Assembly: GCA_023703675.1 (NCBI GenBank)
Contig: CP097974.1
Coordinates: 1,136,656-1,194,046, forward strand
Direction: 5' to 3'
From: SAR86 cluster bacterium
GTDB taxonomy: Bacteria; Pseudomonadota; Gammaproteobacteria; Magnimaribacterales; AG-339-G14
DNA: 57,391 nt
Shown: positions 1 through 57,391 of the stretch, in pieces
Position numbering within the stretch: position 1 is the stretch's first letter
How the letters are laid out: each line of letters starts with the position of its first letter
The notes under the pieces: model-generated
What the model saw: only the letters and a program-made list of their open reading frames with translations
What the model was told of the DNA's origin: nothing
Database searches by the model: none
Made by a program: the position numbers and the translations under genes

Positions 1-160
1 TGAAAGATAGCCAATAGAAGCTTGCAGCATAAGAGATTGCAGTAACTATGGAAGGAACTATTTTTGTAAACCCTTCGGTTTCCCTTAGATATAGAGTCCC
101 GATAACTTCTGCAATAATGGCTAATATCAAAAAAATATAAGCATTAGTAAGTGCAGACAT
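1..160 (-). CDS. SMR-family small multidrug efflux protein, N-terminal part
   Basis: Partial gene running off the left edge; its ATG is the reverse complement of 158-160. About 53 residues are visible. They form two hydrophobic helices with the SMR signature: a Glu in the first helix (Glu18, in the context LAIIAEVIGT, equivalent to EmrE Glu14, the proton and substrate site), then EGFTKIVPS and a second helix rich in Ser, Ala and Tyr. EmrE/SugE-type proteins are inner-membrane dimers exchanging protons for cationic or guanidinium compounds. The substrate class cannot be told without the C-terminal half. Divergent from the gene at 196. Confidence 0.85.
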   Translation of the reverse strand, partial: MSALTNAYIFLILAIIAEVIGTLYLRETEGFTKIVPSIVTAISYAASFYWLSF

Positions 161-195
161 GGTATAAAATAACTTTTAAATTTTAACTTATATAA

Positions 196-969
196 ATGTC
201 AAAACATAACGCACTTGAAATGTTTGGCCGCTCAGGAAATCCTGCCTTGAATGACGCCACTTTCTCAAATTTTGAGCCTTCAGAAAACATTGGAAGTTTC
301 ATGACTCTTCAAGGAACTGTAAATAAAACTGGGATTCTTTTAGCTTTAGTGGTTTTAACTGCAAGCTATACTTGGAACCAATTTTTTATCTCTGAAGATG
401 CCTCAAGTGTTATGCCACTCGCCATTGGTGGGGCTATAGTTGGATTTGTTTTAGCACTTGCAACAATATTCAAAAAAAATTGGTCGGGCGTAACAGCCCC
501 TGCTTATGCTCTTGCTCAAGGATTATTTTTAGGAGCTATCTCCGCAATTTTTGAATCTCAATACCAAGGAATAGTAATACAAGCCGTCGGGTTGACTTTG
601 GGTACTCTTGCTTCACTTCTAGTGCTGTATAAAACTGGCGTAATCAAACCTACCGAAAATTTTAGATTAATGGTCGTATCAGCAACAATGGGGATCGGAC
701 TGCTTTACATGGTAAGTATTGTGATGAATATGTTTGGCTCAAACATTGGCTTCATTCACTCAAATGGATTGTTTGGAATAGGTTTTAGCCTTTTTGTTGT
801 GGCTATTGCCGCCTTAAACTTAGTATTAGATTTTGATTTTATTGAACAAGGCTCGGAAAAAAACGCACCAAAGTATATGGAGTGGTTTGGAGCCTTTTCT
901 CTCATGGTAACTCTCATTTGGTTGTATTTAGAGATGTTGAGACTTCTTGCCAAGCTTAGAAGTCGATAG
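196..969 (+). CDS. Bax inhibitor-1/YccA-like integral membrane protein
   Basis: 257 residues with about seven hydrophobic segments after a 40-residue soluble N-terminus. The N-terminal pattern (SGNPALND, then TLQGTVNKTG) is typical of the Bax-inhibitor-1-like subfamily common in bacteria. The biochemical role of these inner-membrane proteins is not settled; YccA of E. coli modulates FtsH. No clear Shine-Dalgarno sequence precedes the ATG. The stop codon overlaps the GTG of the next gene by one base, so the two are translationally coupled. Confidence 0.85.
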   Translation: MSKHNALEMFGRSGNPALNDATFSNFEPSENIGSFMTLQGTVNKTGILLALVVLTASYTWNQFFISEDASSVMPLAIGGAIVGFVLALATIFKKNWSGVTAPAYALAQGLFLGAISAIFESQYQGIVIQAVGLTLGTLASLLVLYKTGVIKPTENFRLMVVSATMGIGLLYMVSIVMNMFGSNIGFIHSNGLFGIGFSLFVVAIAALNLVLDFDFIEQGSEKNAPKYMEWFGAFSLMVTLIWLYLEMLRLLAKLRSR

Positions 970-1181
970 TGGACTTAAATTTTATTTTTTTTTCATTAAT
1001 CATTGCTGCTTCGTTAGCTGTGTTTTTTTTGTTAACTCCACTCAGAGCATCTGAGAAACAAAGAAATAGACCGGATAGAATAGATTGGACGTCTGGTAAA
1101 TATAGAAATTTCTTCAAATATTTTTTAATTTTAATATTTACAGTATTCATTTCAGCTTTGTTGATTAGGTTACTTATTTAA
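969..1181 (+). CDS. Small two-helix membrane protein of unknown function
   Basis: 70 residues starting at a GTG that shares one base with the preceding TAG. Two hydrophobic segments (roughly residues 4-23 and 48-69) flank a basic, polar middle (SEKQRNRPDRIDW). I do not recognise the family. Its tight placement between the Bax-inhibitor-like gene and nadB supports it as a real coding gene in one transcript, not a chance frame. Confidence 0.6.
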   Translation: MDLNFIFFSLIIAASLAVFFLLTPLRASEKQRNRPDRIDWTSGKYRNFFKYFLILIFTVFISALLIRLLI

Positions 1182-1183
1182 TT

Positions 1184-2737
1184 TTGAGGGTTAAAACCGA
1201 TATTCTTATAATAGGAAGTGGTGCTGCAGGATTAACTGCAGCTCTTGAATTATGTAATAAATTCAAAGTAACCATAATCTCAAAAAATCAAATTGTAGAT
1301 AGTTCAACTTGGTATGCTCAAGGAGGCATCGCTGCCGTACTTGCAAAAGAAGATTCAACCAAAAGTCATATTGAAGATACTCTAAAGGCTGGAGATGGAT
1401 TATGTAATAGAAAAGCCGTAGAGCGCTGTATTGAAAATGGAAAAGACGCAATTAGATGGCTAGAGGATTCGGGTGTAATTTTTACTAAAAAAAATAATAA
1501 AGAATTGCATTTAACTCAAGAAGGAGGACATTCATTTAGAAGAGTGGTCCATGCTGCTGATGCGACCGGCCGAGAAGTATCAGATTCTTTAGCGGCCAAA
1601 GTACTAAAAAGCCAGAATATTAAAATTTATGAAAATCACTTGGCGGTGGATTTAATTGTCAAAAGGAATAGATGTTTGGGAGCATTTATTTTTGATAAGC
1701 AAAAGGAAAAAGTCTTAAGTATTTCCGCAGGCTCGATAATTTTAGCAACTGGAGGAGCAAGTAAGGCTTATCTCTACACAAGCAATCCTGATGGAGCTAG
1801 TGGTGATGGATATGCGCTTGCATGGAGAGCTGGATGTCGTCTTGAAAATATGGAATTTAATCAATTTCACCCTACATGCCTTTTCCACCCAGAAGCAAAA
1901 TCTTTTTTGATAAGTGAAGCATTAAGAGGTGAAGGGGCAATATTGAAAAACCTCTCTGGTGAGCCCTTTATGAAAAAATATGATTCTAGAGCAGATCTAG
2001 CGCCAAGAGACATTGTTGCAAGATCGATTGATAATGAAATGAAAATTAGTGGGAAAGACAACGTTTTATTAGATATTTCTCATAAGTCATCAAGTGAAGT
2101 GAAGAAGCTATTCCCAAGTATTTTTAAAAAATGCTTAGAATTTGGTTTTGACATTACAAAACAACCGATACCGGTTGTTCCTGCCGCACATTACACCTGC
2201 GGGGGAATTGCTACCGACTTAGATGGACAGACAGACGTTGTGAATTTATTTGCTATCGGTGAGACCTCTTCTACCGGACTTCACGGAGCTAACAGAATGG
2301 CTAGTAATTCACTCTTGGAGTGCATAGTTTTTGCTAAAGCTGCCGCAAAAAAAATAAAGAAAACATTCAGTCCTAATCTTATGGATTTGCCAGTATGGGA
2401 TAATTCGAAAGTAATCAGAGCGGGAGAAAACATATTAATTAATCATAACTGGGATGCGACTCGAAGATTAATGTGGAATTATGTTGGAATCGTCAGAAGT
2501 AAGGATCGTTTAAAAAAGGCAAAGGAAAAAATGGAATTAATAAAGAAAGAAGTTCAAGAATTTTATAAAAATTATGAAATTACTTCAGATTTTCTTGAGC
2601 TCAGAAATTTGGTCTTAGTTTCGGAACTAATTATTGATAGCGCAATAAAGAGAAAAGAAAGTAGAGGATTACATTACAACATTGATTATCCTAAGAAACT
2701 AAAAAAAGCTTCTTCTACAATACTTCAGCCAAAGTAG
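1184..2737 (+). CDS. nadB: L-aspartate oxidase
   Basis: 517 residues, usual NadB length. It oxidises L-aspartate to iminoaspartate with FAD, the first step of de novo NAD synthesis, handing product to quinolinate synthase NadA. Seen: N-terminal dinucleotide-binding motif GSGAAGL (about residues 11-17), the STWYAQGGIAA flavin segment, HAADATGRE, and the active-site stretch PAAHYTCGGIATD, with a C-terminal helical domain. The best start is TTG at 1184, 2 bases after the previous stop; no ATG fits the conserved N-terminus. The end lies 3 bases from the convergent gene's end. Confidence 0.93.
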   Translation: MRVKTDILIIGSGAAGLTAALELCNKFKVTIISKNQIVDSSTWYAQGGIAAVLAKEDSTKSHIEDTLKAGDGLCNRKAVERCIENGKDAIRWLEDSGVIFTKKNNKELHLTQEGGHSFRRVVHAADATGREVSDSLAAKVLKSQNIKIYENHLAVDLIVKRNRCLGAFIFDKQKEKVLSISAGSIILATGGASKAYLYTSNPDGASGDGYALAWRAGCRLENMEFNQFHPTCLFHPEAKSFLISEALRGEGAILKNLSGEPFMKKYDSRADLAPRDIVARSIDNEMKISGKDNVLLDISHKSSSEVKKLFPSIFKKCLEFGFDITKQPIPVVPAAHYTCGGIATDLDGQTDVVNLFAIGETSSTGLHGANRMASNSLLECIVFAKAAAKKIKKTFSPNLMDLPVWDNSKVIRAGENILINHNWDATRRLMWNYVGIVRSKDRLKKAKEKMELIKKEVQEFYKNYEITSDFLELRNLVLVSELIIDSAIKRKESRGLHYNIDYPKKLKKASSTILQPK

Positions 2738-2740
2738 TCT

Positions 2741-3664
2741 TTAAATTTTCGAATTATTAAGCGATTCTAAGGTTCTATTAAACTCAGTCACAGTTAAATT
2801 TATAATTTCTTCAACACTTTTAATTTCATCGATCAAGCCCATTGATTGTCCAGTAAGTGCTGGGGCAGCGTTCAAGTCACCTCCAAAATAAAGATCTTGC
2901 ACACCCTTAAAAACACTCATATCCATGGACCCTTTTTCATAGATCTCTTTGCTGTAATCCGTTTTAATTGCTCTTAGACAGGGAGATCCAGATTTATTCA
3001 AAATATAGGTATCAGATTCTGACCCCGTTAGAATTGCATCTTTCCAATTTTGGTGGACGGGGCTTTCTTTGCTTGATACAAATCTAGTTCCCATCTGAAC
3101 ACCTTCTGCTCCACTAGCAAAAGCCGCAGCCATTCCTACGCCGTCGGCGATACCTCCAGCGGCAATAATTGGAAGATCTGTTTTTTTTCTAATTGCTTGA
3201 ATTAGAACATGAAGGCCAATTTCTTCAGGGTTTTTAAAACCCCCTCCTTCTGTCCCTTCTACAACTAATCCATCCACTCCAGCCTCTTTAGCTTTAATAG
3301 CTCCAGACAAACTTGGAACAGCATGATAGACAATTAAGCCAGCTGATTTTAGGCGATCAATATATTTGGCGGGACTTCCAGCCGAAGTAGTAACAAATTT
3401 AACTCCGCATTCAGCCACAAAATCAACAATTGAATCATCTTGTAAAAAAAGAATGGGTAAATTTACCCCGAAAGGATTGCTAGTCATAGTAGACATTTTT
3501 TGAATTTCTTTTTTGCAAGCTTCTACTTCACCAGAAGAAGTTTCTATTACTCCTAGCCCCCCAGCATTAGAAACAGCCGAGGCTAACTGGCTTCTTGCTA
3601 TCCATCCCATTGGGGCTTGAATAATAGGATATTTAGTTTCTAAATGGTTTGTAACTCTATTCAT
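2741..3664 (-). CDS. Nitronate monooxygenase / FabK-like FMN TIM-barrel oxidoreductase
   Basis: 307 residues with the NMO-family pattern: PIIQAPMGW at the N-terminus, a central GVDGLVVEGTEGGG turn, and the phosphate-binding AAGGIADG plus GAEGVQMGTRF. Such flavoproteins oxidise alkyl nitronates or, in the FabK branch, reduce enoyl-ACP. The His usually following the GGG turn in NMO and FabK is Phe here (GGGFKNP), as I recall for a common NMO-like subfamily of unproven substrate, so the exact reaction is uncertain. The ATG is preceded by AGGTG about nine bases upstream. Monocistronic. Confidence 0.85.
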   Translation of the reverse strand: MNRVTNHLETKYPIIQAPMGWIARSQLASAVSNAGGLGVIETSSGEVEACKKEIQKMSTMTSNPFGVNLPILFLQDDSIVDFVAECGVKFVTTSAGSPAKYIDRLKSAGLIVYHAVPSLSGAIKAKEAGVDGLVVEGTEGGGFKNPEEIGLHVLIQAIRKKTDLPIIAAGGIADGVGMAAAFASGAEGVQMGTRFVSSKESPVHQNWKDAILTGSESDTYILNKSGSPCLRAIKTDYSKEIYEKGSMDMSVFKGVQDLYFGGDLNAAPALTGQSMGLIDEIKSVEEIINLTVTEFNRTLESLNNSKI

Positions 3665-3737
3665 TTTATTTTCACCTTGAAATTTTTTTGTTAATTCTAT
3701 TTGATATTTTTATATATCTATAGCATTAACGACAATT

Positions 3738-3743
3738 TATAAT
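3738..3743 (+). promoter_or_regulatory. Candidate -10 element, possibly leaderless transcript
   Basis: Exact TATAAT placed at -12 to -7 relative to the ATG at 3750, so transcription could begin at the start codon. No Shine-Dalgarno sequence is visible and no good -35 hexamer was found at 16-18 bases spacing. Confidence 0.35.
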
Positions 3744-3749
3744 TCTACT

Positions 3750-4943
3750 ATGACAAAAGTTTTTTATGCCGAAGCGAATTATTCCGACGAAGAAATTGAT
3801 GCAGTGATCAAAGTCCTTCGAGAGAACCGGCTAGCATTAATGTGTGGTGAAAATGTAAGAACCTTGGAGGGGCAAGTTGCTAAGTTATTTAATAAAAAAT
3901 TTGGTCTAATGACTAACAGTGGTTCTTCTGCAAATTTAATTGCAGTTCAATCACTTAATTTGAAAAAGGGAACTAAAGTCCTTACTCCTGCCCTCACCTT
4001 TTCAACAACTATTTCTCCATTAGTTCAATCAGAACTAATCCCCTTATTTATAGATGTGGAAAGAGAAACAATGCAAATTGATATTAACAAATTAAAACAA
4101 GCACCCCTGGAAAATGTGTCTGCAATTTGCGTTCCCAATCTGATTGGAAATGTGGCAAATTGGGAAGAAATTTCTGATTTCGCCAAAAGTAACAATCTCA
4201 AGACTATCGAAGACTCTGCAGATACCATTGGGTATAAATATGAAACAGGCAAGAAAAATTGGTCTGATGTATCCACAACAAGTTTCTATGCGTCGCACGT
4301 AGTCACCGGCGCCGGTTTTGGAGGAATGACATGCTTTTCTGAGAAAGAGCATTATGATTTAGCTCTATCACTTAGGGGCTGGGGAAGAAGGTCCTCGCTT
4401 TATGGAGAAACAGAAGATTATGAAAGAAGATTCAATGCAAAAATAGATGGTATGAATTATGATGATAAATATATTTTTGATGATATAGCTTATAACTTTT
4501 TACCTTCGGAAATTTCAGCTGCATTTGCTCTAGTTCAAATCAAAAACTTAGAGAAAAACCTAAAAAATAGATTAGATAATTACAATTATCTCAAAGAAAA
4601 ATTAAGCGAATCAGATAATTTTAGCGTTCCAAGCTCTTATAAAAATGTCGAAACAGGTTGGTTAGCTTTTCCCTTAATTTTTACAAATAAACTCGAAAAG
4701 AAAAGAAAAGAAATACAAATTTTTCTTGAAGAATCAGGAATTCAGACTAGAACAATTTTTACTGGAAATATTATGCGTCAGCCTGTTGCCAAAAAATTTA
4801 ATTGGGAATCTTTTGGAACCTTTGAAGTGAGTGATTACATTATGGAAAATGGAATTTTACTAGGTTGTCACAATAAGCAAACGAGAGAGAAAATGGATCT
4901 TACCATTAAGAAGCTCTTTGAAATTGAAAGTTGTCTGACGTAA
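3750..4943 (+). CDS. RfbH/E1-like PLP-PMP sugar 3-dehydrase (DegT/DnrJ fold)
   Basis: 397 residues of the DegT/DnrJ/EryC1/StrS aminotransferase fold. The PLP-anchoring Lys of aminotransferases is replaced by His183 in SFYASHVVTG; that substitution marks the E1/RfbH and ColD dehydrases, which remove a C-3 hydroxyl from 4-keto-6-deoxy nucleotide sugars. Asp155 in IEDSADT is the expected pyridine-nitrogen partner. The C-X57-C-type [2Fe-2S] cysteine pattern of E1 is not evident, so a ColD-like mechanism is possible. First gene of a three-gene operon (next two genes overlap in series) facing rmlA-rmlB. Substrate nucleotide (CDP, GDP or dTDP) is inference. Confidence 0.8.
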   Translation: MTKVFYAEANYSDEEIDAVIKVLRENRLALMCGENVRTLEGQVAKLFNKKFGLMTNSGSSANLIAVQSLNLKKGTKVLTPALTFSTTISPLVQSELIPLFIDVERETMQIDINKLKQAPLENVSAICVPNLIGNVANWEEISDFAKSNNLKTIEDSADTIGYKYETGKKNWSDVSTTSFYASHVVTGAGFGGMTCFSEKEHYDLALSLRGWGRRSSLYGETEDYERRFNAKIDGMNYDDKYIFDDIAYNFLPSEISAAFALVQIKNLEKNLKNRLDNYNYLKEKLSESDNFSVPSSYKNVETGWLAFPLIFTNKLEKKRKEIQIFLEESGIQTRTIFTGNIMRQPVAKKFNWESFGTFEVSDYIMENGILLGCHNKQTREKMDLTIKKLFEIESCLT

Positions 4944-5773
4944 TCTATACAACAGGTATAACAGGCTTCATAGGAAGAAACCTACTTCATACTTTGCTAG
5001 AAAAATACAATTTTGTTTTAAATTTTGAGAGAAATCACAAGATTTCAATCCATCAAAAAAATGAAAAAAAAATTCTTAAGGATTTTGATTTTAAAATGTT
5101 GGAAAATTATTCTTCAGAGGTTTTGATTCATTTAGCAACTTTATATAATCCTTCTCCTAAGAATGAATTCGAAGAAAACGAAATTCTTCAATCTAATTTG
5201 AATTTTCCCGTCCAAGTATGTAAAACACTTGAGGAAATTAACCTAAAAAAAATAATTACGACTTCTTCTTACATCCAATTGATTCCAGAAGACGAACAAA
5301 ATCTTTATGCCAAAAGTAAAAGTGATTTTATAAAGTGGGCCGAACAAACGTTTGAAATTACCGAAATCTTTTTATTCGATTCTTTTGGCTCAGATGATAA
5401 CCGAGAAAAGGTTGTAGATCTCTTCATAAAAAAATCATTATTAAATGAAGAAATAAATATTCCTGCAAAAAAAATACAAATGAATTTAACTCATATAGAC
5501 GAAATTTCAGAATGTCTTATGGCTAGTCTAGATCTTCAAAAAGGCAAATATATGATTCTTTCAAATAATCAAATTACAATTGAAGATCTTGCGAAAAAGA
5601 TCGTAAAAATTTTAAGCTCTAGATCATTGATAAATAAGGATTTTAACGCAGTTGATTATTTTAAAAAAATTACTAAGTTTCCAAAGAACATTTATAGAGC
5701 TTCATCAAGTCAAGATTTTGAAAGTATGCTATTGTCGAGAAGCAATGAAATTAGAAAAGCCCATAGTCTTTAA
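4931..5773 (+). CDS. NAD(P)-dependent nucleotide-sugar epimerase/reductase (extended SDR)
   Basis: 280 residues. N-terminal Rossmann motif TGITGFIG (residues 8-15) and catalytic YxxxK as YAKSK, with a Ser pair (TTSSY) ahead of it, identify an extended short-chain dehydrogenase acting on nucleotide sugars. TTG start at 4931 lies 13 bases inside the upstream gene; no ATG precedes the Rossmann motif in frame. By position it may reduce or epimerise the 4-keto product of the neighbouring dehydrase; this is inferred from context. No rmlD-type gene is in the cluster, so it may fill that reductase role. Confidence 0.8.
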   Translation: MSDVIYTTGITGFIGRNLLHTLLEKYNFVLNFERNHKISIHQKNEKKILKDFDFKMLENYSSEVLIHLATLYNPSPKNEFEENEILQSNLNFPVQVCKTLEEINLKKIITTSSYIQLIPEDEQNLYAKSKSDFIKWAEQTFEITEIFLFDSFGSDDNREKVVDLFIKKSLLNEEINIPAKKIQMNLTHIDEISECLMASLDLQKGKYMILSNNQITIEDLAKKIVKILSSRSLINKDFNAVDYFKKITKFPKNIYRASSSQDFESMLLSRSNEIRKAHSL

Positions 5774-6254
5774 ACAAGCTTTTAATGTTTTCAACGACGA
5801 TAGAGGGTATCTCAGTGCATTGGATATTGAGAATTTAATAAGCAAAATTCCTGAACAAAAATTTAATTTTCGATATCAACTTTTATCCTTTAGTGAAAAA
5901 AAAGATACTTTTAGAGGATTTCATTATCAAACTAAGCCTTTCGAACAAAATAAATTAATAGTTATTCATTCAGGAGAAGTATTAGATCTTATTGTTCCTT
6001 CTGATAATCCCTTAGAAAGAGACATTGAGGAATTTGAACTAAGGACGGGAGACGCAATTTTGATTCCTTCCAGTTTTGCACATGGATTCATAACTCTTTC
6101 TGACGAAGTCCTGATGCAATATTTCTTGGATAAAACTTATTCTGAGGAACACTACAAAGGTATAAATGGAAATAGTTTCCTAAGAAATAACTTCGAGAAT
6201 AAAGAATTCTTAGTTTCTTCTAAAGACAAGGCACTTGAGCAAGAGCTAATTTAG
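5745..6254 (+). CDS. RmlC-like dTDP-4-keto-sugar epimerase / cupin
   Basis: The open frame extends upstream to 5652, but homology begins at the ATG at 5745 ([10 protein letters not shown]), giving 169 residues and a 29-base overlap with the preceding gene. RmlC features: RGFHYQ (catalytic His region), [24 protein letters not shown], and a Tyr-containing segment before EEHYKGI. RmlC epimerises dTDP-4-keto-6-deoxyglucose at C3 and C5; relatives do C3-only epimerisation or 3,4-ketoisomerisation. The stop overlaps the convergent rmlA end by 9 bases. Confidence 0.82.
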
Positions 6255-7118
6255 AAGCGAGAGAAGATATTTTCCGTAAGAGCTTTTAAGGAGCGGTTGC
6301 GCTAAGCTCTCAAGAGAATCTGCATTAATCCATTTCTTTTTATAAGCAATTTCTTCTGGACAAGCCACCATAAGGCCTTGTCTTTTTTGAATAGTTTCTA
6401 TAAAACTACCGGCTTCATGCAGACTCTCATGAGTTCCAGTATCTAGCCAAGCAAATCCGTGATCTAACAGTTCGACTTCAAGCGTCCTATTTTCCAAATA
6501 CCAATTATTAACATCAGTAATCTCCAACTCACCTCTTGATGAAGGCTTTAAAGATTTAGCAACTTCCGAAGCTTCTGAGTCATAAAAATATAACCCTGTT
6601 ACGACGTAATTACTTTTGGGAGATTTAGGTTTTTCTTCCAAACTTAAAACTTTATTCTCATTATTGAATTCAACTACACCGTATCGATCTGGATCATTTA
6701 CATGATAAGCAAAAACCTTGGCTCCCTCCTGGAAATTACTTGCCGCATCTAATCTTTCAGGCATTGACGCTCCAAAAAAAATATTATCTCCTAAAACTAG
6801 AGCAGAGCTCTTATTATTTAAGAAATTTTCAGCGATTATAAGAGCTTGAGCTATACCGTCTGGAGAAGCTTGAGACTCGTAACTAAAATTTACTCCCCAC
6901 TGAGAACCATCACCCAGCATATTTTTAAATAATCCTAAATCGCTGGGTGTAGAAATTATTAAAATGTCCTTTATGCCAGCCAGCATCAGAGTGGTAATAG
7001 GATAATAGATCATTGGCTTGTCATAGACTGGCAACAACTGTTTTGAGATGCAATTGGTAATGGGATACAAGCGAGTACCCGAACCTCCTGCCAATACAAT
7101 TCCCTTTCTACTTTTCAC
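6246..7118 (-). CDS. rmlA: Glucose-1-phosphate thymidylyltransferase
   Basis: 290 residues, full RmlA length. It makes dTDP-glucose from dTTP and glucose-1-phosphate, the entry step to dTDP-deoxysugars. Seen: nucleotidyltransferase loop [14 protein letters not shown] (about 6-19), [23 protein letters not shown] with the metal-binding Asp, [20 protein letters not shown], and [10 protein letters not shown]. The start overlaps the end of rmlB by 11 bases, so it is the last gene of the minus-strand operon and the committed enzyme for the whole cluster. Confidence 0.95.
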
Positions 7119-8115
7119 CGCTTATATATTTTTCAAAGTACCATGATACCGTTTTTTCTAATCCAGAATCGAAGGTTTCCGAAGGCTGCCAATTAAGCTC
7201 TTTTTTTATTTTTGAAGTATCTAAATTGTAGCGAAAATCGTGACCTGGCCTATCTTGCACGAATTCTATTAATTGGGAATAATTTCCTTTTTTGCTGGGA
7301 GATAACTTATCTAAAATAGAACAAATTTTTTGCGTTATCTCAATATTTGAAGTTTGATTATTTCCGCCAATGTTATAGGTTTCACCAACTTTTCCTTTAT
7401 CTAAAACTTCGCAAATAGCTTCGCAATGATCCTCTACAAAAAGCCAATCTCTTATATTTTTGCCATCGCCATATATTGGGAGTTTTTTCCAGTTTAAGCA
7501 GTTACTTATCAAAAGAGGAATAAGTTTCTCTGTGTGCTGATGTGGACCATAATTATTAGTACAATTAGTAATGTTAACTGGTAATTTAAAAGTTTCTGCC
7601 CAAGCTCTCACTAAATGATCACTTGCTGCTTTTGAAGCCGAGTAAGGACTATTAGGTCTATAAGCGCTAAATTCTGTTGATTTATCGTCATCTAACTTTA
7701 AGGATCCAAATACTTCATCAGTTGAAACGTGCAAGAACTTAAATTTTTCCTTTTCTTCAAAGGACGAAGATAAATAAAACTCTAAGGTGGCGGAAAGCAG
7801 ATTAAAAGTTCCAGTTATATTTGAATTTATAAAGGCCTCTGGAGAGGTTATAGAATTATCAACATGAGTTTCTGCCGCAAAATTCACTATCGATCTGGGT
7901 TTGTGCTTAGATAAAACTTCCTTAAGTAATGTTTTGTCGTTAATGTCCCCTTTAACGAAAAAATAATTTTTATTGTCTTCAATACTTGATAAGTTTTTTA
8001 AATTTGATGCATAGGTTAAATTGTCAAAATTCAATACGGACTCATTATTTTTTTTGATCCAACGTAAAATAAAGTTAGAACCTATAAAACCTGCACCACC
8101 AGTCACTAAAATCAT
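7108..8115 (-). CDS. rmlB: dTDP-glucose 4,6-dehydratase
   Basis: 335 residues. It converts dTDP-glucose to dTDP-4-keto-6-deoxyglucose using bound NAD+. Visible: Rossmann [10 protein letters not shown] (5-14), [21 protein letters not shown], catalytic Thr-Asp-Glu in STDEVFG, YSASK (YxxxK), and the substrate loop [15 protein letters not shown]. It provides the 4-keto intermediate that the RmlC-like, SDR and E1-like proteins on the facing operon could use. Nine bases separate it from the glycosyltransferase upstream. Confidence 0.95.
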
Positions 8116-8124
8116 GGTTATATA

Positions 8125-8979
8125 TTATCCTGTAAAACTTTCTTTGTTTATTTCGCTTAAAACGCCTTTAAAAAAAGAAAAATATTTTGCTCTTTTTCTT
8201 TTTGAAAAAATTATTTCAATCGAAAATAATTGAACGAATGAAAAAATGAAATTTCTTGTTAATGGAAAATTTATTTTGTGTTTTTTTTGGGCATAAACCC
8301 TTGATTTGCCCATATGAAATCCCTTCAAGCTTGCTATTTCCGGACTACGGCCACTAGAGCTTCCTCCTTCATGAACCATTATCGCAGAAGGAATATTATA
8401 CAAAGGTCCTATTGTATTTCTTAATCTTATAGAAAGATCATCGTCTTCATGAAAAAGAAAGATATTCTCATCGAATCCTCCAATTGACAAAAATTTAGTT
8501 TTTTCAATTAAAAAAGCTGAACCAGCTATTACTGTTACCTCAGAATCCTCGGTTGGCGGAACTCTTGACATCCAATCTTTTCGGTTCAAAAGAACTGACC
8601 TTCTTTTGAATGTTTGTTTTCCCTTAGAATCAAGTATTTTTGGAGAAAAAGCGCTAGCATTTTTATATTTTTGAGAAGCTTGATAAAGGTTTTCAATTGT
8701 TTTTTCTTTCAGAATACAATCTGGATTTACAAAAAAAAGATAATCTCTACTCGATGCTTTCGCACCTAAATTGCAAGCTGCTCCAAATCCTAAATTACTC
8801 TTAGGACTTAATATCTTTAAATGTGGCTTATTTGAAAATTCTTTCGTAGTTTCGAAGTCTTGGGAATTATCTACAATAATGATTTCGCAATCATCTGAAA
8901 CATTTTTAATAAGCTTTTCCAGAGAACTTTTGCTTCTAAAACTTATCGTTACAAGAGTAATTCTCTCTTCAAAAGACAT
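8125..8979 (-). CDS. GT2-family glycosyltransferase, rhamnosyltransferase-like
   Basis: 284 residues with the GT-A fold of family 2: VTISFRSKSSL at the N-terminus, IIIVDNS, GFGAACNLGA, then FVNPDC standing in for the DXD metal motif, and the acceptor-side IGGFDENIFLFHEDDDLSIRL. Such enzymes add deoxysugars to lipid-linked glycans on the cytoplasmic face. It likely uses the nucleotide sugar made by the surrounding cluster; the acceptor is unknown. ATG start; 4 bases after the upstream membrane gene. Confidence 0.87.
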   Translation of the reverse strand: MSFEERITLVTISFRSKSSLEKLIKNVSDDCEIIIVDNSQDFETTKEFSNKPHLKILSPKSNLGFGAACNLGAKASSRDYLFFVNPDCILKEKTIENLYQASQKYKNASAFSPKILDSKGKQTFKRRSVLLNRKDWMSRVPPTEDSEVTVIAGSAFLIEKTKFLSIGGFDENIFLFHEDDDLSIRLRNTIGPLYNIPSAIMVHEGGSSSGRSPEIASLKGFHMGKSRVYAQKKHKINFPLTRNFIFSFVQLFSIEIIFSKRKRAKYFSFFKGVLSEINKESFTG

Positions 8980-8983
8980 GTCT

Positions 8984-9454
8984 TTAATTCTTTTTAGTCC
9001 GCAAGGAAAGAATGAGAGAAATAATTAAGAAAATTAGAATGTATGGCACTCCTTCAGCTCCTGGAGTGACTCCATTAGTATAGTCAGGATTAAGAGATGG
9101 GAAAAAATCTGTTAAAGGATAAATACCTCTCAATCCCCACTCGAAGATGTTAATTAATAACATTAGAGGAATAAATCCCCTATATTTTATCAAAACCATA
9201 ATGGTAAGGCCTGTCCTAATAACTTGTTCTAAACCCCAGAGAGAGAAAAATAGATAAATTAAATTCATCGGGTCGGGAGATCCCTTTATAGGCATCACAT
9301 TCGCAATATCGTGCAGTCCAAACTCCCAAAAAAGTAAATGAATTGTGCTTCTCCAAATTAACAATCCTGTATACAAAATAAGTGCGTAAAAGGCTAAGAT
9401 ACTACCTTTGTATTCATTTGGATTTTCTGGAAAAATTTTACTTAACAAGCTCAA
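8984..9454 (-). CDS. Four-helix membrane protein heading the sugar operon
   Basis: 156 residues from a TTG start preceded by GAGGGG. About four hydrophobic segments with conserved-looking aromatic and charged spots (LIWRSTIHLLFWEFG, NIFEWGLRGIYP). I do not recognise the family. It is first in the operon with the GT2 glycosyltransferase, rmlB and rmlA, suggesting a membrane role linked to surface glycan assembly, but nothing in the sequence proves that. Confidence 0.55.
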   Translation of the reverse strand: MSLLSKIFPENPNEYKGSILAFYALILYTGLLIWRSTIHLLFWEFGLHDIANVMPIKGSPDPMNLIYLFFSLWGLEQVIRTGLTIMVLIKYRGFIPLMLLINIFEWGLRGIYPLTDFFPSLNPDYTNGVTPGAEGVPYILIFLIISLILSLRTKKN

Positions 9455-9541
9455 CTAATTTATCCCCTCGGTCAACGAATTACAGTAAGATTTTATAATA
9501 TCAGCTTTTGATTACCGAAATAGATTTCAATTTCTTTTAAG

Positions 9542-10594
9542 TTAGTTTTTTAAAAGCTTCTCGCAATTATTTTTTTTAAGAAATAAGTTCACTTTATTTT
9601 TTTCTTTATTATCTAATTTTTCAAATTCTTCATTAATCCAATTAAGACATTTAACTTGATAAGGAAAAGTTTGTTGAGTCCACTCAGAATCATCTATTAA
9701 AGCCTTCCAAGTTTTTTCATCTTTCAAAGTTGCTTCTTTGTTAGCTAATAGAGCAGGGGCATAAACCTTACCAATTTCTTTAAAAATATTACTAAGTGAC
9801 TCAGGTACTTCGTCTAATATCCAATCTTGATCTGAAACTTCAAGGCCTGATAAATCTTCCATTAAACTGACCCAAGCAACTGTTCTTGGTGAAATCTCGT
9901 GAGCTATTTTCCTGGAGGTGGGATCGAATCCAACAAGCTGACTCAACTGTCCAAACATTGCAAAATCAGCTGAAGCTGGCCTTTTACCGAGCAAGAAAGG
10001 GAAAATAGAAAAATGTTTTTCTAATAAGCTTAAAAATCTTTTAAAACTTTTTTCAATGATTTCGGCAGTGATTTCACTAGAACCAACCACTCCTAATCTA
10101 CTAACTTGTCTTTCAGAAATAAATTTTTTAAATGAAGCCAACGAATCTTCATCAAGATTCACGATTTGATTTAATGGCAAAAGTGTTCCGGCATTGTCAA
10201 TATCCTCATCGAAATGCCATCGATAATGAAACATGTACTTTGTTACCCATTCATCAGCAAAATCTTCAAGAAGATAATTTAAAAAGCTTAAAAATTTATC
10301 TTTAGGAATACATTTTCTGATTTCAAATTCTGTTTCGAAGCGTCTTATGAGAGGCGTTGAATCTGTATAGGCCTTCAATTCTCCAGTTTCATCGGGAAGA
10401 AGAAAAGTTGGTTGAAGATTTGGTTTTGCAGGTTCAATGTTTAAATGAGATAAAGATCCATTGGTTAGTAATTCTTCCGGGTTGCCCCAAATGACCTTGT
10501 AAGGTATTTGTCTATATCTCATCAAAGCAATCATCTTCCTAGTGTAAGGAGATGGTGGACTGCCTATAAAAGTAATTCGAGTGTTTTCACTCAT
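9542..10594 (-). CDS. Glutathione S-transferase-like protein, long form
   Basis: 350 residues. The N-terminal thioredoxin-fold domain shows GSPPSPYTRKM (about 11-21), in the place of the usual GST active-site Ser/Cys loop, and DSTPLIRRFE, the gamma-glutamyl-binding turn. A helical C-terminal domain contains the family segment LGKRPASADFAMFGQL. It is roughly 130 residues longer than a standard GST, with an uncharacterised C-terminal tail. It overlaps DUF1330 by 8 bases and is last in an operon with a haloalkane dehalogenase, consistent with conjugation or dehalogenation of small electrophiles. Confidence 0.8.
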   Translation of the reverse strand: MSENTRITFIGSPPSPYTRKMIALMRYRQIPYKVIWGNPEELLTNGSLSHLNIEPAKPNLQPTFLLPDETGELKAYTDSTPLIRRFETEFEIRKCIPKDKFLSFLNYLLEDFADEWVTKYMFHYRWHFDEDIDNAGTLLPLNQIVNLDEDSLASFKKFISERQVSRLGVVGSSEITAEIIEKSFKRFLSLLEKHFSIFPFLLGKRPASADFAMFGQLSQLVGFDPTSRKIAHEISPRTVAWVSLMEDLSGLEVSDQDWILDEVPESLSNIFKEIGKVYAPALLANKEATLKDEKTWKALIDDSEWTQQTFPYQVKCLNWINEEFEKLDNKEKNKVNLFLKKNNCEKLLKN

Positions 10595-10997
10595 GATTTT
10601 TTGTCTCGATGTTTAACTGCCCTTTTAATCCTGCAGTACGATGCACAGATATCTCTGCATATTCAGGGCTCATCATCATTTCGAGCATTTTTCTTCTACT
10701 GGGGTACTGAGCTATTGCAACTGTATCCCATAATTCTTCAACTTCTCCTAACATCAACCTGCTTACTTCTGCGCCAAATAAAACTTTCCCGCCGGTGTTC
10801 TCAACCAATTTAGCGACTGCTAAAGCATATATTTGATAGGCTTCTCTACCCGTGAGATCTGTTGTTCTGCCATCCTCATACTCAGCTTTATCCTTGAATT
10901 TTAAAAGATTGAGCATTGAAATTGGACTGTCTATATCCCCTTCTACGAAACCTTTCATCTGCTCTTCCGATGGAATAACTTTGTTCTCTACTTTCAT
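10587..10997 (-). CDS. DUF1330-family dimeric alpha-beta barrel protein
   Basis: 136 residues. The pattern of DUF1330 is seen: PISMLNLLKFK, REAYQIYALAVAKLVENTGGKVLFG, and YPSRRKMLEMMMSPEYAEISVHRTAGL. These proteins adopt a dimeric alpha-beta barrel fold; no reaction is established. It sits between the dehalogenase (4-base overlap, ATGA) and the GST-like gene (8-base overlap), so all three are translationally coupled. Confidence 0.8.
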   Translation of the reverse strand: MKVENKVIPSEEQMKGFVEGDIDSPISMLNLLKFKDKAEYEDGRTTDLTGREAYQIYALAVAKLVENTGGKVLFGAEVSRLMLGEVEELWDTVAIAQYPSRRKMLEMMMSPEYAEISVHRTAGLKGQLNIETKNHE

Positions 10998-12067
10998 TTT
11001 CTCTCCTGCTGCTTAATAAAATTTATCAAAAGCTCTGATAATTCTTTGGGTCTAGTCCATTGATAAAAATGACCCCCACCAATATGTTCAGCACTTTTGG
11101 CATTTGGACACATATTTAAAACATCTCGCTCTATTCCATTAGTAACAGGATCATCTCCAGCAAAAACACTTAAAAAAGGTTTGTCCCAATGCTTGAAAAC
11201 GTCCCTAGCGATTCTTTGGGCTTCCAAGGACTCATCGGGAATTGTTGGAACGTGACTTGGCATGGCTCGAGGACCCATTTTGTATTTATCATTTGGGAAA
11301 GGGGCATCGTAAGCCTTAGCTAGTTGTGATTTAAAAGGAAAATAGTTACTTATCCCTAGATTAACGAAAGCCAGATATAAAAGTCTTTGAATTGTTGAAG
11401 GCTTACCCATACTTTGCTCCATCAGAAAACCTATTGGTAAATCAACTGTATCCCAACAAAATTTTTGCCAATACATAAATTTCAAAGCTGGATGAGTTTT
11501 TTTACTATCCATTTGTCTTACTTGCTTAAACATTGTAATTGGAGAGAGTTTTAAATTACTTTCTCTAAAACTGTTTACCTTGTCTACTACATCAAAAGGT
11601 ACGTCTGGATTGTAAGGCAGTCCTGTATTTCCCATGGCTACTTTATTAAAGCGATCAGGTTCATTTGCGACCATCCTCAACCCAATCAACCCTCCCCAGT
11701 CTTGACCAAAAAAAGAAATATTTTTAAAGTCATTTGTTTTTAGCCAATTAGTCATCCAATCTACTTGTCTCTGAAAACTATAGTCCTCTCTTGCAGCGGG
11801 TTTGTCAGATTTTCCGTACCCTGGAAGATCTGGACAAATTACTCTAATTCCAGCATCAGAAAAAAATGGAATCATCTTTGTATACAGGTAACTCCAAACA
11901 GGTTGTCCATGCATGCATAAAATAATAGGTCCATCCTCAGGGCCAACATCAATATGATGAATCCTCAGCTCTGAATCATCATGAGTCGAAATTGTTGTAT
12001 AACAAGGTTCGTAAGGATAATCCTTTAGATTAGCAAAGGATTTTTCGGGGGTTCTTAAAATTTCCAT
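10994..12067 (-). CDS. Haloalkane dehalogenase-like alpha/beta hydrolase
   Basis: 357 residues. It has the nucleophile elbow GQDWGG with Asp123 (esterases have Ser) followed by Trp124, a halide-stabilising residue of haloalkane dehalogenases; the acid is probably Asp306 in GDDPVTNG and the base His333 in GGGHFYQW. The oxyanion-side loop is HGQPVWSYLY, with Gln55 where DhlA-type enzymes have Glu or Asn. Predicted reaction: hydrolysis of a carbon-halogen bond to alcohol and halide; substrate unknown. Epoxide hydrolase is the main alternative. A strong AGGAG precedes the ATG. Longer than the usual 300 residues. Confidence 0.85.
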   Translation of the reverse strand: MEILRTPEKSFANLKDYPYEPCYTTISTHDDSELRIHHIDVGPEDGPIILCMHGQPVWSYLYTKMIPFFSDAGIRVICPDLPGYGKSDKPAAREDYSFQRQVDWMTNWLKTNDFKNISFFGQDWGGLIGLRMVANEPDRFNKVAMGNTGLPYNPDVPFDVVDKVNSFRESNLKLSPITMFKQVRQMDSKKTHPALKFMYWQKFCWDTVDLPIGFLMEQSMGKPSTIQRLLYLAFVNLGISNYFPFKSQLAKAYDAPFPNDKYKMGPRAMPSHVPTIPDESLEAQRIARDVFKHWDKPFLSVFAGDDPVTNGIERDVLNMCPNAKSAEHIGGGHFYQWTRPKELSELLINFIKQQERK

Positions 12068-12084
12068 TCATCTCCTAAGAATTT

Positions 12085-12112
12085 TTGACAAATAACTGTC
12101 AATTGATAGAGT
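12085..12112 (+). promoter_or_regulatory. Candidate sigma70 promoter for the MBL-fold gene
   Basis: TTGACA at 12085-12090 and TAGAGT at 12107-12112 with a 16-base spacer; transcription would begin near 12119, a few bases before the ATG at 12125. It lies in the divergent gap with the dehalogenase operon. Confidence 0.4.
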
Positions 12113-12124
12113 AATTCAAAATTT

Positions 12125-13183
12125 ATGTTTAGGTTTATAAAATATTCTATATCAATATTTATAGTTTTAACTATTTTAGTTTTCACTTTGCTGAGAATAC
12201 CTTCAATACAAGATAGCATTATAGATTTTGCCATTGCCCAACAGATAAATGCTGAATCTCCCTTAACAACAGAAGATGCCTTAAGCGCAATTGTTTGCGG
12301 CTCTAGGTCTCCTTTGCCAAATCCTGACAGAGCTGAAACTTGTATCCTCGTTAAGGCAGGAGAAAAAGTTTTTATAGTCGATACGGGTGATGGAAGTGCG
12401 AGTAATTTGAGAACTTTTGGAATACCCTTTGAATTCGAAGCAATTTTAATTACGCATCTACATTCTGATCATTTTTCAGATTTGCAAGACTTTCACTTGG
12501 GCAGCTGGGTATCTGGACGGAATGAAAAATTAAAAGTTTTTGGTCCTGAAGGAATAAAAAAAATAACAGATGGGTTTGAACAGGCTTATGCATTGGATGC
12601 TCAATATAGATTCGATCATCACGGTGATTCCGTACTTGTCAAAAGCGCAAACGGTTATGAAGCTATTACAATCTCCCCTAGTGAATCTCCTTTTTACGAT
12701 GACGGAGATCTTAAAATAACTGCATTTTTGGTGGAACACGAACCTGTGAGCCCTTCACTTGGTTTTAGATTTGATTACAAGGGAAGATCCATAGTGTTTA
12801 GTGGAGACACTATCTATAGCGAAAATCTTCTCAAATATGCTAAAGACGCAGATGTATTATTTATGGAAGCCCTCTCGATGGACTTAATTAGCCGATTACA
12901 AAAAGCGCAAGAATCTATTGGCAATGAAAGGAATGCAAAAATTATGTTCGATATACAGGATTATCATATCTCTCCTAAAGACGGAGCTAGATTGGCAAAA
13001 AAGGCTAATGTGAAACACTTGGTGTTTTATCACCTAGCCCCAGCACCTGTTATTTCCCTTATGGCTGAAGTATTTACCAGAGGAGTAGATGAAATTTTTA
13101 GTGATTTTACTCTAGCTGATGATGGCACTCATGTTGTGCTTCCGAAAAGTTCAAAAGAAATAAAAATTTCTAGTATTAACTAA
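12125..13183 (+). CDS. Exported or membrane-anchored metallo-beta-lactamase-fold hydrolase
   Basis: 352 residues. An N-terminal hydrophobic segment (about 8-24) acts as signal or anchor. The MBL metal motif is THLHSDHFSD (HxHxDH at 111-116); further ligands are the Asp in FSGDT and a late His in FYHLAP. The layout resembles RNase Z/arylsulfatase-type MBL hydrolases, but a periplasmic location argues for a small-molecule ester or lactone substrate. The stop codon shares bases CTAA with the antiparallel stop of the next gene. Substrate not predictable. Confidence 0.8.
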   Translation: MFRFIKYSISIFIVLTILVFTLLRIPSIQDSIIDFAIAQQINAESPLTTEDALSAIVCGSRSPLPNPDRAETCILVKAGEKVFIVDTGDGSASNLRTFGIPFEFEAILITHLHSDHFSDLQDFHLGSWVSGRNEKLKVFGPEGIKKITDGFEQAYALDAQYRFDHHGDSVLVKSANGYEAITISPSESPFYDDGDLKITAFLVEHEPVSPSLGFRFDYKGRSIVFSGDTIYSENLLKYAKDADVLFMEALSMDLISRLQKAQESIGNERNAKIMFDIQDYHISPKDGARLAKKANVKHLVFYHLAPAPVISLMAEVFTRGVDEIFSDFTLADDGTHVVLPKSSKEIKISSIN

Positions 13184-13569
13184 CCTTCACTATTTTCTTC
13201 ATCGTCCATTTCTTTCCAGACTTCCTCTAAAACTTTTCCAGAAGTAACTGCATTTGGCCAGCCCGCATAGTGAGCTAAATGAAAAATTATTTCTTCTATT
13301 TTTTCCTTACTTAAACCTAGATTTCTAGCTCCACGAAAATGTAAACGCAATTCGTTTTCTCTATTCAAAGCTATCAATCCTGCTAGAGTTATCATACTTC
13401 TTTCTTGAATTTCTAAGCCGGGCCTTGTCCAAACTGTTCCAAATAAATTTTCTATAGTATGAGATCTAAAATCTGTAGAAAAACTTCCTTCCGCTTTGTG
13501 TAGAAAGTTTAATTTTTTTAAAATTTCAGTTCCCTTCTTTAATCTTTTTTCATCGCTTTCAAAAGACAT
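13180..13569 (-). CDS. Carboxymuconolactone decarboxylase-like protein
   Basis: 129 residues of the CMD/AhpD-like all-helical fold: ERSMITLAGLIALNRENELRLH, then EEIIFHLAHYAGWPNAV. There is no CxxC pair, so it is not an AhpD-type thiol peroxidase and groups with the gamma-carboxymuconolactone decarboxylase branch, whose members act on many small molecules. Last of a six-gene minus-strand operon starting at 18128. A good Shine-Dalgarno (AGGAG) precedes the ATG. Confidence 0.82.
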   Translation of the reverse strand: MSFESDEKRLKKGTEILKKLNFLHKAEGSFSTDFRSHTIENLFGTVWTRPGLEIQERSMITLAGLIALNRENELRLHFRGARNLGLSKEKIEEIIFHLAHYAGWPNAVTSGKVLEEVWKEMDDEENSEG

Positions 13570-13578
13570 AATCTTCTC

Positions 13579-13998
13579 CTATTTTAATAAAAACCAACCA
13601 ATGTCAACTAACATGATCATAGTGACTATAAGACCCACCAGATAAAATAAACTACGAAAGCTTGGATTTTTTCTCGTTGCAATTGAGTAGTAAACGGCCG
13701 TATAGATGTATCGAGCTAACACATAGACCAATACCAATCTCGCAAGTCTCAGCGGGTCCATGCTTAGCAAAATACTTATTATTGCCGCTCCTAAAAACGG
13801 AACAATATTTTCTAAAGAATTTTTAAAAGCTCTGTCACTTCGAAAAACAAATGATTCAGGTCCTAAGTCAGAGTTTAAAATTCCAGGCGTATACTTTTTT
13901 TGAGATCTTGAAGCGCCCATAGCTATAATAGCTTCTATAACTACCAAACTAAGAAGAGCCCAAATTCCAAAAAAACTTAAATAGTAGACTTCAAACAT
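13579..13998 (-). CDS. MAPEG-family membrane protein
   Basis: 139 residues with four hydrophobic helices and the MAPEG signature RAFKNSLENIVPF (usually RAxxNxLEN), then ARYIYTAVYY. MAPEG proteins include membrane glutathione transferases and eicosanoid enzymes; most bacterial members are uncharacterised. It lies 9 bases upstream of the CMD-like gene and 19 bases after the SDR gene. A second MAPEG gene is at 33642. Confidence 0.82.
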   Translation of the reverse strand: MFEVYYLSFFGIWALLSLVVIEAIIAMGASRSQKKYTPGILNSDLGPESFVFRSDRAFKNSLENIVPFLGAAIISILLSMDPLRLARLVLVYVLARYIYTAVYYSIATRKNPSFRSLFYLVGLIVTMIMLVDIGWFLLK

Positions 13999-14017
13999 TA
14001 ATCTTATTTTAAAATGG

Positions 14018-15061
14018 TCAGAGAGCTTTTACTTGATTTAACTCTATCAAACTTTTAGCTGAAGCTATCAAGGCTTCCTCACCTGATCTGGGCTCCCAGC
14101 CCAATAAATTTTTTGCCTTAGAATTATCTAACTGTTTCGTTCTGCCGAGCTGCTCAGCAATAAAACCAGCTGTTTTACTAAAAATTCCCAGAAACTTTAT
14201 CAGTAAGTCCGGAGCCGTTCTTTTAGGCAATCTCTTTTTGTATTCTGGAATAGCCTCCCTGAGGATTCTTGTCCATTCAGGCATACTTAAAGTATTAGCA
14301 CTCGCAATGAATCTATTGCCAGGCGCTTTATCGGAAGTCATCGCGAGGACGTGTAAATCAGCAACATCGCGAACATCTACCATTCCAAAGCTAATTTTAG
14401 GGACTAGAGGAAGAGCTCCATTTAATAACATTTGAATTGACTGGACGCTTGATCCGATATCTGATTCAAGAATTGGCCCAAGAACCCAAGAGGGATTAAT
14501 AACAGCTAACTCCAAGTTTGAATCTACATTTTCGACAAAATCCCAAGCTGCTTTTTCTGCATAAGTTTTAGATTTACTATACGCTGAGCAATCCTGAGCT
14601 TCTGGATTTGTCCAATCATTCTCGTCATAACTTGATTTTTCTTCACCGTTTAAAATTGCAGCCACCGAAGAAGTTAAAACTACTCTTTCGACTTTAGCTT
14701 TAGAAGCAGCTTTCAGAACCCTTAAAGTGCCTTCACGGGCTGGAGTTATTAACTCATTTTCATCTTTAACGTCTAAGGAAACAGGTGAGGCCACGTGAAG
14801 AACATATTTACATCCAGAAACTGCATCATCCCAACCTTCATCTTTGGTAAGATCGGCACTTGTCCATTCGACTTCAACTCTATTTAATCTTTCATGTTGC
14901 GAGCCAGCTTTGTTTAAAATTTCATTTAAATCAGTAACTCTATCTAAATTTCTGACGGTAGATTTAATTTTATAGCCTGCGGCAGCAAGCTTTAAAATAC
15001 AGTGGGTTGCGATAAATCCTGAGCCGCCAGTTACTAAAACCGTTTCATTTTCATTAGTCAT
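14018..15061 (-). CDS. Dihydroflavonol-reductase-like extended SDR (aldehyde/ketone reductase)
   Basis: 347 residues. Rossmann motif VTGGSGFIATHC (about 10-21), RNLDR for NADP phosphate recognition, TSSVAAI with the catalytic Ser, and YSKSK (YxxxK). This matches the DFR/cinnamoyl-CoA-reductase/aldehyde reductase group, which reduces carbonyls with NADPH. It follows the exported methyltransferase by 9 bases. The natural substrate is unknown. Confidence 0.83.
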   Translation of the reverse strand: MTNENETVLVTGGSGFIATHCILKLAAAGYKIKSTVRNLDRVTDLNEILNKAGSQHERLNRVEVEWTSADLTKDEGWDDAVSGCKYVLHVASPVSLDVKDENELITPAREGTLRVLKAASKAKVERVVLTSSVAAILNGEEKSSYDENDWTNPEAQDCSAYSKSKTYAEKAAWDFVENVDSNLELAVINPSWVLGPILESDIGSSVQSIQMLLNGALPLVPKISFGMVDVRDVADLHVLAMTSDKAPGNRFIASANTLSMPEWTRILREAIPEYKKRLPKRTAPDLLIKFLGIFSKTAGFIAEQLGRTKQLDNSKAKNLLGWEPRSGEEALIASAKSLIELNQVKAL

Positions 15062-15070
15062 TACATTTCC

Positions 15071-15844
15071 TCAAATCTTTTGAAATAAAAAGGTAAATCT
15101 ATCACTTTCTCCGATTTCCAGATACTTCTCCTGGTCTACCTCTTTGAGCCTCATTACTGGAGGCAGGGTCCATACCCCCTTTGGATGATCTTTAGTATCT
15201 TTAATATTCGAGTTTACTTCACTTTTGGAAATCAATTTAAAGCCGTATTTTTCTATATATTCGATGGCGTAATTCTCAGTTACATACCCGGTTTTTTTCA
15301 TATCTTGAACCGAAGTATTCTCTTTGGCCCTGTGTTCGACGACTCCGAAAATCCCTCCTTCCTTCAGTGATTGGTATGTATTTGTCATGATCAGATCCCA
15401 ACTAGGCCCAATCCAATTGTGTAAATTTCGAAAAGTTAAAATGGCGTCTACTGAATTTTCTTCAGAATACTTAGAATTTAAAGAAACTACTTTAACTCGA
15501 TCATAAATTGAATTACTGGAAAGCTTTTTTTCAAAACTATCTCTGATTCTCTTAGCAAACCCTCCCATTGAGGGATCGAAATGAGCAGCAATTAGCTGCC
15601 CATCTTCTCTTAGATAGCTAGCTAGTATTTCTGTGTACCATCCTCCTCCTGGAGAAAGTTCAACAACTTTCATGTTGGGCTCTATTCCAAAAAAAGACAG
15701 AGTTTCATAAGGATTGCGATGAACGTCTCGCGCGATACTTTTATTTGATCTTACGTCACTCTCTACAGCATCTTTCAATGGATCTGCTATAGCAAGGGGA
15801 TTTAAAAATAAAATTAAGAAAAATATTAAATACTTTTTTTTCAT
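15071..15844 (-). CDS. Exported predicted class I SAM methyltransferase
   Basis: 257 residues. A signal peptide is visible (basic start, hydrophobic 5-16, cleavage expected after AIA at about residue 20). The mature part has the SAM motif VVELSPGGGWYTEIL and a post-motif segment FRNLHNWIG, in the manner of the COG4798 predicted methyltransferases. A SAM-dependent enzyme with a secretion signal is odd because SAM is cytosolic; the family is nonetheless widespread with this feature. It sits 3 bases after the ceramidase-like gene. Confidence 0.8.
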   Translation of the reverse strand: MKKKYLIFFLILFLNPLAIADPLKDAVESDVRSNKSIARDVHRNPYETLSFFGIEPNMKVVELSPGGGWYTEILASYLREDGQLIAAHFDPSMGGFAKRIRDSFEKKLSSNSIYDRVKVVSLNSKYSEENSVDAILTFRNLHNWIGPSWDLIMTNTYQSLKEGGIFGVVEHRAKENTSVQDMKKTGYVTENYAIEYIEKYGFKLISKSEVNSNIKDTKDHPKGVWTLPPVMRLKEVDQEKYLEIGESDRFTFLFQKI

Positions 15845-15847
15845 AAA

Positions 15848-16813
15848 TTAACTCTCCAATGATCTTTTCTCTGTTCTATAGAAGAAAAAGAAAGAAAGTG
15901 TCGCTAATGCACAGATTATATGCCACAAGGCGTGCGGTTGAATAATAGAATCAGGATAGCACCACTCGGAATCCGGATTAACTATTAAGTTTCCCTGGAG
16001 CCAGATCGTAAAGGCTAAAATATAAAAGAAACATCCTGCAAAAAACCAAGGATTATATTTTCTGAAACTGTCGGGTTTCCTTGTTGCTATCAAGCCGGGC
16101 AACCAAAAAAATAGAGTCCACCAAAAATCTTGGATATTTATCACAACCTCATAAGGAGAAGTGCCAAACAACCAAAGCACGGCGTAACCTACAAATCCCG
16201 AGAAAAATCTCATTGAAGCAGAATAAAAATTGTATAGAAATTCAGAAATTATCCACAAACCTATGGATAATCCAAATAGACTAAAATCTATTCCGAGGTC
16301 AGAACCAAAAAACCAACTCAAGAAAGAAAATAAAAACAAGATTACAAAGTAAGCTGATAAGAATTGGTTTTCACTCCACCCATTTAAAATTTTAAAATTT
16401 AGAAGCCAGGGAATAATTATGTAGGCCACCATGCTTACGTTATCAATCCATTGTCCCCACTCCGTGTGAGTTCCATGCATCATTAATGAACCGGGACCTA
16501 AAAAGATTGAGGCTGAAGCATAAAGGACTGATATTGAAGTAAATCCTATGAAAAAATTTTGACCTGTTACCTCTTCTCTTGAAAGAATCCAGACCATAAA
16601 AATTCCTGTCAGGATGAATCCTATATTGCTGAGCGCGTTGGAAGGCTCTCTAAAATACCCAGAACTTATTCTTTCACACCATCTAGAAATGTCTCCAATT
16701 TGATAGCCAGATTCAACAGATAACATTATTCCTGAGTAAGCAAATAGAAAATAAATGAGAAAAAAGGCAGCAACCGCAGAAATAGCTATCGTGACAGCGT
16801 AATTTTTTAACAT
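15848..16813 (-). CDS. CREST-superfamily, alkaline-ceramidase-like membrane hydrolase
   Basis: 321 residues with about eight hydrophobic segments. Metal-site residues of alkaline ceramidases line up: Trp45-Cys-Glu47, Glu56, Asn59 and the SN pair at 62-63, then Ser109-x3-His113-x10-Asp124 (ACER3 has Ser77, His81, Asp92 with the same spacing), and a C-terminal HALWH giving two His four residues apart. The family uses zinc to hydrolyse amide bonds of lipids such as ceramide. True ceramidase activity is inference. Second gene of the operon, 1 base after the beta-propeller gene. Confidence 0.75.
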   Translation of the reverse strand: MLKNYAVTIAISAVAAFFLIYFLFAYSGIMLSVESGYQIGDISRWCERISSGYFREPSNALSNIGFILTGIFMVWILSREEVTGQNFFIGFTSISVLYASASIFLGPGSLMMHGTHTEWGQWIDNVSMVAYIIIPWLLNFKILNGWSENQFLSAYFVILFLFSFLSWFFGSDLGIDFSLFGLSIGLWIISEFLYNFYSASMRFFSGFVGYAVLWLFGTSPYEVVINIQDFWWTLFFWLPGLIATRKPDSFRKYNPWFFAGCFFYILAFTIWLQGNLIVNPDSEWCYPDSIIQPHALWHIICALATLSFFFFYRTEKRSLES

Positions 16814-16814
16814 C

Positions 16815-18128
16815 TTAAGACCAACTTATCCTTGAAAAAGCTCCCGTGGAGCAGTAAAAGATATCTCTATTATTGCCAGGAGTCAAAAACATACCATTGG
16901 CCAAAGTAGAATTCACATCGACTTGACTTAATATTTCTCCAGAAAGAATATCCAGAACAACGATTTGATCTCTGCCTTTTTCGTAATGATTAATAACTAG
17001 TTCCCGGCTTTCTGGAAAAACTACAGGTTGCATTGTTGCTCGTAGGTCTACCTTCCAAGAAACTTCCAATTCCTCTTCAGAGTATGAAATACCGGCAATG
17101 CCTCCATTAATGCTATCCCAGGCAACACACATATTAAGTTCGGGGATATTTACTGGAGGAGCAATTATTCCTCCTCCGTCTTTGGCAAAAGGTTCAATGA
17201 AATTTAATTCGCCTGTAGCTAGTGAAATTCTTATTAGTCTTTGCTTACCTTTCCAAGGTGCTGGCGAGCGCCAGCTTAGAGATTGATATTCTTTAAACCT
17301 TCCATTCGGGTGGACGCCGTAAATTGATCTGACAGAATCAATGTCTCCATTGTCCATGATCCAAATGTAGTCATCTGAAATGCATCCATCCCAAGCCAAG
17401 CCTTGATTTCCATTCAATTCTCTATACCTTGGAGCCCAATCATCTTCAACTTCCAGATCTTCTTTTGAAACTCTTATCTTCCAAATTTTTTCTATGCCAG
17501 GGACAAAAATAAATTCGCCGTCACTACTTAAATCTGATGCAATTCTTCCCATTGACCCTTCAGGTAATGATAAAGGAGCATCGAGTGTTTCTAATGTATT
17601 TGGATCAAGTCTAGTTATAGAAGAATTTCCTTGCCTCTCCAATCTGCAATCTTTTGTCACAATGGTTCCATCTGATAGAACCAATAATCCATTGTGGGCT
17701 CTATCAATAGGTAGTTTCGTTTCTTTTACAATTCCGCAATTTCTATCCAAAGAGTGCATGTAATTTCCGTTAACTTTAATAATGTTTCCATTTTCGTGCG
17801 CAGCTATTGCTCCACACCAAACATGTCCCCCGCAAGGCAATTTAGGGCTTTCGCTCAAAATTTCTAATGTAATTGGATCAAATTTCTGCACCCATCCATA
17901 TGGCTCTGGCCCAAAAAAATACGGCATTGTTCCGCCTAAATAAAATTCACCTGCATCCCTTTTAATCACCATAACATTCCATTTATCTGAAGAAACGGTT
18001 TGCACTTCTGCAACTGCATTTTCAGCATTTAATCGTCCCTTCGATGATTTTTGTCTTCTATTTCCTCCACATTCGACTGGCCAAGAAGATTTGAAGTAAC
18101 CGGGTTGGAATTTTTCTCTGTCTATCAT
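16815..18128 (-). CDS. Beta-propeller-like protein of unknown function
   Basis: 437 residues without signal peptide or membrane segment. Repeated blade-like units of about 45-60 residues contain patterns such as 'FDPITLEIL', 'LDPNTLETL', 'SLATGELNF' and 'DILSGEILS', as in PQQ/YVTN-type propellers. No catalytic motif is recognised. It is the first gene of the operon with the ceramidase-like gene, and may be a sugar, lactone or ester-binding propeller enzyme; no function is assigned. Confidence 0.6.
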   Translation of the reverse strand: MIDREKFQPGYFKSSWPVECGGNRRQKSSKGRLNAENAVAEVQTVSSDKWNVMVIKRDAGEFYLGGTMPYFFGPEPYGWVQKFDPITLEILSESPKLPCGGHVWCGAIAAHENGNIIKVNGNYMHSLDRNCGIVKETKLPIDRAHNGLLVLSDGTIVTKDCRLERQGNSSITRLDPNTLETLDAPLSLPEGSMGRIASDLSSDGEFIFVPGIEKIWKIRVSKEDLEVEDDWAPRYRELNGNQGLAWDGCISDDYIWIMDNGDIDSVRSIYGVHPNGRFKEYQSLSWRSPAPWKGKQRLIRISLATGELNFIEPFAKDGGGIIAPPVNIPELNMCVAWDSINGGIAGISYSEEELEVSWKVDLRATMQPVVFPESRELVINHYEKGRDQIVVLDILSGEILSQVDVNSTLANGMFLTPGNNRDIFYCSTGAFSRISWS

Positions 18129-18228
18129 TGATAATCAAAATTTTAACAATATTAAGAAAGGTTTAAGAATTAAAATTCATATAAATAAATGCAATAAATT
18201 TATTCTCTTTATTTTGTGTCTGTGAGTT

Positions 18229-18234
18229 TAATAT
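18229..18234 (+). promoter_or_regulatory. Candidate -10 element at leaderless spacing
   Basis: TAATAT at -12 to -7 relative to the ATG at 18241, with no Shine-Dalgarno sequence between. No convincing -35 hexamer was found. Confidence 0.25.
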
Positions 18235-18240
18235 CCTCAC

Positions 18241-18705
18241 ATGAAACACAATTGGAAAATTAGTTTAATTTTTGCCGCCCTGCTAACGATATTTGTTGCG
18301 TATCCAGCATACTCAGTTAAATACGACAAAAGCAACCCCACTAAAATGTATTCAAAGGCTTATAAAATGATTGATAAGGGTCAATTTTCTAAAGCTCGAA
18401 AAATTTTGAAAAATTATACAAAATCTGAACCAAACGATTCAGACGGTTGGACTCTACTAGCTTTTACTTATAGGAAGCTCGAAAATTACCAGGCATCAGA
18501 AGAATCCTATGTGAAAGCTTTGAATATAGATCCAGATAATAAATCAGCTTTGGAATACCAGGGAGAGTTATTTGTAGAAACTAATCGTTTAGATCAGGCA
18601 AATATGAATTTGGCAAAACTTCAAAAACTATGTCCCGAATCTTGTACAGAACTTGAGAAATTAGAGAGCTACATAACGAATTCAACAAGTAAATCTAATA
18701 TTTAA
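18241..18705 (+). CDS. Exported TPR-repeat protein
   Basis: 154 residues. Signal peptide: basic start, hydrophobic 8-22, likely cleavage after AYS. At least two tetratricopeptide repeats follow (YKMIDKGQFSKARKILKNY, and GWTLLAFTYRKLENYQASEESYVKALNIDPDN), with a partial third. TPRs mediate protein contacts; location is probably periplasmic. Single gene with its own upstream gap; the partner is unknown. Its end is 21 bases from the convergent esterase. Confidence 0.8.
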   Translation: MKHNWKISLIFAALLTIFVAYPAYSVKYDKSNPTKMYSKAYKMIDKGQFSKARKILKNYTKSEPNDSDGWTLLAFTYRKLENYQASEESYVKALNIDPDNKSALEYQGELFVETNRLDQANMNLAKLQKLCPESCTELEKLESYITNSTSKSNI

Positions 18706-18726
18706 TTTATAGAATTAAAAAAAATA

Positions 18727-19689
18727 TTAGTTATCTTTTAAGAGAAAATTAAGAGCTTCCTCAAACCTTTTTCCAAAATCCTCAGGGTTATGTCCAAAAC
18801 CATCGAATACTAAACTTTTAAAGCTTAGATCGTTAGAATAGAAGAGTTCGTCTATTTTATTTTGAGGTTCTTCATAAAATTGATCAAGACTTTCGGTACC
18901 TCGATCGAAGTAAACCCTTTTATCTTTTAACACGTCAAGATTTTCTGTTATGTAAGAATAAATTGCTTCTGTCGTGTATGGGTCGCCAAAAAATTTAATC
19001 TCGCTTCTAAAGGGAAGTAAAACGTAATCCAATGGCCTTATGCCTATCCAGTGGGTTGAAACAGATGCTGCAAATCCAAACCGATGGGGTAACTCAATTA
19101 AAGCGTTTAATGAAATTAGTCCGCCCATACTTGATCCAAGTATCCCTAAATTTTTTGAATTCAAATCTCTTTCAAACTTTACTTCTAAGTAAGGAATTAA
19201 TTCTTCTTCTAAGAATTTTAAGTAATTAAACCTTTCAACATCTACAAAGTTTCTATAAGCAAATCTCCTGAATCCAAAACCAAAATAGCTAATTACTTCC
19301 TTTGGAAAATATTCAGCATATCTCCTAGATTCATCAATGAACTCTCCTCCATTTGAGCCTGCAGCATTTTCTATGCCAATAATAACAACATTAGGTAGTC
19401 GATTTTTTTCATGAAGAGATTGAAGCGTTTCGTCTATACCCCATTCTTCTTTAACCCAATTTATTTCGCCGTCAAAAAGGTATTGGCCGTCTTGGGCAAT
19501 TATAAAAACGGTATTCTGGTCAATTTTATTTTTGTCAGGGTAATAAATCGACAATTTTCTCTCACCCAAAAAATTAGATTGCAATACTTCTTTAGAAAGC
19601 GTTCCAAAAGATACTTCTTCGGCAAAAACAAAAATAGTTTCAAAGCTGCAGGCGCAAATCACTAGGATTTTTAAAATACTTCTAATCAA
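18727..19689 (-). CDS. Exported putative esterase (enterochelin-esterase-like fold)
   Basis: 320 residues with an N-terminal signal (hydrophobic 4-22, cleavage near VFAEE). The nucleophile elbow is GSSMGG with Ser187; the terminal His is in GFGHNPEDF. The early segment KLSIYYPD followed by VFIIAQDGQYLFDG fits the putative-esterase family containing Fes and esterase D-like enzymes. It overlaps the GH84 gene by 8 bases, so a carbohydrate ester is a reasonable substrate guess. Actual substrate is unknown. Confidence 0.82.
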   Translation of the reverse strand: MIRSILKILVICACSFETIFVFAEEVSFGTLSKEVLQSNFLGERKLSIYYPDKNKIDQNTVFIIAQDGQYLFDGEINWVKEEWGIDETLQSLHEKNRLPNVVIIGIENAAGSNGGEFIDESRRYAEYFPKEVISYFGFGFRRFAYRNFVDVERFNYLKFLEEELIPYLEVKFERDLNSKNLGILGSSMGGLISLNALIELPHRFGFAASVSTHWIGIRPLDYVLLPFRSEIKFFGDPYTTEAIYSYITENLDVLKDKRVYFDRGTESLDQFYEEPQNKIDELFYSNDLSFKSLVFDGFGHNPEDFGKRFEEALNFLLKDN

Positions 19690-20725
19690 TTTTCTTTAAA
19701 TTAAAACGAGATTCAAGCAATCCTGATGAGTCTTCCTTTTTCAAAAATTTTCTCAAAATATGTAGGTATGGATAAATTTCTTGTTTTATAGGCCCAGTCC
19801 ATTTCCAAAGTAAAAATTCGACTGCGCTAACTTCCTCCGCTGAACCAGTAAAGCTTGCATCCAATTTAAATAAATTTGAAACCTTTTCAAATTGCTCTGG
19901 AAGTCCAGCATTTTCGAAAAGAGAATGAACCTCTTCTTGTCGATGAAAAACTTTATTGGCTAAAGCTTCTAAGCAAAACTTATCTACATTTAACAAACCT
20001 GTTCCATTTATCATGATTCCCTCTAGGCTTTCTAATTTAGATTGATCGTCTTCATCAAACGCTTCAATCACTACTTTTGGTAGGCAATAGTCGTTGGCAT
20101 AAAAGTTATCCCAAACGATTAATTTATGATTCAGTGCACCCTTCCAGCTCTCGATAGCTTCTTCGGTATAACTGGAAGATACAACCTTGGATCCTGTCCA
20201 AAAAATTGGGATTTCTTTATCTAAATTTTTCGATAATTCTTTTAAATAAATACTTTCTAACAAATTTGGTTTTGCCAGTTGCTCGCAGTACTCAGAAGGT
20301 ACGCAAAAAAAGTTAATGTCTTTGAACTTATCATTGCATCTATTCAAAATCTCAGCATGCTTCTCTCCATTTTGCTCTTCAAAAAGGTCATCAAAAAGAA
20401 TCACTACATCTAAAATCTCCAATTGCCTAGATTCAGAAATTTTCCTAAAGAGCTCATCATAAGAGTTTTTAAAATCTATTCCTGGTGAAATTCCAAACAA
20501 AAATTTTACTTCGTTTGCTCTACAACTTTTGCTGAATTGACTTAGCCCTTTTTTTATCGATTCTGGATAAGGCTCCTTCCAATTTAATCGATGGTAGGGA
20601 TCTTCTTTAGGACAATAAAAATAAGTATTTAATTTTTGATTAACTATCTGCTGTAAAATTTCTTCTCGCTCATTCCATGAGAGCAGCTTCCCAAAATAAC
20701 CTTCTATGTAACCATTGAGTTTCAT
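19682..20725 (-). CDS. GH84-family beta-N-acetylglucosaminidase-like protein
   Basis: 347 residues. The GH84 catalytic-domain start is clear: GYIEGYFGKLLSWNER (5-20), NTYFYCPKEDPYHR (33-46) and KEPYP, followed by the catalytic Asp pair Asp112-Asp113 in VILFDDLF. GH84 enzymes remove terminal GlcNAc by substrate-assisted catalysis and include O-GlcNAcase and bacterial NagJ. No signal peptide is seen and the length is a bare catalytic domain plus a short tail, so the protein appears cytosolic. It lies between cytochrome b561 and the esterase in one operon. Confidence 0.85.
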   Translation of the reverse strand: MKLNGYIEGYFGKLLSWNEREEILQQIVNQKLNTYFYCPKEDPYHRLNWKEPYPESIKKGLSQFSKSCRANEVKFLFGISPGIDFKNSYDELFRKISESRQLEILDVVILFDDLFEEQNGEKHAEILNRCNDKFKDINFFCVPSEYCEQLAKPNLLESIYLKELSKNLDKEIPIFWTGSKVVSSSYTEEAIESWKGALNHKLIVWDNFYANDYCLPKVVIEAFDEDDQSKLESLEGIMINGTGLLNVDKFCLEALANKVFHRQEEVHSLFENAGLPEQFEKVSNLFKLDASFTGSAEEVSAVEFLLWKWTGPIKQEIYPYLHILRKFLKKEDSSGLLESRFNLKKID

Positions 20726-20731
20726 AATCTG

Positions 20732-21274
20732 TCATTTGACGGTTTTTCTTGTCCAAAACTTGGTCATATTTTTAGTCGTATCGTCCTTGACAATAAAATG
20801 ATGGTACAAAGCAGCTAATATATGCACCACAATCAACGCGATAATCGCATTTGTCGCAAACTCGTGGACAGCCCTGATCAAATTAAACATATTAGAATTA
20901 TCTACCTCTGACGATAAATTTAATGCACCAAAGACAACTATTGGATCACTTGTGAAATTCGCAGAAGCAATTCCAGTAACAATTAATAACCCCATTAAAA
21001 AATACAAGCCGTAATGGCCAGTCTTTGCCATAACAACCTGCCAACTAGGCATCGATTCTGGTAAGCTCGGAGCGCCATATAAAAATCTAAGAAATATTCT
21101 CAAGATAAATAAGAAGGTTACTATAAGCCCGGCAGTAGCATGATCGACTCTAGATTCTAGACGATCCCAGAGCTCCATGTCCCCGCCAAATTTTTGAGCG
21201 ACATTTAAATCCAACATGATGACGATTGCCATCAACCAGTGAATAACTTTTTGCGCTCTAAGATAATCTATCAT
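20732..21274 (-). CDS. Cytochrome b561-type membrane protein
   Basis: 180 residues with four hydrophobic helices and the b561 His pattern: His12 in QKVIHWLMA, a His in VDHATAG, GHYGLYFLMG, and AVHEFATN plus VVHILAALYHH at the end. Bacterial CybB-like proteins are diheme inner-membrane quinol oxidoreductases, often superoxide-linked. First gene of the GH84/esterase operon; the functional tie to those genes is not obvious. Confidence 0.88.
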   Translation of the reverse strand: MIDYLRAQKVIHWLMAIVIMLDLNVAQKFGGDMELWDRLESRVDHATAGLIVTFLFILRIFLRFLYGAPSLPESMPSWQVVMAKTGHYGLYFLMGLLIVTGIASANFTSDPIVVFGALNLSSEVDNSNMFNLIRAVHEFATNAIIALIVVHILAALYHHFIVKDDTTKNMTKFWTRKTVK

Positions 21275-21356
21275 TTGTTAAACCTATTCTAGCAAATTCT
21301 TTTTATATTCTTATAAGGCGATTTTTAAATATTTTAAAGTAATATCTTTGTCCCCT

Positions 21357-22781
21357 ATGGATGTAATAGTTTTGCAAAGAGACCTGAGGCTGCTTGACAA
21401 CCCAGCTTTGTATTATGGTTCTAAAAAAGAAAATTATTGCGTCGTTTACGTTTATGATAAAAATTACTGGCAATCTTATGGGAGGTCCCCGAGGCAATTA
21501 AAATTTGCTGTTGATTGTCTAAAAGAGCTTAACGAAAATCTAAAAAACCTAAATTCTAAGGTTTTTATCTTCGAAGGTTCTTTCGAAAAATTAAGTATTT
21601 TTTTAAATAAAGAACTACCCCATTCAAAAATTCATCTCAACCACTGCACTGATAACCTTTATCATCGTGAAGACTTAAAGAAATTTTTAAATAATTTCGA
21701 AAGTGAAGCTGTAGCAATATATGACAATTTTGGTCTACAACTCCATCAATTTGACAGAGACAATTGGTCAAATGATTGGAATAAAATAATGAATAAACCT
21801 TTATTAGATCTTCCAAGTAATACCAATTTTGTAAAGAAATTACCGCTTTTAAGTTTTGAAGATTTTGAGCAAAGTTTAAAAATTAATAATTCTTCTCTAA
21901 ACAACATACAAAAAGGTGGGGAAAAATTAGCTTCTGTCTTACTCAACTCTTTCTTTGAATATCGAGCGGATGGATACAGTAAAAAAATGTCTTGTCCAAA
22001 AGAAGCAGAAGCTGCTTGTTCTAGACTCTCTCCTCATATAGCTTTTGGATCAATTTCGATTAGAAAAATCTATCAAGAATTAAATAACGTTTTAATCTTC
22101 TCGCCTTATAAAAAAGATCTTTTGTCTTTTAAAAAAAGACTCCATTGGCATTGTCACTTTGTGCAAAAACTTGAAACAGAACCAGAACTTGAATTTAGAT
22201 CCATGCATCCCTTTTGCGACGAATTGAGGACAGAAGAGGACTCTGAACTAATAGAAAAATGGATAAAAGGCCAAACCGGGTTTCCTTTTTTAGATGCGTG
22301 TATTACTTACTTAAATACCAATGGATGGATAAATTTTAGGATGCGAGCGATGATAATGTCATTTGCTAGTTACAATCTTTGGCAGCCATGGCAGAAAACT
22401 TCACCTTTGCTTGCAGAGCTCTTCACAGACTTTGAGCCCGGAATCCATATCAGCCAAGTTCAAATGCAAAGTGGCGTTACTGGTATCAATTTACCTAGAA
22501 TCTATTCAGTCTTCAAACAAAGTTTGGATCAGGACTCAACTGCTGAATGGACTAAGAAAATGATCCCACAACTTGAAAATGTTGAAATCGAACTGATTCA
22601 CAACGCTGAATTAAAAGACATTTACTACGATCAAATTGTCGATCCAAAACTCTCTGCAAAAAAAGCTAGAGATACAGTTTGGGCAATGAGAAAAAATAGT
22701 GACTTTAAAAAAATTGCTCGAGAAGTCTATCTTAAGCACGGAAGCAGAAAGAAACAGCAATTTAGCCGCGTTTCAAATTGA
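21357..22781 (+). CDS. Cryptochrome/DNA photolyase family protein
   Basis: 474 residues from ATG 21357; a TTG at 21348 is an alternative. N-terminal photolyase domain begins VIVLQRDLRLLDNPAL. The C-terminal FAD domain shows the GFPFLDAC segment, GWINFRMRAMIMSFASYNLWQPW and EPGIHISQVQMQSGVTGINLPRIYSVFKQ, the last a variant of the usual ARIFNP region. These flavoproteins use blue light to repair pyrimidine dimers or to signal; the distinction cannot be drawn from sequence alone. Fits a sunlit habitat. Ends 2 bases from the convergent gene. Confidence 0.85.
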   Translation: MDVIVLQRDLRLLDNPALYYGSKKENYCVVYVYDKNYWQSYGRSPRQLKFAVDCLKELNENLKNLNSKVFIFEGSFEKLSIFLNKELPHSKIHLNHCTDNLYHREDLKKFLNNFESEAVAIYDNFGLQLHQFDRDNWSNDWNKIMNKPLLDLPSNTNFVKKLPLLSFEDFEQSLKINNSSLNNIQKGGEKLASVLLNSFFEYRADGYSKKMSCPKEAEAACSRLSPHIAFGSISIRKIYQELNNVLIFSPYKKDLLSFKKRLHWHCHFVQKLETEPELEFRSMHPFCDELRTEEDSELIEKWIKGQTGFPFLDACITYLNTNGWINFRMRAMIMSFASYNLWQPWQKTSPLLAELFTDFEPGIHISQVQMQSGVTGINLPRIYSVFKQSLDQDSTAEWTKKMIPQLENVEIELIHNAELKDIYYDQIVDPKLSAKKARDTVWAMRKNSDFKKIAREVYLKHGSRKKQQFSRVSN

Positions 22782-22783
22782 AT

Positions 22784-23152
22784 TTACGAAAGATCGATAG
22801 AAAACTTTTTTAAAGTTTCCAAATCAACAAGTTCCAAAATTTTTTGATTACTTTTTCGTAAAAACAATTTTGGTGCTTTGTCGTATTCAAAAGCTTCTTT
22901 CCACCTTTCAGCACAGATACACCAATGATCCCCCTCTTTCAAACCGGGGAAATTAAATTCAGGTTTTGGAGTCGATAAATCATTACCTCGTAATTTAGAA
23001 AACTCTAAAAAATCTTCAGTCATTTGTGCACATACTACGTGCAGCCCTCTATCCATTTCGTCTGTTCGGCAAAAACCGTCACGAAAAAACCCGGTTATTG
23101 GATTAGCACAACACTCTTCTATAGGCTCTCCAAAAATATTTAATTGTTCCAT
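22784..23152 (-). CDS. DUF2237-family protein
   Basis: 122 residues. Clear family match: NIFGEPIEECCANPITGFFRDG, HVVCAQMTEDFLEFSK, RGNDLSTPKPEFNFPGLKEGDHWCICAERWKEA. Conserved Cys and His could bind metal, but no function is established for the family. Last gene of a four-gene operon starting at 24697, 4 bases after the DUF4149-like gene. Confidence 0.88.
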   Translation of the reverse strand: MEQLNIFGEPIEECCANPITGFFRDGFCRTDEMDRGLHVVCAQMTEDFLEFSKLRGNDLSTPKPEFNFPGLKEGDHWCICAERWKEAFEYDKAPKLFLRKSNQKILELVDLETLKKFSIDLS

Positions 23153-23156
23153 CTTT

Positions 23157-23543
23157 CTAAATAAAAATTATTAAAGAAATATTTCCAAACAAAACTAAAA
23201 GAGTTAGAGAGACACTCACAAAATGCAACCGATTGAATGACGTAGTATTTCCTTCATCTCTCGCTCTATTAGTCATTGGGACTAAATAGTAACAAGTTGT
23301 CATTAGAACGACCGTACTCAATGGAATTAAAGTTGTCATCAAGTTATTACTGAATAAAGATATAAGAAAAGAAAAAAGCCCAATTAAAGCTATCGTAAAA
23401 AATAATTTTGGAAATATACTCCTCAAAAATGGGCCTGCCTGATCTTCTGGAATTACTTTAAAAACTGTAGGAGCGACTAGGGCAGACTGAAAAATTATCA
23501 TTCCTGAAATTAATCCTGATAAGAAAACTAAAATAGAGTTCAT
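23157..23543 (-). CDS. DUF4149/TMEM205-like membrane protein
   Basis: 128 residues with four hydrophobic helices. Family pattern: SALVAPTVFKVIPEDQAGPFLRSIFP at the first-second helix region, then NRARDEG and FNRLHFVSVSL before the last helix. Function is unknown for this family. It lies 2 bases after the IsdG-like gene in the operon. Confidence 0.75.
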   Translation of the reverse strand: MNSILVFLSGLISGMIIFQSALVAPTVFKVIPEDQAGPFLRSIFPKLFFTIALIGLFSFLISLFSNNLMTTLIPLSTVVLMTTCYYLVPMTNRARDEGNTTSFNRLHFVSVSLTLLVLFGNISLIIFI

Positions 23544-23545
23544 TG

Positions 23546-23848
23546 TTAAATTATCTGGTCAAAAATCTCTAAGTTAGGGGGCCCTAAGTACAAGTCTCGA
23601 TGAATGCCAGCGTTTTTATGAGCAAGTTTAAAAGCTACAGATTTGGTCCAATCAATAAATGCGTCTTCGCTCTCCCAAATACTATGAGAAGCATAAAGCG
23701 AATAACTTTCTGTTTCCGCACCTTTAAGTAAGTTAAATTTAACGAAGCCTTTTACTCCTTCTAAATGAGTATCTCTCTCTTTCCAAACCTTCTCAAATTC
23801 TTGTTCCTTACCTTTCACGATTTTAAATCTATTCATAGCTAAAAACAT
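23546..23848 (-). CDS. IsdG/HmoA-like heme-degrading monooxygenase (ABM fold)
   Basis: 100 residues of the antibiotic-biosynthesis-monooxygenase fold. The three residues that define IsdG-type heme oxygenases are in place: Asn6 (AMNRFKI), Trp67 (FIDWTKS) and His77 (FKLAHKNAG). IsdG/IsdI carry Asn6/7, Trp66/67 and His76/77. Predicted to bind heme and open the porphyrin ring, releasing iron. No heme uptake gene is nearby. An Asn-Trp-His lookalike in another ABM protein remains possible. Confidence 0.78.
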   Translation of the reverse strand: MFLAMNRFKIVKGKEQEFEKVWKERDTHLEGVKGFVKFNLLKGAETESYSLYASHSIWESEDAFIDWTKSVAFKLAHKNAGIHRDLYLGPPNLEIFDQII

Positions 23849-23875
23849 TCTGCCCTCCTTAAAAAACCTTTAATT

Positions 23876-24697
23876 TTATTTTCCTGAGAATTTAGGTTGT
23901 TTTTTTTCTACAAAAGCTTTTACGGCGTTTTTGTGATCCGTTGTTTGTCCACAGTGCACATGATGTGTCGCTTCAAGATCAAGGCACTCATCGACGTCGC
24001 CATTCATTGCTCGATTTAGATTCTCTTTCATATACCTAAAAGCAACCGATGGCCCGGCAGCAAGCTGTTCTGCAATTTCTTTTGTTTTGGCTTCTAGACT
24101 TTCTGCGTCTACAACCCAATTAGTTAGCCCAAGATTCAAAGCTTCTTCCGCTGAAACTCGGTCCGAGAGAAAATATAATTCTCTTGCTTTAGCCGAACCG
24201 ATAAGCTGAGACATAAAATATGTTCCGCCGTAATCTCCAGAAAATCCAACTTTAGCAAAAGCTGTTGTCATAAATGCAACTGATGACATAATTCTCAAAT
24301 CACAGGACAAAGCGTAGGACAATCCAGCACCAGCAGCAGCTCCTGAAAGCGAGGCAATCGTCGGTTTCGGCATTTTGTAGAGCTTGCCTGAAGTGCCGCG
24401 TTGATTATCTCTTTGTCTATGAATGGCTTTATCAATTGTATCTTCTCCGCCATTTCCCTCATTCTTTGCATTCATGCCCTTCACATCTCCACCGGCACAA
24501 AATGCATTGCCAGCGCCTGTTAAAACAATGCACCTAACTTCTTCATTCAATTCAAACTCAGCAATTTTTTCTTGCAGAGCTCCATTCATTTCAGAAGACA
24601 TTGCATTCCTTGCTTCAGGTCGATTCATGGTCAAGTAACCAACGTTATTTTCAATTCTTGCAAGAAGATGTTCTGTTCCCGTGTCTAGATTTTTCAT
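23876..24697 (-). CDS. Enoyl-CoA hydratase/isomerase family protein, atypical active site
   Basis: 273 residues of crotonase fold: GAGNAFCAGGDVKGM (oxyanion loop), SLSGAAAGAGLSYALSCDL (second oxyanion helix). The two Glu of enoyl-CoA hydratase are missing: the first site reads GAGLSYA and the second AKVGFSGDYGG, where an Asp is present. It may be an isomerase, dehalogenase or other crotonase acting on a CoA thioester. GAGG precedes the ATG. First gene of the operon with IsdG-like, DUF4149 and DUF2237 genes. Confidence 0.85.
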   Translation of the reverse strand: MKNLDTGTEHLLARIENNVGYLTMNRPEARNAMSSEMNGALQEKIAEFELNEEVRCIVLTGAGNAFCAGGDVKGMNAKNEGNGGEDTIDKAIHRQRDNQRGTSGKLYKMPKPTIASLSGAAAGAGLSYALSCDLRIMSSVAFMTTAFAKVGFSGDYGGTYFMSQLIGSAKARELYFLSDRVSAEEALNLGLTNWVVDAESLEAKTKEIAEQLAAGPSVAFRYMKENLNRAMNGDVDECLDLEATHHVHCGQTTDHKNAVKAFVEKKQPKFSGK

Positions 24698-24738
24698 TTG
24701 TTCCTCACTAGTTTTTTATTTGTTATTCTACAAAGATT

Positions 24739-25488
24739 ATGAGATTAAGACAGTTAGTATTTGTATCCAAAGAAAGAGATGAGCTATCTAGAAAGATATG
24801 TAACATTTTCGATCTCAAAGAAACTTTTCATGATCCAGGGTTAATAAATTTTGGCCTAGAAAATGTTTTGATCCCTCTTAATGACACCTTTTTTGAAATA
24901 GTAATGCCTGTGAAGGAGAACACCACTGCAGAAAGATTTTTTGATAAAAGAGGTGGTGAGGGAGGGTATATGATTATTGTTGATGTTGAAAATTTTGAAA
25001 GTGAAAATGAAAGAGTAAAAAAAACTGATATAGAAATTGTTTGGAATGGTGAAAGAAATGAAGAAGGAATTCATGCGAGAACTATACACCTTCATCCTAG
25101 GCAGGTAGGTGGCGCTATCCTTTCTCTAGACAAGATGATACCTGATGAAGCTTGGTTGTGGGCTGGTACAAGCTGGAAAAAGGACATAAATAAATCTTTA
25201 GTTAATTGTCTGTCTGGTGTAATTCTTCAATCAACGGATCCAGAAATTCTTTGTTCGAAGTGGGAAAAAGCGCTTGGAAAAGAAAGAGCGATAGGAGATG
25301 AATTAACTATTCCTTTAAAAGAATCAAACATAAGTTTTATACAAAAAGATGATGGAAGGGGTGAAGGTATCTATGCCTTCGTATTGAAAGCTTTGGATAA
25401 AGAAAAAATTATAGAAAACGCCAAAAAAAATGATGCTTGGAAAGACGAAGAGATTTATGTTGGTGGCGTAAGAATAATATTGGAGTAA
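24739..25488 (+). CDS. VOC/glyoxalase-like domain protein
   Basis: 249 residues. The start MRLRQLVFVSKERDELSRKICNIFDLKE is typical of glyoxalase-like (Glyoxalase_3-type) proteins, with FGLENVLIPLNDTFFEIVMPV as the paired strand and a second module after residue 155. VOC proteins are metal enzymes or binders of small molecules. No full set of metal ligands could be assigned. Single gene; no Shine-Dalgarno visible. Ends 3 bases from the convergent hydroxylase. Confidence 0.72.
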   Translation: MRLRQLVFVSKERDELSRKICNIFDLKETFHDPGLINFGLENVLIPLNDTFFEIVMPVKENTTAERFFDKRGGEGGYMIIVDVENFESENERVKKTDIEIVWNGERNEEGIHARTIHLHPRQVGGAILSLDKMIPDEAWLWAGTSWKKDINKSLVNCLSGVILQSTDPEILCSKWEKALGKERAIGDELTIPLKESNISFIQKDDGRGEGIYAFVLKALDKEKIIENAKKNDAWKDEEIYVGGVRIILE

Positions 25489-25491
25489 GCT

Positions 25492-26340
25492 TCAAAAAGA
25501 GCCGCTTCGTGTCTTTGTGTTAGGTGGTCCAAAGAAATGTAAGCAAAATTCTTTAAAATTTTTAGCAGCTCTCATATCCTTTATCATCGAAATCCAACCC
25601 ATAAAAGTAATTCTTATAGGATTAAAAGTATTCACATTATTGACGAGTCCGAAAGTAACAGGAGCTTTTTCAGGTTCAAAAGTGCCAAACATTTTGTCCC
25701 AAATGATAAATAAATTGCCGTAATTCTTGTCTATGTATTCTGGATTAGATCCATGATGTACTCGATGATGAGAAGGCGTATTAAATAAATATTCTAAAGG
25801 CCCTAATTTATTCACAATTTGAGTGTGTCCTACTATGCCCCAAAGAGTGCTTATAACTCCAGCTACAGCAATAATGGTCGGATCAAATCCCATCAATGGC
25901 ATGACCATAAAAAAAGGAACTTTTGATAGTGGGCCAAACCAAGCCTGCCTAAAAGAGACAGCAAAATTCATTTCTTCACTAGAGTGGTGGCTCATATGGA
26001 TTGCCCAAAGGAATCTAACCCTATGAGACAATCGATGATAAACGTAAAAAATTAAATCTATTAAAACAAAAGTCAAAAGCCACATTGCCCAAAGTGGAAA
26101 AATGCTTGTTAAATCTATGACTCTAAATTGATATAAGTAAAAGTGAAATGCCAAAATTAATCCCTTTACAGAAAAACTCATCAAAATATTTCCTGTTAAA
26201 AGACCAGTGGTGCATAAAGTATCGCCTTTTTTGTACCATGCTTTGTTTCTTAAATTAGAAATAAAAACTTCAAATAAAATCATCGAAAGAATAATTGGCG
26301 CTCCGATTGCATACACTTCATTTACTGTCAGAGAAGTCAT
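25492..26340 (-). CDS. Sterol desaturase/fatty acid hydroxylase family protein
   Basis: 282 residues with about six hydrophobic segments and the di-iron His clusters HRLSH (102-106), HMSHH (115-119), a lone His172 and HHRVHH (191-196). Such membrane enzymes hydroxylate or desaturate lipids (sterols, fatty acids, carotenoids, alkylglycerols) using O2. Substrate undetermined. Single gene, divergent from the VOC gene at 26414. Confidence 0.88.
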   Translation of the reverse strand: MTSLTVNEVYAIGAPIILSMILFEVFISNLRNKAWYKKGDTLCTTGLLTGNILMSFSVKGLILAFHFYLYQFRVIDLTSIFPLWAMWLLTFVLIDLIFYVYHRLSHRVRFLWAIHMSHHSSEEMNFAVSFRQAWFGPLSKVPFFMVMPLMGFDPTIIAVAGVISTLWGIVGHTQIVNKLGPLEYLFNTPSHHRVHHGSNPEYIDKNYGNLFIIWDKMFGTFEPEKAPVTFGLVNNVNTFNPIRITFMGWISMIKDMRAAKNFKEFCLHFFGPPNTKTRSGSF

Positions 26341-26401
26341 GAAAGAATTATATTTACAAAAACTTACTAAACAAATTAATCATGACTTTTTATTTATAGG
26401 T

Positions 26402-26407
26402 TAGAAT
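26402..26407 (+). promoter_or_regulatory. Candidate -10 element at leaderless spacing
   Basis: TAGAAT at -12 to -7 relative to the ATG at 26414, five of six bases matching the consensus. No ribosome binding site lies between it and the start codon. Confidence 0.3.
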
Positions 26408-26413
26408 TTATCT

Positions 26414-27103
26414 ATGAGAGCAGAAAAGAAGCTGAACTTAGAGATTTATAAAAATCTTAAATCTTCTGATGCGCCAGATGAATTCCATCATGTAGCATTT
26501 AAAACAATGAACTTCGAATTAATGATAGATTTTTATTCCAAACTTTTTGGCTGTGAACCTCTTTACGAGAGTCCTGAACTTACCTTCTTAGCATTTGATG
26601 ATGAGCATCACCGGGTTGCGATAGCTAATACTTCTAAGGTTTACGACCAATTGAGCTTCATCCCAAAACAAATAATGAGATTTAAAAACTGGCTTAATTC
26701 TTCCACACCCTCGATTGTTGGCCTTGATCATATTTCATACAAGCTAAATCCGATTGAAAAATGGTTCGATTTTTACTTTTCTGCTAAAGAAAAGGGCCTA
26801 CTACCTTATTGGACGATAAACCATGGTTGGATAACAGGAATGTACTACAAAGATCCAGATGGAAATCTGGTAGAGATATTTTTTGAACACTTTCGTTCTG
26901 CTGAAGAATTTAAAAAAAATATTGCGCCAGATTTTTCTGACGAACCTGTCGGGACAAATATGGACGTAGAAACACTTTACGAAATGTTCAAAAGTGGCGC
27001 TTCCTTCGAAGAGTTAATCAGAAAAGGAAATACTGTACCAAAAGGAAAAAAACCTGTTTTCGGTATGGAAGCTGTAAGAAATATGCGTAAGAAGTTTAAG
27101 TAA
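26414..27103 (+). CDS. VOC-family protein, extradiol-dioxygenase-like
   Basis: 229 residues. Paired beta-alpha-beta-beta-beta modules: EFHHVAFKTMNFELMIDFYSKLFG (about 20-43), then GLDHISYKL and DPDGNLVEIFFEH. His in FHHVAF, His in GLDHIS and Glu in VEIFFE fit the 2-His-1-Glu metal site of extradiol dioxygenases and related VOC enzymes. A C-terminal extension of about 50 residues (after DFSDEPVG) is unassigned. Ends 2 bases from the convergent symporter gene. Confidence 0.8.
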   Translation: MRAEKKLNLEIYKNLKSSDAPDEFHHVAFKTMNFELMIDFYSKLFGCEPLYESPELTFLAFDDEHHRVAIANTSKVYDQLSFIPKQIMRFKNWLNSSTPSIVGLDHISYKLNPIEKWFDFYFSAKEKGLLPYWTINHGWITGMYYKDPDGNLVEIFFEHFRSAEEFKKNIAPDFSDEPVGTNMDVETLYEMFKSGASFEELIRKGNTVPKGKKPVFGMEAVRNMRKKFK

Positions 27104-27105
27104 GC

Positions 27106-28854
27106 TTATGGCTTTCTAATGTCTTCAACAAGATCATAAACTCTTTGTGGTGGAGCTTTAAAAAATGCCGAAACAAAGATCGCTGTCCCAAAATTTATAA
27201 ACATTCCCAAGAATCCAAAGCCTTCAGGCGAAATTCCAAAAATCCAATTCTCCGCAGTATTCAGTTCGGGATTAATAAATTTAAAAAAAATTATATAACT
27301 TGAAGTGACTATTAAACCAGAAAGCATTCCAGCAATTGCGCCCTCTTTATTGAGCCTTTTATAAAAAATTCCTAAAAATAATACTGGAAATATTGTAGAA
27401 GCTGCTAAACCGAAAGCAAATGCAACTACTTGGGCAACAAATCCCGGAGGATATATCCCAAAGACACCTGCAACAATAATTGCAACTGCTGCTGCAGTCC
27501 GAGCAAATAGTAACTCTTGCCTGTCATTTATCTTTGGCATCAGAGTCTTTTTCATCAAATCATGAGAGATTGAAGCAGAAATAACCAACAAAAGGCCCGC
27601 CGCAGTAGAGAGTGCTGCTGCCAAAGCTCCTGCCGCCACCAAGGCTATTACCCAATTTGGTAATTTTGCAATCTCAGGATTTGCCAAGACCATAATGTCT
27701 CTATCGATGTAGACTTCGTTAGGATTGCTGAGATCGTTTTCATTTGTGACTAGACGTTGACCGTAAGAGCCTATCTTATCGTTGTAATTTGGTTTGGCAC
27801 CCTTCAACGCAGTTCCGCTTGAATAGTTTATCTTTCCGTCATCGTTTTTGTCGGTCCATACAATGAGGCCAATTTGTTCCCAATTTTTAAACCAATTTGG
27901 AGCTTCGTCATAATTTACTTCCTGGACTGATTCTATGAAATTTACTCTAGCAAATGCAGACACTGCTGGAGCGGTTGTGTAAAGCAAGGCTATAAAAACC
28001 AAAGCATAGCCAGCAGATTTTCTTGCATCGCTAACTTTAGGGACAGTAAAAAATCTTACGATTACATGGGGCAATCCCGCGGTTCCAAACATTAATGCAG
28101 CTGTAATGAAAAATACATCAATTGTACTTTTTGAATTAGAAGTATACGGATCGAATCCCAGCTCAAAATGGAGTTGGTCAAGTTTATCTAATAAATAGAC
28201 TGAGGAGCCATTGATTTGGTCACCAAACCCTAATTGAGGAATGGGATTGTTTGTAATGAGTATAGAAATAAAAATTGCGGGAACCATGTAGGCAAAAATA
28301 AGTACGCAATATTGTGCAACTTGAGTATAAGTAATTCCTTTCATACCGCCCAAAACAGCATAGAAAAAAACTATACCCATTCCAATAATGACTCCCAATT
28401 CAATATCTACTTCGAGAAACCTTGAAAAAACAATTCCAACGCCTCGCATTTGTCCTGCAATGTAAGTAAAAGAAATGAAAATCAAGCACAACACTGCAAC
28501 CAGCCTTGCAGCGTCTGAATAATATCTGGTGCCAATAAAATCTGGTACTGTATATTGACCAAATTTTCTAAGATAAGGAGCCAAAAGCAAGGCAAGTAAT
28601 ACGTAGCCTCCCGTCCAACCCATTAAATAAACTGAACCGTCTTTTCCAAGAAAGGATATTAACCCGGCCATTGAAATAAATGAGGCAGCTGACATCCAGT
28701 CTGCTGCTGTTGCCATCCCATTGGCAATTGGGTTCACTCCTTTGTCGGCTATATAAAAGTCGCTAGTAGATTTAGCGCGAGACCAAATAGCAATACCAAT
28801 ATAGAGAGAAAAAGATATTCCAACGAATACAAAAGTTAATAACTGAGCATCCAT
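27106..28854 (-). CDS. Sodium:solute symporter, large subunit (ActP-like)
   Basis: 582 residues, about 13 membrane helices. SSS-family features: FYIADKGVNPIANGMATAADWMSAASF (31-59), GFLG-like SFLGKDGSVYLMGW, and AAALSTAAGLLLVISASISHD. Predicted Na+-driven uptake of a small carboxylate such as acetate. A large non-cytoplasmic loop at about 304-395 contains DKNDDGKINYSS (335-346), an EF-hand-like calcium loop lacking the final acidic residue. It is paired with the small DUF4212 subunit; the two genes share one base. Confidence 0.9.
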   Translation of the reverse strand: MDAQLLTFVFVGISFSLYIGIAIWSRAKSTSDFYIADKGVNPIANGMATAADWMSAASFISMAGLISFLGKDGSVYLMGWTGGYVLLALLLAPYLRKFGQYTVPDFIGTRYYSDAARLVAVLCLIFISFTYIAGQMRGVGIVFSRFLEVDIELGVIIGMGIVFFYAVLGGMKGITYTQVAQYCVLIFAYMVPAIFISILITNNPIPQLGFGDQINGSSVYLLDKLDQLHFELGFDPYTSNSKSTIDVFFITAALMFGTAGLPHVIVRFFTVPKVSDARKSAGYALVFIALLYTTAPAVSAFARVNFIESVQEVNYDEAPNWFKNWEQIGLIVWTDKNDDGKINYSSGTALKGAKPNYNDKIGSYGQRLVTNENDLSNPNEVYIDRDIMVLANPEIAKLPNWVIALVAAGALAAALSTAAGLLLVISASISHDLMKKTLMPKINDRQELLFARTAAAVAIIVAGVFGIYPPGFVAQVVAFAFGLAASTIFPVLFLGIFYKRLNKEGAIAGMLSGLIVTSSYIIFFKFINPELNTAENWIFGISPEGFGFLGMFINFGTAIFVSAFFKAPPQRVYDLVEDIRKP

Positions 28855-29096
28855 TAATCATCCTCTTTGGATTTATATTTTTTATCTAAACGATTCATCA
28901 ACGCGACATAGACAAAAATCAACAAAACAAAAATGTAAATGCTTCCTTGTTGAGCAAACCAAAAGCCCAATTTAAATCCCCAGATTTTGATTTCATCAAG
29001 GCTCTCAGACCAAATAATTCCAAAACCAAAAGAAACAATAAACCAAATAAATAATATTATTGAAAGAATTAATAAATTAGCCTTCCAGTAATTCAT
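28854..29096 (-). CDS. DUF4212 small subunit of the sodium:solute symporter
   Basis: 80 residues with two hydrophobic helices (about 7-28 and 52-68) joined by SESLDEIKIWGFKLGFWFAQQGS, the DUF4212 pattern. It is encoded directly upstream of the large symporter subunit with a one-base overlap, the standard arrangement. Function is probably assembly or stabilisation of the transporter. Confidence 0.88.
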   Translation of the reverse strand: MNYWKANLLILSIILFIWFIVSFGFGIIWSESLDEIKIWGFKLGFWFAQQGSIYIFVLLIFVYVALMNRLDKKYKSKEDD

Positions 29097-29099
29097 TTA

Positions 29100-29933
29100 T
29101 TAATTCCAAACTTCTTCAATCATGAATTCATCTATCTGTTTTTTGATCGCGCTATGCTCTTCATCTGTAAAGCGCCAATGTTCCCCTCCATCGACAGTGA
29201 TTAGCATGTTTTTTTCTGACAGCGCCTCTTCTAACATCAATGCTTGTCGATAAGGCACCAAAGAATCATCGGTTCCATGAACGGTAACAAGTTTGGGAAT
29301 GTCTTGATGTAAATACTGAATAGGAGAATATTTTGTCGAAATTTCCTTTATGGTTTTGTCTGGAGGCACCCAGATATTAATATAGTTTAGCCAGGGTCTA
29401 TTTTCTTTAAGAAAATTGAAATTGTCTTCGATGTCTACGATGCCAAAAAAATTAATTATGGCTTTTGGTTTTATTGAAGCCTTGCAGGGAAAAGAAAAAT
29501 CTCCAGAATTTTTGAAGCCCGCCAATAATGCTAAGTGCCCTCCTGCGCTTAGACCCATAATAGTGACATCATCTTTAGAAAGACCCCTTACTTCAATTTC
29601 CTTGGCAATAGCTTGATAAGCACACAAAACATCTTCAGCAGCTTGAGGAGCTGTATTTCTTCCATACCTATATCCAATAGAGAAAATATTAACGTCTTCA
29701 TTTACCTTAAAATACCTTCCTAGTCTTCGAATCCATCTCGTTTCTCTTTTGCCACTAAAAATCCAGCCTCCGCCGTGAATCCAAACTAAAACTTTATTCG
29801 TTTTGCCAGGATAAAAGTCAACTTTTTGATTTTTGTGCTCTCCATACGAAAACTCCTCAAAGACAACATCGCTTGATACAGAGGCAGCACATGAGCTCAA
29901 TAAAACAAGAACAAGTATTGAAATTATTTTCAT
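29100..29933 (-). CDS. Lipoprotein alpha/beta hydrolase (carboxylesterase type)
   Basis: 277 residues. Lipoprotein signal ending LLSSC (lipobox Cys about residue 15). Oxyanion motif HGGGW, nucleophile elbow GLSAGG, acid in HGTDDSLVPY and base in DGGEHWRF: the HSL/BD-FAE-like carboxylesterase group. Likely membrane-tethered periplasmic ester hydrolase. It overlaps the downstream-frame neighbour at 29930 by 4 bases, so three hydrolase/transport genes are closely packed. Confidence 0.83.
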   Translation of the reverse strand: MKIISILVLVLLSSCAASVSSDVVFEEFSYGEHKNQKVDFYPGKTNKVLVWIHGGGWIFSGKRETRWIRRLGRYFKVNEDVNIFSIGYRYGRNTAPQAAEDVLCAYQAIAKEIEVRGLSKDDVTIMGLSAGGHLALLAGFKNSGDFSFPCKASIKPKAIINFFGIVDIEDNFNFLKENRPWLNYINIWVPPDKTIKEISTKYSPIQYLHQDIPKLVTVHGTDDSLVPYRQALMLEEALSEKNMLITVDGGEHWRFTDEEHSAIKKQIDEFMIEEVWN

Positions 29934-30892
29934 AATTGCTTAAGGAAATTTATTAAGTGTTCAGAAACTTTGGTTGGCATCGAATAGGTAATGTCGTGGT
30001 ATCCATCTTCGATGACCGTGCTAAAAATATTGGAAATATCTTTTCTTAATTCTTTATGCCCATCAAAAGAACAGGTCTCATCTGCAGTACCCCATACAAC
30101 AGAAGTAGGAATATTTAACTGGCCCAAAGTTTTAAAACTGTCCTTATCATTAAATAAATTAAAGTTTTTTATTGTCGACAAGAGCGACCTAGTGAATCCT
30201 TCATATTTCATTTGTTCTTTATAAACCTGAGTTATTTTTTCTTGAGAAACGTGATTAGCATCCTCTAAAGTTGACAGCTTTATAGTTGCATCTCCTCCAT
30301 AAAATAGTGAGGGAACAACTATACCAATGTATTGACTTAAAATTGGCAGAGTCAGCACACGATATAGAAATTTACGATACCAAGGAAGAGACAAAGTCAG
30401 ATACCCAGCAGGCGCAATCAAAGAAATAGACTTAACTTTTTCAGGATATGATTCTGCAAACCCAGCAACAATGGGTCCACCCATAGAATAACCCACTAGA
30501 TGTGTTTTTTGATTAATGTCTTGAGATCCTATCAATTCGTCCAAAGTCTCTATAAATAAATTTTTAGTGTATTTAGTCTTGGGACGAGAGGAATAACCTC
30601 GTCCATAATGATCGTAGGCCAAAACTTTGTATCCTTCTTTTTGAAGAAAAGGAAGTATGCCTCCCCAAACTACACTGGGCGTTGAAAATCCGTGAACTAG
30701 AATAATAGTTTCTCCATTTTCTTCTTCTGGAGAAAACCATTGATAAAAAAGTTTTCCTTTGGAAAGATCAGCAACTTTACCTTCCGTCGGTATAGAGATT
30801 TTCCTTGGATCTAAGAGTTTTAAAAAAAAATAATAATAAGAGCTCACAAAAAATAATGTAAGCAAACTTAAAAAAATTAATAGGCCGTTCAA
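29930..30892 (-). CDS. Membrane-anchored alpha/beta hydrolase
   Basis: 320 residues with an N-terminal hydrophobic anchor (about 4-22). HGFSTPSVVW (oxyanion), DHYGRGYSSRP, nucleophile elbow GYSMGG, acid in WGTADETC and base in EDGYHDITY. It resembles C-C hydrolase and lipase-type alpha/beta hydrolases. Coupled to the lipoprotein esterase by a 4-base overlap. Substrate unknown. Confidence 0.83.
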   Translation of the reverse strand: MNGLLIFLSLLTLFFVSSYYYFFLKLLDPRKISIPTEGKVADLSKGKLFYQWFSPEEENGETIILVHGFSTPSVVWGGILPFLQKEGYKVLAYDHYGRGYSSRPKTKYTKNLFIETLDELIGSQDINQKTHLVGYSMGGPIVAGFAESYPEKVKSISLIAPAGYLTLSLPWYRKFLYRVLTLPILSQYIGIVVPSLFYGGDATIKLSTLEDANHVSQEKITQVYKEQMKYEGFTRSLLSTIKNFNLFNDKDSFKTLGQLNIPTSVVWGTADETCSFDGHKELRKDISNIFSTVIEDGYHDITYSMPTKVSEHLINFLKQL

Positions 30893-30897
30893 AGTTG

Positions 30898-31605
30898 TTA
30901 TTCTCTACTTAATAAAAATTGATCATAATCCATATGCATTGCTGCTAAATCTGAGTTGTAAGCTATCACATTCACGCTCTTCTTGATCATTTGTGCAGGT
31001 AACGCTGCCTTTGAGGCGTAAAAATTCGCCATTCTTTCGGCGCCAACTTTTAATTGTTCTTTTTTACACACCTCATCATAAAATCCCCAATCTAAAAGCG
31101 TTGAGGCAGTTTCTTGCTCTCCCCCAATGACAAGTTTTTTGGCTTTAGCTGGGCCAACTAATCTAACTGCCAAAGGTAATCCAAACCAATTAAGATTCAT
31201 TCCAAGATTAATTTCTGGATAACCCAACAAAGCGTCTTCAGCAGCGATTCTAAAATCACAAGCGGAAGCAAAACAAGCCGCTCCTCCTAAACAGTACCCA
31301 TTAATAGCCGCGATGGTGATTTGATTGATTTCTAGAAAAGACATAACCGCGGGCTTTCCCATATTAGAACGCCAAGCTTCAAGACTAGAGCCAAAAGAAT
31401 TTTTTTCTTTGATATCTGCTCCTGCAGAAAAGTTTTCACCATCTCCTGAATATATAACCACTTTGGTTTCTAGATCGTTTTTTAAATTATTATTGAACTC
31501 TGTCAGTTCTTCCAAGAGCTCTTTGTTTAAAGCGTTCATGGAATCAGGTCTGCTTAAATAGACCCAGCATATTCCATTTTCTTTTTTAACTTTTAAAGAT
31601 TTCAT
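30898..31605 (-). CDS. Enoyl-CoA hydratase/isomerase family protein
   Basis: 235 residues of crotonase fold: DGENFSAGADIKE, AAINGYCLGGAACFASACDFR and LGYPEINLGMNLNW. The first hydratase Glu (in GGGCELA of the classical enzyme) is replaced (GGAACFA), while the second Glu is kept in YPEINLG, as in delta3-delta2 enoyl-CoA isomerases that use a single Glu. Isomerase activity is therefore more likely than hydratase. It lies 5 bases upstream of the anchored hydrolase. Confidence 0.85.
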   Translation of the reverse strand: MKSLKVKKENGICWVYLSRPDSMNALNKELLEELTEFNNNLKNDLETKVVIYSGDGENFSAGADIKEKNSFGSSLEAWRSNMGKPAVMSFLEINQITIAAINGYCLGGAACFASACDFRIAAEDALLGYPEINLGMNLNWFGLPLAVRLVGPAKAKKLVIGGEQETASTLLDWGFYDEVCKKEQLKVGAERMANFYASKAALPAQMIKKSVNVIAYNSDLAAMHMDYDQFLLSRE

Positions 31606-31606
31606 T

Positions 31607-32017
31607 TTAAACCGCTCTTCTTCTAATCAATAGAAATAAAGCAAATAACTGAACTAATAACATCGAGGAGAAGTGGATTAGATTAATTGGAATTCCAAAA
31701 GGCTCTGGTTCTACTCCACCCTCGCCAAGGAAAACTCCACCATAGAATGAAATTGAAACTGCAGAAATACTGTACCCAAACAAAACGCATAGACTCATTA
31801 AAACAGGAGTGAATTCGTCATTTTTTATCCACAAATAATACATACCCAAAATAAAAATTAAAAAAAATGAAGAAATTGACCAAACCAAATGCGTTCGAGC
31901 ATGAGCATCCCATAATTCATTAAATAAGTGTGAGCTGCCCAAGTCCATTATTACTGGAAGAAAACAACCCCCAATTAGCGCTATGCTAGTTAAAACTTTT
32001 GTTATTGTTAATTTCAA
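31607..32017 (-). CDS. Four-helix membrane protein of unknown function
   Basis: 136 residues with four hydrophobic segments. A conserved-looking motif HLFNELWDAHARTHLVW follows the first helix, with several His and Arg near the membrane face. I do not recognise a named family. It ends one base before the crotonase start, so it is in the same operon with the nitroreductase (28 bases upstream). Confidence 0.6.
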   Translation of the reverse strand: MKLTITKVLTSIALIGGCFLPVIMDLGSSHLFNELWDAHARTHLVWSISSFFLIFILGMYYLWIKNDEFTPVLMSLCVLFGYSISAVSISFYGGVFLGEGGVEPEPFGIPINLIHFSSMLLVQLFALFLLIRRRAV

Positions 32018-32044
32018 TTTCTCCCCAGGTTTTATAGTTACTTT

Positions 32045-32605
32045 TTACTCCCATTTCGTTACAAACTTGGCTGCGTTAATTTCTGGTATTTTCTTTTGCG
32101 CACCTGTTGGTGTACCCACATATAAATAGCCTATTACCTTTTGATTCTCTGCTAATTCTAAGTATTTGTTAATTTTATCGTTGAGAGCAAATTTTCCTGT
32201 TCGCCAAACCCCGCCATAACCCAAAGAATGTAAAGCCAATAAAATATTTTCGGCGGCGGCGGCCGTAGAAAACATTTGTTCTATTTCTGGTACTTTTGGA
32301 TGTTCTTTAATTTCGGAAACTAAAATGATAATCATAGGGGCTCGGAATGGGGCAGCTTCATATTTTTTAAGCACTTCCTCAGATAAATCAGAAATATTCT
32401 CCTCGGCATACTTTTTAAAAACAGACGATAACTTCTTTAATCCTTCTCCTTTCACTTCTATAAATCTAGAAGGTCTTTGCCAAGCATGATCTGGTGCTCT
32501 TAAAGCTGCTTGATAAACTTGTTCCATTTCTTCAGCCGAAGGAATAGGCTTAGATAATTCTCTTGGAGAATTTCTAGACAATATATTCTCTAAACCTTTA
32601 TTCAT
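32045..32605 (-). CDS. YdjA-like nitroreductase
   Basis: 186 residues, short form. LSRNSPRELSKPIPSAEEM (FMN phosphate contact), ALRAPDHAWQRPSRFI, AAAAENILLALHSLGYGGVWRTG and VIGYLYVGTP are the segments of the minimal YdjA group. It reduces nitro compounds or quinones with FMN and NAD(P)H. First gene of a minus-strand operon ending at 29100 or beyond; the divergent gap upstream contains the inverted repeat at 32641. Confidence 0.87.
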   Translation of the reverse strand: MNKGLENILSRNSPRELSKPIPSAEEMEQVYQAALRAPDHAWQRPSRFIEVKGEGLKKLSSVFKKYAEENISDLSEEVLKKYEAAPFRAPMIIILVSEIKEHPKVPEIEQMFSTAAAAENILLALHSLGYGGVWRTGKFALNDKINKYLELAENQKVIGYLYVGTPTGAQKKIPEINAAKFVTKWE

Positions 32606-32640
32606 TAATCAAACAAAAAAATAATATTAGCACGCTCTAA

Positions 32641-32678
32641 AATTTTATTAATTCGATTTGATACGAACTAATAAAATT
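32641..32678. promoter_or_regulatory. 38-bp inverted repeat, candidate operator
   Basis: Two 15-base arms (AATTTTATTAATTCG and CGAACTAATAAAATT) separated by ATTTGATA are complementary at 14 of 15 positions. It lies in the divergent gap between the nitroreductase start (32605) and the FAH-family start (32746). The spacer holds TTGATA (32658-32663), usable as a -35 for the FAH gene. Symmetry and place suggest a repressor or activator site; a terminator is unlikely between divergent genes. Confidence 0.55.
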
Positions 32679-32745
32679 ATGCTTAAATATAACTGAAAGA
32701 TTTTAGACTTTTAAATCTGGAAAAATACTTAAGAAGAGGAAAATA

Positions 32746-33645
32746 ATGAGTTTTAAATTAGGAACAGTAGACGGCAAAGCCGTTCTTATCAAGGATGAAA
32801 ATTACTACGACGTAGCTACTGTCTCAAATGGTGCTATCAGCACAGATAGCGTGGAAGCCTTAAAATCTCAAAACGAGCTTAGTGAAATTTACGAATCCCT
32901 ATCCAGCGAATCTGCCACGGGTAAAGTTTCTGAGATCGAATTAGGAAACCCTGTCCCCAAAAGTCAAAATTGTTACGCCGTTGGTTTGAATTATCGAAAA
33001 CACGCAGAAGAGAGTGGAATGGATATTCCTGAAGTACCAATGATATTTACTAAACATACTTCTTGTTTTGTTGGGCCAAAATCAAATATTGAAATGCGAA
33101 GTGACTACGTAGATTGGGAAGCAGAATTAGTTGTTGTCATCGGAAAAGATGGGAAAAATATTTCGAAAGAAAATGCTTGGGAGTACGTAGCGGGTATGTG
33201 TGTCGGACAGGACATTTCTGATCGCCCTGCTCAATTTGCAACAACTCCAGCAATGTTCAATTTGGGAAAATCTTTCGACACTTATGGTCCAATGGGCCCA
33301 TGTTTGGTATCACTAGATACTCTCGAAGATTACAAAAGCTTAGACATTGAGTGCAAATTGAATGGCGAAACAGTGCAAAAAGACAACACCGATGATCTAA
33401 TTTTTGATGTGCCTTCAATTATTTCTTATCTTTCTGAAATTGTAACGCTTAAAGTTGGAGACGCCATTTGGACAGGAACTCCAAGTGGAGTTGGTATCGC
33501 CTCGGGAAAATTTCTAAAAGATGGAGATCAGCTAACAACGACCATTGAGGGACTAGGCACTATGGAAAATAAATGCGTTAGGATTTCAGATCACTCCAGA
33601 GCCAAAGTAGTTCCTGAATTCATGAAGGGGTTTTTAAAAGATTAA
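32746..33645 (+). CDS. Fumarylacetoacetate hydrolase family protein
   Basis: 299 residues. FAH-fold C-terminal domain: NCYAVGLNYRKHAEESG, PMIFTKHTSCFVGP, then DWEAELVVVIGK with the metal-binding Glu pattern, VAGMCVGQDISDR, and WTGTPSGVG. These enzymes hydrolyse or decarboxylate acylpyruvates and 2-oxo acids with Mg2+. Start supported by AAGAGGA ahead of the ATG. The gene's stop TAA overlaps the antiparallel stop of the following gene in TTAA. The inverted repeat upstream suggests substrate-responsive regulation. Confidence 0.88.
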   Translation: MSFKLGTVDGKAVLIKDENYYDVATVSNGAISTDSVEALKSQNELSEIYESLSSESATGKVSEIELGNPVPKSQNCYAVGLNYRKHAEESGMDIPEVPMIFTKHTSCFVGPKSNIEMRSDYVDWEAELVVVIGKDGKNISKENAWEYVAGMCVGQDISDRPAQFATTPAMFNLGKSFDTYGPMGPCLVSLDTLEDYKSLDIECKLNGETVQKDNTDDLIFDVPSIISYLSEIVTLKVGDAIWTGTPSGVGIASGKFLKDGDQLTTTIEGLGTMENKCVRISDHSRAKVVPEFMKGFLKD

Positions 33646-34049
33646 ACACTTAGCAACTGACTTGCTGAGGTTAGCAATAAAATAATAAAACCTAAAAACG
33701 TCAGCGCCATCCCGCCGATTCTCATAATTGGACTGTGCCTTAAAAATCCAAAACCTATGCCATGCATTAATCTTCCAAGAAAAAATGAGGCGCCACTTAA
33801 ATGCAGAATGACTGTGTTTAATTGATTTATTTCTGCTAATAGCAGAAGCAGTAAAAATAATGGTGCGTATTCTATTAAATTACCGTGAGCTCTAATCGCA
33901 CGTTCAAGGGTTTCTGGATTTACAACTCTATCGGGTTGATGAAGGAACTTTGTAACTGGACTTCCTCTCAAATCAAGAACTCGAATTGTTAAGATGAGCA
34001 AGAAGACAATCAAAGAAATTGTATAGATTAAAGTTACCTCCAAGCTCAT
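33642..34049 (-). CDS. MAPEG-family membrane protein
   Basis: 135 residues with four hydrophobic helices. MAPEG motif RAIRAHGNLIEYAPLFLLLLLL and the later GRLMHGIGF region resemble bacterial MAPEG and microsomal-glutathione-transferase-like proteins. It is distinct from the MAPEG at 13579, which has the LEN-type motif. It follows the reductase gene by 8 bases. Confidence 0.85.
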   Translation of the reverse strand: MSLEVTLIYTISLIVFLLILTIRVLDLRGSPVTKFLHQPDRVVNPETLERAIRAHGNLIEYAPLFLLLLLLAEINQLNTVILHLSGASFFLGRLMHGIGFGFLRHSPIMRIGGMALTFLGFIILLLTSASQLLSV

Positions 34050-34057
34050 GGATTAAT

Positions 34058-35227
34058 TTAATTTTCTTCAGAAAACCTAAGCCCGGCGCTTGCTTCTAAT
34101 CTAGAGATTAATTTACTTCCCATTGATGCCGCAGGAGTATAAATTCCGCCTGCTAGATCAGCGCAGTTTTGAATCAGGCAAATAGCGCTTTCTGCAATCA
34201 TTTTCGATGTGGATCCATATCCAGGATCTAAGTCTCCTGCAACAGACGCATGCATTGAAGAGCCATTGTCTAAATCTGCGCAAAAAAGGATGTCATAATT
34301 TCCATTTTCTCGAGCTTCTTTCGAAGGACCTTCTCCAGGCTTAGGAGCGTTTTCTAAAGGATTAACTTTGGAAATTAATTCGGCTGCAGCCTGTCCTTCA
34401 TCTCCGGGTCCTTGAATCCACATCTCGTTATAAGTGAATTCCTTTCCATAGGAGTGATTCAACAATGCGTTGGATCGGTGAATATTTTTACTATTTATAG
34501 GCGCCATAAAAAAGGGAGCAACCCACGTCTTTAATTTTTCATCAAATTGAGGTTTGGAATCGTTTGGTTGTTCTGGGCCTTGGAAGCCGTTTGCCAGAGA
34601 AAAAGGGTTAGCCAGTATCTCTATCAATTCTGGCTTTTCTTTAAGAGATGCCATTGTCGAGGTCATCGATAGAGCCGTTCCACCTGAGAATTCTCCGTTC
34701 ATTGCTCTTACTCTTCCTCTGATAGCAGTGGCCGTGTTACCCACTTTTGATTTTACTTTTTCTTGAAGAAAATAAACTCCAAGATCAAAAGGTATGCTGT
34801 CAAAACCACAAGAAAATACAATTCTGGCTCCAGTTTGATTAGCCTTGTCGTTGTGCTCTTCTATCATGCGATGCATCCAAGCTGGCTCTCCACAAAGATC
34901 GACATAATCTGTACCATTCTCAGCACATGCCTTAACTAGATTTGAACCATATAATTGATAAGGACCAGCAGTCGTCAAAATACATTTAGCTTGTTGAACC
35001 ATTGTCTCTAGGCTTTGGATGTCATTTCCATCGGCAGTGATAGCAGGGACCTCTGAGCTTAGCTCGAACTCCTCAATTAGATTATTAAGTTTGTCTTGGT
35101 TTCTGCCAGCAATAGCCCATTTAAAATCTTCACCTTTACCATATTGATTAAGCAGGTATTCGACGACTAATTTACCCGTATATCCAGTTGCTCCGTAAAC
35201 AACGACGTCTAAAGTTTTTTTTTGCAT
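34058..35227 (-). CDS. Saccharopine dehydrogenase-like NAD(P)-binding reductase
   Basis: 389 residues. Rossmann motif VVVYGATGYTGKLVVEYL (8-25), AIAGRNQDKL, TTAGPYQLYGSNLVKAC, DYVDLCGEPAWM and CGFDSIPFDLG. This is the trans-acting enoyl-reductase/saccharopine-dehydrogenase-like group, whose best-known members reduce unsaturated lipid intermediates; real saccharopine dehydrogenase is not implied. A strong GAGG site precedes the ATG. Two-gene operon with the MAPEG gene. Confidence 0.83.
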   Translation of the reverse strand: MQKKTLDVVVYGATGYTGKLVVEYLLNQYGKGEDFKWAIAGRNQDKLNNLIEEFELSSEVPAITADGNDIQSLETMVQQAKCILTTAGPYQLYGSNLVKACAENGTDYVDLCGEPAWMHRMIEEHNDKANQTGARIVFSCGFDSIPFDLGVYFLQEKVKSKVGNTATAIRGRVRAMNGEFSGGTALSMTSTMASLKEKPELIEILANPFSLANGFQGPEQPNDSKPQFDEKLKTWVAPFFMAPINSKNIHRSNALLNHSYGKEFTYNEMWIQGPGDEGQAAAELISKVNPLENAPKPGEGPSKEARENGNYDILFCADLDNGSSMHASVAGDLDPGYGSTSKMIAESAICLIQNCADLAGGIYTPAASMGSKLISRLEASAGLRFSEEN

Positions 35228-35268
35228 TTTTTCTCCCTCAATTGAACAATAATTCTAAAATACCTTGA

Positions 35269-35667
35269 TTAATCATCATGACAAGAACATTTTATTTCCT
35301 TGCAAATTTGGTGATTTTTATAGTGGGCAAATACTACAAAAACCGATCCTAGGATTGTAAAGAGTATCTCCCCTGTCTCTCCATACAGAGGTTCTCCCAT
35401 AATTACCGCCATAACTAAAATTATCAATCCTGTTATACCGATAAAAAAATACTGTGGGGCGCCATGATTCTTATATCCCAGTGCTAAAGCAAACAAGCTT
35501 ACAGGAATAGCAAAGAATAAAATCAAATTATGCACAAACTCATTGTCTAGAGTCGCAGCATAGTACCCAGAGGATAAGATCACAAAAGATGGGACAAATA
35601 GACAGTGGATTACGCATGCTAAAGAAAGCGAAATGGCTAATTTATCTGTTCTCAATTGGTTGTTCAT
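35269..35667 (-). CDS. MerC-domain membrane protein
   Basis: 132 residues with four hydrophobic helices. First helix contains the MerC Cys motif SLACVIHCLFVP; the C-terminus is Cys/His-rich (HQICKEIKCSCHDD), able to bind metal. MerC proteins import Hg(II) in mercury operons, but stand-alone members are common and may handle other metals. No merR, merA or merP is nearby. An unusual symmetric leader precedes it (35677-35756). Confidence 0.8.
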   Translation of the reverse strand: MNNQLRTDKLAISLSLACVIHCLFVPSFVILSSGYYAATLDNEFVHNLILFFAIPVSLFALALGYKNHGAPQYFFIGITGLIILVMAVIMGEPLYGETGEILFTILGSVFVVFAHYKNHQICKEIKCSCHDD

Positions 35668-35676
35668 GAAATAAAT

Positions 35677-35756
35677 GGAAACTCAGTCTAAATAAAATAA
35701 TTTATTGTGACAATCTTTATATTTTATAGACTTTGATATTAAACGCTGAGTTTTCC
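35677..35756 (-). promoter_or_regulatory. Nested inverted-repeat leader upstream of the merC-like gene
   Basis: Outer arms at 35677-35686 (GGAAACTCAG) and 35746-35756 (CTGAGTTTTCC) pair over 10 bases with one bulge. An inner pair joins the sequence around 35686-35697 with 35720-35731 (GTCTA...TAGAC plus A/T pairs). Near the centre is a perfect ATTGT-G-ACAAT palindrome at 35704-35714. In the minus-strand RNA the outer stem closes 9-10 bases before the start codon. It could be an operator array or a structured 5-prime leader. Confidence 0.4.
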
Positions 35757-35764
35757 TATCTTGA

Positions 35765-36427
35765 TTAATTAGATTTTTTAAAATCTATGAATTCATAATA
35801 ATTAATTCCAGATTTTTCCTGCGAAGATAAATTCACAATTGCCTTAGGCAAATCTTGAATAGAAATACTTCTAAATTTTTTTATAGGTCCAATTAAAAAA
35901 GGATCTGTAATTGCAGACATAAGATCAGCAAATACGGTATCAAATCTATCTTTATTCCCCACGATATGCCCGGGTCTAAATATGTTTATGCTATCAAAAC
36001 CAAGTTTTTTAATTTCATTTTCAAGTTTTCCTTTAGTCCTCAAATAATAATTTATAGAACTTGAGTTAGAACCGATTGCTGATATCAAAGATATTGATTT
36101 TGCGCCCACTTCTAAGGCCTTCTTTGCAATTGTGAGCTGGTACTTATAATCGACAAGGTGAAGATTATTTTTCAAATCTTTATTTATAAATCCTGCCAAA
36201 TTATGAAGAAATAAGGGACATCCAAGCGCCAAATAAACATGATCTATTTTTGGAAAATTAACTAATTCTAAGTCATCAAAATTTATGATTTTTTCGGTAG
36301 CGTTTTTCGGTAAATTTTTTATGTTTTTTCTCGAAAAGGCTGTAACTAAACAATCTTTTTTACCAAGTTCTTGCAAAATTCTATTTCCTAAAAACCCAGT
36401 TGCGCCGACTAATAATTTATTTTTCAT
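35765..36427 (-). CDS. Atypical SDR, NAD(P)-binding oxidoreductase
   Basis: 220 residues. Rossmann motif LVGATGFLGNRIL (6-18), AFSRKN, LALGCPLF, SLISAIGSNSSSINYYLRTKG with catalytic-like Ser and Tyr-x3-Lys-like spacing, and FRPGHIVG. It resembles the HTATIP2/YbjT-like atypical SDRs, roles varied. A truncated, frameshifted copy of its first 35 codons lies at 38676-38786, on the far side of the MBOAT/SGNH pair. Confidence 0.78.
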   Translation of the reverse strand: MKNKLLVGATGFLGNRILQELGKKDCLVTAFSRKNIKNLPKNATEKIINFDDLELVNFPKIDHVYLALGCPLFLHNLAGFINKDLKNNLHLVDYKYQLTIAKKALEVGAKSISLISAIGSNSSSINYYLRTKGKLENEIKKLGFDSINIFRPGHIVGNKDRFDTVFADLMSAITDPFLIGPIKKFRSISIQDLPKAIVNLSSQEKSGINYYEFIDFKKSN

Positions 36428-36481
36428 CGATTATCAATTAATTTAGTTATGAAAAGATGCAATAAAATTTCTTATTATTCA

Positions 36482-37444
36482 TTAATTTTCCAAAAGCATT
36501 TGTTGATAATTCAAAATGTTAATATGAAGATCCTTGGTCCTAAAGTCTCTTCCTATTTCATTTGCGTGATGATAATCGTCACATATTAAATCTAATTTTG
36601 AAAACTGAGTTTGATATATTAAATGAATATGATTTTTCAAATTCAGATCGCTTTCTTTCATTTTAAAAAAAACATTTTTACCTTTTTCTTCTTCAGCAGA
36701 ATCAGGATGATACTGACTTGGATATACAAAAAATATAGTTGCGTTGGGGAAAAGAGACTCAGTTCTGTTAACGACTTCTCTAGTCCAAATAATAGCTCTA
36801 TCAAACATCTCATGTTCAAATAGGGAATCTTTAATTTCAGGGCAGCTTTCTTCAGAAAAAATAAGATCGCCAAATTTATTAGGAAGTGGGAATCTTCTAG
36901 TTTCTTTAGGAAAATTATTTAAACGCTCTTTAATAAATGTAATAAACTTTTTTTGAGGAAGTCGAAGATAACCAGGATTGCCATATAAATCCCTATTATT
37001 GTCTTTTCTTTGAAGAGCTAAATCTTTTCTGAAAGGAACAATTGAGCTATAAACAATTTCCTCTATATTAAGTCTTATATTCTCGGGTATAAATTCTTTT
37101 AAGAATTTAAAATAATTCTCTTTCGAGACTCCTTCATTTAATAAAGAAAGGTTGTACCAGTCCTTACCAGACTGTTCGGAAAGTATTTCAGCGCTTAGAC
37201 TGAATAAAGAATTTGAACCTCCAAGGATTAAACCTTGAAATTCTTTTTTCTTATCTGGCTTATTAAAATTAAATATATGCTCTTGAATAATTTCTTCGTT
37301 AAATTTATTGTCTTCCCTTAACCCTAAAGTTTCAAAATAAACATAAACTGCAAAAAAGATAAAAAAACTTGGCAAGAAAATATACCAAATTAATTTATTA
37401 ACGTTGTCCGTATATAGCAAAGCTATCTCCAAAGTCCGAAACAA
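36482..37444 (-). CDS. SGNH-like membrane-anchored protein, MBOAT partner
   Basis: 320 residues. N-terminal membrane segment (about 18-38), then block-I-like LILGGSNSLFSL (Ser77) and a C-terminal DDYHHANEIGR, the Asp-x-x-His pair of SGNH hydrolases. Proteins like AlgJ, AlgX and DltD of this type work with MBOAT acyltransferases to acylate surface polysaccharides. The longest frame starts at TTG 37444 and overlaps the MBOAT gene by 47 bases; a later start before residue 18 is possible. Target glycan unknown. Confidence 0.7.
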   Translation of the reverse strand: MFRTLEIALLYTDNVNKLIWYIFLPSFFIFFAVYVYFETLGLREDNKFNEEIIQEHIFNFNKPDKKKEFQGLILGGSNSLFSLSAEILSEQSGKDWYNLSLLNEGVSKENYFKFLKEFIPENIRLNIEEIVYSSIVPFRKDLALQRKDNNRDLYGNPGYLRLPQKKFITFIKERLNNFPKETRRFPLPNKFGDLIFSEESCPEIKDSLFEHEMFDRAIIWTREVVNRTESLFPNATIFFVYPSQYHPDSAEEEKGKNVFFKMKESDLNLKNHIHLIYQTQFSKLDLICDDYHHANEIGRDFRTKDLHINILNYQQMLLEN

Positions 37445-38675
37445 ATAGAATAAATATTAAGGCAATGCATAATAAAGCAGAAGGGCTCCTCAAAAATTTG
37501 TAGTTTTTTTTAATCATAAATTTTTTTCTTTTAAAACAAAATTCAAATGCGACTAGAGAAATGCTTAAAAAAATCGAAAGCAAGACCGCGGAAGGTTGAT
37601 TAGACAGAGTTTCGAAAACTTCAAAATTTTTAAAATTAAACTTAAATTTTTCGAAAAGTCTATTTATGTCGTTATCGGCAAAAATTATTCTTCCAAAAAT
37701 TATTCCAAAAAACATTAGGATACTGGAGACCAAAGCCTGTTTATGTTTTAGTAAAAAAATTGTAAAAATAAATGTAACGGTATGAAAAACTCCCCATATA
37801 AAAAAATTAAGTGAAACTCCATGCCACATGGAGGAGGCAAAAAAAACAAAAAAAAGTGAACCGGAAGCAGGAAGGTACTTTCTTGTTTCATCATAAAACA
37901 GAATTTTTAAAACTCTAGAGAGAGTAATATGCCAACCCCTCCAAAATTCTATTAGGTTGTTGCTTGAAAACGGCTGTTGAAAATTTAAAGGAATCTTATA
38001 ACCCAGAATTCCTAATATGCCATAAAGAATTAAAGATAGTCCGCAGAAATTTGTATATACAAATAATTCAAAAATAACTCCAAATACAACTGAAGATACA
38101 ACATCTGTTTTTTCTATTAGAAAAAAAGTTGAAGTTAAGGGAACCGATAAAATCTGAAAAAAGAAAATTCCAACCATCAAAAAAGGAAGAAAATAGTTGA
38201 GCCTAGAACTTAAACTTTTATGCCTCAAAGATTTTAGCAAAATAACTATCGGGCCAGTCGATAGTAAAATCGGATTTGAAAATTTTAATGTGTCTATTAT
38301 TTTTAAATCTTTATGACTATATATCCAATACGCTAAAGATAATGTGTAAAAAGAAAGGCCGTATAAATATGAAGAAGTAAAATAAGAAGCCTTTCCTGTT
38401 AAAGTTTCTGTAAGACCAAAAAAAGAAAAAATGGAAATGGAAAAAAAAAGAAGATATGCAAACCCTTTAGGATTTTTAAAAAGTTTTGATAAAAAAAAAC
38501 TATAAAAAATTACTAAGGAAAATACTAAAGTTATAGGAATGAAAACTTCAATAATTGAATCTAATTTGAAAGGAAATAATAAGAAATAAATTATTACTCC
38601 TGAAACCCAAAAATAAGTTAAGTCTAATAAATTTAGTTCTGAAGATTTCTCAAATATTAATTGTTTTTTCTTCAT
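37398..38675 (-). CDS. MBOAT-family O-acyltransferase (AlgI-like)
   Basis: 425 residues with about ten hydrophobic segments. Family landmarks: FWRGWHITLSRVL (arginine/His-containing membrane loop) and the invariant catalytic His in SSMWHGVSLNFFIWG. Such proteins move acyl groups across or at the inner membrane to a polysaccharide, as AlgI does for alginate. The ATG at 38675 is directly adjacent to the stop of an SDR gene fragment upstream, suggesting the module was inserted or the region rearranged. Confidence 0.88.
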   Translation of the reverse strand: MKKKQLIFEKSSELNLLDLTYFWVSGVIIYFLLFPFKLDSIIEVFIPITLVFSLVIFYSFFLSKLFKNPKGFAYLLFFSISIFSFFGLTETLTGKASYFTSSYLYGLSFYTLSLAYWIYSHKDLKIIDTLKFSNPILLSTGPIVILLKSLRHKSLSSRLNYFLPFLMVGIFFFQILSVPLTSTFFLIEKTDVVSSVVFGVIFELFVYTNFCGLSLILYGILGILGYKIPLNFQQPFSSNNLIEFWRGWHITLSRVLKILFYDETRKYLPASGSLFFVFFASSMWHGVSLNFFIWGVFHTVTFIFTIFLLKHKQALVSSILMFFGIIFGRIIFADNDINRLFEKFKFNFKNFEVFETLSNQPSAVLLSIFLSISLVAFEFCFKRKKFMIKKNYKFLRSPSALLCIALIFILFVSDFGDSFAIYGQR

Positions 38676-38786
38676 TTATTTTTTTCTCAATACAGCGGTA
38701 ATTTTAAAATCTGCTTTTCCAAGTTCTTGAAGGATTTGATTACCTAAAAAACCCTGTGGCGCGAGCCAATAAAATATTCTTCTCAC
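38676..38786 (-). pseudogene. Truncated, frameshifted copy of the SDR gene at 35765-36427
   Basis: Minus-strand translation gives KNILLARATG, then after a one-base shift GFLGNQILQELGKADFKITAVLRKK and stop. The intact gene reads KLLVGATGFLGNRILQELGKKDCLVTAFSRKN at the same place. Only about 35 codons remain; the stop abuts the MBOAT ATG. Identity is high over GFLGN-ILQELGK. Too short to make a folded SDR, so a remnant. Confidence 0.75.
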
Positions 38787-38926
38787 GCAGATAATATTAC
38801 AAAGAAAAAAATAATCAAAAAACCTTCATTTTTTTAATTTTAAATCGCTACTCCCGCTTAGTCGACCGACTCTGAATGGATTAAACTTTCAACTTTAATT
38901 AAACTTAAAATTTAAATACTTTGCTT
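38787..38926. other. AT-rich gap with one GC-rich patch
   Basis: No gene is seen. A patch at about 38845-38880 is much more GC-rich than its surroundings and holds AGTCG-AC-CGACT, a short near-palindrome (38860-38871). AATACT at 38915-38920 lies at -12 to -7 of the GNAT ATG at 38927 and could be a weak -10. Confidence 0.4.
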
Positions 38927-39508
38927 ATGGATAAACCCAAAATAGTTAAATCGTCTATTGCAGATTTAGATCGAGTGAAAGCAGTTCTTACGGTAGGTTT
39001 TTCATCTGATGCTTTGTTAAGATGGGTCTTCCCAGATGCATCTTCTTACCTCAAGTGCTTCGATGTTTGGATGGAGGAATTTTCAAAAATAGCTTTTGAA
39101 AATAATATTGTTTACTCCGAAGAAAATCTTTTCGGCTCATCTCTCTGGCATCCTCCTGGGGTTGAGTTTGATAATTCAATTTTGGAACCAACTTTTGAAT
39201 ATATTCCTGCAGATCGAATAGAAGTTGTTGTTAAATTCTTTGAAGAATTTGAAAAATATCATCCGGATGATGCTTGGTATTTACCATTTATTGCTGTTGA
39301 TCCCTCCCAACAAAGAAAAGGTATAGGGTCTTTTTTATTAAAAGAGGCTCTTGCAATGATCGATGCTAAAGGAGACAGAGCATATTTAGAGGCGTCTAAT
39401 GAATTAAACAAAGCATTATACGAGAGACATGGTTTTGTTGAAATTGGAAGAGTGCAATTTGAAGACTCTCCACCTGCATTTCCGATGATAAGAGAATCAA
39501 TTAAATAA
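38927..39508 (+). CDS. GNAT-family N-acetyltransferase
   Basis: 193 residues from ATG 38927; the frame extends to TTG 38921. GNAT acetyl-CoA-binding signature is AVDPSQQRKGIGSFLLKEAL (V-x-x-x-Q-R-x-G-x-G/A), followed by YLEASNELNKALYERHGFVEIGR. Unknown acceptor; similar proteins acetylate small amines or antibiotics. Monocistronic, ending 18 bases from glmS. Confidence 0.87.
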   Translation: MDKPKIVKSSIADLDRVKAVLTVGFSSDALLRWVFPDASSYLKCFDVWMEEFSKIAFENNIVYSEENLFGSSLWHPPGVEFDNSILEPTFEYIPADRIEVVVKFFEEFEKYHPDDAWYLPFIAVDPSQQRKGIGSFLLKEALAMIDAKGDRAYLEASNELNKALYERHGFVEIGRVQFEDSPPAFPMIRESIK

Positions 39509-39526
39509 TTAATTTTCGGTTTTCTT

Positions 39527-41353
39527 CTACTCCACGGTGACTGACTTTGCTAAATTTCTTGGCTGGTCAATGTCTGTGCCTCTTAGCAAAGCTACTTCAT
39601 AGGATAAGATTTGTAGAGGAATCGAATACAAAATCGGAGTAAGTAAAAAATCGCAGTCTGGCATATTAATGTATTTTCCGGAAGTTAAACCCAATCTTTC
39701 TTTAGCATTACCAAAAACATAAAGGGCTCCTCCTCTCGCTTTGACTTCTTCAAGGTTAGAGACTAATTTTTCAGCCAATTCATGTTCTGGGGCAATAGCT
39801 ATTACTGGCATCTCTTCGTCAATTAACGCCAAAGGACCGTGTTTCAATTCTCCGGCAGGATAAGCCTCTGCGTGAATGTATGAAATTTCTTTAAGCTTTA
39901 ACGCGCCCTCTTTGGCGATAGGGTAAAAGATTCCTCTGCCTAAAAATAAAGCATTATTCTTATTCGCAATTTCTGGAGCAATTTCTAAAATTTCTGATTT
40001 TAACGCGAGAGCTTCAGAAATTTTTTCTGGCAAAGATCTCAGTGCTTTGATAATTCGACCTCGCAAGCGAGGATTTTTTCCGGTAGCTTTTGCTAGAGAC
40101 AAGGTCAAGAGCATTAAAGCCGTTAGCTGAGTGGTGAAAGCTTTGGTTGAAGCCACCCCTATTTCCGGACCAGCGTTTGTCAACAAAAGAAAATCAGATT
40201 CTCTAGCAAGAGAACTGGTTGGCACGTTACAGATTGCTAAAGATCCAAGATAGCCTTTGTCGTTTGCATATCTCAAGGCAGCTAGAGTATCGGCGGTCTC
40301 GCCCGATTGTGAGATTGTTACCAACAAAGTATCTTCATCGATGTAAGGATTTTTATATCGGTACTCGCTGGCGTAATCCATTTGCGTTGGCAGCCCTGCA
40401 ATTGCCGAAAACCAATTTGCCGCGACTCTGCCCGCATGCAAACTTGTGCCACAAGCTACAACTTGGACTCTTTTGACCTTGGCTAATAATTCCGAAGAGC
40501 CCTCTCCGAAAATATTCTCTAAAACATCCTCTCCGCCTATTCTTCCATCCAAAGTATTTAGTACTGCTTGTGGTTGCTCAAAAATTTCTTTTTCCATGTA
40601 GTGTTTAAAATCACCCTTTGAGGCAGCTTCTGCTTTGATATCAATTGTCAATTGTTCTCTATTGACTAATTGATTTTTTGCATCAAAAACTTCTACTAAG
40701 TCAGGTGCAACTTTGGCTACATCGCCATCTTCCATGATCAAAAATTTATTAGTTAGTTCTGCTAGTGCTAAAGGATCAGAAGCTGCAAAATTCTCTTTTT
40801 TGCCGAGCCCTATTACTAATGGTGATCTGTTCCTGGCTAGAACTAAATTGTCTGGTTCATTTTGATCTAGCGCGGCAATTGCATAGGCACCGTCAAGCTT
40901 ATCTTTTAAGCCTTGCACCGCTTCAACTAATGAATTGTTTATTTTTAAATTTCGATCCAACAAATGAGCAATTAATTCTGAATCAGTCTTTGAATAGAAG
41001 GTATATCCTTCTTTGGTGAGTTCTTCTTTAAGTGATAAATAGTTTTCAATAATACCGTTGTGAACGATAAAAACTCTGTCATTGGATTGGTGAGGGTGCG
41101 CATTTAATTCAGAAGGCTCCCCATGGGTTGCCCAACGGGTATGAGCAATGCCTATTTTTCCTTTAGGCTTTTCTAGCTTCATTCTCTCTTCCAAGAGTTT
41201 AACCTTACCTAAGGTTCTTAGGTGCGCTACTTGATCATCAACATGCATCGCTATTCCTGCAGAATCGTAACCTCTATATTCCATTTTATAGAGGCCCTTA
41301 ATTAGAAGCTTACCGACACTTCTATCCGTTGCTGCTGCTATGATTCCACACAT
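39527..41353 (-). CDS. glmS: Glutamine-fructose-6-phosphate aminotransferase
   Basis: 608 residues, usual length. Makes glucosamine-6-phosphate from fructose-6-phosphate and glutamine, first step to UDP-GlcNAc for peptidoglycan and LPS. N-terminal Cys2 (MCGII) is the glutaminase nucleophile; HTRWATHG, HNGIIENY and two SIS domains (CGTSLHAG, SQSGETADT; LGRGIFYPIA, KHGP) follow, ending in KSVTVE. Its start overlaps the glmU stop in TAATG. No GlmY/GlmZ-type site was visible in the short flanks. Confidence 0.97.
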   Translation of the reverse strand: MCGIIAAATDRSVGKLLIKGLYKMEYRGYDSAGIAMHVDDQVAHLRTLGKVKLLEERMKLEKPKGKIGIAHTRWATHGEPSELNAHPHQSNDRVFIVHNGIIENYLSLKEELTKEGYTFYSKTDSELIAHLLDRNLKINNSLVEAVQGLKDKLDGAYAIAALDQNEPDNLVLARNRSPLVIGLGKKENFAASDPLALAELTNKFLIMEDGDVAKVAPDLVEVFDAKNQLVNREQLTIDIKAEAASKGDFKHYMEKEIFEQPQAVLNTLDGRIGGEDVLENIFGEGSSELLAKVKRVQVVACGTSLHAGRVAANWFSAIAGLPTQMDYASEYRYKNPYIDEDTLLVTISQSGETADTLAALRYANDKGYLGSLAICNVPTSSLARESDFLLLTNAGPEIGVASTKAFTTQLTALMLLTLSLAKATGKNPRLRGRIIKALRSLPEKISEALALKSEILEIAPEIANKNNALFLGRGIFYPIAKEGALKLKEISYIHAEAYPAGELKHGPLALIDEEMPVIAIAPEHELAEKLVSNLEEVKARGGALYVFGNAKERLGLTSGKYINMPDCDFLLTPILYSIPLQILSYEVALLRGTDIDQPRNLAKSVTVE

Positions 41354-42693
41354 TATCTTATTTTTAGATTTCGTTGCCTGCTTCTGCCCAAAGCCAACTT
41401 ATTTTCTGGGACGTTTTCGGTTACTACCGAGCCTGCTCCAATCATACTATTTTTACCTATTTGTAATGGGGCGATCAAAGCTGAATTTGAGCCAATAAAA
41501 GCTCCTGAGCCAACTTTTGTTTTATGTTTTTTCTTGCCATCATAATTAACAAAAATTGTTCCCGCTCCAATGTTTACTGAGCTTCCTACTTCGCCATCGC
41601 CAATATAGGCCAAATGTTTTGCTTTAGTTTTGCTTCCAAGTTTGCTTCTTTTCACCTCAACATAATTACCAATTTCTACTTCTTTATCCAGCCAAGCCTC
41701 AGGACCAATGTGCGCAAATGGACCTATTTTAGAGTCTTCTCCAATCGAAGAATTTTCAATCACCGAATACGGTTCGACCCTTACTCCGCTTCCTAAAGTT
41801 GAATTTCTTATTACTGCGCCTGCTCCAATGAAACAATTTTTACCAATTTTAGACTCTCCCTCTACAATGACGTTGATGTCTATAAATGAGTTTTTCCCTA
41901 AGGTAACTTTCCCTCGAAATTCCACTCTATGAGTGTCAGCAAAGTTCACGCCCCTTTTCATAAATTCCTCAGCAATATTTAAATGATATGCGCGCTCAAG
42001 CTTCTGAAGTTCTTGCTTATCATTTGCGCCTAAAACTTCGTTGGTTGAATCTGGATTAACCGTTTTAATGGAAATTTTATTTTCTGTGGCTAGTTGAATG
42101 ATATCGGTTAAATAGTATTCTTTTGCAGAATTTTTATTTTTTATTTGTGGGGTCAATTCTTTCAATATTTTGGCCGGAGTAGAAATAATCCCAGAATTTA
42201 CTTCGGTAATTTCTTTTTCTGTAATCGACGCATCTTTCTCCTCTACGATTGCGGCAACTTTGTTTCCTCTTCTTAAGATTCTTCCATAGCCTTTGGGCTT
42301 GTCTAAATTAAAAGTTAATAAGCCCAGGTTATTTTTTCCAACAGAAACTAATTTTTTTAATGTTTTTATGTTAACTAATGGAACGTCTCCATACATTATC
42401 AAAATCGTAGCTCCTGGTCGAAGTGATTTCAAAGCTTGTTTAACCGCGTGACCCGTTCCCAATTGTCTGTTTTGGGAAATCCAATTTGTTCCTTTAGGCG
42501 TCAAAACTGACTGTTTTACTTGATTTTTTCCGACTCCGACGATGATGTGTAACTTACTATTACTAAGTTGAGAGCAAGTATCAATAACGTGTTGGAGCAA
42601 AGGTTTGCTGGCAAGTTCACTTAGCACCTTAGGCGTATTGGACCCCATACGAGTTCCTTTTCCAGCAGCTAAAATAATTACATCGATTTTCAT
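41353..42693 (-). CDS. glmU: Bifunctional N-acetylglucosamine-1-phosphate uridyltransferase / glucosamine-1-phosphate acetyltransferase
   Basis: 446 residues. The N-terminal pyrophosphorylase domain has LAAGKGTRMGSNTPKVL and QLGTGHAVKQAL; the C-terminal left-handed beta-helix domain has repeated hexapeptides (IGENS, VGSGV, IGKNC) and AKHLAYIGDGEVG with the acetyltransferase His. It makes UDP-GlcNAc in two steps from glucosamine-1-phosphate. It lies 37 bases downstream of atpC and is coupled to glmS, the conserved gammaproteobacterial arrangement. Confidence 0.97.
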   Translation of the reverse strand: MKIDVIILAAGKGTRMGSNTPKVLSELASKPLLQHVIDTCSQLSNSKLHIIVGVGKNQVKQSVLTPKGTNWISQNRQLGTGHAVKQALKSLRPGATILIMYGDVPLVNIKTLKKLVSVGKNNLGLLTFNLDKPKGYGRILRRGNKVAAIVEEKDASITEKEITEVNSGIISTPAKILKELTPQIKNKNSAKEYYLTDIIQLATENKISIKTVNPDSTNEVLGANDKQELQKLERAYHLNIAEEFMKRGVNFADTHRVEFRGKVTLGKNSFIDINVIVEGESKIGKNCFIGAGAVIRNSTLGSGVRVEPYSVIENSSIGEDSKIGPFAHIGPEAWLDKEVEIGNYVEVKRSKLGSKTKAKHLAYIGDGEVGSSVNIGAGTIFVNYDGKKKHKTKVGSGAFIGSNSALIAPLQIGKNSMIGAGSVVTENVPENKLALGRSRQRNLKIR

Positions 42694-42730
42694 CTGGGCC
42701 CCAAAAATCTTATTAAAGAGAGATATTAAA

Positions 42731-43143
42731 CTATTTTTTTCTTAGTTTGCGCAAAGTTTGCAATCTGGCCGCTGCTTCAGCCAACTCTGCTCTGGCTCTA
42801 GAGAAATCAACTCCTGCTTCCGAATCGTTTTTAATCTTTTCAGCTTCTTCACGAGCTTTTTCTGCTTCTGCCTCATCTATGTCTTCGGCCCTTACTGCCA
42901 CATCTGATAAAAGCGTAACAACGTCTGGTTGGACTTCGATGAACCCTCCCGAAAGAAAAAAGATTTCATCCTCACCATTTTCTTTTACCACTTTCACTGG
43001 CCCAGGAATAATTCCAGTCAATAACTGAGAATGTCCAGGAGTTATTCCAATTTCTCCTAATGAACCAGTCGCAACCACCATAGAGACTTGCTCAGAAAAA
43101 ATTTCTTTTTCTGCGCTAACAATAGTGCATTGCATCGTAGCCA

Positions 43144-43144
<1 letters not shown>
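42731..43144 (-). CDS. atpC: ATP synthase F1 subunit epsilon
   Basis: 137 residues: N-terminal beta-sandwich (MQCTIVSAEKEIFSEQV, GEIGITPGHSQLLTGI) and C-terminal helical hairpin rich in Ala and Glu (EKAREEAEKI, RAELAEAAARLQTL). It couples rotation to the rotor stalk and can inhibit ATP hydrolysis. Shares one base with atpD. Confidence 0.96.
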
Positions 43145-45396
<2,252 letters not shown>

Positions 45397-45397
<1 letters not shown>

Positions 45398-46941
45398 TAA
45401 TAGGTTTGTGAAGTTTTAAATTTATCAAGAGCATCTGTAAAAGTTTTCAAGACTTCATCAGAATACTCGCCTGTCTCAGAAAGGCCCTCCATAAAATCTT
45501 TGTGTTCTGAAGACATATAGGAAAGCAATGCAGACTCGAAATCTGCGATTTTGTTTAGCTCGACATCATTTAAGTAGCCTTTTTCAACAGCAAATAACAC
45601 TAGGCCCATCTCAGCAACCGACATAGGTGAGTATTGTTTTTGCTTCATCAACTCCGTTACTTTTTGGCCTAATTCAAGTTGCTCTCTTGATGCATCGTCT
45701 AAATCTGAAGCAAACTGAGCAAAAGCCTCTAATTCTCTAAATTGAGCAAGAGCTATTCTCACTCCACCTCCAAGTTTTTTAATCAAAGGAGTCTGAGCTG
45801 CTCCACCAACCCTGGAAACAGAAATTCCCGGATTCATAGCAGGTAAAAGGCCTTTATTAAAATATGAAGTCTCTAAAAAAATTTGACCGTCTGTGATTGA
45901 TATCACATTCGTAGGAACAAAAGCGGAAACATCGCCTGCTTGAGTTTCAATTATAGGAAGTGCTGTCAGTGAGCCTGTTTTGTCTTTAACTTTTCCTCCA
46001 GTTTGTTCCGAAACATATTCTTCATTAACCCGACAACCCCTTTCTAGTAATCTTGAATGAAGGTAAAAAATATCTCCAGGGTAAGCCTCTCGTCCTGGCG
46101 GCCTTCTAAGAAGAAGAGAAATTTGACGATATGCTACGGCTTGCTTTGACAGATCGTCATAAATTATCAGCGCGTCTTCTCCAAGGTCTCTAAAATATTC
46201 ACCCATTGAACAGCCAGCATAAGGAGCGAGAAATTGCATTGGCGCTGGGTCTGCTGCTCCAGCGGCAACAACAATTGTATGTTCCATCGCACCAAATTCT
46301 TCTAATTTTCTTACTACAGCAGCTATAGAAGATTGTTTTTGCCCAACCGCGACATAAATGCATTTTACCCCGGTGCCCTTTTGGTTAATGATCGCGTCTA
46401 AAGCAATTGCAGTTTTCCCTGTTTGCCTATCGCCAATGATCAGCTCTCTTTGTCCTCTACCAATTGGCACCATGCTATCAACTGCTTTCAAGCCTATCTG
46501 GACTGGTTGATCAACTGGCTTTCTCGTCATTACTCCCGGAGCAACTTTTTCTATTGGGGAAGTACTCGAACAGTCCATTGGACCTTTGCCATCGATTGGG
46601 TTTCCTAAAGCATCTACGACTCTACCAATAAGTTCTGGCCCAACCGGAACTTCAAGGATCTTGCCTGTACATTTAGCAGTATCCCCTTCGGCTAATTTTT
46701 TATAGTCTCCAAAAATAACTACTCCGACAGAATCTCTTTCAAGGTTTAAAGCCATTCCAGTTATTCCACCTTCGAATTCTATTAACTCGCCATACATTAC
46801 CTCGCTCAACCCATGAATCCTCGCGATACCATCGGATAAAAATACGATAGTTCCCTCGTTGGACTCTTGTGTTGAAGACTCTAAATTATTAATTCTTTCT
46901 TTTATTATTTGACTTATTTCTGAAGGATTTAAATTATCCAT
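45397..46941 (-). CDS. atpA: ATP synthase F1 subunit alpha
   Basis: 514 residues. Non-catalytic nucleotide site P-loop GDRQTGKT, the [12 protein letters not shown] and [14 protein letters not shown] segments, and [13 protein letters not shown] near the arginine finger region. Alternates with beta in the F1 hexamer. It begins 10 bases after atpH. Confidence 0.97.
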
Positions 46942-46951
46942 ACATCACCTT

Positions 46952-47488
46952 TTAGTTTCTTAATTGAGCTTTTAAAGACTCAAGTTTGTTTTTTAAAGAA
47001 AGATCAATTACTTGATCTTCATATGAAATTTTCATACCGCCTATCAAAGTTTCATCGATTGTTGATGAAATTATGATGTCTGCTTCCAATCGTTTTTGCA
47101 TAGCAATTTTTATTTTCTCTAGCTGATCTGACTCTAGATCAAAAGCTGAAGAAACAATAACGTTTTTTTGATTCCTTTTTTTCGCTACCAAATCTAAAAA
47201 ATTAAAAATAATATTGTCGAGAATTTTCAATCTATTAGCATCGCCAAGAGCTTTTAAAAAATTTATTGTCTTTGCAGTGACTTCGCCTTCAAAAATAGCT
47301 ACAAATTTTTCAGTTTTTTCTCGCTGCGAAATATCTGGAGTTTCAATTAATGACTTTATCTGTTTTTCTTGAAAAGCTGATGAAATCATCGCCAAATCTT
47401 TGATCCAACTATCAGTTGAATTGTCTTGTTCAGAAATCTCGAATATAGCTTCAGCATAAGGTCTAGATTGAGTTAAATATTCAGACAT
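46952..47488 (-). CDS. atpH: ATP synthase F1 subunit delta
   Basis: 178 residues: N-terminal helical bundle (RPYAEAIFEIS) and the C-terminal signature VIVSSAFDLESDQLEKI, then DETLIGGMKISYEDQVIDLSLKNKLESLKAQL. It links the peripheral stalk to F1. One-base overlap with atpF. Confidence 0.95.
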   Translation of the reverse strand: MSEYLTQSRPYAEAIFEISEQDNSTDSWIKDLAMISSAFQEKQIKSLIETPDISQREKTEKFVAIFEGEVTAKTINFLKALGDANRLKILDNIIFNFLDLVAKKRNQKNVIVSSAFDLESDQLEKIKIAMQKRLEADIIISSTIDETLIGGMKISYEDQVIDLSLKNKLESLKAQLRN

Positions 47489-47958
47489 TAAAGCTCCTTT
47501 ATTAAGTCGTCTATAATCTCTTTATTGGATTCTGCGTTAACTTCTTTTTCAAGAATTTTTGTTGCGCCTGCAAGCACTAAAGAAGCAACTTCTTGTTTTA
47601 AAGTTTCTTTGGCTTTTGAAACGTTTTGTTCTATGTCTGCTTCAGCTGCAATTTTAATCTTTTGCTGTTCTTCTATTGCTTGAGTTTTTGCCTCTTCGAT
47701 AATTTGATCGCCCCTTGTGCCTGCCTGATTTAATAAAGTAGAAGCTTCAGATTTAGCGTCTTCAATCATTTTTCTAGATTGGTCTTGTGCTTCCTCAAGT
47801 TTTTTTTGAGACTCACTCGCGGCTTCTAAGCCTTTAGAAATTTCATCTCTTCTCTCGTCCAAGATGGAAGAAAAACTGGGCCAAAGGTATCTATAAGTAA
47901 TAAATATAAAAATACTAAAGGCAAGTAGCTCAGCAAAAAAAGTAGCGTTGACGTTCAT
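47488..47958 (-). CDS. atpF: ATP synthase F0 subunit b
   Basis: 156 residues: one N-terminal membrane helix (about 8-25, NATFFAELLAFSIFIFITY) and a long charged coiled coil (RRDEISKGLEAASESQKKLEEA onward) forming the peripheral stator stalk. Length matches gammaproteobacterial b. It starts 3 bases after atpE. Confidence 0.96.
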   Translation of the reverse strand: MNVNATFFAELLAFSIFIFITYRYLWPSFSSILDERRDEISKGLEAASESQKKLEEAQDQSRKMIEDAKSEASTLLNQAGTRGDQIIEEAKTQAIEEQQKIKIAAEADIEQNVSKAKETLKQEVASLVLAGATKILEKEVNAESNKEIIDDLIKEL

Positions 47959-47961
47959 GCT

Positions 47962-48198
<237 letters not shown>

Positions 48199-48205
48199 TT
48201 ATTGG

Positions 48206-49087
48206 CTAGTGTTTTGTACAAGCCAGGTTAATGTAAGCTATGGTCAGCATCATAAATATATATGCCTGCAAAGCAATAATAAGAATGTGAAACAACGCCC
48301 ACGCCAAATTCATTATAAGCCCTGGGAAAAACCAAAGGGTTTGTCCAAACGACATCAAGAACTGTCCAAACATAATTCCAATCAAAATAAAAATCATTTC
48401 TCCAGCAAACAAATTTCCATATAGCCTTAAAGCCAAAGCAACATGTTTAGAGAAGTACCCAACCAATTCAATTGGGTTTATGAATTCTTTTAAGAATCCT
48501 AAAATACCGTGGTTAGCTATGGTGTAGTAAGTTACAAAAAACATAACTACCAACGCTAGTGCGAGCGGCGCGTTTACATCTGCAGTGGGTAACACTTTGA
48601 AATAATCGATTCCGCTTCCAGAAGCGCCTACAAAATTTGTCAATTCTACTGGCAATAAATCCATTAAGTTCCAAGATAAAATCCAAACACAAGATGTAAA
48701 TGCCAAGGGGCCAACAATTTTCGAAGTGCCATGAAAATTTGTACTTACCGCGTTACTGATGAATTCAAAAACAAACTCAGCAAAGTTTTGTAATTTTCCG
48801 GGAACCCCCCTTTTTGCCGCACTTACCACCAACCCAAAGAAGCCAAAAAAGATAATTCCTAGAATTGACGACATAAAAATTGTATCTAAATGAAAAGCCC
48901 AAAAACCCATTTCAGTGACCTTGCAAGAAGATTCTGAAAATAACGATTGTTGATGATTGGCAAACCCCCAACTTTGTGTTTTTTCACACCAGCCGTAAGT
49001 TAAATTTGTTAGGTGATGGCTAATATAGTCTGAAGTCGGCGTTAAATCCGCTGAAGTTGAAGGATCTATAAGGTTTTTCTCGGCCAT
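48206..49087 (-). CDS. atpB: ATP synthase F0 subunit a
   Basis: 293 residues with five to six membrane helices. Essential Arg in VALALRLYGNLFAGEM (E. coli Arg210 region), followed by the C-terminal QAYIFMMLTIAYINLA helix. N-terminal SDYISHHLTNLTY is the expected gammaproteobacterial pattern. It forms the proton channel with c. First gene of the atp operon; the usual atpI ahead of atpB is absent. Confidence 0.96.
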   Translation of the reverse strand: MAEKNLIDPSTSADLTPTSDYISHHLTNLTYGWCEKTQSWGFANHQQSLFSESSCKVTEMGFWAFHLDTIFMSSILGIIFFGFFGLVVSAAKRGVPGKLQNFAEFVFEFISNAVSTNFHGTSKIVGPLAFTSCVWILSWNLMDLLPVELTNFVGASGSGIDYFKVLPTADVNAPLALALVVMFFVTYYTIANHGILGFLKEFINPIELVGYFSKHVALALRLYGNLFAGEMIFILIGIMFGQFLMSFGQTLWFFPGLIMNLAWALFHILIIALQAYIFMMLTIAYINLACTKH

Positions 49088-49104
49088 AATTTCTTGGGCA
49101 TCGC

Positions 49105-49134
49105 ATTATAGTTAGGTCTGACTTAACTATTCAA
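49105..49134 (-). promoter_or_regulatory. atp operon promoter with an inverted repeat over the spacer
   Basis: On the minus strand: -35 TTGAAT (49129-49134), 18-base spacer, -10 TATAAT (49105-49110), giving a start site near 49098 and an 11-base leader to the atpB ATG. An inverted repeat (ATAGTTAAG and CCTAACTAT, 8 of 9 paired, 5-base loop; 49108-49130) covers the spacer and -10, suggesting a regulator site. Confidence 0.6.
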
Positions 49135-49157
49135 GAATAATATGAGATTTTTTTTAT

Positions 49158-50018
49158 TTATTGTTCTTTTTTCAAAGACTTAATTATCGAATCAAGTTGC
49201 TCTAAGTTTCTATAAACAAAAGTTATCTTTCCCGATCCATTTTTTTTATGTGAAATCGTTACAGACGAGCCAAGGCAATCGCTTAATTCGTTCTCTAAAT
49301 TCAATAAATTTGGATCTTTTTTGGAAGTAACTTTGCGATTCTTTTGAGACTGGTAATTATTCACCAGGGCTTCGGTTTGTCTCACTGATAGACCATTTTT
49401 ACTAATCTTTTTTGCAAAGCTTTCTTGGATGTCCTCGGGCAAACTTAGTAATGGCCTTGCATGACCCATATTTAAAACTCCTTCTTGAAGCAAGTCTTGA
49501 ACTTCTTTTGATAATTGAAGCAGCCTTATACTGTTGGCCACAGCCGCCCTCGATTTTCCAAGCGACTTACCCAAATCATCTTGGGTAAGATTGAATTCTT
49601 TTTGAAGTCTTTGTATGCCCCTCGCTTCATCAATGGGGTTTAAATCTTCTCTTTGTAAATTTTCTATTAATCCAATTTTATTGATTTCTTCGTCGCTGAC
49701 TTCTTTTACTACTACTGGTGCTTGCTCTAAGCCAGCCAATCTTGCAGCTCTAAGTCTTCTCTCGCCCGCGATTAACTCATAACCCCCGCCCGCAGTCTGC
49801 CTAACTATTAAGGGTTGGATAATCCCTTGAGAAAGAATTGACTCTTTTAGTTCATCTAATTTCTCATCGTTAATTACAGTTCTTGGTTGAAATCTACTGA
49901 ATTTTATTTTTTCTATTTCAACACTTAGAACGCTAACTTTTTTTCCATCTAAGCTAATTTCTGTGCCTAATAAAGCACCTAAGCCTCTCTTGGCTCTTTT
50001 ATTATTTTCAGAGTTCAC
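49158..50018 (-). CDS. parB: Chromosome partitioning protein ParB
   Basis: 286 residues. N-terminal KRGLGALLG (ParA-contacting tail), CTPase motif GERRLRAARLAG, HTH in LTQDDLGKSLGKSRAAVANSIRLL, C-terminal dimer region. It binds parS and spreads by CTP-driven clamping. parA and parB overlap by 11 bases. No perfect parS was seen in the window. Confidence 0.95.
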   Translation of the reverse strand: MNSENNKRAKRGLGALLGTEISLDGKKVSVLSVEIEKIKFSRFQPRTVINDEKLDELKESILSQGIIQPLIVRQTAGGGYELIAGERRLRAARLAGLEQAPVVVKEVSDEEINKIGLIENLQREDLNPIDEARGIQRLQKEFNLTQDDLGKSLGKSRAAVANSIRLLQLSKEVQDLLQEGVLNMGHARPLLSLPEDIQESFAKKISKNGLSVRQTEALVNNYQSQKNRKVTSKKDPNLLNLENELSDCLGSSVTISHKKNGSGKITFVYRNLEQLDSIIKSLKKEQ

Positions 50019-50787
50019 TTGGCCCTGTTCTTTCGTATTTATTGATTAATTCTCCTGCTAGCGCAAGATAAGCAATAGTGCCTTTGGCCTCCGGCTCATA
50101 ATATAGAGCGGGCATTCCATAACTAGGAGCCTCTGAAAGCTTTACGTTTCTGGGAATAATAGTTGAGCACAATTCGTTGGCGAAATGTTTTTCAAGTTCG
50201 CTTGAGACATCTCTCGCAGACTTATTTCTAATATCAAACATAGTTCTTAGAATAACAGATATTTTAATTTCATCTCCCGTTGAAGAGTTAATCTCCTCAA
50301 TTGTTTTGCTCATGGAGGCGAGACCCTCCAAAGAATAATATTCGCACTGTAGAGGTATTAATACTTGATCAGCTGCACGCAATGCACTGACCGACAACAT
50401 TCCAAGAGATGGCGGGCAATCTATTAATATGTAATCGTAATTTTGCTTTACCTGATTTAACTTTTTCTTGAGGAGTTCGGTTGGGTTGCTTTTATTTATA
50501 AGTTCCATTTCAGCTGAAACTAGCTCTTGACTTGCGGGAATTAAATCAAATTTGTATTCAGTTTTTAGGATTATCGAGCTTATTGGCTCTTCGTCTATTA
50601 AAACATCTAAAAGGGTTAAATTACTTAATTTTTCAGTAATGCCTGAACCAGACGTAGAATTCTTTTGTGAATCTAGATCCACCAACAATACGCTCCTCGA
50701 TGCTGCCGATAAAGAAGCGGCTAAATTTAAGGCGGTGGTTGTCTTTCCCACGCCGCCCTTTTGATTTGCAACAACTAAAGTAGTCAA
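50008..50787 (-). CDS. parA: Chromosome partitioning ATPase ParA (Soj)
   Basis: 259 residues with the deviant Walker A NQKGGVGKTTTALNLAASL (7-26), VDLDSQKNS, and DCPPSLG. It binds the nucleoid and moves ParB complexes. It starts 3 bases downstream of rsmG. Confidence 0.95.
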   Translation of the reverse strand: MTTLVVANQKGGVGKTTTALNLAASLSAASRSVLLVDLDSQKNSTSGSGITEKLSNLTLLDVLIDEEPISSIILKTEYKFDLIPASQELVSAEMELINKSNPTELLKKKLNQVKQNYDYILIDCPPSLGMLSVSALRAADQVLIPLQCEYYSLEGLASMSKTIEEINSSTGDEIKISVILRTMFDIRNKSARDVSSELEKHFANELCSTIIPRNVKLSEAPSYGMPALYYEPEAKGTIAYLALAGELINKYERTGPSEL

Positions 50788-50790
50788 TTT

Positions 50791-51402
50791 TTAAACTATA
50801 TCAGTTTTAGATAACGATATTTTTAAAAACCCTCTATTTTTTTTTAAGATCTTTGCCGCTGAAGATTCAATATAATCAACATCGTATCCGAGTATTGAGG
50901 GCTTTAGATTTTTAGAAACCATCATTAAAAAAACTAGGTCTTTCGGGGCTTTTTCTTTAATTTTTTTTATTAACTCTTCTGGGCTTGAAAAAGCTCTAGA
51001 GACTAGCCAGTCTTCTTTTGACATATCAAAGTCTTCTATCCTTTTATGAACAACTTTAATATTTTTTAATTGGAGCTCTGCTTTTATGTGGTTGAGGAAA
51101 GAAATTTTTTTTAAGTTTGAATCAAGCAAAGTTATTTCTAATTGGGGGTTTGATATAGCTGTCACTATTCCTGGAAATCCTGCGCCACTTCCAACGTCTA
51201 ACAACTTTTTACAATTTAATTCTTTGTTTAGCGCCAAGCAATCGATTACATGATGATATAAATCTTGTGCAGATGTTTGCCTGGAAACCAAGTTTCTAGT
51301 CTTATTCCACTTTCTAAGTAAAGCGAGAAATTTATTTAAGTTTATTTGTTGTTCCTCGTCTAATGGTTTTAGACTTTTTTGATCAGTTAGATCAAACAAC
51401 AT
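50791..51402 (-). CDS. rsmG: 16S rRNA (guanine-527-N7)-methyltransferase
   Basis: 203 residues. SAM motif LLDVGSGAGFPGIV, then LLDSNLKKISFL and SRAFSSPEEL. Methylates G527 of 16S rRNA; loss gives low-level streptomycin resistance in other bacteria. Overlaps mnmG by 11 bases. Confidence 0.95.
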   Translation of the reverse strand: MLFDLTDQKSLKPLDEEQQINLNKFLALLRKWNKTRNLVSRQTSAQDLYHHVIDCLALNKELNCKKLLDVGSGAGFPGIVTAISNPQLEITLLDSNLKKISFLNHIKAELQLKNIKVVHKRIEDFDMSKEDWLVSRAFSSPEELIKKIKEKAPKDLVFLMMVSKNLKPSILGYDVDYIESSAAKILKKNRGFLKISLSKTDIV

Positions 51403-53263
51403 TTATTTCTTGTGTGTTCTTTTTTTTAATATGAACCAATAACAGCGAAATTGCGGCTGGCGTTAAGCCTGGTATTCGTTGAGCGTGAGCTAATGTTTTA
51501 GGCCTTACTAAGTTGAGTTTTTGTTTGGACTCATTGGACAAGCCTTCTATGTCATCGAAATTTATTTTTTCGGGGATTTTTGCGTTTTCGTTTCTTTTTA
51601 CTTTCTGTATTTCTTTTTTTTGTCTTTCAATATAGCCAGAATATTTTTCTGATGTTGTTACGTCGAGGGCTATTTCTGATTCAGCTGGTTTTATCCCTAA
51701 AGAAGAGCATACATCTTCGTATGAGACCTCAGGTCTTTTTAAAGCATCCAATGCAGAAATGTAATTGCCCTTCTTTTGTTTGTTTTTGACTTCTTTATTT
51801 TTTAAAGTTTCCTTTGAAATTTTTAGCGTTTTGAGTCTTTGTTTTTCTTTTTTTATGTTGTCTTGTTTCCTATTAAAAATTTCCCATCTTCTTTCGTCGA
51901 TAAGCCCCATTTTTCTCGCTATTGGAGTTAACCTTTGATCAGCATTGTCTTCTCTCAAAAGCAATCTGTATTCTGCTCTTGATGTGAACATTCTGTAAGG
52001 CTCTTTAGTACCTAAAGTAACCAGATCATCGATCAAGACCCCTATATAACTCTCATCTCTTCTAGGAATCCAAGGATCCAGGTCATTTAATGCTTGGGAT
52101 GCATTTATTCCAGCTATCAAGCCTTGAGCAGCTGCTTCTTCATATCCTGTCGTTCCATTTATTTGACCTGCAAAGAAAAGATTTTTAATTTTTTTTGTTT
52201 CCAACGTGTGCTGAAGTTCTCTAGGGTCGAAGAAATCATATTCTACGGCGTACCCATACTTCGTTATTTCAGCATCTTCAAAACCCTTAATTGAGTTAAC
52301 CATTCTTTTTTGTATTTCTTTTGGCATGCTTGTTGATATTCCATTTGGGTATACTTCTCTAGCAGTTAGACCCTCTGGCTCAATAAATATTTGGTGAGAA
52401 TCCTTGTCTGAAAATCTAAAAATTTTATCTTCTATAGAAGGACAATATCTAGGCCCAACTCCTTCAATCTTTCCAGAAAATATTGGTGATTTTTCAATTC
52501 CTTCCGAAATTATTTCATGGGTTTGAGAATTTGTTCTTGTGATAAAGCAACTCAATTGCCTTGGATGCATGCTCGTAGAAGAAATAAATGACATTGTTGG
52601 CCTTGGGTTGTCTCCTGGTTGTTCTTGAGTTAAATCCCAATTTACACTTTTTGCATCTATTCTTGGAGGGGTGCCAGTTTTCAGTCTCCCTGAGCTTAGA
52701 TTCAATGACAACAAAAATTTCGCTAGTTTCTTTGAAGGTTTGTCTCCTATTCTTCCACCTTCTTCTTGAGTTTCTCCAGTAAATAATTTTCCATTTAAAA
52801 AAGTTCCGGCAGTTAAGATCACTTTGTTTGATAATATCTTTTCACCGCTTTCTAAAACAATTCCCTTCGCTTTTTCGTTTGCTAAGATTATCTCTGCAAC
52901 TTCACCTTCTTTAATAGTAAGTAAGTGTTCACTACTGATTATTTCTTTAACTTTATTGGAGTAAAGCAACCTGTCTGATTGTGATCTTGTGGCTCTTACT
53001 GCAGGCCCTTTCGACGCATTCAAAACCCTGAAATGGATGCCCGCTGCGTCCGCAGCTAATGCCATTAGTCCTCCCATCGCATCTATCTCTCTTACCAGGT
53101 GACTTTTTCCTATTCCTCCTATAGCTGGATTACATGACATCTTTCCCAGGTCTTCGGAAGAATTAGTAACAAGACAAGTTCTTCTTTTTAGTCTAGCGCA
53201 AGCATAAGCAGCTTCCACTCCGGCGTGACCTCCACCTATTACTATTATTTCAAAGTTATCCAC
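51392..53263 (-). CDS. mnmG: tRNA uridine-5-carboxymethylaminomethyl(34) synthesis enzyme MnmG
   Basis: 623 residues. FAD motif GGGHAGVEAAYA (9-20), MSCNPAIGGIGKSHLVREIDAMGG, LKTGTPPRI, and the C-terminal helical domain. With MnmE it modifies U34 of tRNAs. Start is GTG at 53263 (GTGGATAAC); the start region also forms a DnaA-box-like TTATCCACT. The upstream gap to mnmE is the candidate origin. Confidence 0.95.
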   Translation of the reverse strand: MDNFEIIVIGGGHAGVEAAYACARLKRRTCLVTNSSEDLGKMSCNPAIGGIGKSHLVREIDAMGGLMALAADAAGIHFRVLNASKGPAVRATRSQSDRLLYSNKVKEIISSEHLLTIKEGEVAEIILANEKAKGIVLESGEKILSNKVILTAGTFLNGKLFTGETQEEGGRIGDKPSKKLAKFLLSLNLSSGRLKTGTPPRIDAKSVNWDLTQEQPGDNPRPTMSFISSTSMHPRQLSCFITRTNSQTHEIISEGIEKSPIFSGKIEGVGPRYCPSIEDKIFRFSDKDSHQIFIEPEGLTAREVYPNGISTSMPKEIQKRMVNSIKGFEDAEITKYGYAVEYDFFDPRELQHTLETKKIKNLFFAGQINGTTGYEEAAAQGLIAGINASQALNDLDPWIPRRDESYIGVLIDDLVTLGTKEPYRMFTSRAEYRLLLREDNADQRLTPIARKMGLIDERRWEIFNRKQDNIKKEKQRLKTLKISKETLKNKEVKNKQKKGNYISALDALKRPEVSYEDVCSSLGIKPAESEIALDVTTSEKYSGYIERQKKEIQKVKRNENAKIPEKINFDDIEGLSNESKQKLNLVRPKTLAHAQRIPGLTPAAISLLLVHIKKKNTQEINVV

Positions 53264-53340
53264 TATGCTTATAGAATATATAAATAATACATATATATAT
53301 TATTTATATTATTGTTATTGTTATTAGGAACGCTATTTTC

Positions 53341-53355
53341 TGTTAATAACTTTTT
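53341..53355. repeat. 15-base direct repeat, copy 1
   Basis: TGTTAATAACTTTTT, identical to 53439-53453 in the same orientation, 98 bases apart. Confidence 0.8.
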
Positions 53356-53438
53356 ATCCTCAAGTTTTTTTTGATCCTAAAAAGAAAATAAGTCAGTAAA
53401 AAAAATCTTAATGTTTTGTTATCAAATTGTTAATTTAT

Positions 53439-53453
53439 GTTAATAACTTTTTG
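53439..53453. repeat. 15-base direct repeat, copy 2
   Basis: Second identical copy of TGTTAATAACTTTTT in the mnmE-mnmG gap. Confidence 0.8.
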
Positions 53454-53505
53454 TATAAATGTATTTTTAAATTTTATAAAATTTTAATTAACAACTTCTC
53501 AACAA

Positions 53506-54810
53506 CTATTTTCCAATGCAAAAAGAAGAAAAAATTTCACCCAACAATTGATCCGAGGTGTAAGGAGCTTTTATTTCCCCTATAAAATCGCTGGCTCTTT
53601 TTAAGTTTTCTGCTATCAATTCTAGTCCGGAGTCGTTTTTAAATTTTAAGCTTTCAAATATTTCCCTTCTTGCTTCGTGGAGAAGATTTATATGCCTGGA
53701 TCTGGCTGAAAAACTCATATTGTTTAAATTTGAAGGTATCTTAAGGGCTTTAAAGAGCTCATTCTTTAGTTTAGTAAGATCTTTTTTATCAAAAAAAGAA
53801 AGATTAAGCCTATCTTTGTCCCTGTAATCAGAAATATCTATTTTGTTTAAGATTCTAATTACAGGCTTGTTGTAGGACTTAAAATATTTTTTTGTGCTTT
53901 CGTCAACAATTTCAATTACTAAATCGCAATGCTGAATTATTACATTGGCTAAATCTATTCCCTCAATTTCAATAGGGTCCTGTGATGTGTCTCTAATACC
54001 CGCTGTATCGAATAGAGAAAACTTAAGATTTTTTATTTTAGATTCTTTTTGGATAATATCTCTAGTAGTTCCAGGAATTTCGGAGACAATTGAGGTTTTT
54101 TTACCTGCTAAATAGTTCATTAAAGTCGATTTTCCTACATTAGGAGGACCGGTTAATACAACTTTTACTCCCTCATTAAGGTATTTAGATGAACCAACCT
54201 CTTCTATAAATTCGTCTAAAAAGGTCATAAAATCATCTAAATTTGATTTAAATTCATCAAAATCATTTATAATTTCATCATCTGAAAAATCTATGTTGCT
54301 TTCCACATAAATCCTAAGATCTTTTAATTTTTCAATTACAAAGTCTATCCTGCTATCAAAAGCTCCTCTGAGTGATCTTGAGCTAGCCAATAATTGTTCT
54401 TCAGTCTCTGCGTTTATTAGGTCATCAATAGCCTCAGCTTCTAAAAGCGTGAGTTTATTGTTCATAAAAGACCTTAAAGAAAATTCGCCTGGTTCTGCCT
54501 CTCTACAGCCTTTAGATACAAAATATGAGACTAGTAAATTCGCTATCAAAGGGTTTCCGTGACAAGAGACTTCTAAAATGTCTTCGCCTGTAAAAGAATT
54601 AGGTTTTCTAAATAAAGTAAGCACACACTTTTCTTTTAGACCTTTTTTTAGTTCAATTTCTGTAACCTTTGCCTCATTTGCTTTGAATTCATCTAAAGAT
54701 AAGCATTCAGCTAAAAATGAAATATCAGGACTTGAAACTCTTACTAGAGAAATAGCGCCAACACCAGGGGGAGAAGAACAAGCAACTATAGTATCGTCTA
54801 GATCAATCAA
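53506..54810 (-). CDS. mnmE: tRNA modification GTPase MnmE
   Basis: The open frame reaches ATG 54861, but that start would overlap yidC by 44 bases and prefix an unconserved tail. A TTG at 54810, 7 bases after the yidC stop, gives MIDLDDTIVACSSPPG, the usual MnmE start, and 434 residues. Seen: GEFSLRSFMNNKLTL, P-loop GPPNVGKSTLMN, switch PGTTRD, NKID, and terminal FCIGK. With MnmG it makes the cmnm5 modification at U34. Confidence 0.92.
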   Translation of the reverse strand: MIDLDDTIVACSSPPGVGAISLVRVSSPDISFLAECLSLDEFKANEAKVTEIELKKGLKEKCVLTLFRKPNSFTGEDILEVSCHGNPLIANLLVSYFVSKGCREAEPGEFSLRSFMNNKLTLLEAEAIDDLINAETEEQLLASSRSLRGAFDSRIDFVIEKLKDLRIYVESNIDFSDDEIINDFDEFKSNLDDFMTFLDEFIEEVGSSKYLNEGVKVVLTGPPNVGKSTLMNYLAGKKTSIVSEIPGTTRDIIQKESKIKNLKFSLFDTAGIRDTSQDPIEIEGIDLANVIIQHCDLVIEIVDESTKKYFKSYNKPVIRILNKIDISDYRDKDRLNLSFFDKKDLTKLKNELFKALKIPSNLNNMSFSARSRHINLLHEARREIFESLKFKNDSGLELIAENLKRASDFIGEIKAPYTSDQLLGEIFSSFCIGK

Positions 54811-54817
54811 TTCGGTT

Positions 54818-56431
54818 TTATTTTTTGGGCCCGTGCATGTACATTTGTAAAGCAGACACAAGAGAATTCATGAACCAATAAAGAACTAGTCCGGCTGGAA
54901 AAAAAGCAAAAAGTACGCCGAAAATAAACGGCATGTATTTGAAAACATTCACCTGTATGGGGTCGGTTCCAACGGGCTGAGGTTGAAGCTGTTGCATTCC
55001 CCACATTGCTAAAGTATTGAGTATAGGTAATATGAACAAAGGGTCTCTAGCCGACAAATCACTTATCCAAAAGAGAAAAGGGGCATATCTCAACTCAACA
55101 GTCTCTATGAGCACCCAATAGAACGCTAAAAAAAACGGAAGTTGCAGAATCATTGGCAGACAGCCTAGCGCCGGATTTACTTTTTCTTTTTTGTATAAAT
55201 CCATCATAGCCTTAGATAAGGCCTGTCTGTCGTCAGCATATCTTTCTTGAATATCTTTTAGTAGGGGCTGAACCTCCCTCATTTTTCCCATGTTTTTATA
55301 AGAAACGTAAGAAAGAGGCCATAACAAGACTTTTATGAGTATCGTGACTAAAATTATCGACCAACCCCAATTTCCTACTAAATTAAAGAAAAAATTCATT
55401 GCTTGATACATTGGTTGGCCAATCCACCACAAGAATCCATAATCTACCGCTAGATATAATTCCGGATGAGCTTTGGTTAACTCGCTTTGAATTTTTGGTC
55501 CAGAATAAAGCTTGTGGCTGAAAACAAAACTTTCGTCAGGTCTTAAAACTTTTGTTTCACCAACAATTCCTACAGAGAAGTCACCACTCTTTTTTTGTTT
55601 GGCTTGATAAACATAATTTTCCCCAGATTCAGGAACAATTGAAGACAAGAAATAATGTTGCAAAATTGCAGCCCAACCATTAGATGAACTTTGTTTGAAC
55701 CTATTTTCTTGTATGTCATTGAAAGGGACTTTAATGTAATTTTCTTCTTCAGTTCTGAAAGCCGGCCCTAGATAGGCAAAACTAGATGGATCTGTAAATC
55801 CGGACCCTTTCGCTTCTACTACTTCAGCAGACCTATCCAATTTTGAATATGCTGCTAATTTTATTTCTTCGGACGATAAATTTTGAACTGTATCTTTAAT
55901 CTTTAGCAAATAATCTTTTGACTCAAAGCTAATGAATTTCTTAAACAAAAGATCATCGGATTTCTTTTCAAATACATAGACATCATTTAGCCCGTCTTTA
56001 TAGTTTTCGCTGAGCCTAAAAATGGAATCAGAATCTATAGTTTTATCTAAAAAGGCAAATCCACTCGTATGAGAGTACCTTTCCGAGCCGCACTCATTTA
56101 AGAGCAATTTATTGTCACTTGAGCCAGAAGTTTTTGGATAATCTGTAAGTTCAAAATAAGATATTTTGCCTGAAGGTAATTCAACTTTAATTTTCCACAC
56201 ATCATTTGAAATTAAAAATAGATTGTTTGTTGAGCATGTTTCTTCAAAGAGAAATACTTCTTCATCAATGATGTCGCTTCTAGATACAAATGCCTCTTCT
56301 TCAACTAATTGTGAATACTCACTATCATTTATATCCAATTCTGTAATGAATTCTTCTTGAGGAGGGTTGTAATTGATTAAAAGCAGATAGCTTAGGAAAA
56401 TAATTGAAAATATTAAAAAATACCTTTGCAT
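54818..56431 (-). CDS. yidC: Membrane protein insertase YidC
   Basis: 537 residues. N-terminal membrane anchor (2-20), large periplasmic domain (about 60-330), and the core insertase helices: LVGNWGWSIILVTILIKVLLWPLSYVSYKNMGKM, PALGCLPMILQLPFFLAFYWVL. Inserts and folds inner-membrane proteins alone or with SecYEG; ATP synthase c is a known client. Coupled with yidD by one shared base. Confidence 0.95.
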   Translation of the reverse strand: MQRYFLIFSIIFLSYLLLINYNPPQEEFITELDINDSEYSQLVEEEAFVSRSDIIDEEVFLFEETCSTNNLFLISNDVWKIKVELPSGKISYFELTDYPKTSGSSDNKLLLNECGSERYSHTSGFAFLDKTIDSDSIFRLSENYKDGLNDVYVFEKKSDDLLFKKFISFESKDYLLKIKDTVQNLSSEEIKLAAYSKLDRSAEVVEAKGSGFTDPSSFAYLGPAFRTEEENYIKVPFNDIQENRFKQSSSNGWAAILQHYFLSSIVPESGENYVYQAKQKKSGDFSVGIVGETKVLRPDESFVFSHKLYSGPKIQSELTKAHPELYLAVDYGFLWWIGQPMYQAMNFFFNLVGNWGWSIILVTILIKVLLWPLSYVSYKNMGKMREVQPLLKDIQERYADDRQALSKAMMDLYKKEKVNPALGCLPMILQLPFFLAFYWVLIETVELRYAPFLFWISDLSARDPLFILPILNTLAMWGMQQLQPQPVGTDPIQVNVFKYMPFIFGVLFAFFPAGLVLYWFMNSLVSALQMYMHGPKK

Positions 56432-56700
56432 TATTGAACGTTTTTCTTATCTACTTCAGGGACATGATCTATCCCGCTTCCACCTAAAGGATGGCATTTA
56501 GAAACACGTTTTATAGCAAGGTAAAGGCCTTTTATTAAGCCATGAGTTTCAAGTGCTTCTATCGCGTATGAGCTGCAAGTAGGATGATATCGACAATTGT
56601 TACCTAAAAGAGGGCTTAAAAACAATTTATAAATTTTTATAAGAGATAATAAAAATTTTACTGCGTAAGTTTCGACTTTATTAAAAATTTTAAAAAACAT
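56431..56700 (-). CDS. yidD: Membrane protein insertion efficiency factor YidD
   Basis: 89 residues. Signature CRYHPTCSSYAIEAL (36-50) and GLYLAIKRVSKCHPLGGSGIDHVP. Assists YidC-dependent insertion. The first codons overlap a ghost of the rnpA stop (56690-56692), which shows that rnpA and yidD once overlapped directly before the tandem duplication just upstream. Confidence 0.93.
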   Translation of the reverse strand: MFFKIFNKVETYAVKFLLSLIKIYKLFLSPLLGNNCRYHPTCSSYAIEALETHGLIKGLYLAIKRVSKCHPLGGSGIDHVPEVDKKNVQ

Positions 56701-56831
56701 TAAGCTTGGATTCTATCTTTCTTTTCAATTTATTAATATTTTTTTTTCTGATTTTAAATAATCTTTTATTTTGCATATCGATAAAAAAATTTAATCGCAC
56801 CCAAAAAAATATTATTCCTTGACAGCTCTCA
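56657..56831 (-). repeat. Tandem duplication across rnpA-yidD, downstream copy
   Basis: Copy holding the intact yidD start and a decayed rnpA 3-prime end. Aligns with 56832-57011 from AAGTTTCGACTTTATTAAAA onward at an offset of 178, growing to 182 bases after a 4-base deletion. The two copies touch near 56831. Confidence 0.85.
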
Positions 56832-56835
56832 TTTA
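56690..56835 (-). pseudogene. Ghost of the rnpA 3-prime end
   Basis: Minus-strand translation ends NINKLKRKIESKLNVF and stop; the real RnpA ends NIHKLEKKIEFKLNDF and stop. A 4-base deletion further upstream (in the segment matching QEIRNN) breaks the frame. It is only the last 45 codons or so, without a start. Its stop falls inside the first codons of yidD. Confidence 0.8.
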
Positions 56836-56877
56836 CTTCTTTGCAAGTTTCGACTTTATTAAAATTTTAGAAATCAT
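56830..56877 (-). pseudogene. Ghost of the yidD 5-prime end
   Basis: An ATG at 56875-56877 begins ATGATTTCTAAAATTTTAAT, matching ATGTTTTTTAAAATTTTTAA of yidD, but one base is lost and the frame ends after about 14 codons. It overlaps the last codons of the intact rnpA, as expected from the ancestral overlap. Confidence 0.75.
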
Positions 56878-57011
56878 TGAGCTTGAATTCGATCTTTTTT
56901 TCCAGTTTATGAATATTATTTCTTATTTCTTGTTTTGAATAATTTTTTATTTTATTTATCAATAAAAAAATTAAATCATACCCAAAAAAAATTTGATTCC
57001 TTGCAAGTTCC
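56832..57011 (-). repeat. Tandem duplication across rnpA-yidD, upstream copy
   Basis: Copy that keeps the intact rnpA end and a broken yidD start. See the partner repeat at 56657-56831. The right boundary is soft; similarity fades near 57011. Confidence 0.85.
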
Positions 57012-57205
57012 CTAGCGCTTCTTTTTATGTAGTTTCTTCTGGCAGCTAAAGAAAGATTTTTTTTAGGAACTATTAAACCTAATTTAATTTCTTCAAGATT
57101 ATTTTTTTTTAAAATAATTTTTAAGTAACCATGTTTAACGATCAGATCAGGTTCTTCAAAAATTTTATCAAATTGAGACTTTCCTCTAAGCGGAGTAACT
57201 AACAA
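56867..57205 (-). CDS. rnpA: Ribonuclease P protein component
   Basis: 112 residues. RnpA hallmark RRNYIKRSAREL (RNR region), preceded by KLGLIVPKKNLSLAA and by LRGKSQFDKIF at the N-terminus. It binds the RNase P RNA to mature tRNA 5-prime ends. TTG start at 57205, one base after the rpmH stop. The last 45 codons lie in the tandem duplication. Confidence 0.92.
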   Translation of the reverse strand: MLVTPLRGKSQFDKIFEEPDLIVKHGYLKIILKKNNLEEIKLGLIVPKKNLSLAARRNYIKRSARELARNQIFFGYDLIFLLINKIKNYSKQEIRNNIHKLEKKIEFKLNDF

Positions 57206-57206
57206 T

Positions 57207-57341
57207 TTATGCAGCTAGTTTTTTTCTACCCTTATTCCTTCTACTTTTCAGTACAAGCTTTCCCCCAACCGAGGAATTCCTTTTTCTAAAGCCATGTTTC
57301 CTTTTTCTTTTAATTTTACTGGGCTGGTATGTTCTTTTCAT
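57207..57341 (-). CDS. rpmH: 50S ribosomal protein L34
   Basis: 44 residues: starts [19 protein letters not shown] and ends NKGRKKLAA, the highly basic L34 pattern. A GTCCTT on the plus strand (AAGGAC on the minus strand) lies just upstream of the ATG as ribosome binding site. It co-transcribes with rnpA. The next conserved gene, dnaA, would lie beyond the right edge. Confidence 0.93.
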
Positions 57342-57391
57342 AAGGACGAAGAATGTTATAGTTTTTTTAAGAAAAATCAATGAATAAGCTT
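57342..57391. other. Right-edge segment upstream of rpmH
   Basis: About 50 AT-rich bases; in many gammaproteobacteria this is where the rpmH-dnaA intergenic region (promoters, sometimes oriC) begins. Cut by the window end, so nothing can be assigned. Confidence 0.3.

Follow-up and report, generated by a model that had tools for sequence, protein, structure and literature searches.

Tandem duplication of the rnpA-yidD junction in a SAR86 bacterium and a reciprocal split of conserved bases between its two copies

The rnpA-yidD junction of this SAR86 cluster bacterium has been duplicated in tandem, and the bases conserved among its congeners are divided reciprocally between the two copies. The duplication was found in the window, by which we mean the whole stretch of 57,391 nucleotides that was analysed. 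In origin, the duplication is an ordinary kind of mutation. The reciprocal split of conserved bases, which was seen twice, lifts the case above an ordinary duplication. Judged from sequence comparison, the two copies probably divided their duties after the event: the ghost tail of rnpA would have been retained as the leader of yidD, and the intact rnpA tail would have been released from that role.

The genes are arranged on the minus strand in the order rpmH, rnpA, a 166-nt gap, yidD and yidC (Table 1). The identities of L34, RnpA, YidD and YidC were confirmed by Pfam. The genome is one contig of 1,194,046 bases, which begins with dnaA (DnaA domains of Pfam, with E values as low as 1.2e-70), and the window is located at its end. 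Positions 56667-57003 were reported by TRF as a two-copy tandem array (period 181, 82% matches, score 470); all other TRF arrays in the window have a period of at most 22. The start-to-start spacing is 177-181 nt in the main ungapped repeat families. A tandem duplication over the rnpA/yidD junction had been placed here by the first-pass annotation, which proposed an alignment of the two copies as a check. The local alignment of copy against copy scored 175, far above the maximum of 44 among dinucleotide-shuffled pairs (n = 500). The two head-to-tail copies are thus well above chance, and the duplication is confirmed at that position. The identity of the copies varies with the alignment, being 82% by TRF and blastn and 76% over 141 columns of the multiple alignment in the rnpA part.

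Table 1. Features at the duplicated rnpA-yidD junction (positions in the window)
Feature	Position	Strand	Basis
rpmH (L34), upstream neighbour, 1 nt from rnpA	57207..57341	-	Pfam PF00468 E 1.3e-20; ORF list
Intact rnpA, 112 aa, listed with a TTG start; the 3' part belongs to copy 1	56867..57205	-	Pfam PF00825 E 1.4e-16
Copy 1: intact rnpA 3' end and ghost yidD head	56845..57003	-	blastn core
Ghost yidD head: ATG kept, frameshifted, stop after 14 codons, MISKILIKSKLAKK	56833..56877	-	ORF reading
Gap from rnpA stop to yidD start, 166 nt, duplication-derived	56701..56866	-	ORF coordinates
Far ghost rnpA, decayed, carrying the net 1-nt and the 4-nt deletion; congener base kept at 0/11 polarisable differences	56761..56836	-	alignment, polarised sites
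Copy 2: ghost rnpA tail and intact yidD 5' end	56667..56821	-	blastn core
36-aa ghost ORF, GTG start, ends 11 nt inside yidD	56690..56800	-	ORF list
Near ghost rnpA, 60 nt upstream of yidD; congener base kept at 7/7; proposed yidD leader	56701..56760	-	polarised sites
Intact yidD, 89 aa	56431..56700	-	Pfam PF01809 E 3.8e-28
yidC, 1-nt overlap with yidD	54818..56431	-	Pfam PF02096 and PF14849; ORF list

Ghost ends of both genes had also been claimed, and the gap does contain a yidD head with a shifted frame and a decayed tail of rnpA. The separation of 166 nt was reproduced as well: on the minus strand, the last base of rnpA is 56867 and the first of yidD is 56700. Compared with intact rnpA, the ghost rnpA has a net 1-nt deletion and a 4-nt deletion, and after these its last frame is open again. 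This frame (ORF 56690-56800) carries the tail NINKLKRKIESKLNVF and ends 11 nt inside the real yidD. The real rnpA ends 11 nt inside the ghost yidD start, so that both copies still show the 11-nt overlap. The annotation had taken these 11 nt as the ancestral overlap. The value stands for the time of the duplication but not for the genus, because, among the five congeners that have both genes, the overlap is 20-23 nt in four, and G003 has a gap of 69 nt instead.

The junction was then compared with that of the relatives. Exact gaps were determined for 32 relatives of the same family, taken from 34 with an RnpA match; the fragment matches of G011 and G032 were left out. The rnpA-yidD gap is between -29 and +22 nt in 30 of the 32, which indicates that the junction is undisturbed in the relatives and that the state in the window is derived. 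The exceptions are G003 (+69 nt) and G018 (+171 nt), a relative in another genus of the family with a duplication of its own. The 171-nt gap of G018 holds a decayed rnpA tail (alignment score 83 for gap against rnpA tail; none of 2000 shuffles came up to it, and their maximum was 54). A wider profile search of 203 genomes of the order gave a YidD match in 165 and an RnpA match in 169. Among the matches listed, at least 70 genomes have both genes adjoining, and in 68 of these the model ends are 13-80 nt apart. The outliers among the matches listed are the window genome and G018, with distances between model ends of 232 and 228, respectively. For G003, whose YidD row is absent among the matches listed, the model-end distance is about 144.

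The overlap or close spacing expected of the relatives was thus found in 30 of the 32. The contrary observation, a conserved ORF in the gap of relatives, was not made, because gaps of -29 to +22 nt leave no room for one. Two open ORFs of 36 and 14 aa in the window might suggest that the gap encodes a small protein or RNA of its own. However, both ORFs are explained as ghost ends, the 36-aa ORF has no Pfam match at E 0.001, and no comparable gap exists in 30 of the 32 relatives. In the two larger gaps, those of G018 and G003, no gene-strand ORF of at least 10 aa that starts in the gap and ends at most 40 nt past the yidD start was found. No signal above chance came from scanning the region for RNA families (Rfam), promoters and terminators, and no Rfam family reached its gathering score. 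A product encoded by the gap is therefore extremely improbable.

A tandem duplication inside a gene usually breaks that gene. A duplication that spans a junction can be tolerated, because one end in each gene leaves both genes whole. Further cases were looked for by a scan for tandem copies 40-700 nt apart in 1,489,391 bases, 8,000 of them N. The sample was composed of the window and 12 stretches of the same genome (289,391 bases, 24% of the genome) and of sixty 20-kb stretches of 18 other genomes (1.2 Mb), with the G018 stretch deliberately included. In-frame repeats within one open frame (L151, L186, L187, and L210) were set aside. The first of them (L151 9466-14753, G000:C1:49466-54753) consists of 15.6 copies of a 339-nt repeat with 74% matches and no indels, and sits in one open frame of about 9.2 kb (6334-15537) for a giant repetitive protein. 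Four copy pairs were not within a single open frame: the window, the rnpA-yidD junction of G018 (score 57), and two near-exact pairs in the window genome. No match came from 20 regions that were resampled with a first-order model.

One of the near-exact pairs (L155 6762-7471, G000:C1:446762-447471) is an exact 355-nt tandem unit over the overlap of an FAD-binding monooxygenase gene and an acyl-transferase (FabD-like) gene. Both genes are whole, and a 101-aa ghost tail stands between them. This duplication is either a recent event or an unmerged assembly overlap. The other (L157 12263-13371, G000:C1:652263-653371) is a tandem duplication of about 551 nt (558 aligned, 99.6%). Its unit covers the 3' end of a tRNA-Arg (12219-12294) together with the 3' part of a convergent gene that has no Pfam match. 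What lies between the whole copies is a ghost tail of the gene and a ghost of the tRNA 3' end. The first-pass annotation had regarded a tolerated insertion as unusual in an otherwise gap-free genome. Its unusualness is weakened by these two larger, near-exact, junction-spanning duplications in the scanned 24% of the genome. The tolerance needs no special cause, because such duplications break neither gene and two more are present in the genome.

Both near-exact duplications could be unmerged assembly overlaps. An artefact of this kind, in which contig ends of two strains were joined and their overlap was left unmerged, might also be suspected in the window. The genome is in one contig, the near-exact duplications of 355 and about 551 nt are flush, and the record matching G018 is titled a MAG. 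In such an artefact, however, both copies should be working gene parts. The duplication in the window is hard to explain as an unmerged overlap, since it includes a copy that is a broken gene end, with frame-breaking deletions. Also, the identity of 76-82% is far from that of a one-strain unmerged overlap, and the same architecture appears in a separate assembly of another genus. An assembly artefact is therefore considered very improbable.

The proposed division of duties is carried by the distribution of the conserved bases. At the sites where the intact and ghost copies differ, it was determined which copy has the base agreed on by the congeners (a minimum of 4 of 5 congeners in the window genome and of 5 of 6 in G018). 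Differences that fell short of this agreement were not used. Also left out of the counts were the sites at which neither copy shows the congener base: 2 far and 3 near ones in the window genome, and 3 far ones and 1 near one in G018. Far sites are more than 55-60 nt upstream of yidD and near sites are within that distance. In the window genome, the congener base is kept by the intact and the ghost copy at 11 and 0 far sites and at 0 and 7 near sites, respectively (Fisher's exact p = 3.1e-5, with the 55-60 nt cut chosen on the data after looking). In G018, the same cut gave 31 and 3 far sites and 1 and 9 near sites (p = 2.9e-6). The conserved copy switches at the same distance from yidD in both cases, and the degeneration of the copies is complementary in both genomes. 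Nine cuts from 45 to 90 nt gave p values of 3e-5 to 0.004 for the window genome and 3e-6 to 0.0017 for G018, with few informative near sites (7 and 10, respectively). With agreement lowered to 4 of 6 and a cut at 75 nt, G018 showed intact-to-ghost counts of 29:4 far and 7:10 near (p = 9e-4).

The near sites are upstream of the yidD start, and therefore the coding of YidD cannot explain their conservation in the ghost. The ghost frame of G018 contains upstream stops and has no ATG, GTG or TTG start giving at least 10 aa. The near conservation there is therefore unlikely to reflect a ghost peptide being encoded. The undisturbed junctions were analysed at the codon level as well. Over the final 60 nt of rnpA ahead of yidD, the four overlapping congeners use the same codon in 72 of 87 comparisons, against 57.8 expected from the amino-acid make-up. 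This excess ranks 1st among 74 overlapping windows, and when G003 was added it still ranked first (1 of 80; 94 of 127 against 82.5 expected). The excess points to a constraint at the nucleotide level. No clear signal was obtained from the same test in three other genera, where the ranks were 11/113 (five genomes) and 16/105 (seven genomes) for the genus of G018, 15/68 for g3 and 33/73 for g2. Within this comparison, the excess codon identity near yidD is clear only in the genus of the window genome.

A rival reading is a plain neutral tandem duplication, with a gap made up of harmless debris and with conserved bases distributed as they are by chance. Geometry alone makes junction-spanning duplications tolerated, two more are present in the genome (at the monooxygenase/acyl-transferase overlap and at the boundary of tRNA-Arg with the convergent gene), and the region shows no RNA family, promoter or terminator above chance. 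On the other hand, neutral decay would be expected everywhere, yet the ghost keeps 7 of 7 near bases and loses 11 of 11 far ones, and G018 switches at the same distance. We regard neutral debris as unlikely.

According to the proposed history, the lineage of this species underwent a tandem duplication of about 180 nt. The duplicated segment would have started in rnpA around the codons for KRSARE and ended about 34 nt inside yidD, the exact ends being blurred by decay. Since one end lay in each gene, nothing was broken: rnpA is complete at the first copy and yidD at the second, and where the genes once overlapped there is now a spacer of 166 nt. In the ancestral arrangement, the final 55-60 nt of rnpA would have served both as the RnpA C-terminus and as the translation leader of yidD. 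Afterwards, the upstream part of the ghost rnpA would have been without a function and decayed. The final 55-60 nt of the ghost, still beside the real yidD, would have continued as its leader and been conserved, and the intact rnpA tail, no longer a leader, would have been free to change faster. The conserved 55-60 nt would accordingly be expected to act in the expression of yidD.

The coupling of RnpA and YidD/YidC synthesis may be altered, as the first-pass annotation had suggested. Termination-reinitiation from rnpA to yidD is presumably weakened by the duplication. A reporter study in E. coli and H. volcanii found that about 20 nt between stop and start nearly abolish termination-reinitiation, and that the last 15 nt of the upstream gene sufficed for coupling, if translated, in two E. 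coli pairs (PMC10666635). A coupled pair has a stop-start overlap or a very short distance, and the real rnpA and the real yidD are 166 nt apart. Because about 20 nt already have such an effect in the reporter work, coupling between the two real genes should be weak, unless the ghost ORF, with its 11-nt overlap with yidD, is itself translated.

The age of the duplication was estimated from a tree built on the 3' ends of rnpA. Within the genus, the intact copy and the ghost of the window genome form a sister pair (support 1.000), which places the duplication after the divergence from the sampled congeners. The intact and ghost copies of G018 group only weakly (support 0.316). In G018, the ghost shares 64% identity with the intact copy of the same genome and 65% with the congener G009, so that this duplication may date further back within its genus. 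Between the two genera, the ghosts share only 51% identity. From the tree placement and this low ghost identity, the two duplications are best read as independent.

The divergence of the copies could also predate their meeting, if a diverged rnpA/yidD junction of another strain had been inserted beside the resident one. The diverged bases do form one contiguous block (the intact tail, the ghost yidD head and the far part of the ghost), which looks like about 178 nt placed between unchanged flanks. However, the sister position of the two copies with full support is against such an insertion, and the boundary is less sharp in G018. The ghost part has frame-breaking deletions compared with the intact copy, so that decay after arrival would be needed anyway. 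The insertion of a foreign allele is considered improbable. An incoming foreign rnpA, suggested by a ghost tail more like that of the relatives, was also considered and rejected on the tree and the far-zone counts.

The best reading of the process remains duplication followed by a division of duties, that is, duplication-degeneration-complementation on a gene overlap. The duplication-degeneration-complementation (subfunctionalisation) model was reportedly put forward by Force et al. in 1999. As in that model, two copies of a multi-purpose sequence each retain a complementary part of the ancestral functions. In contrast to it, the unit here is the overlap between two genes rather than a gene, and one function is coding (the RnpA C-terminus) and the other is the presumed leader of the next gene. 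A likeness to mitochondrial tandem duplication-random loss is also seen, in that the genome is packed and gene remnants are left as spacers. However, the gene order is unchanged here and only gene ends were duplicated, so that no complete second gene copy was lost. In the refactoring of phage T7, overlapping genes are said to have been engineered apart. There, too, the overlap was duplicated and each gene was given its own copy of the shared stretch, whereas the present case is natural and the unneeded half of each copy then decayed. In Salmonella, gene overlaps are disrupted in some lineages, according to one study (PMC3843671). The likeness lies in overlaps broken in some lineages; the difference is that the word duplication is absent from the main text of that study and no ghost ends are described in the passages considered. 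A search of open-licence literature gave, among the titles and abstract starts listed, no description of overlap loss by junction duplication, nor anything on the evolution of the rnpA-yidD junction among papers on yidD or rnpA.

A broader proposal is made tentatively. The last 55-60 nt of rnpA may be a cis-acting yidD expression element inside the RnpA coding sequence in these SAR86 genera, and junction duplication may be a recurrent natural route by which it is split, a natural refactoring with the ghost ends as working leaders. The junction may also be hit more often than others: one clear case was found among the 32 targeted relatives at rnpA-yidD, against none elsewhere in the 1.2 Mb from 18 other genomes. 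The duplicated copies free two constraints on a shared stretch, so that sequence alone shows which bases serve the upstream protein and which serve the next gene, and the same boundary was obtained from two cases. If the proposal is true, junction duplications are a natural experiment for finding regulatory signals hidden in coding sequence, and some spacers called pseudogenes in streamlined genomes deserve to be treated as working leaders.

Some minor observations on the junction were made in other genomes. The 69-nt gap of G003 (L006) was tried as a third duplication on by-eye similarity and was rejected on shuffle tests, with no ghost detectable against shuffles. The score was reached by 1105 of 2000 shuffles for the gap against the rnpA tail, by 1203 of 2000 for the whole unit and by 128 of 2000 for the overlap copy against the yidD head. 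A direct-repeat scan upstream of yidD in 80 loci gave a signal in three: L038, which is the G018 locus, L064 and L108 (a 24-nt match). L064 (2756-2904), from a cyanobacterium, has three short repeat copies at 63-nt spacing just upstream of yidD, and no rnpA-like ORF was seen near the repeat. In the SAR86 families f3 (several genera) and f4, yidD and rnpA are on different contigs or far apart in many genomes among the matches listed, and the rnpA-yidD linkage appears to be broken in many of them.
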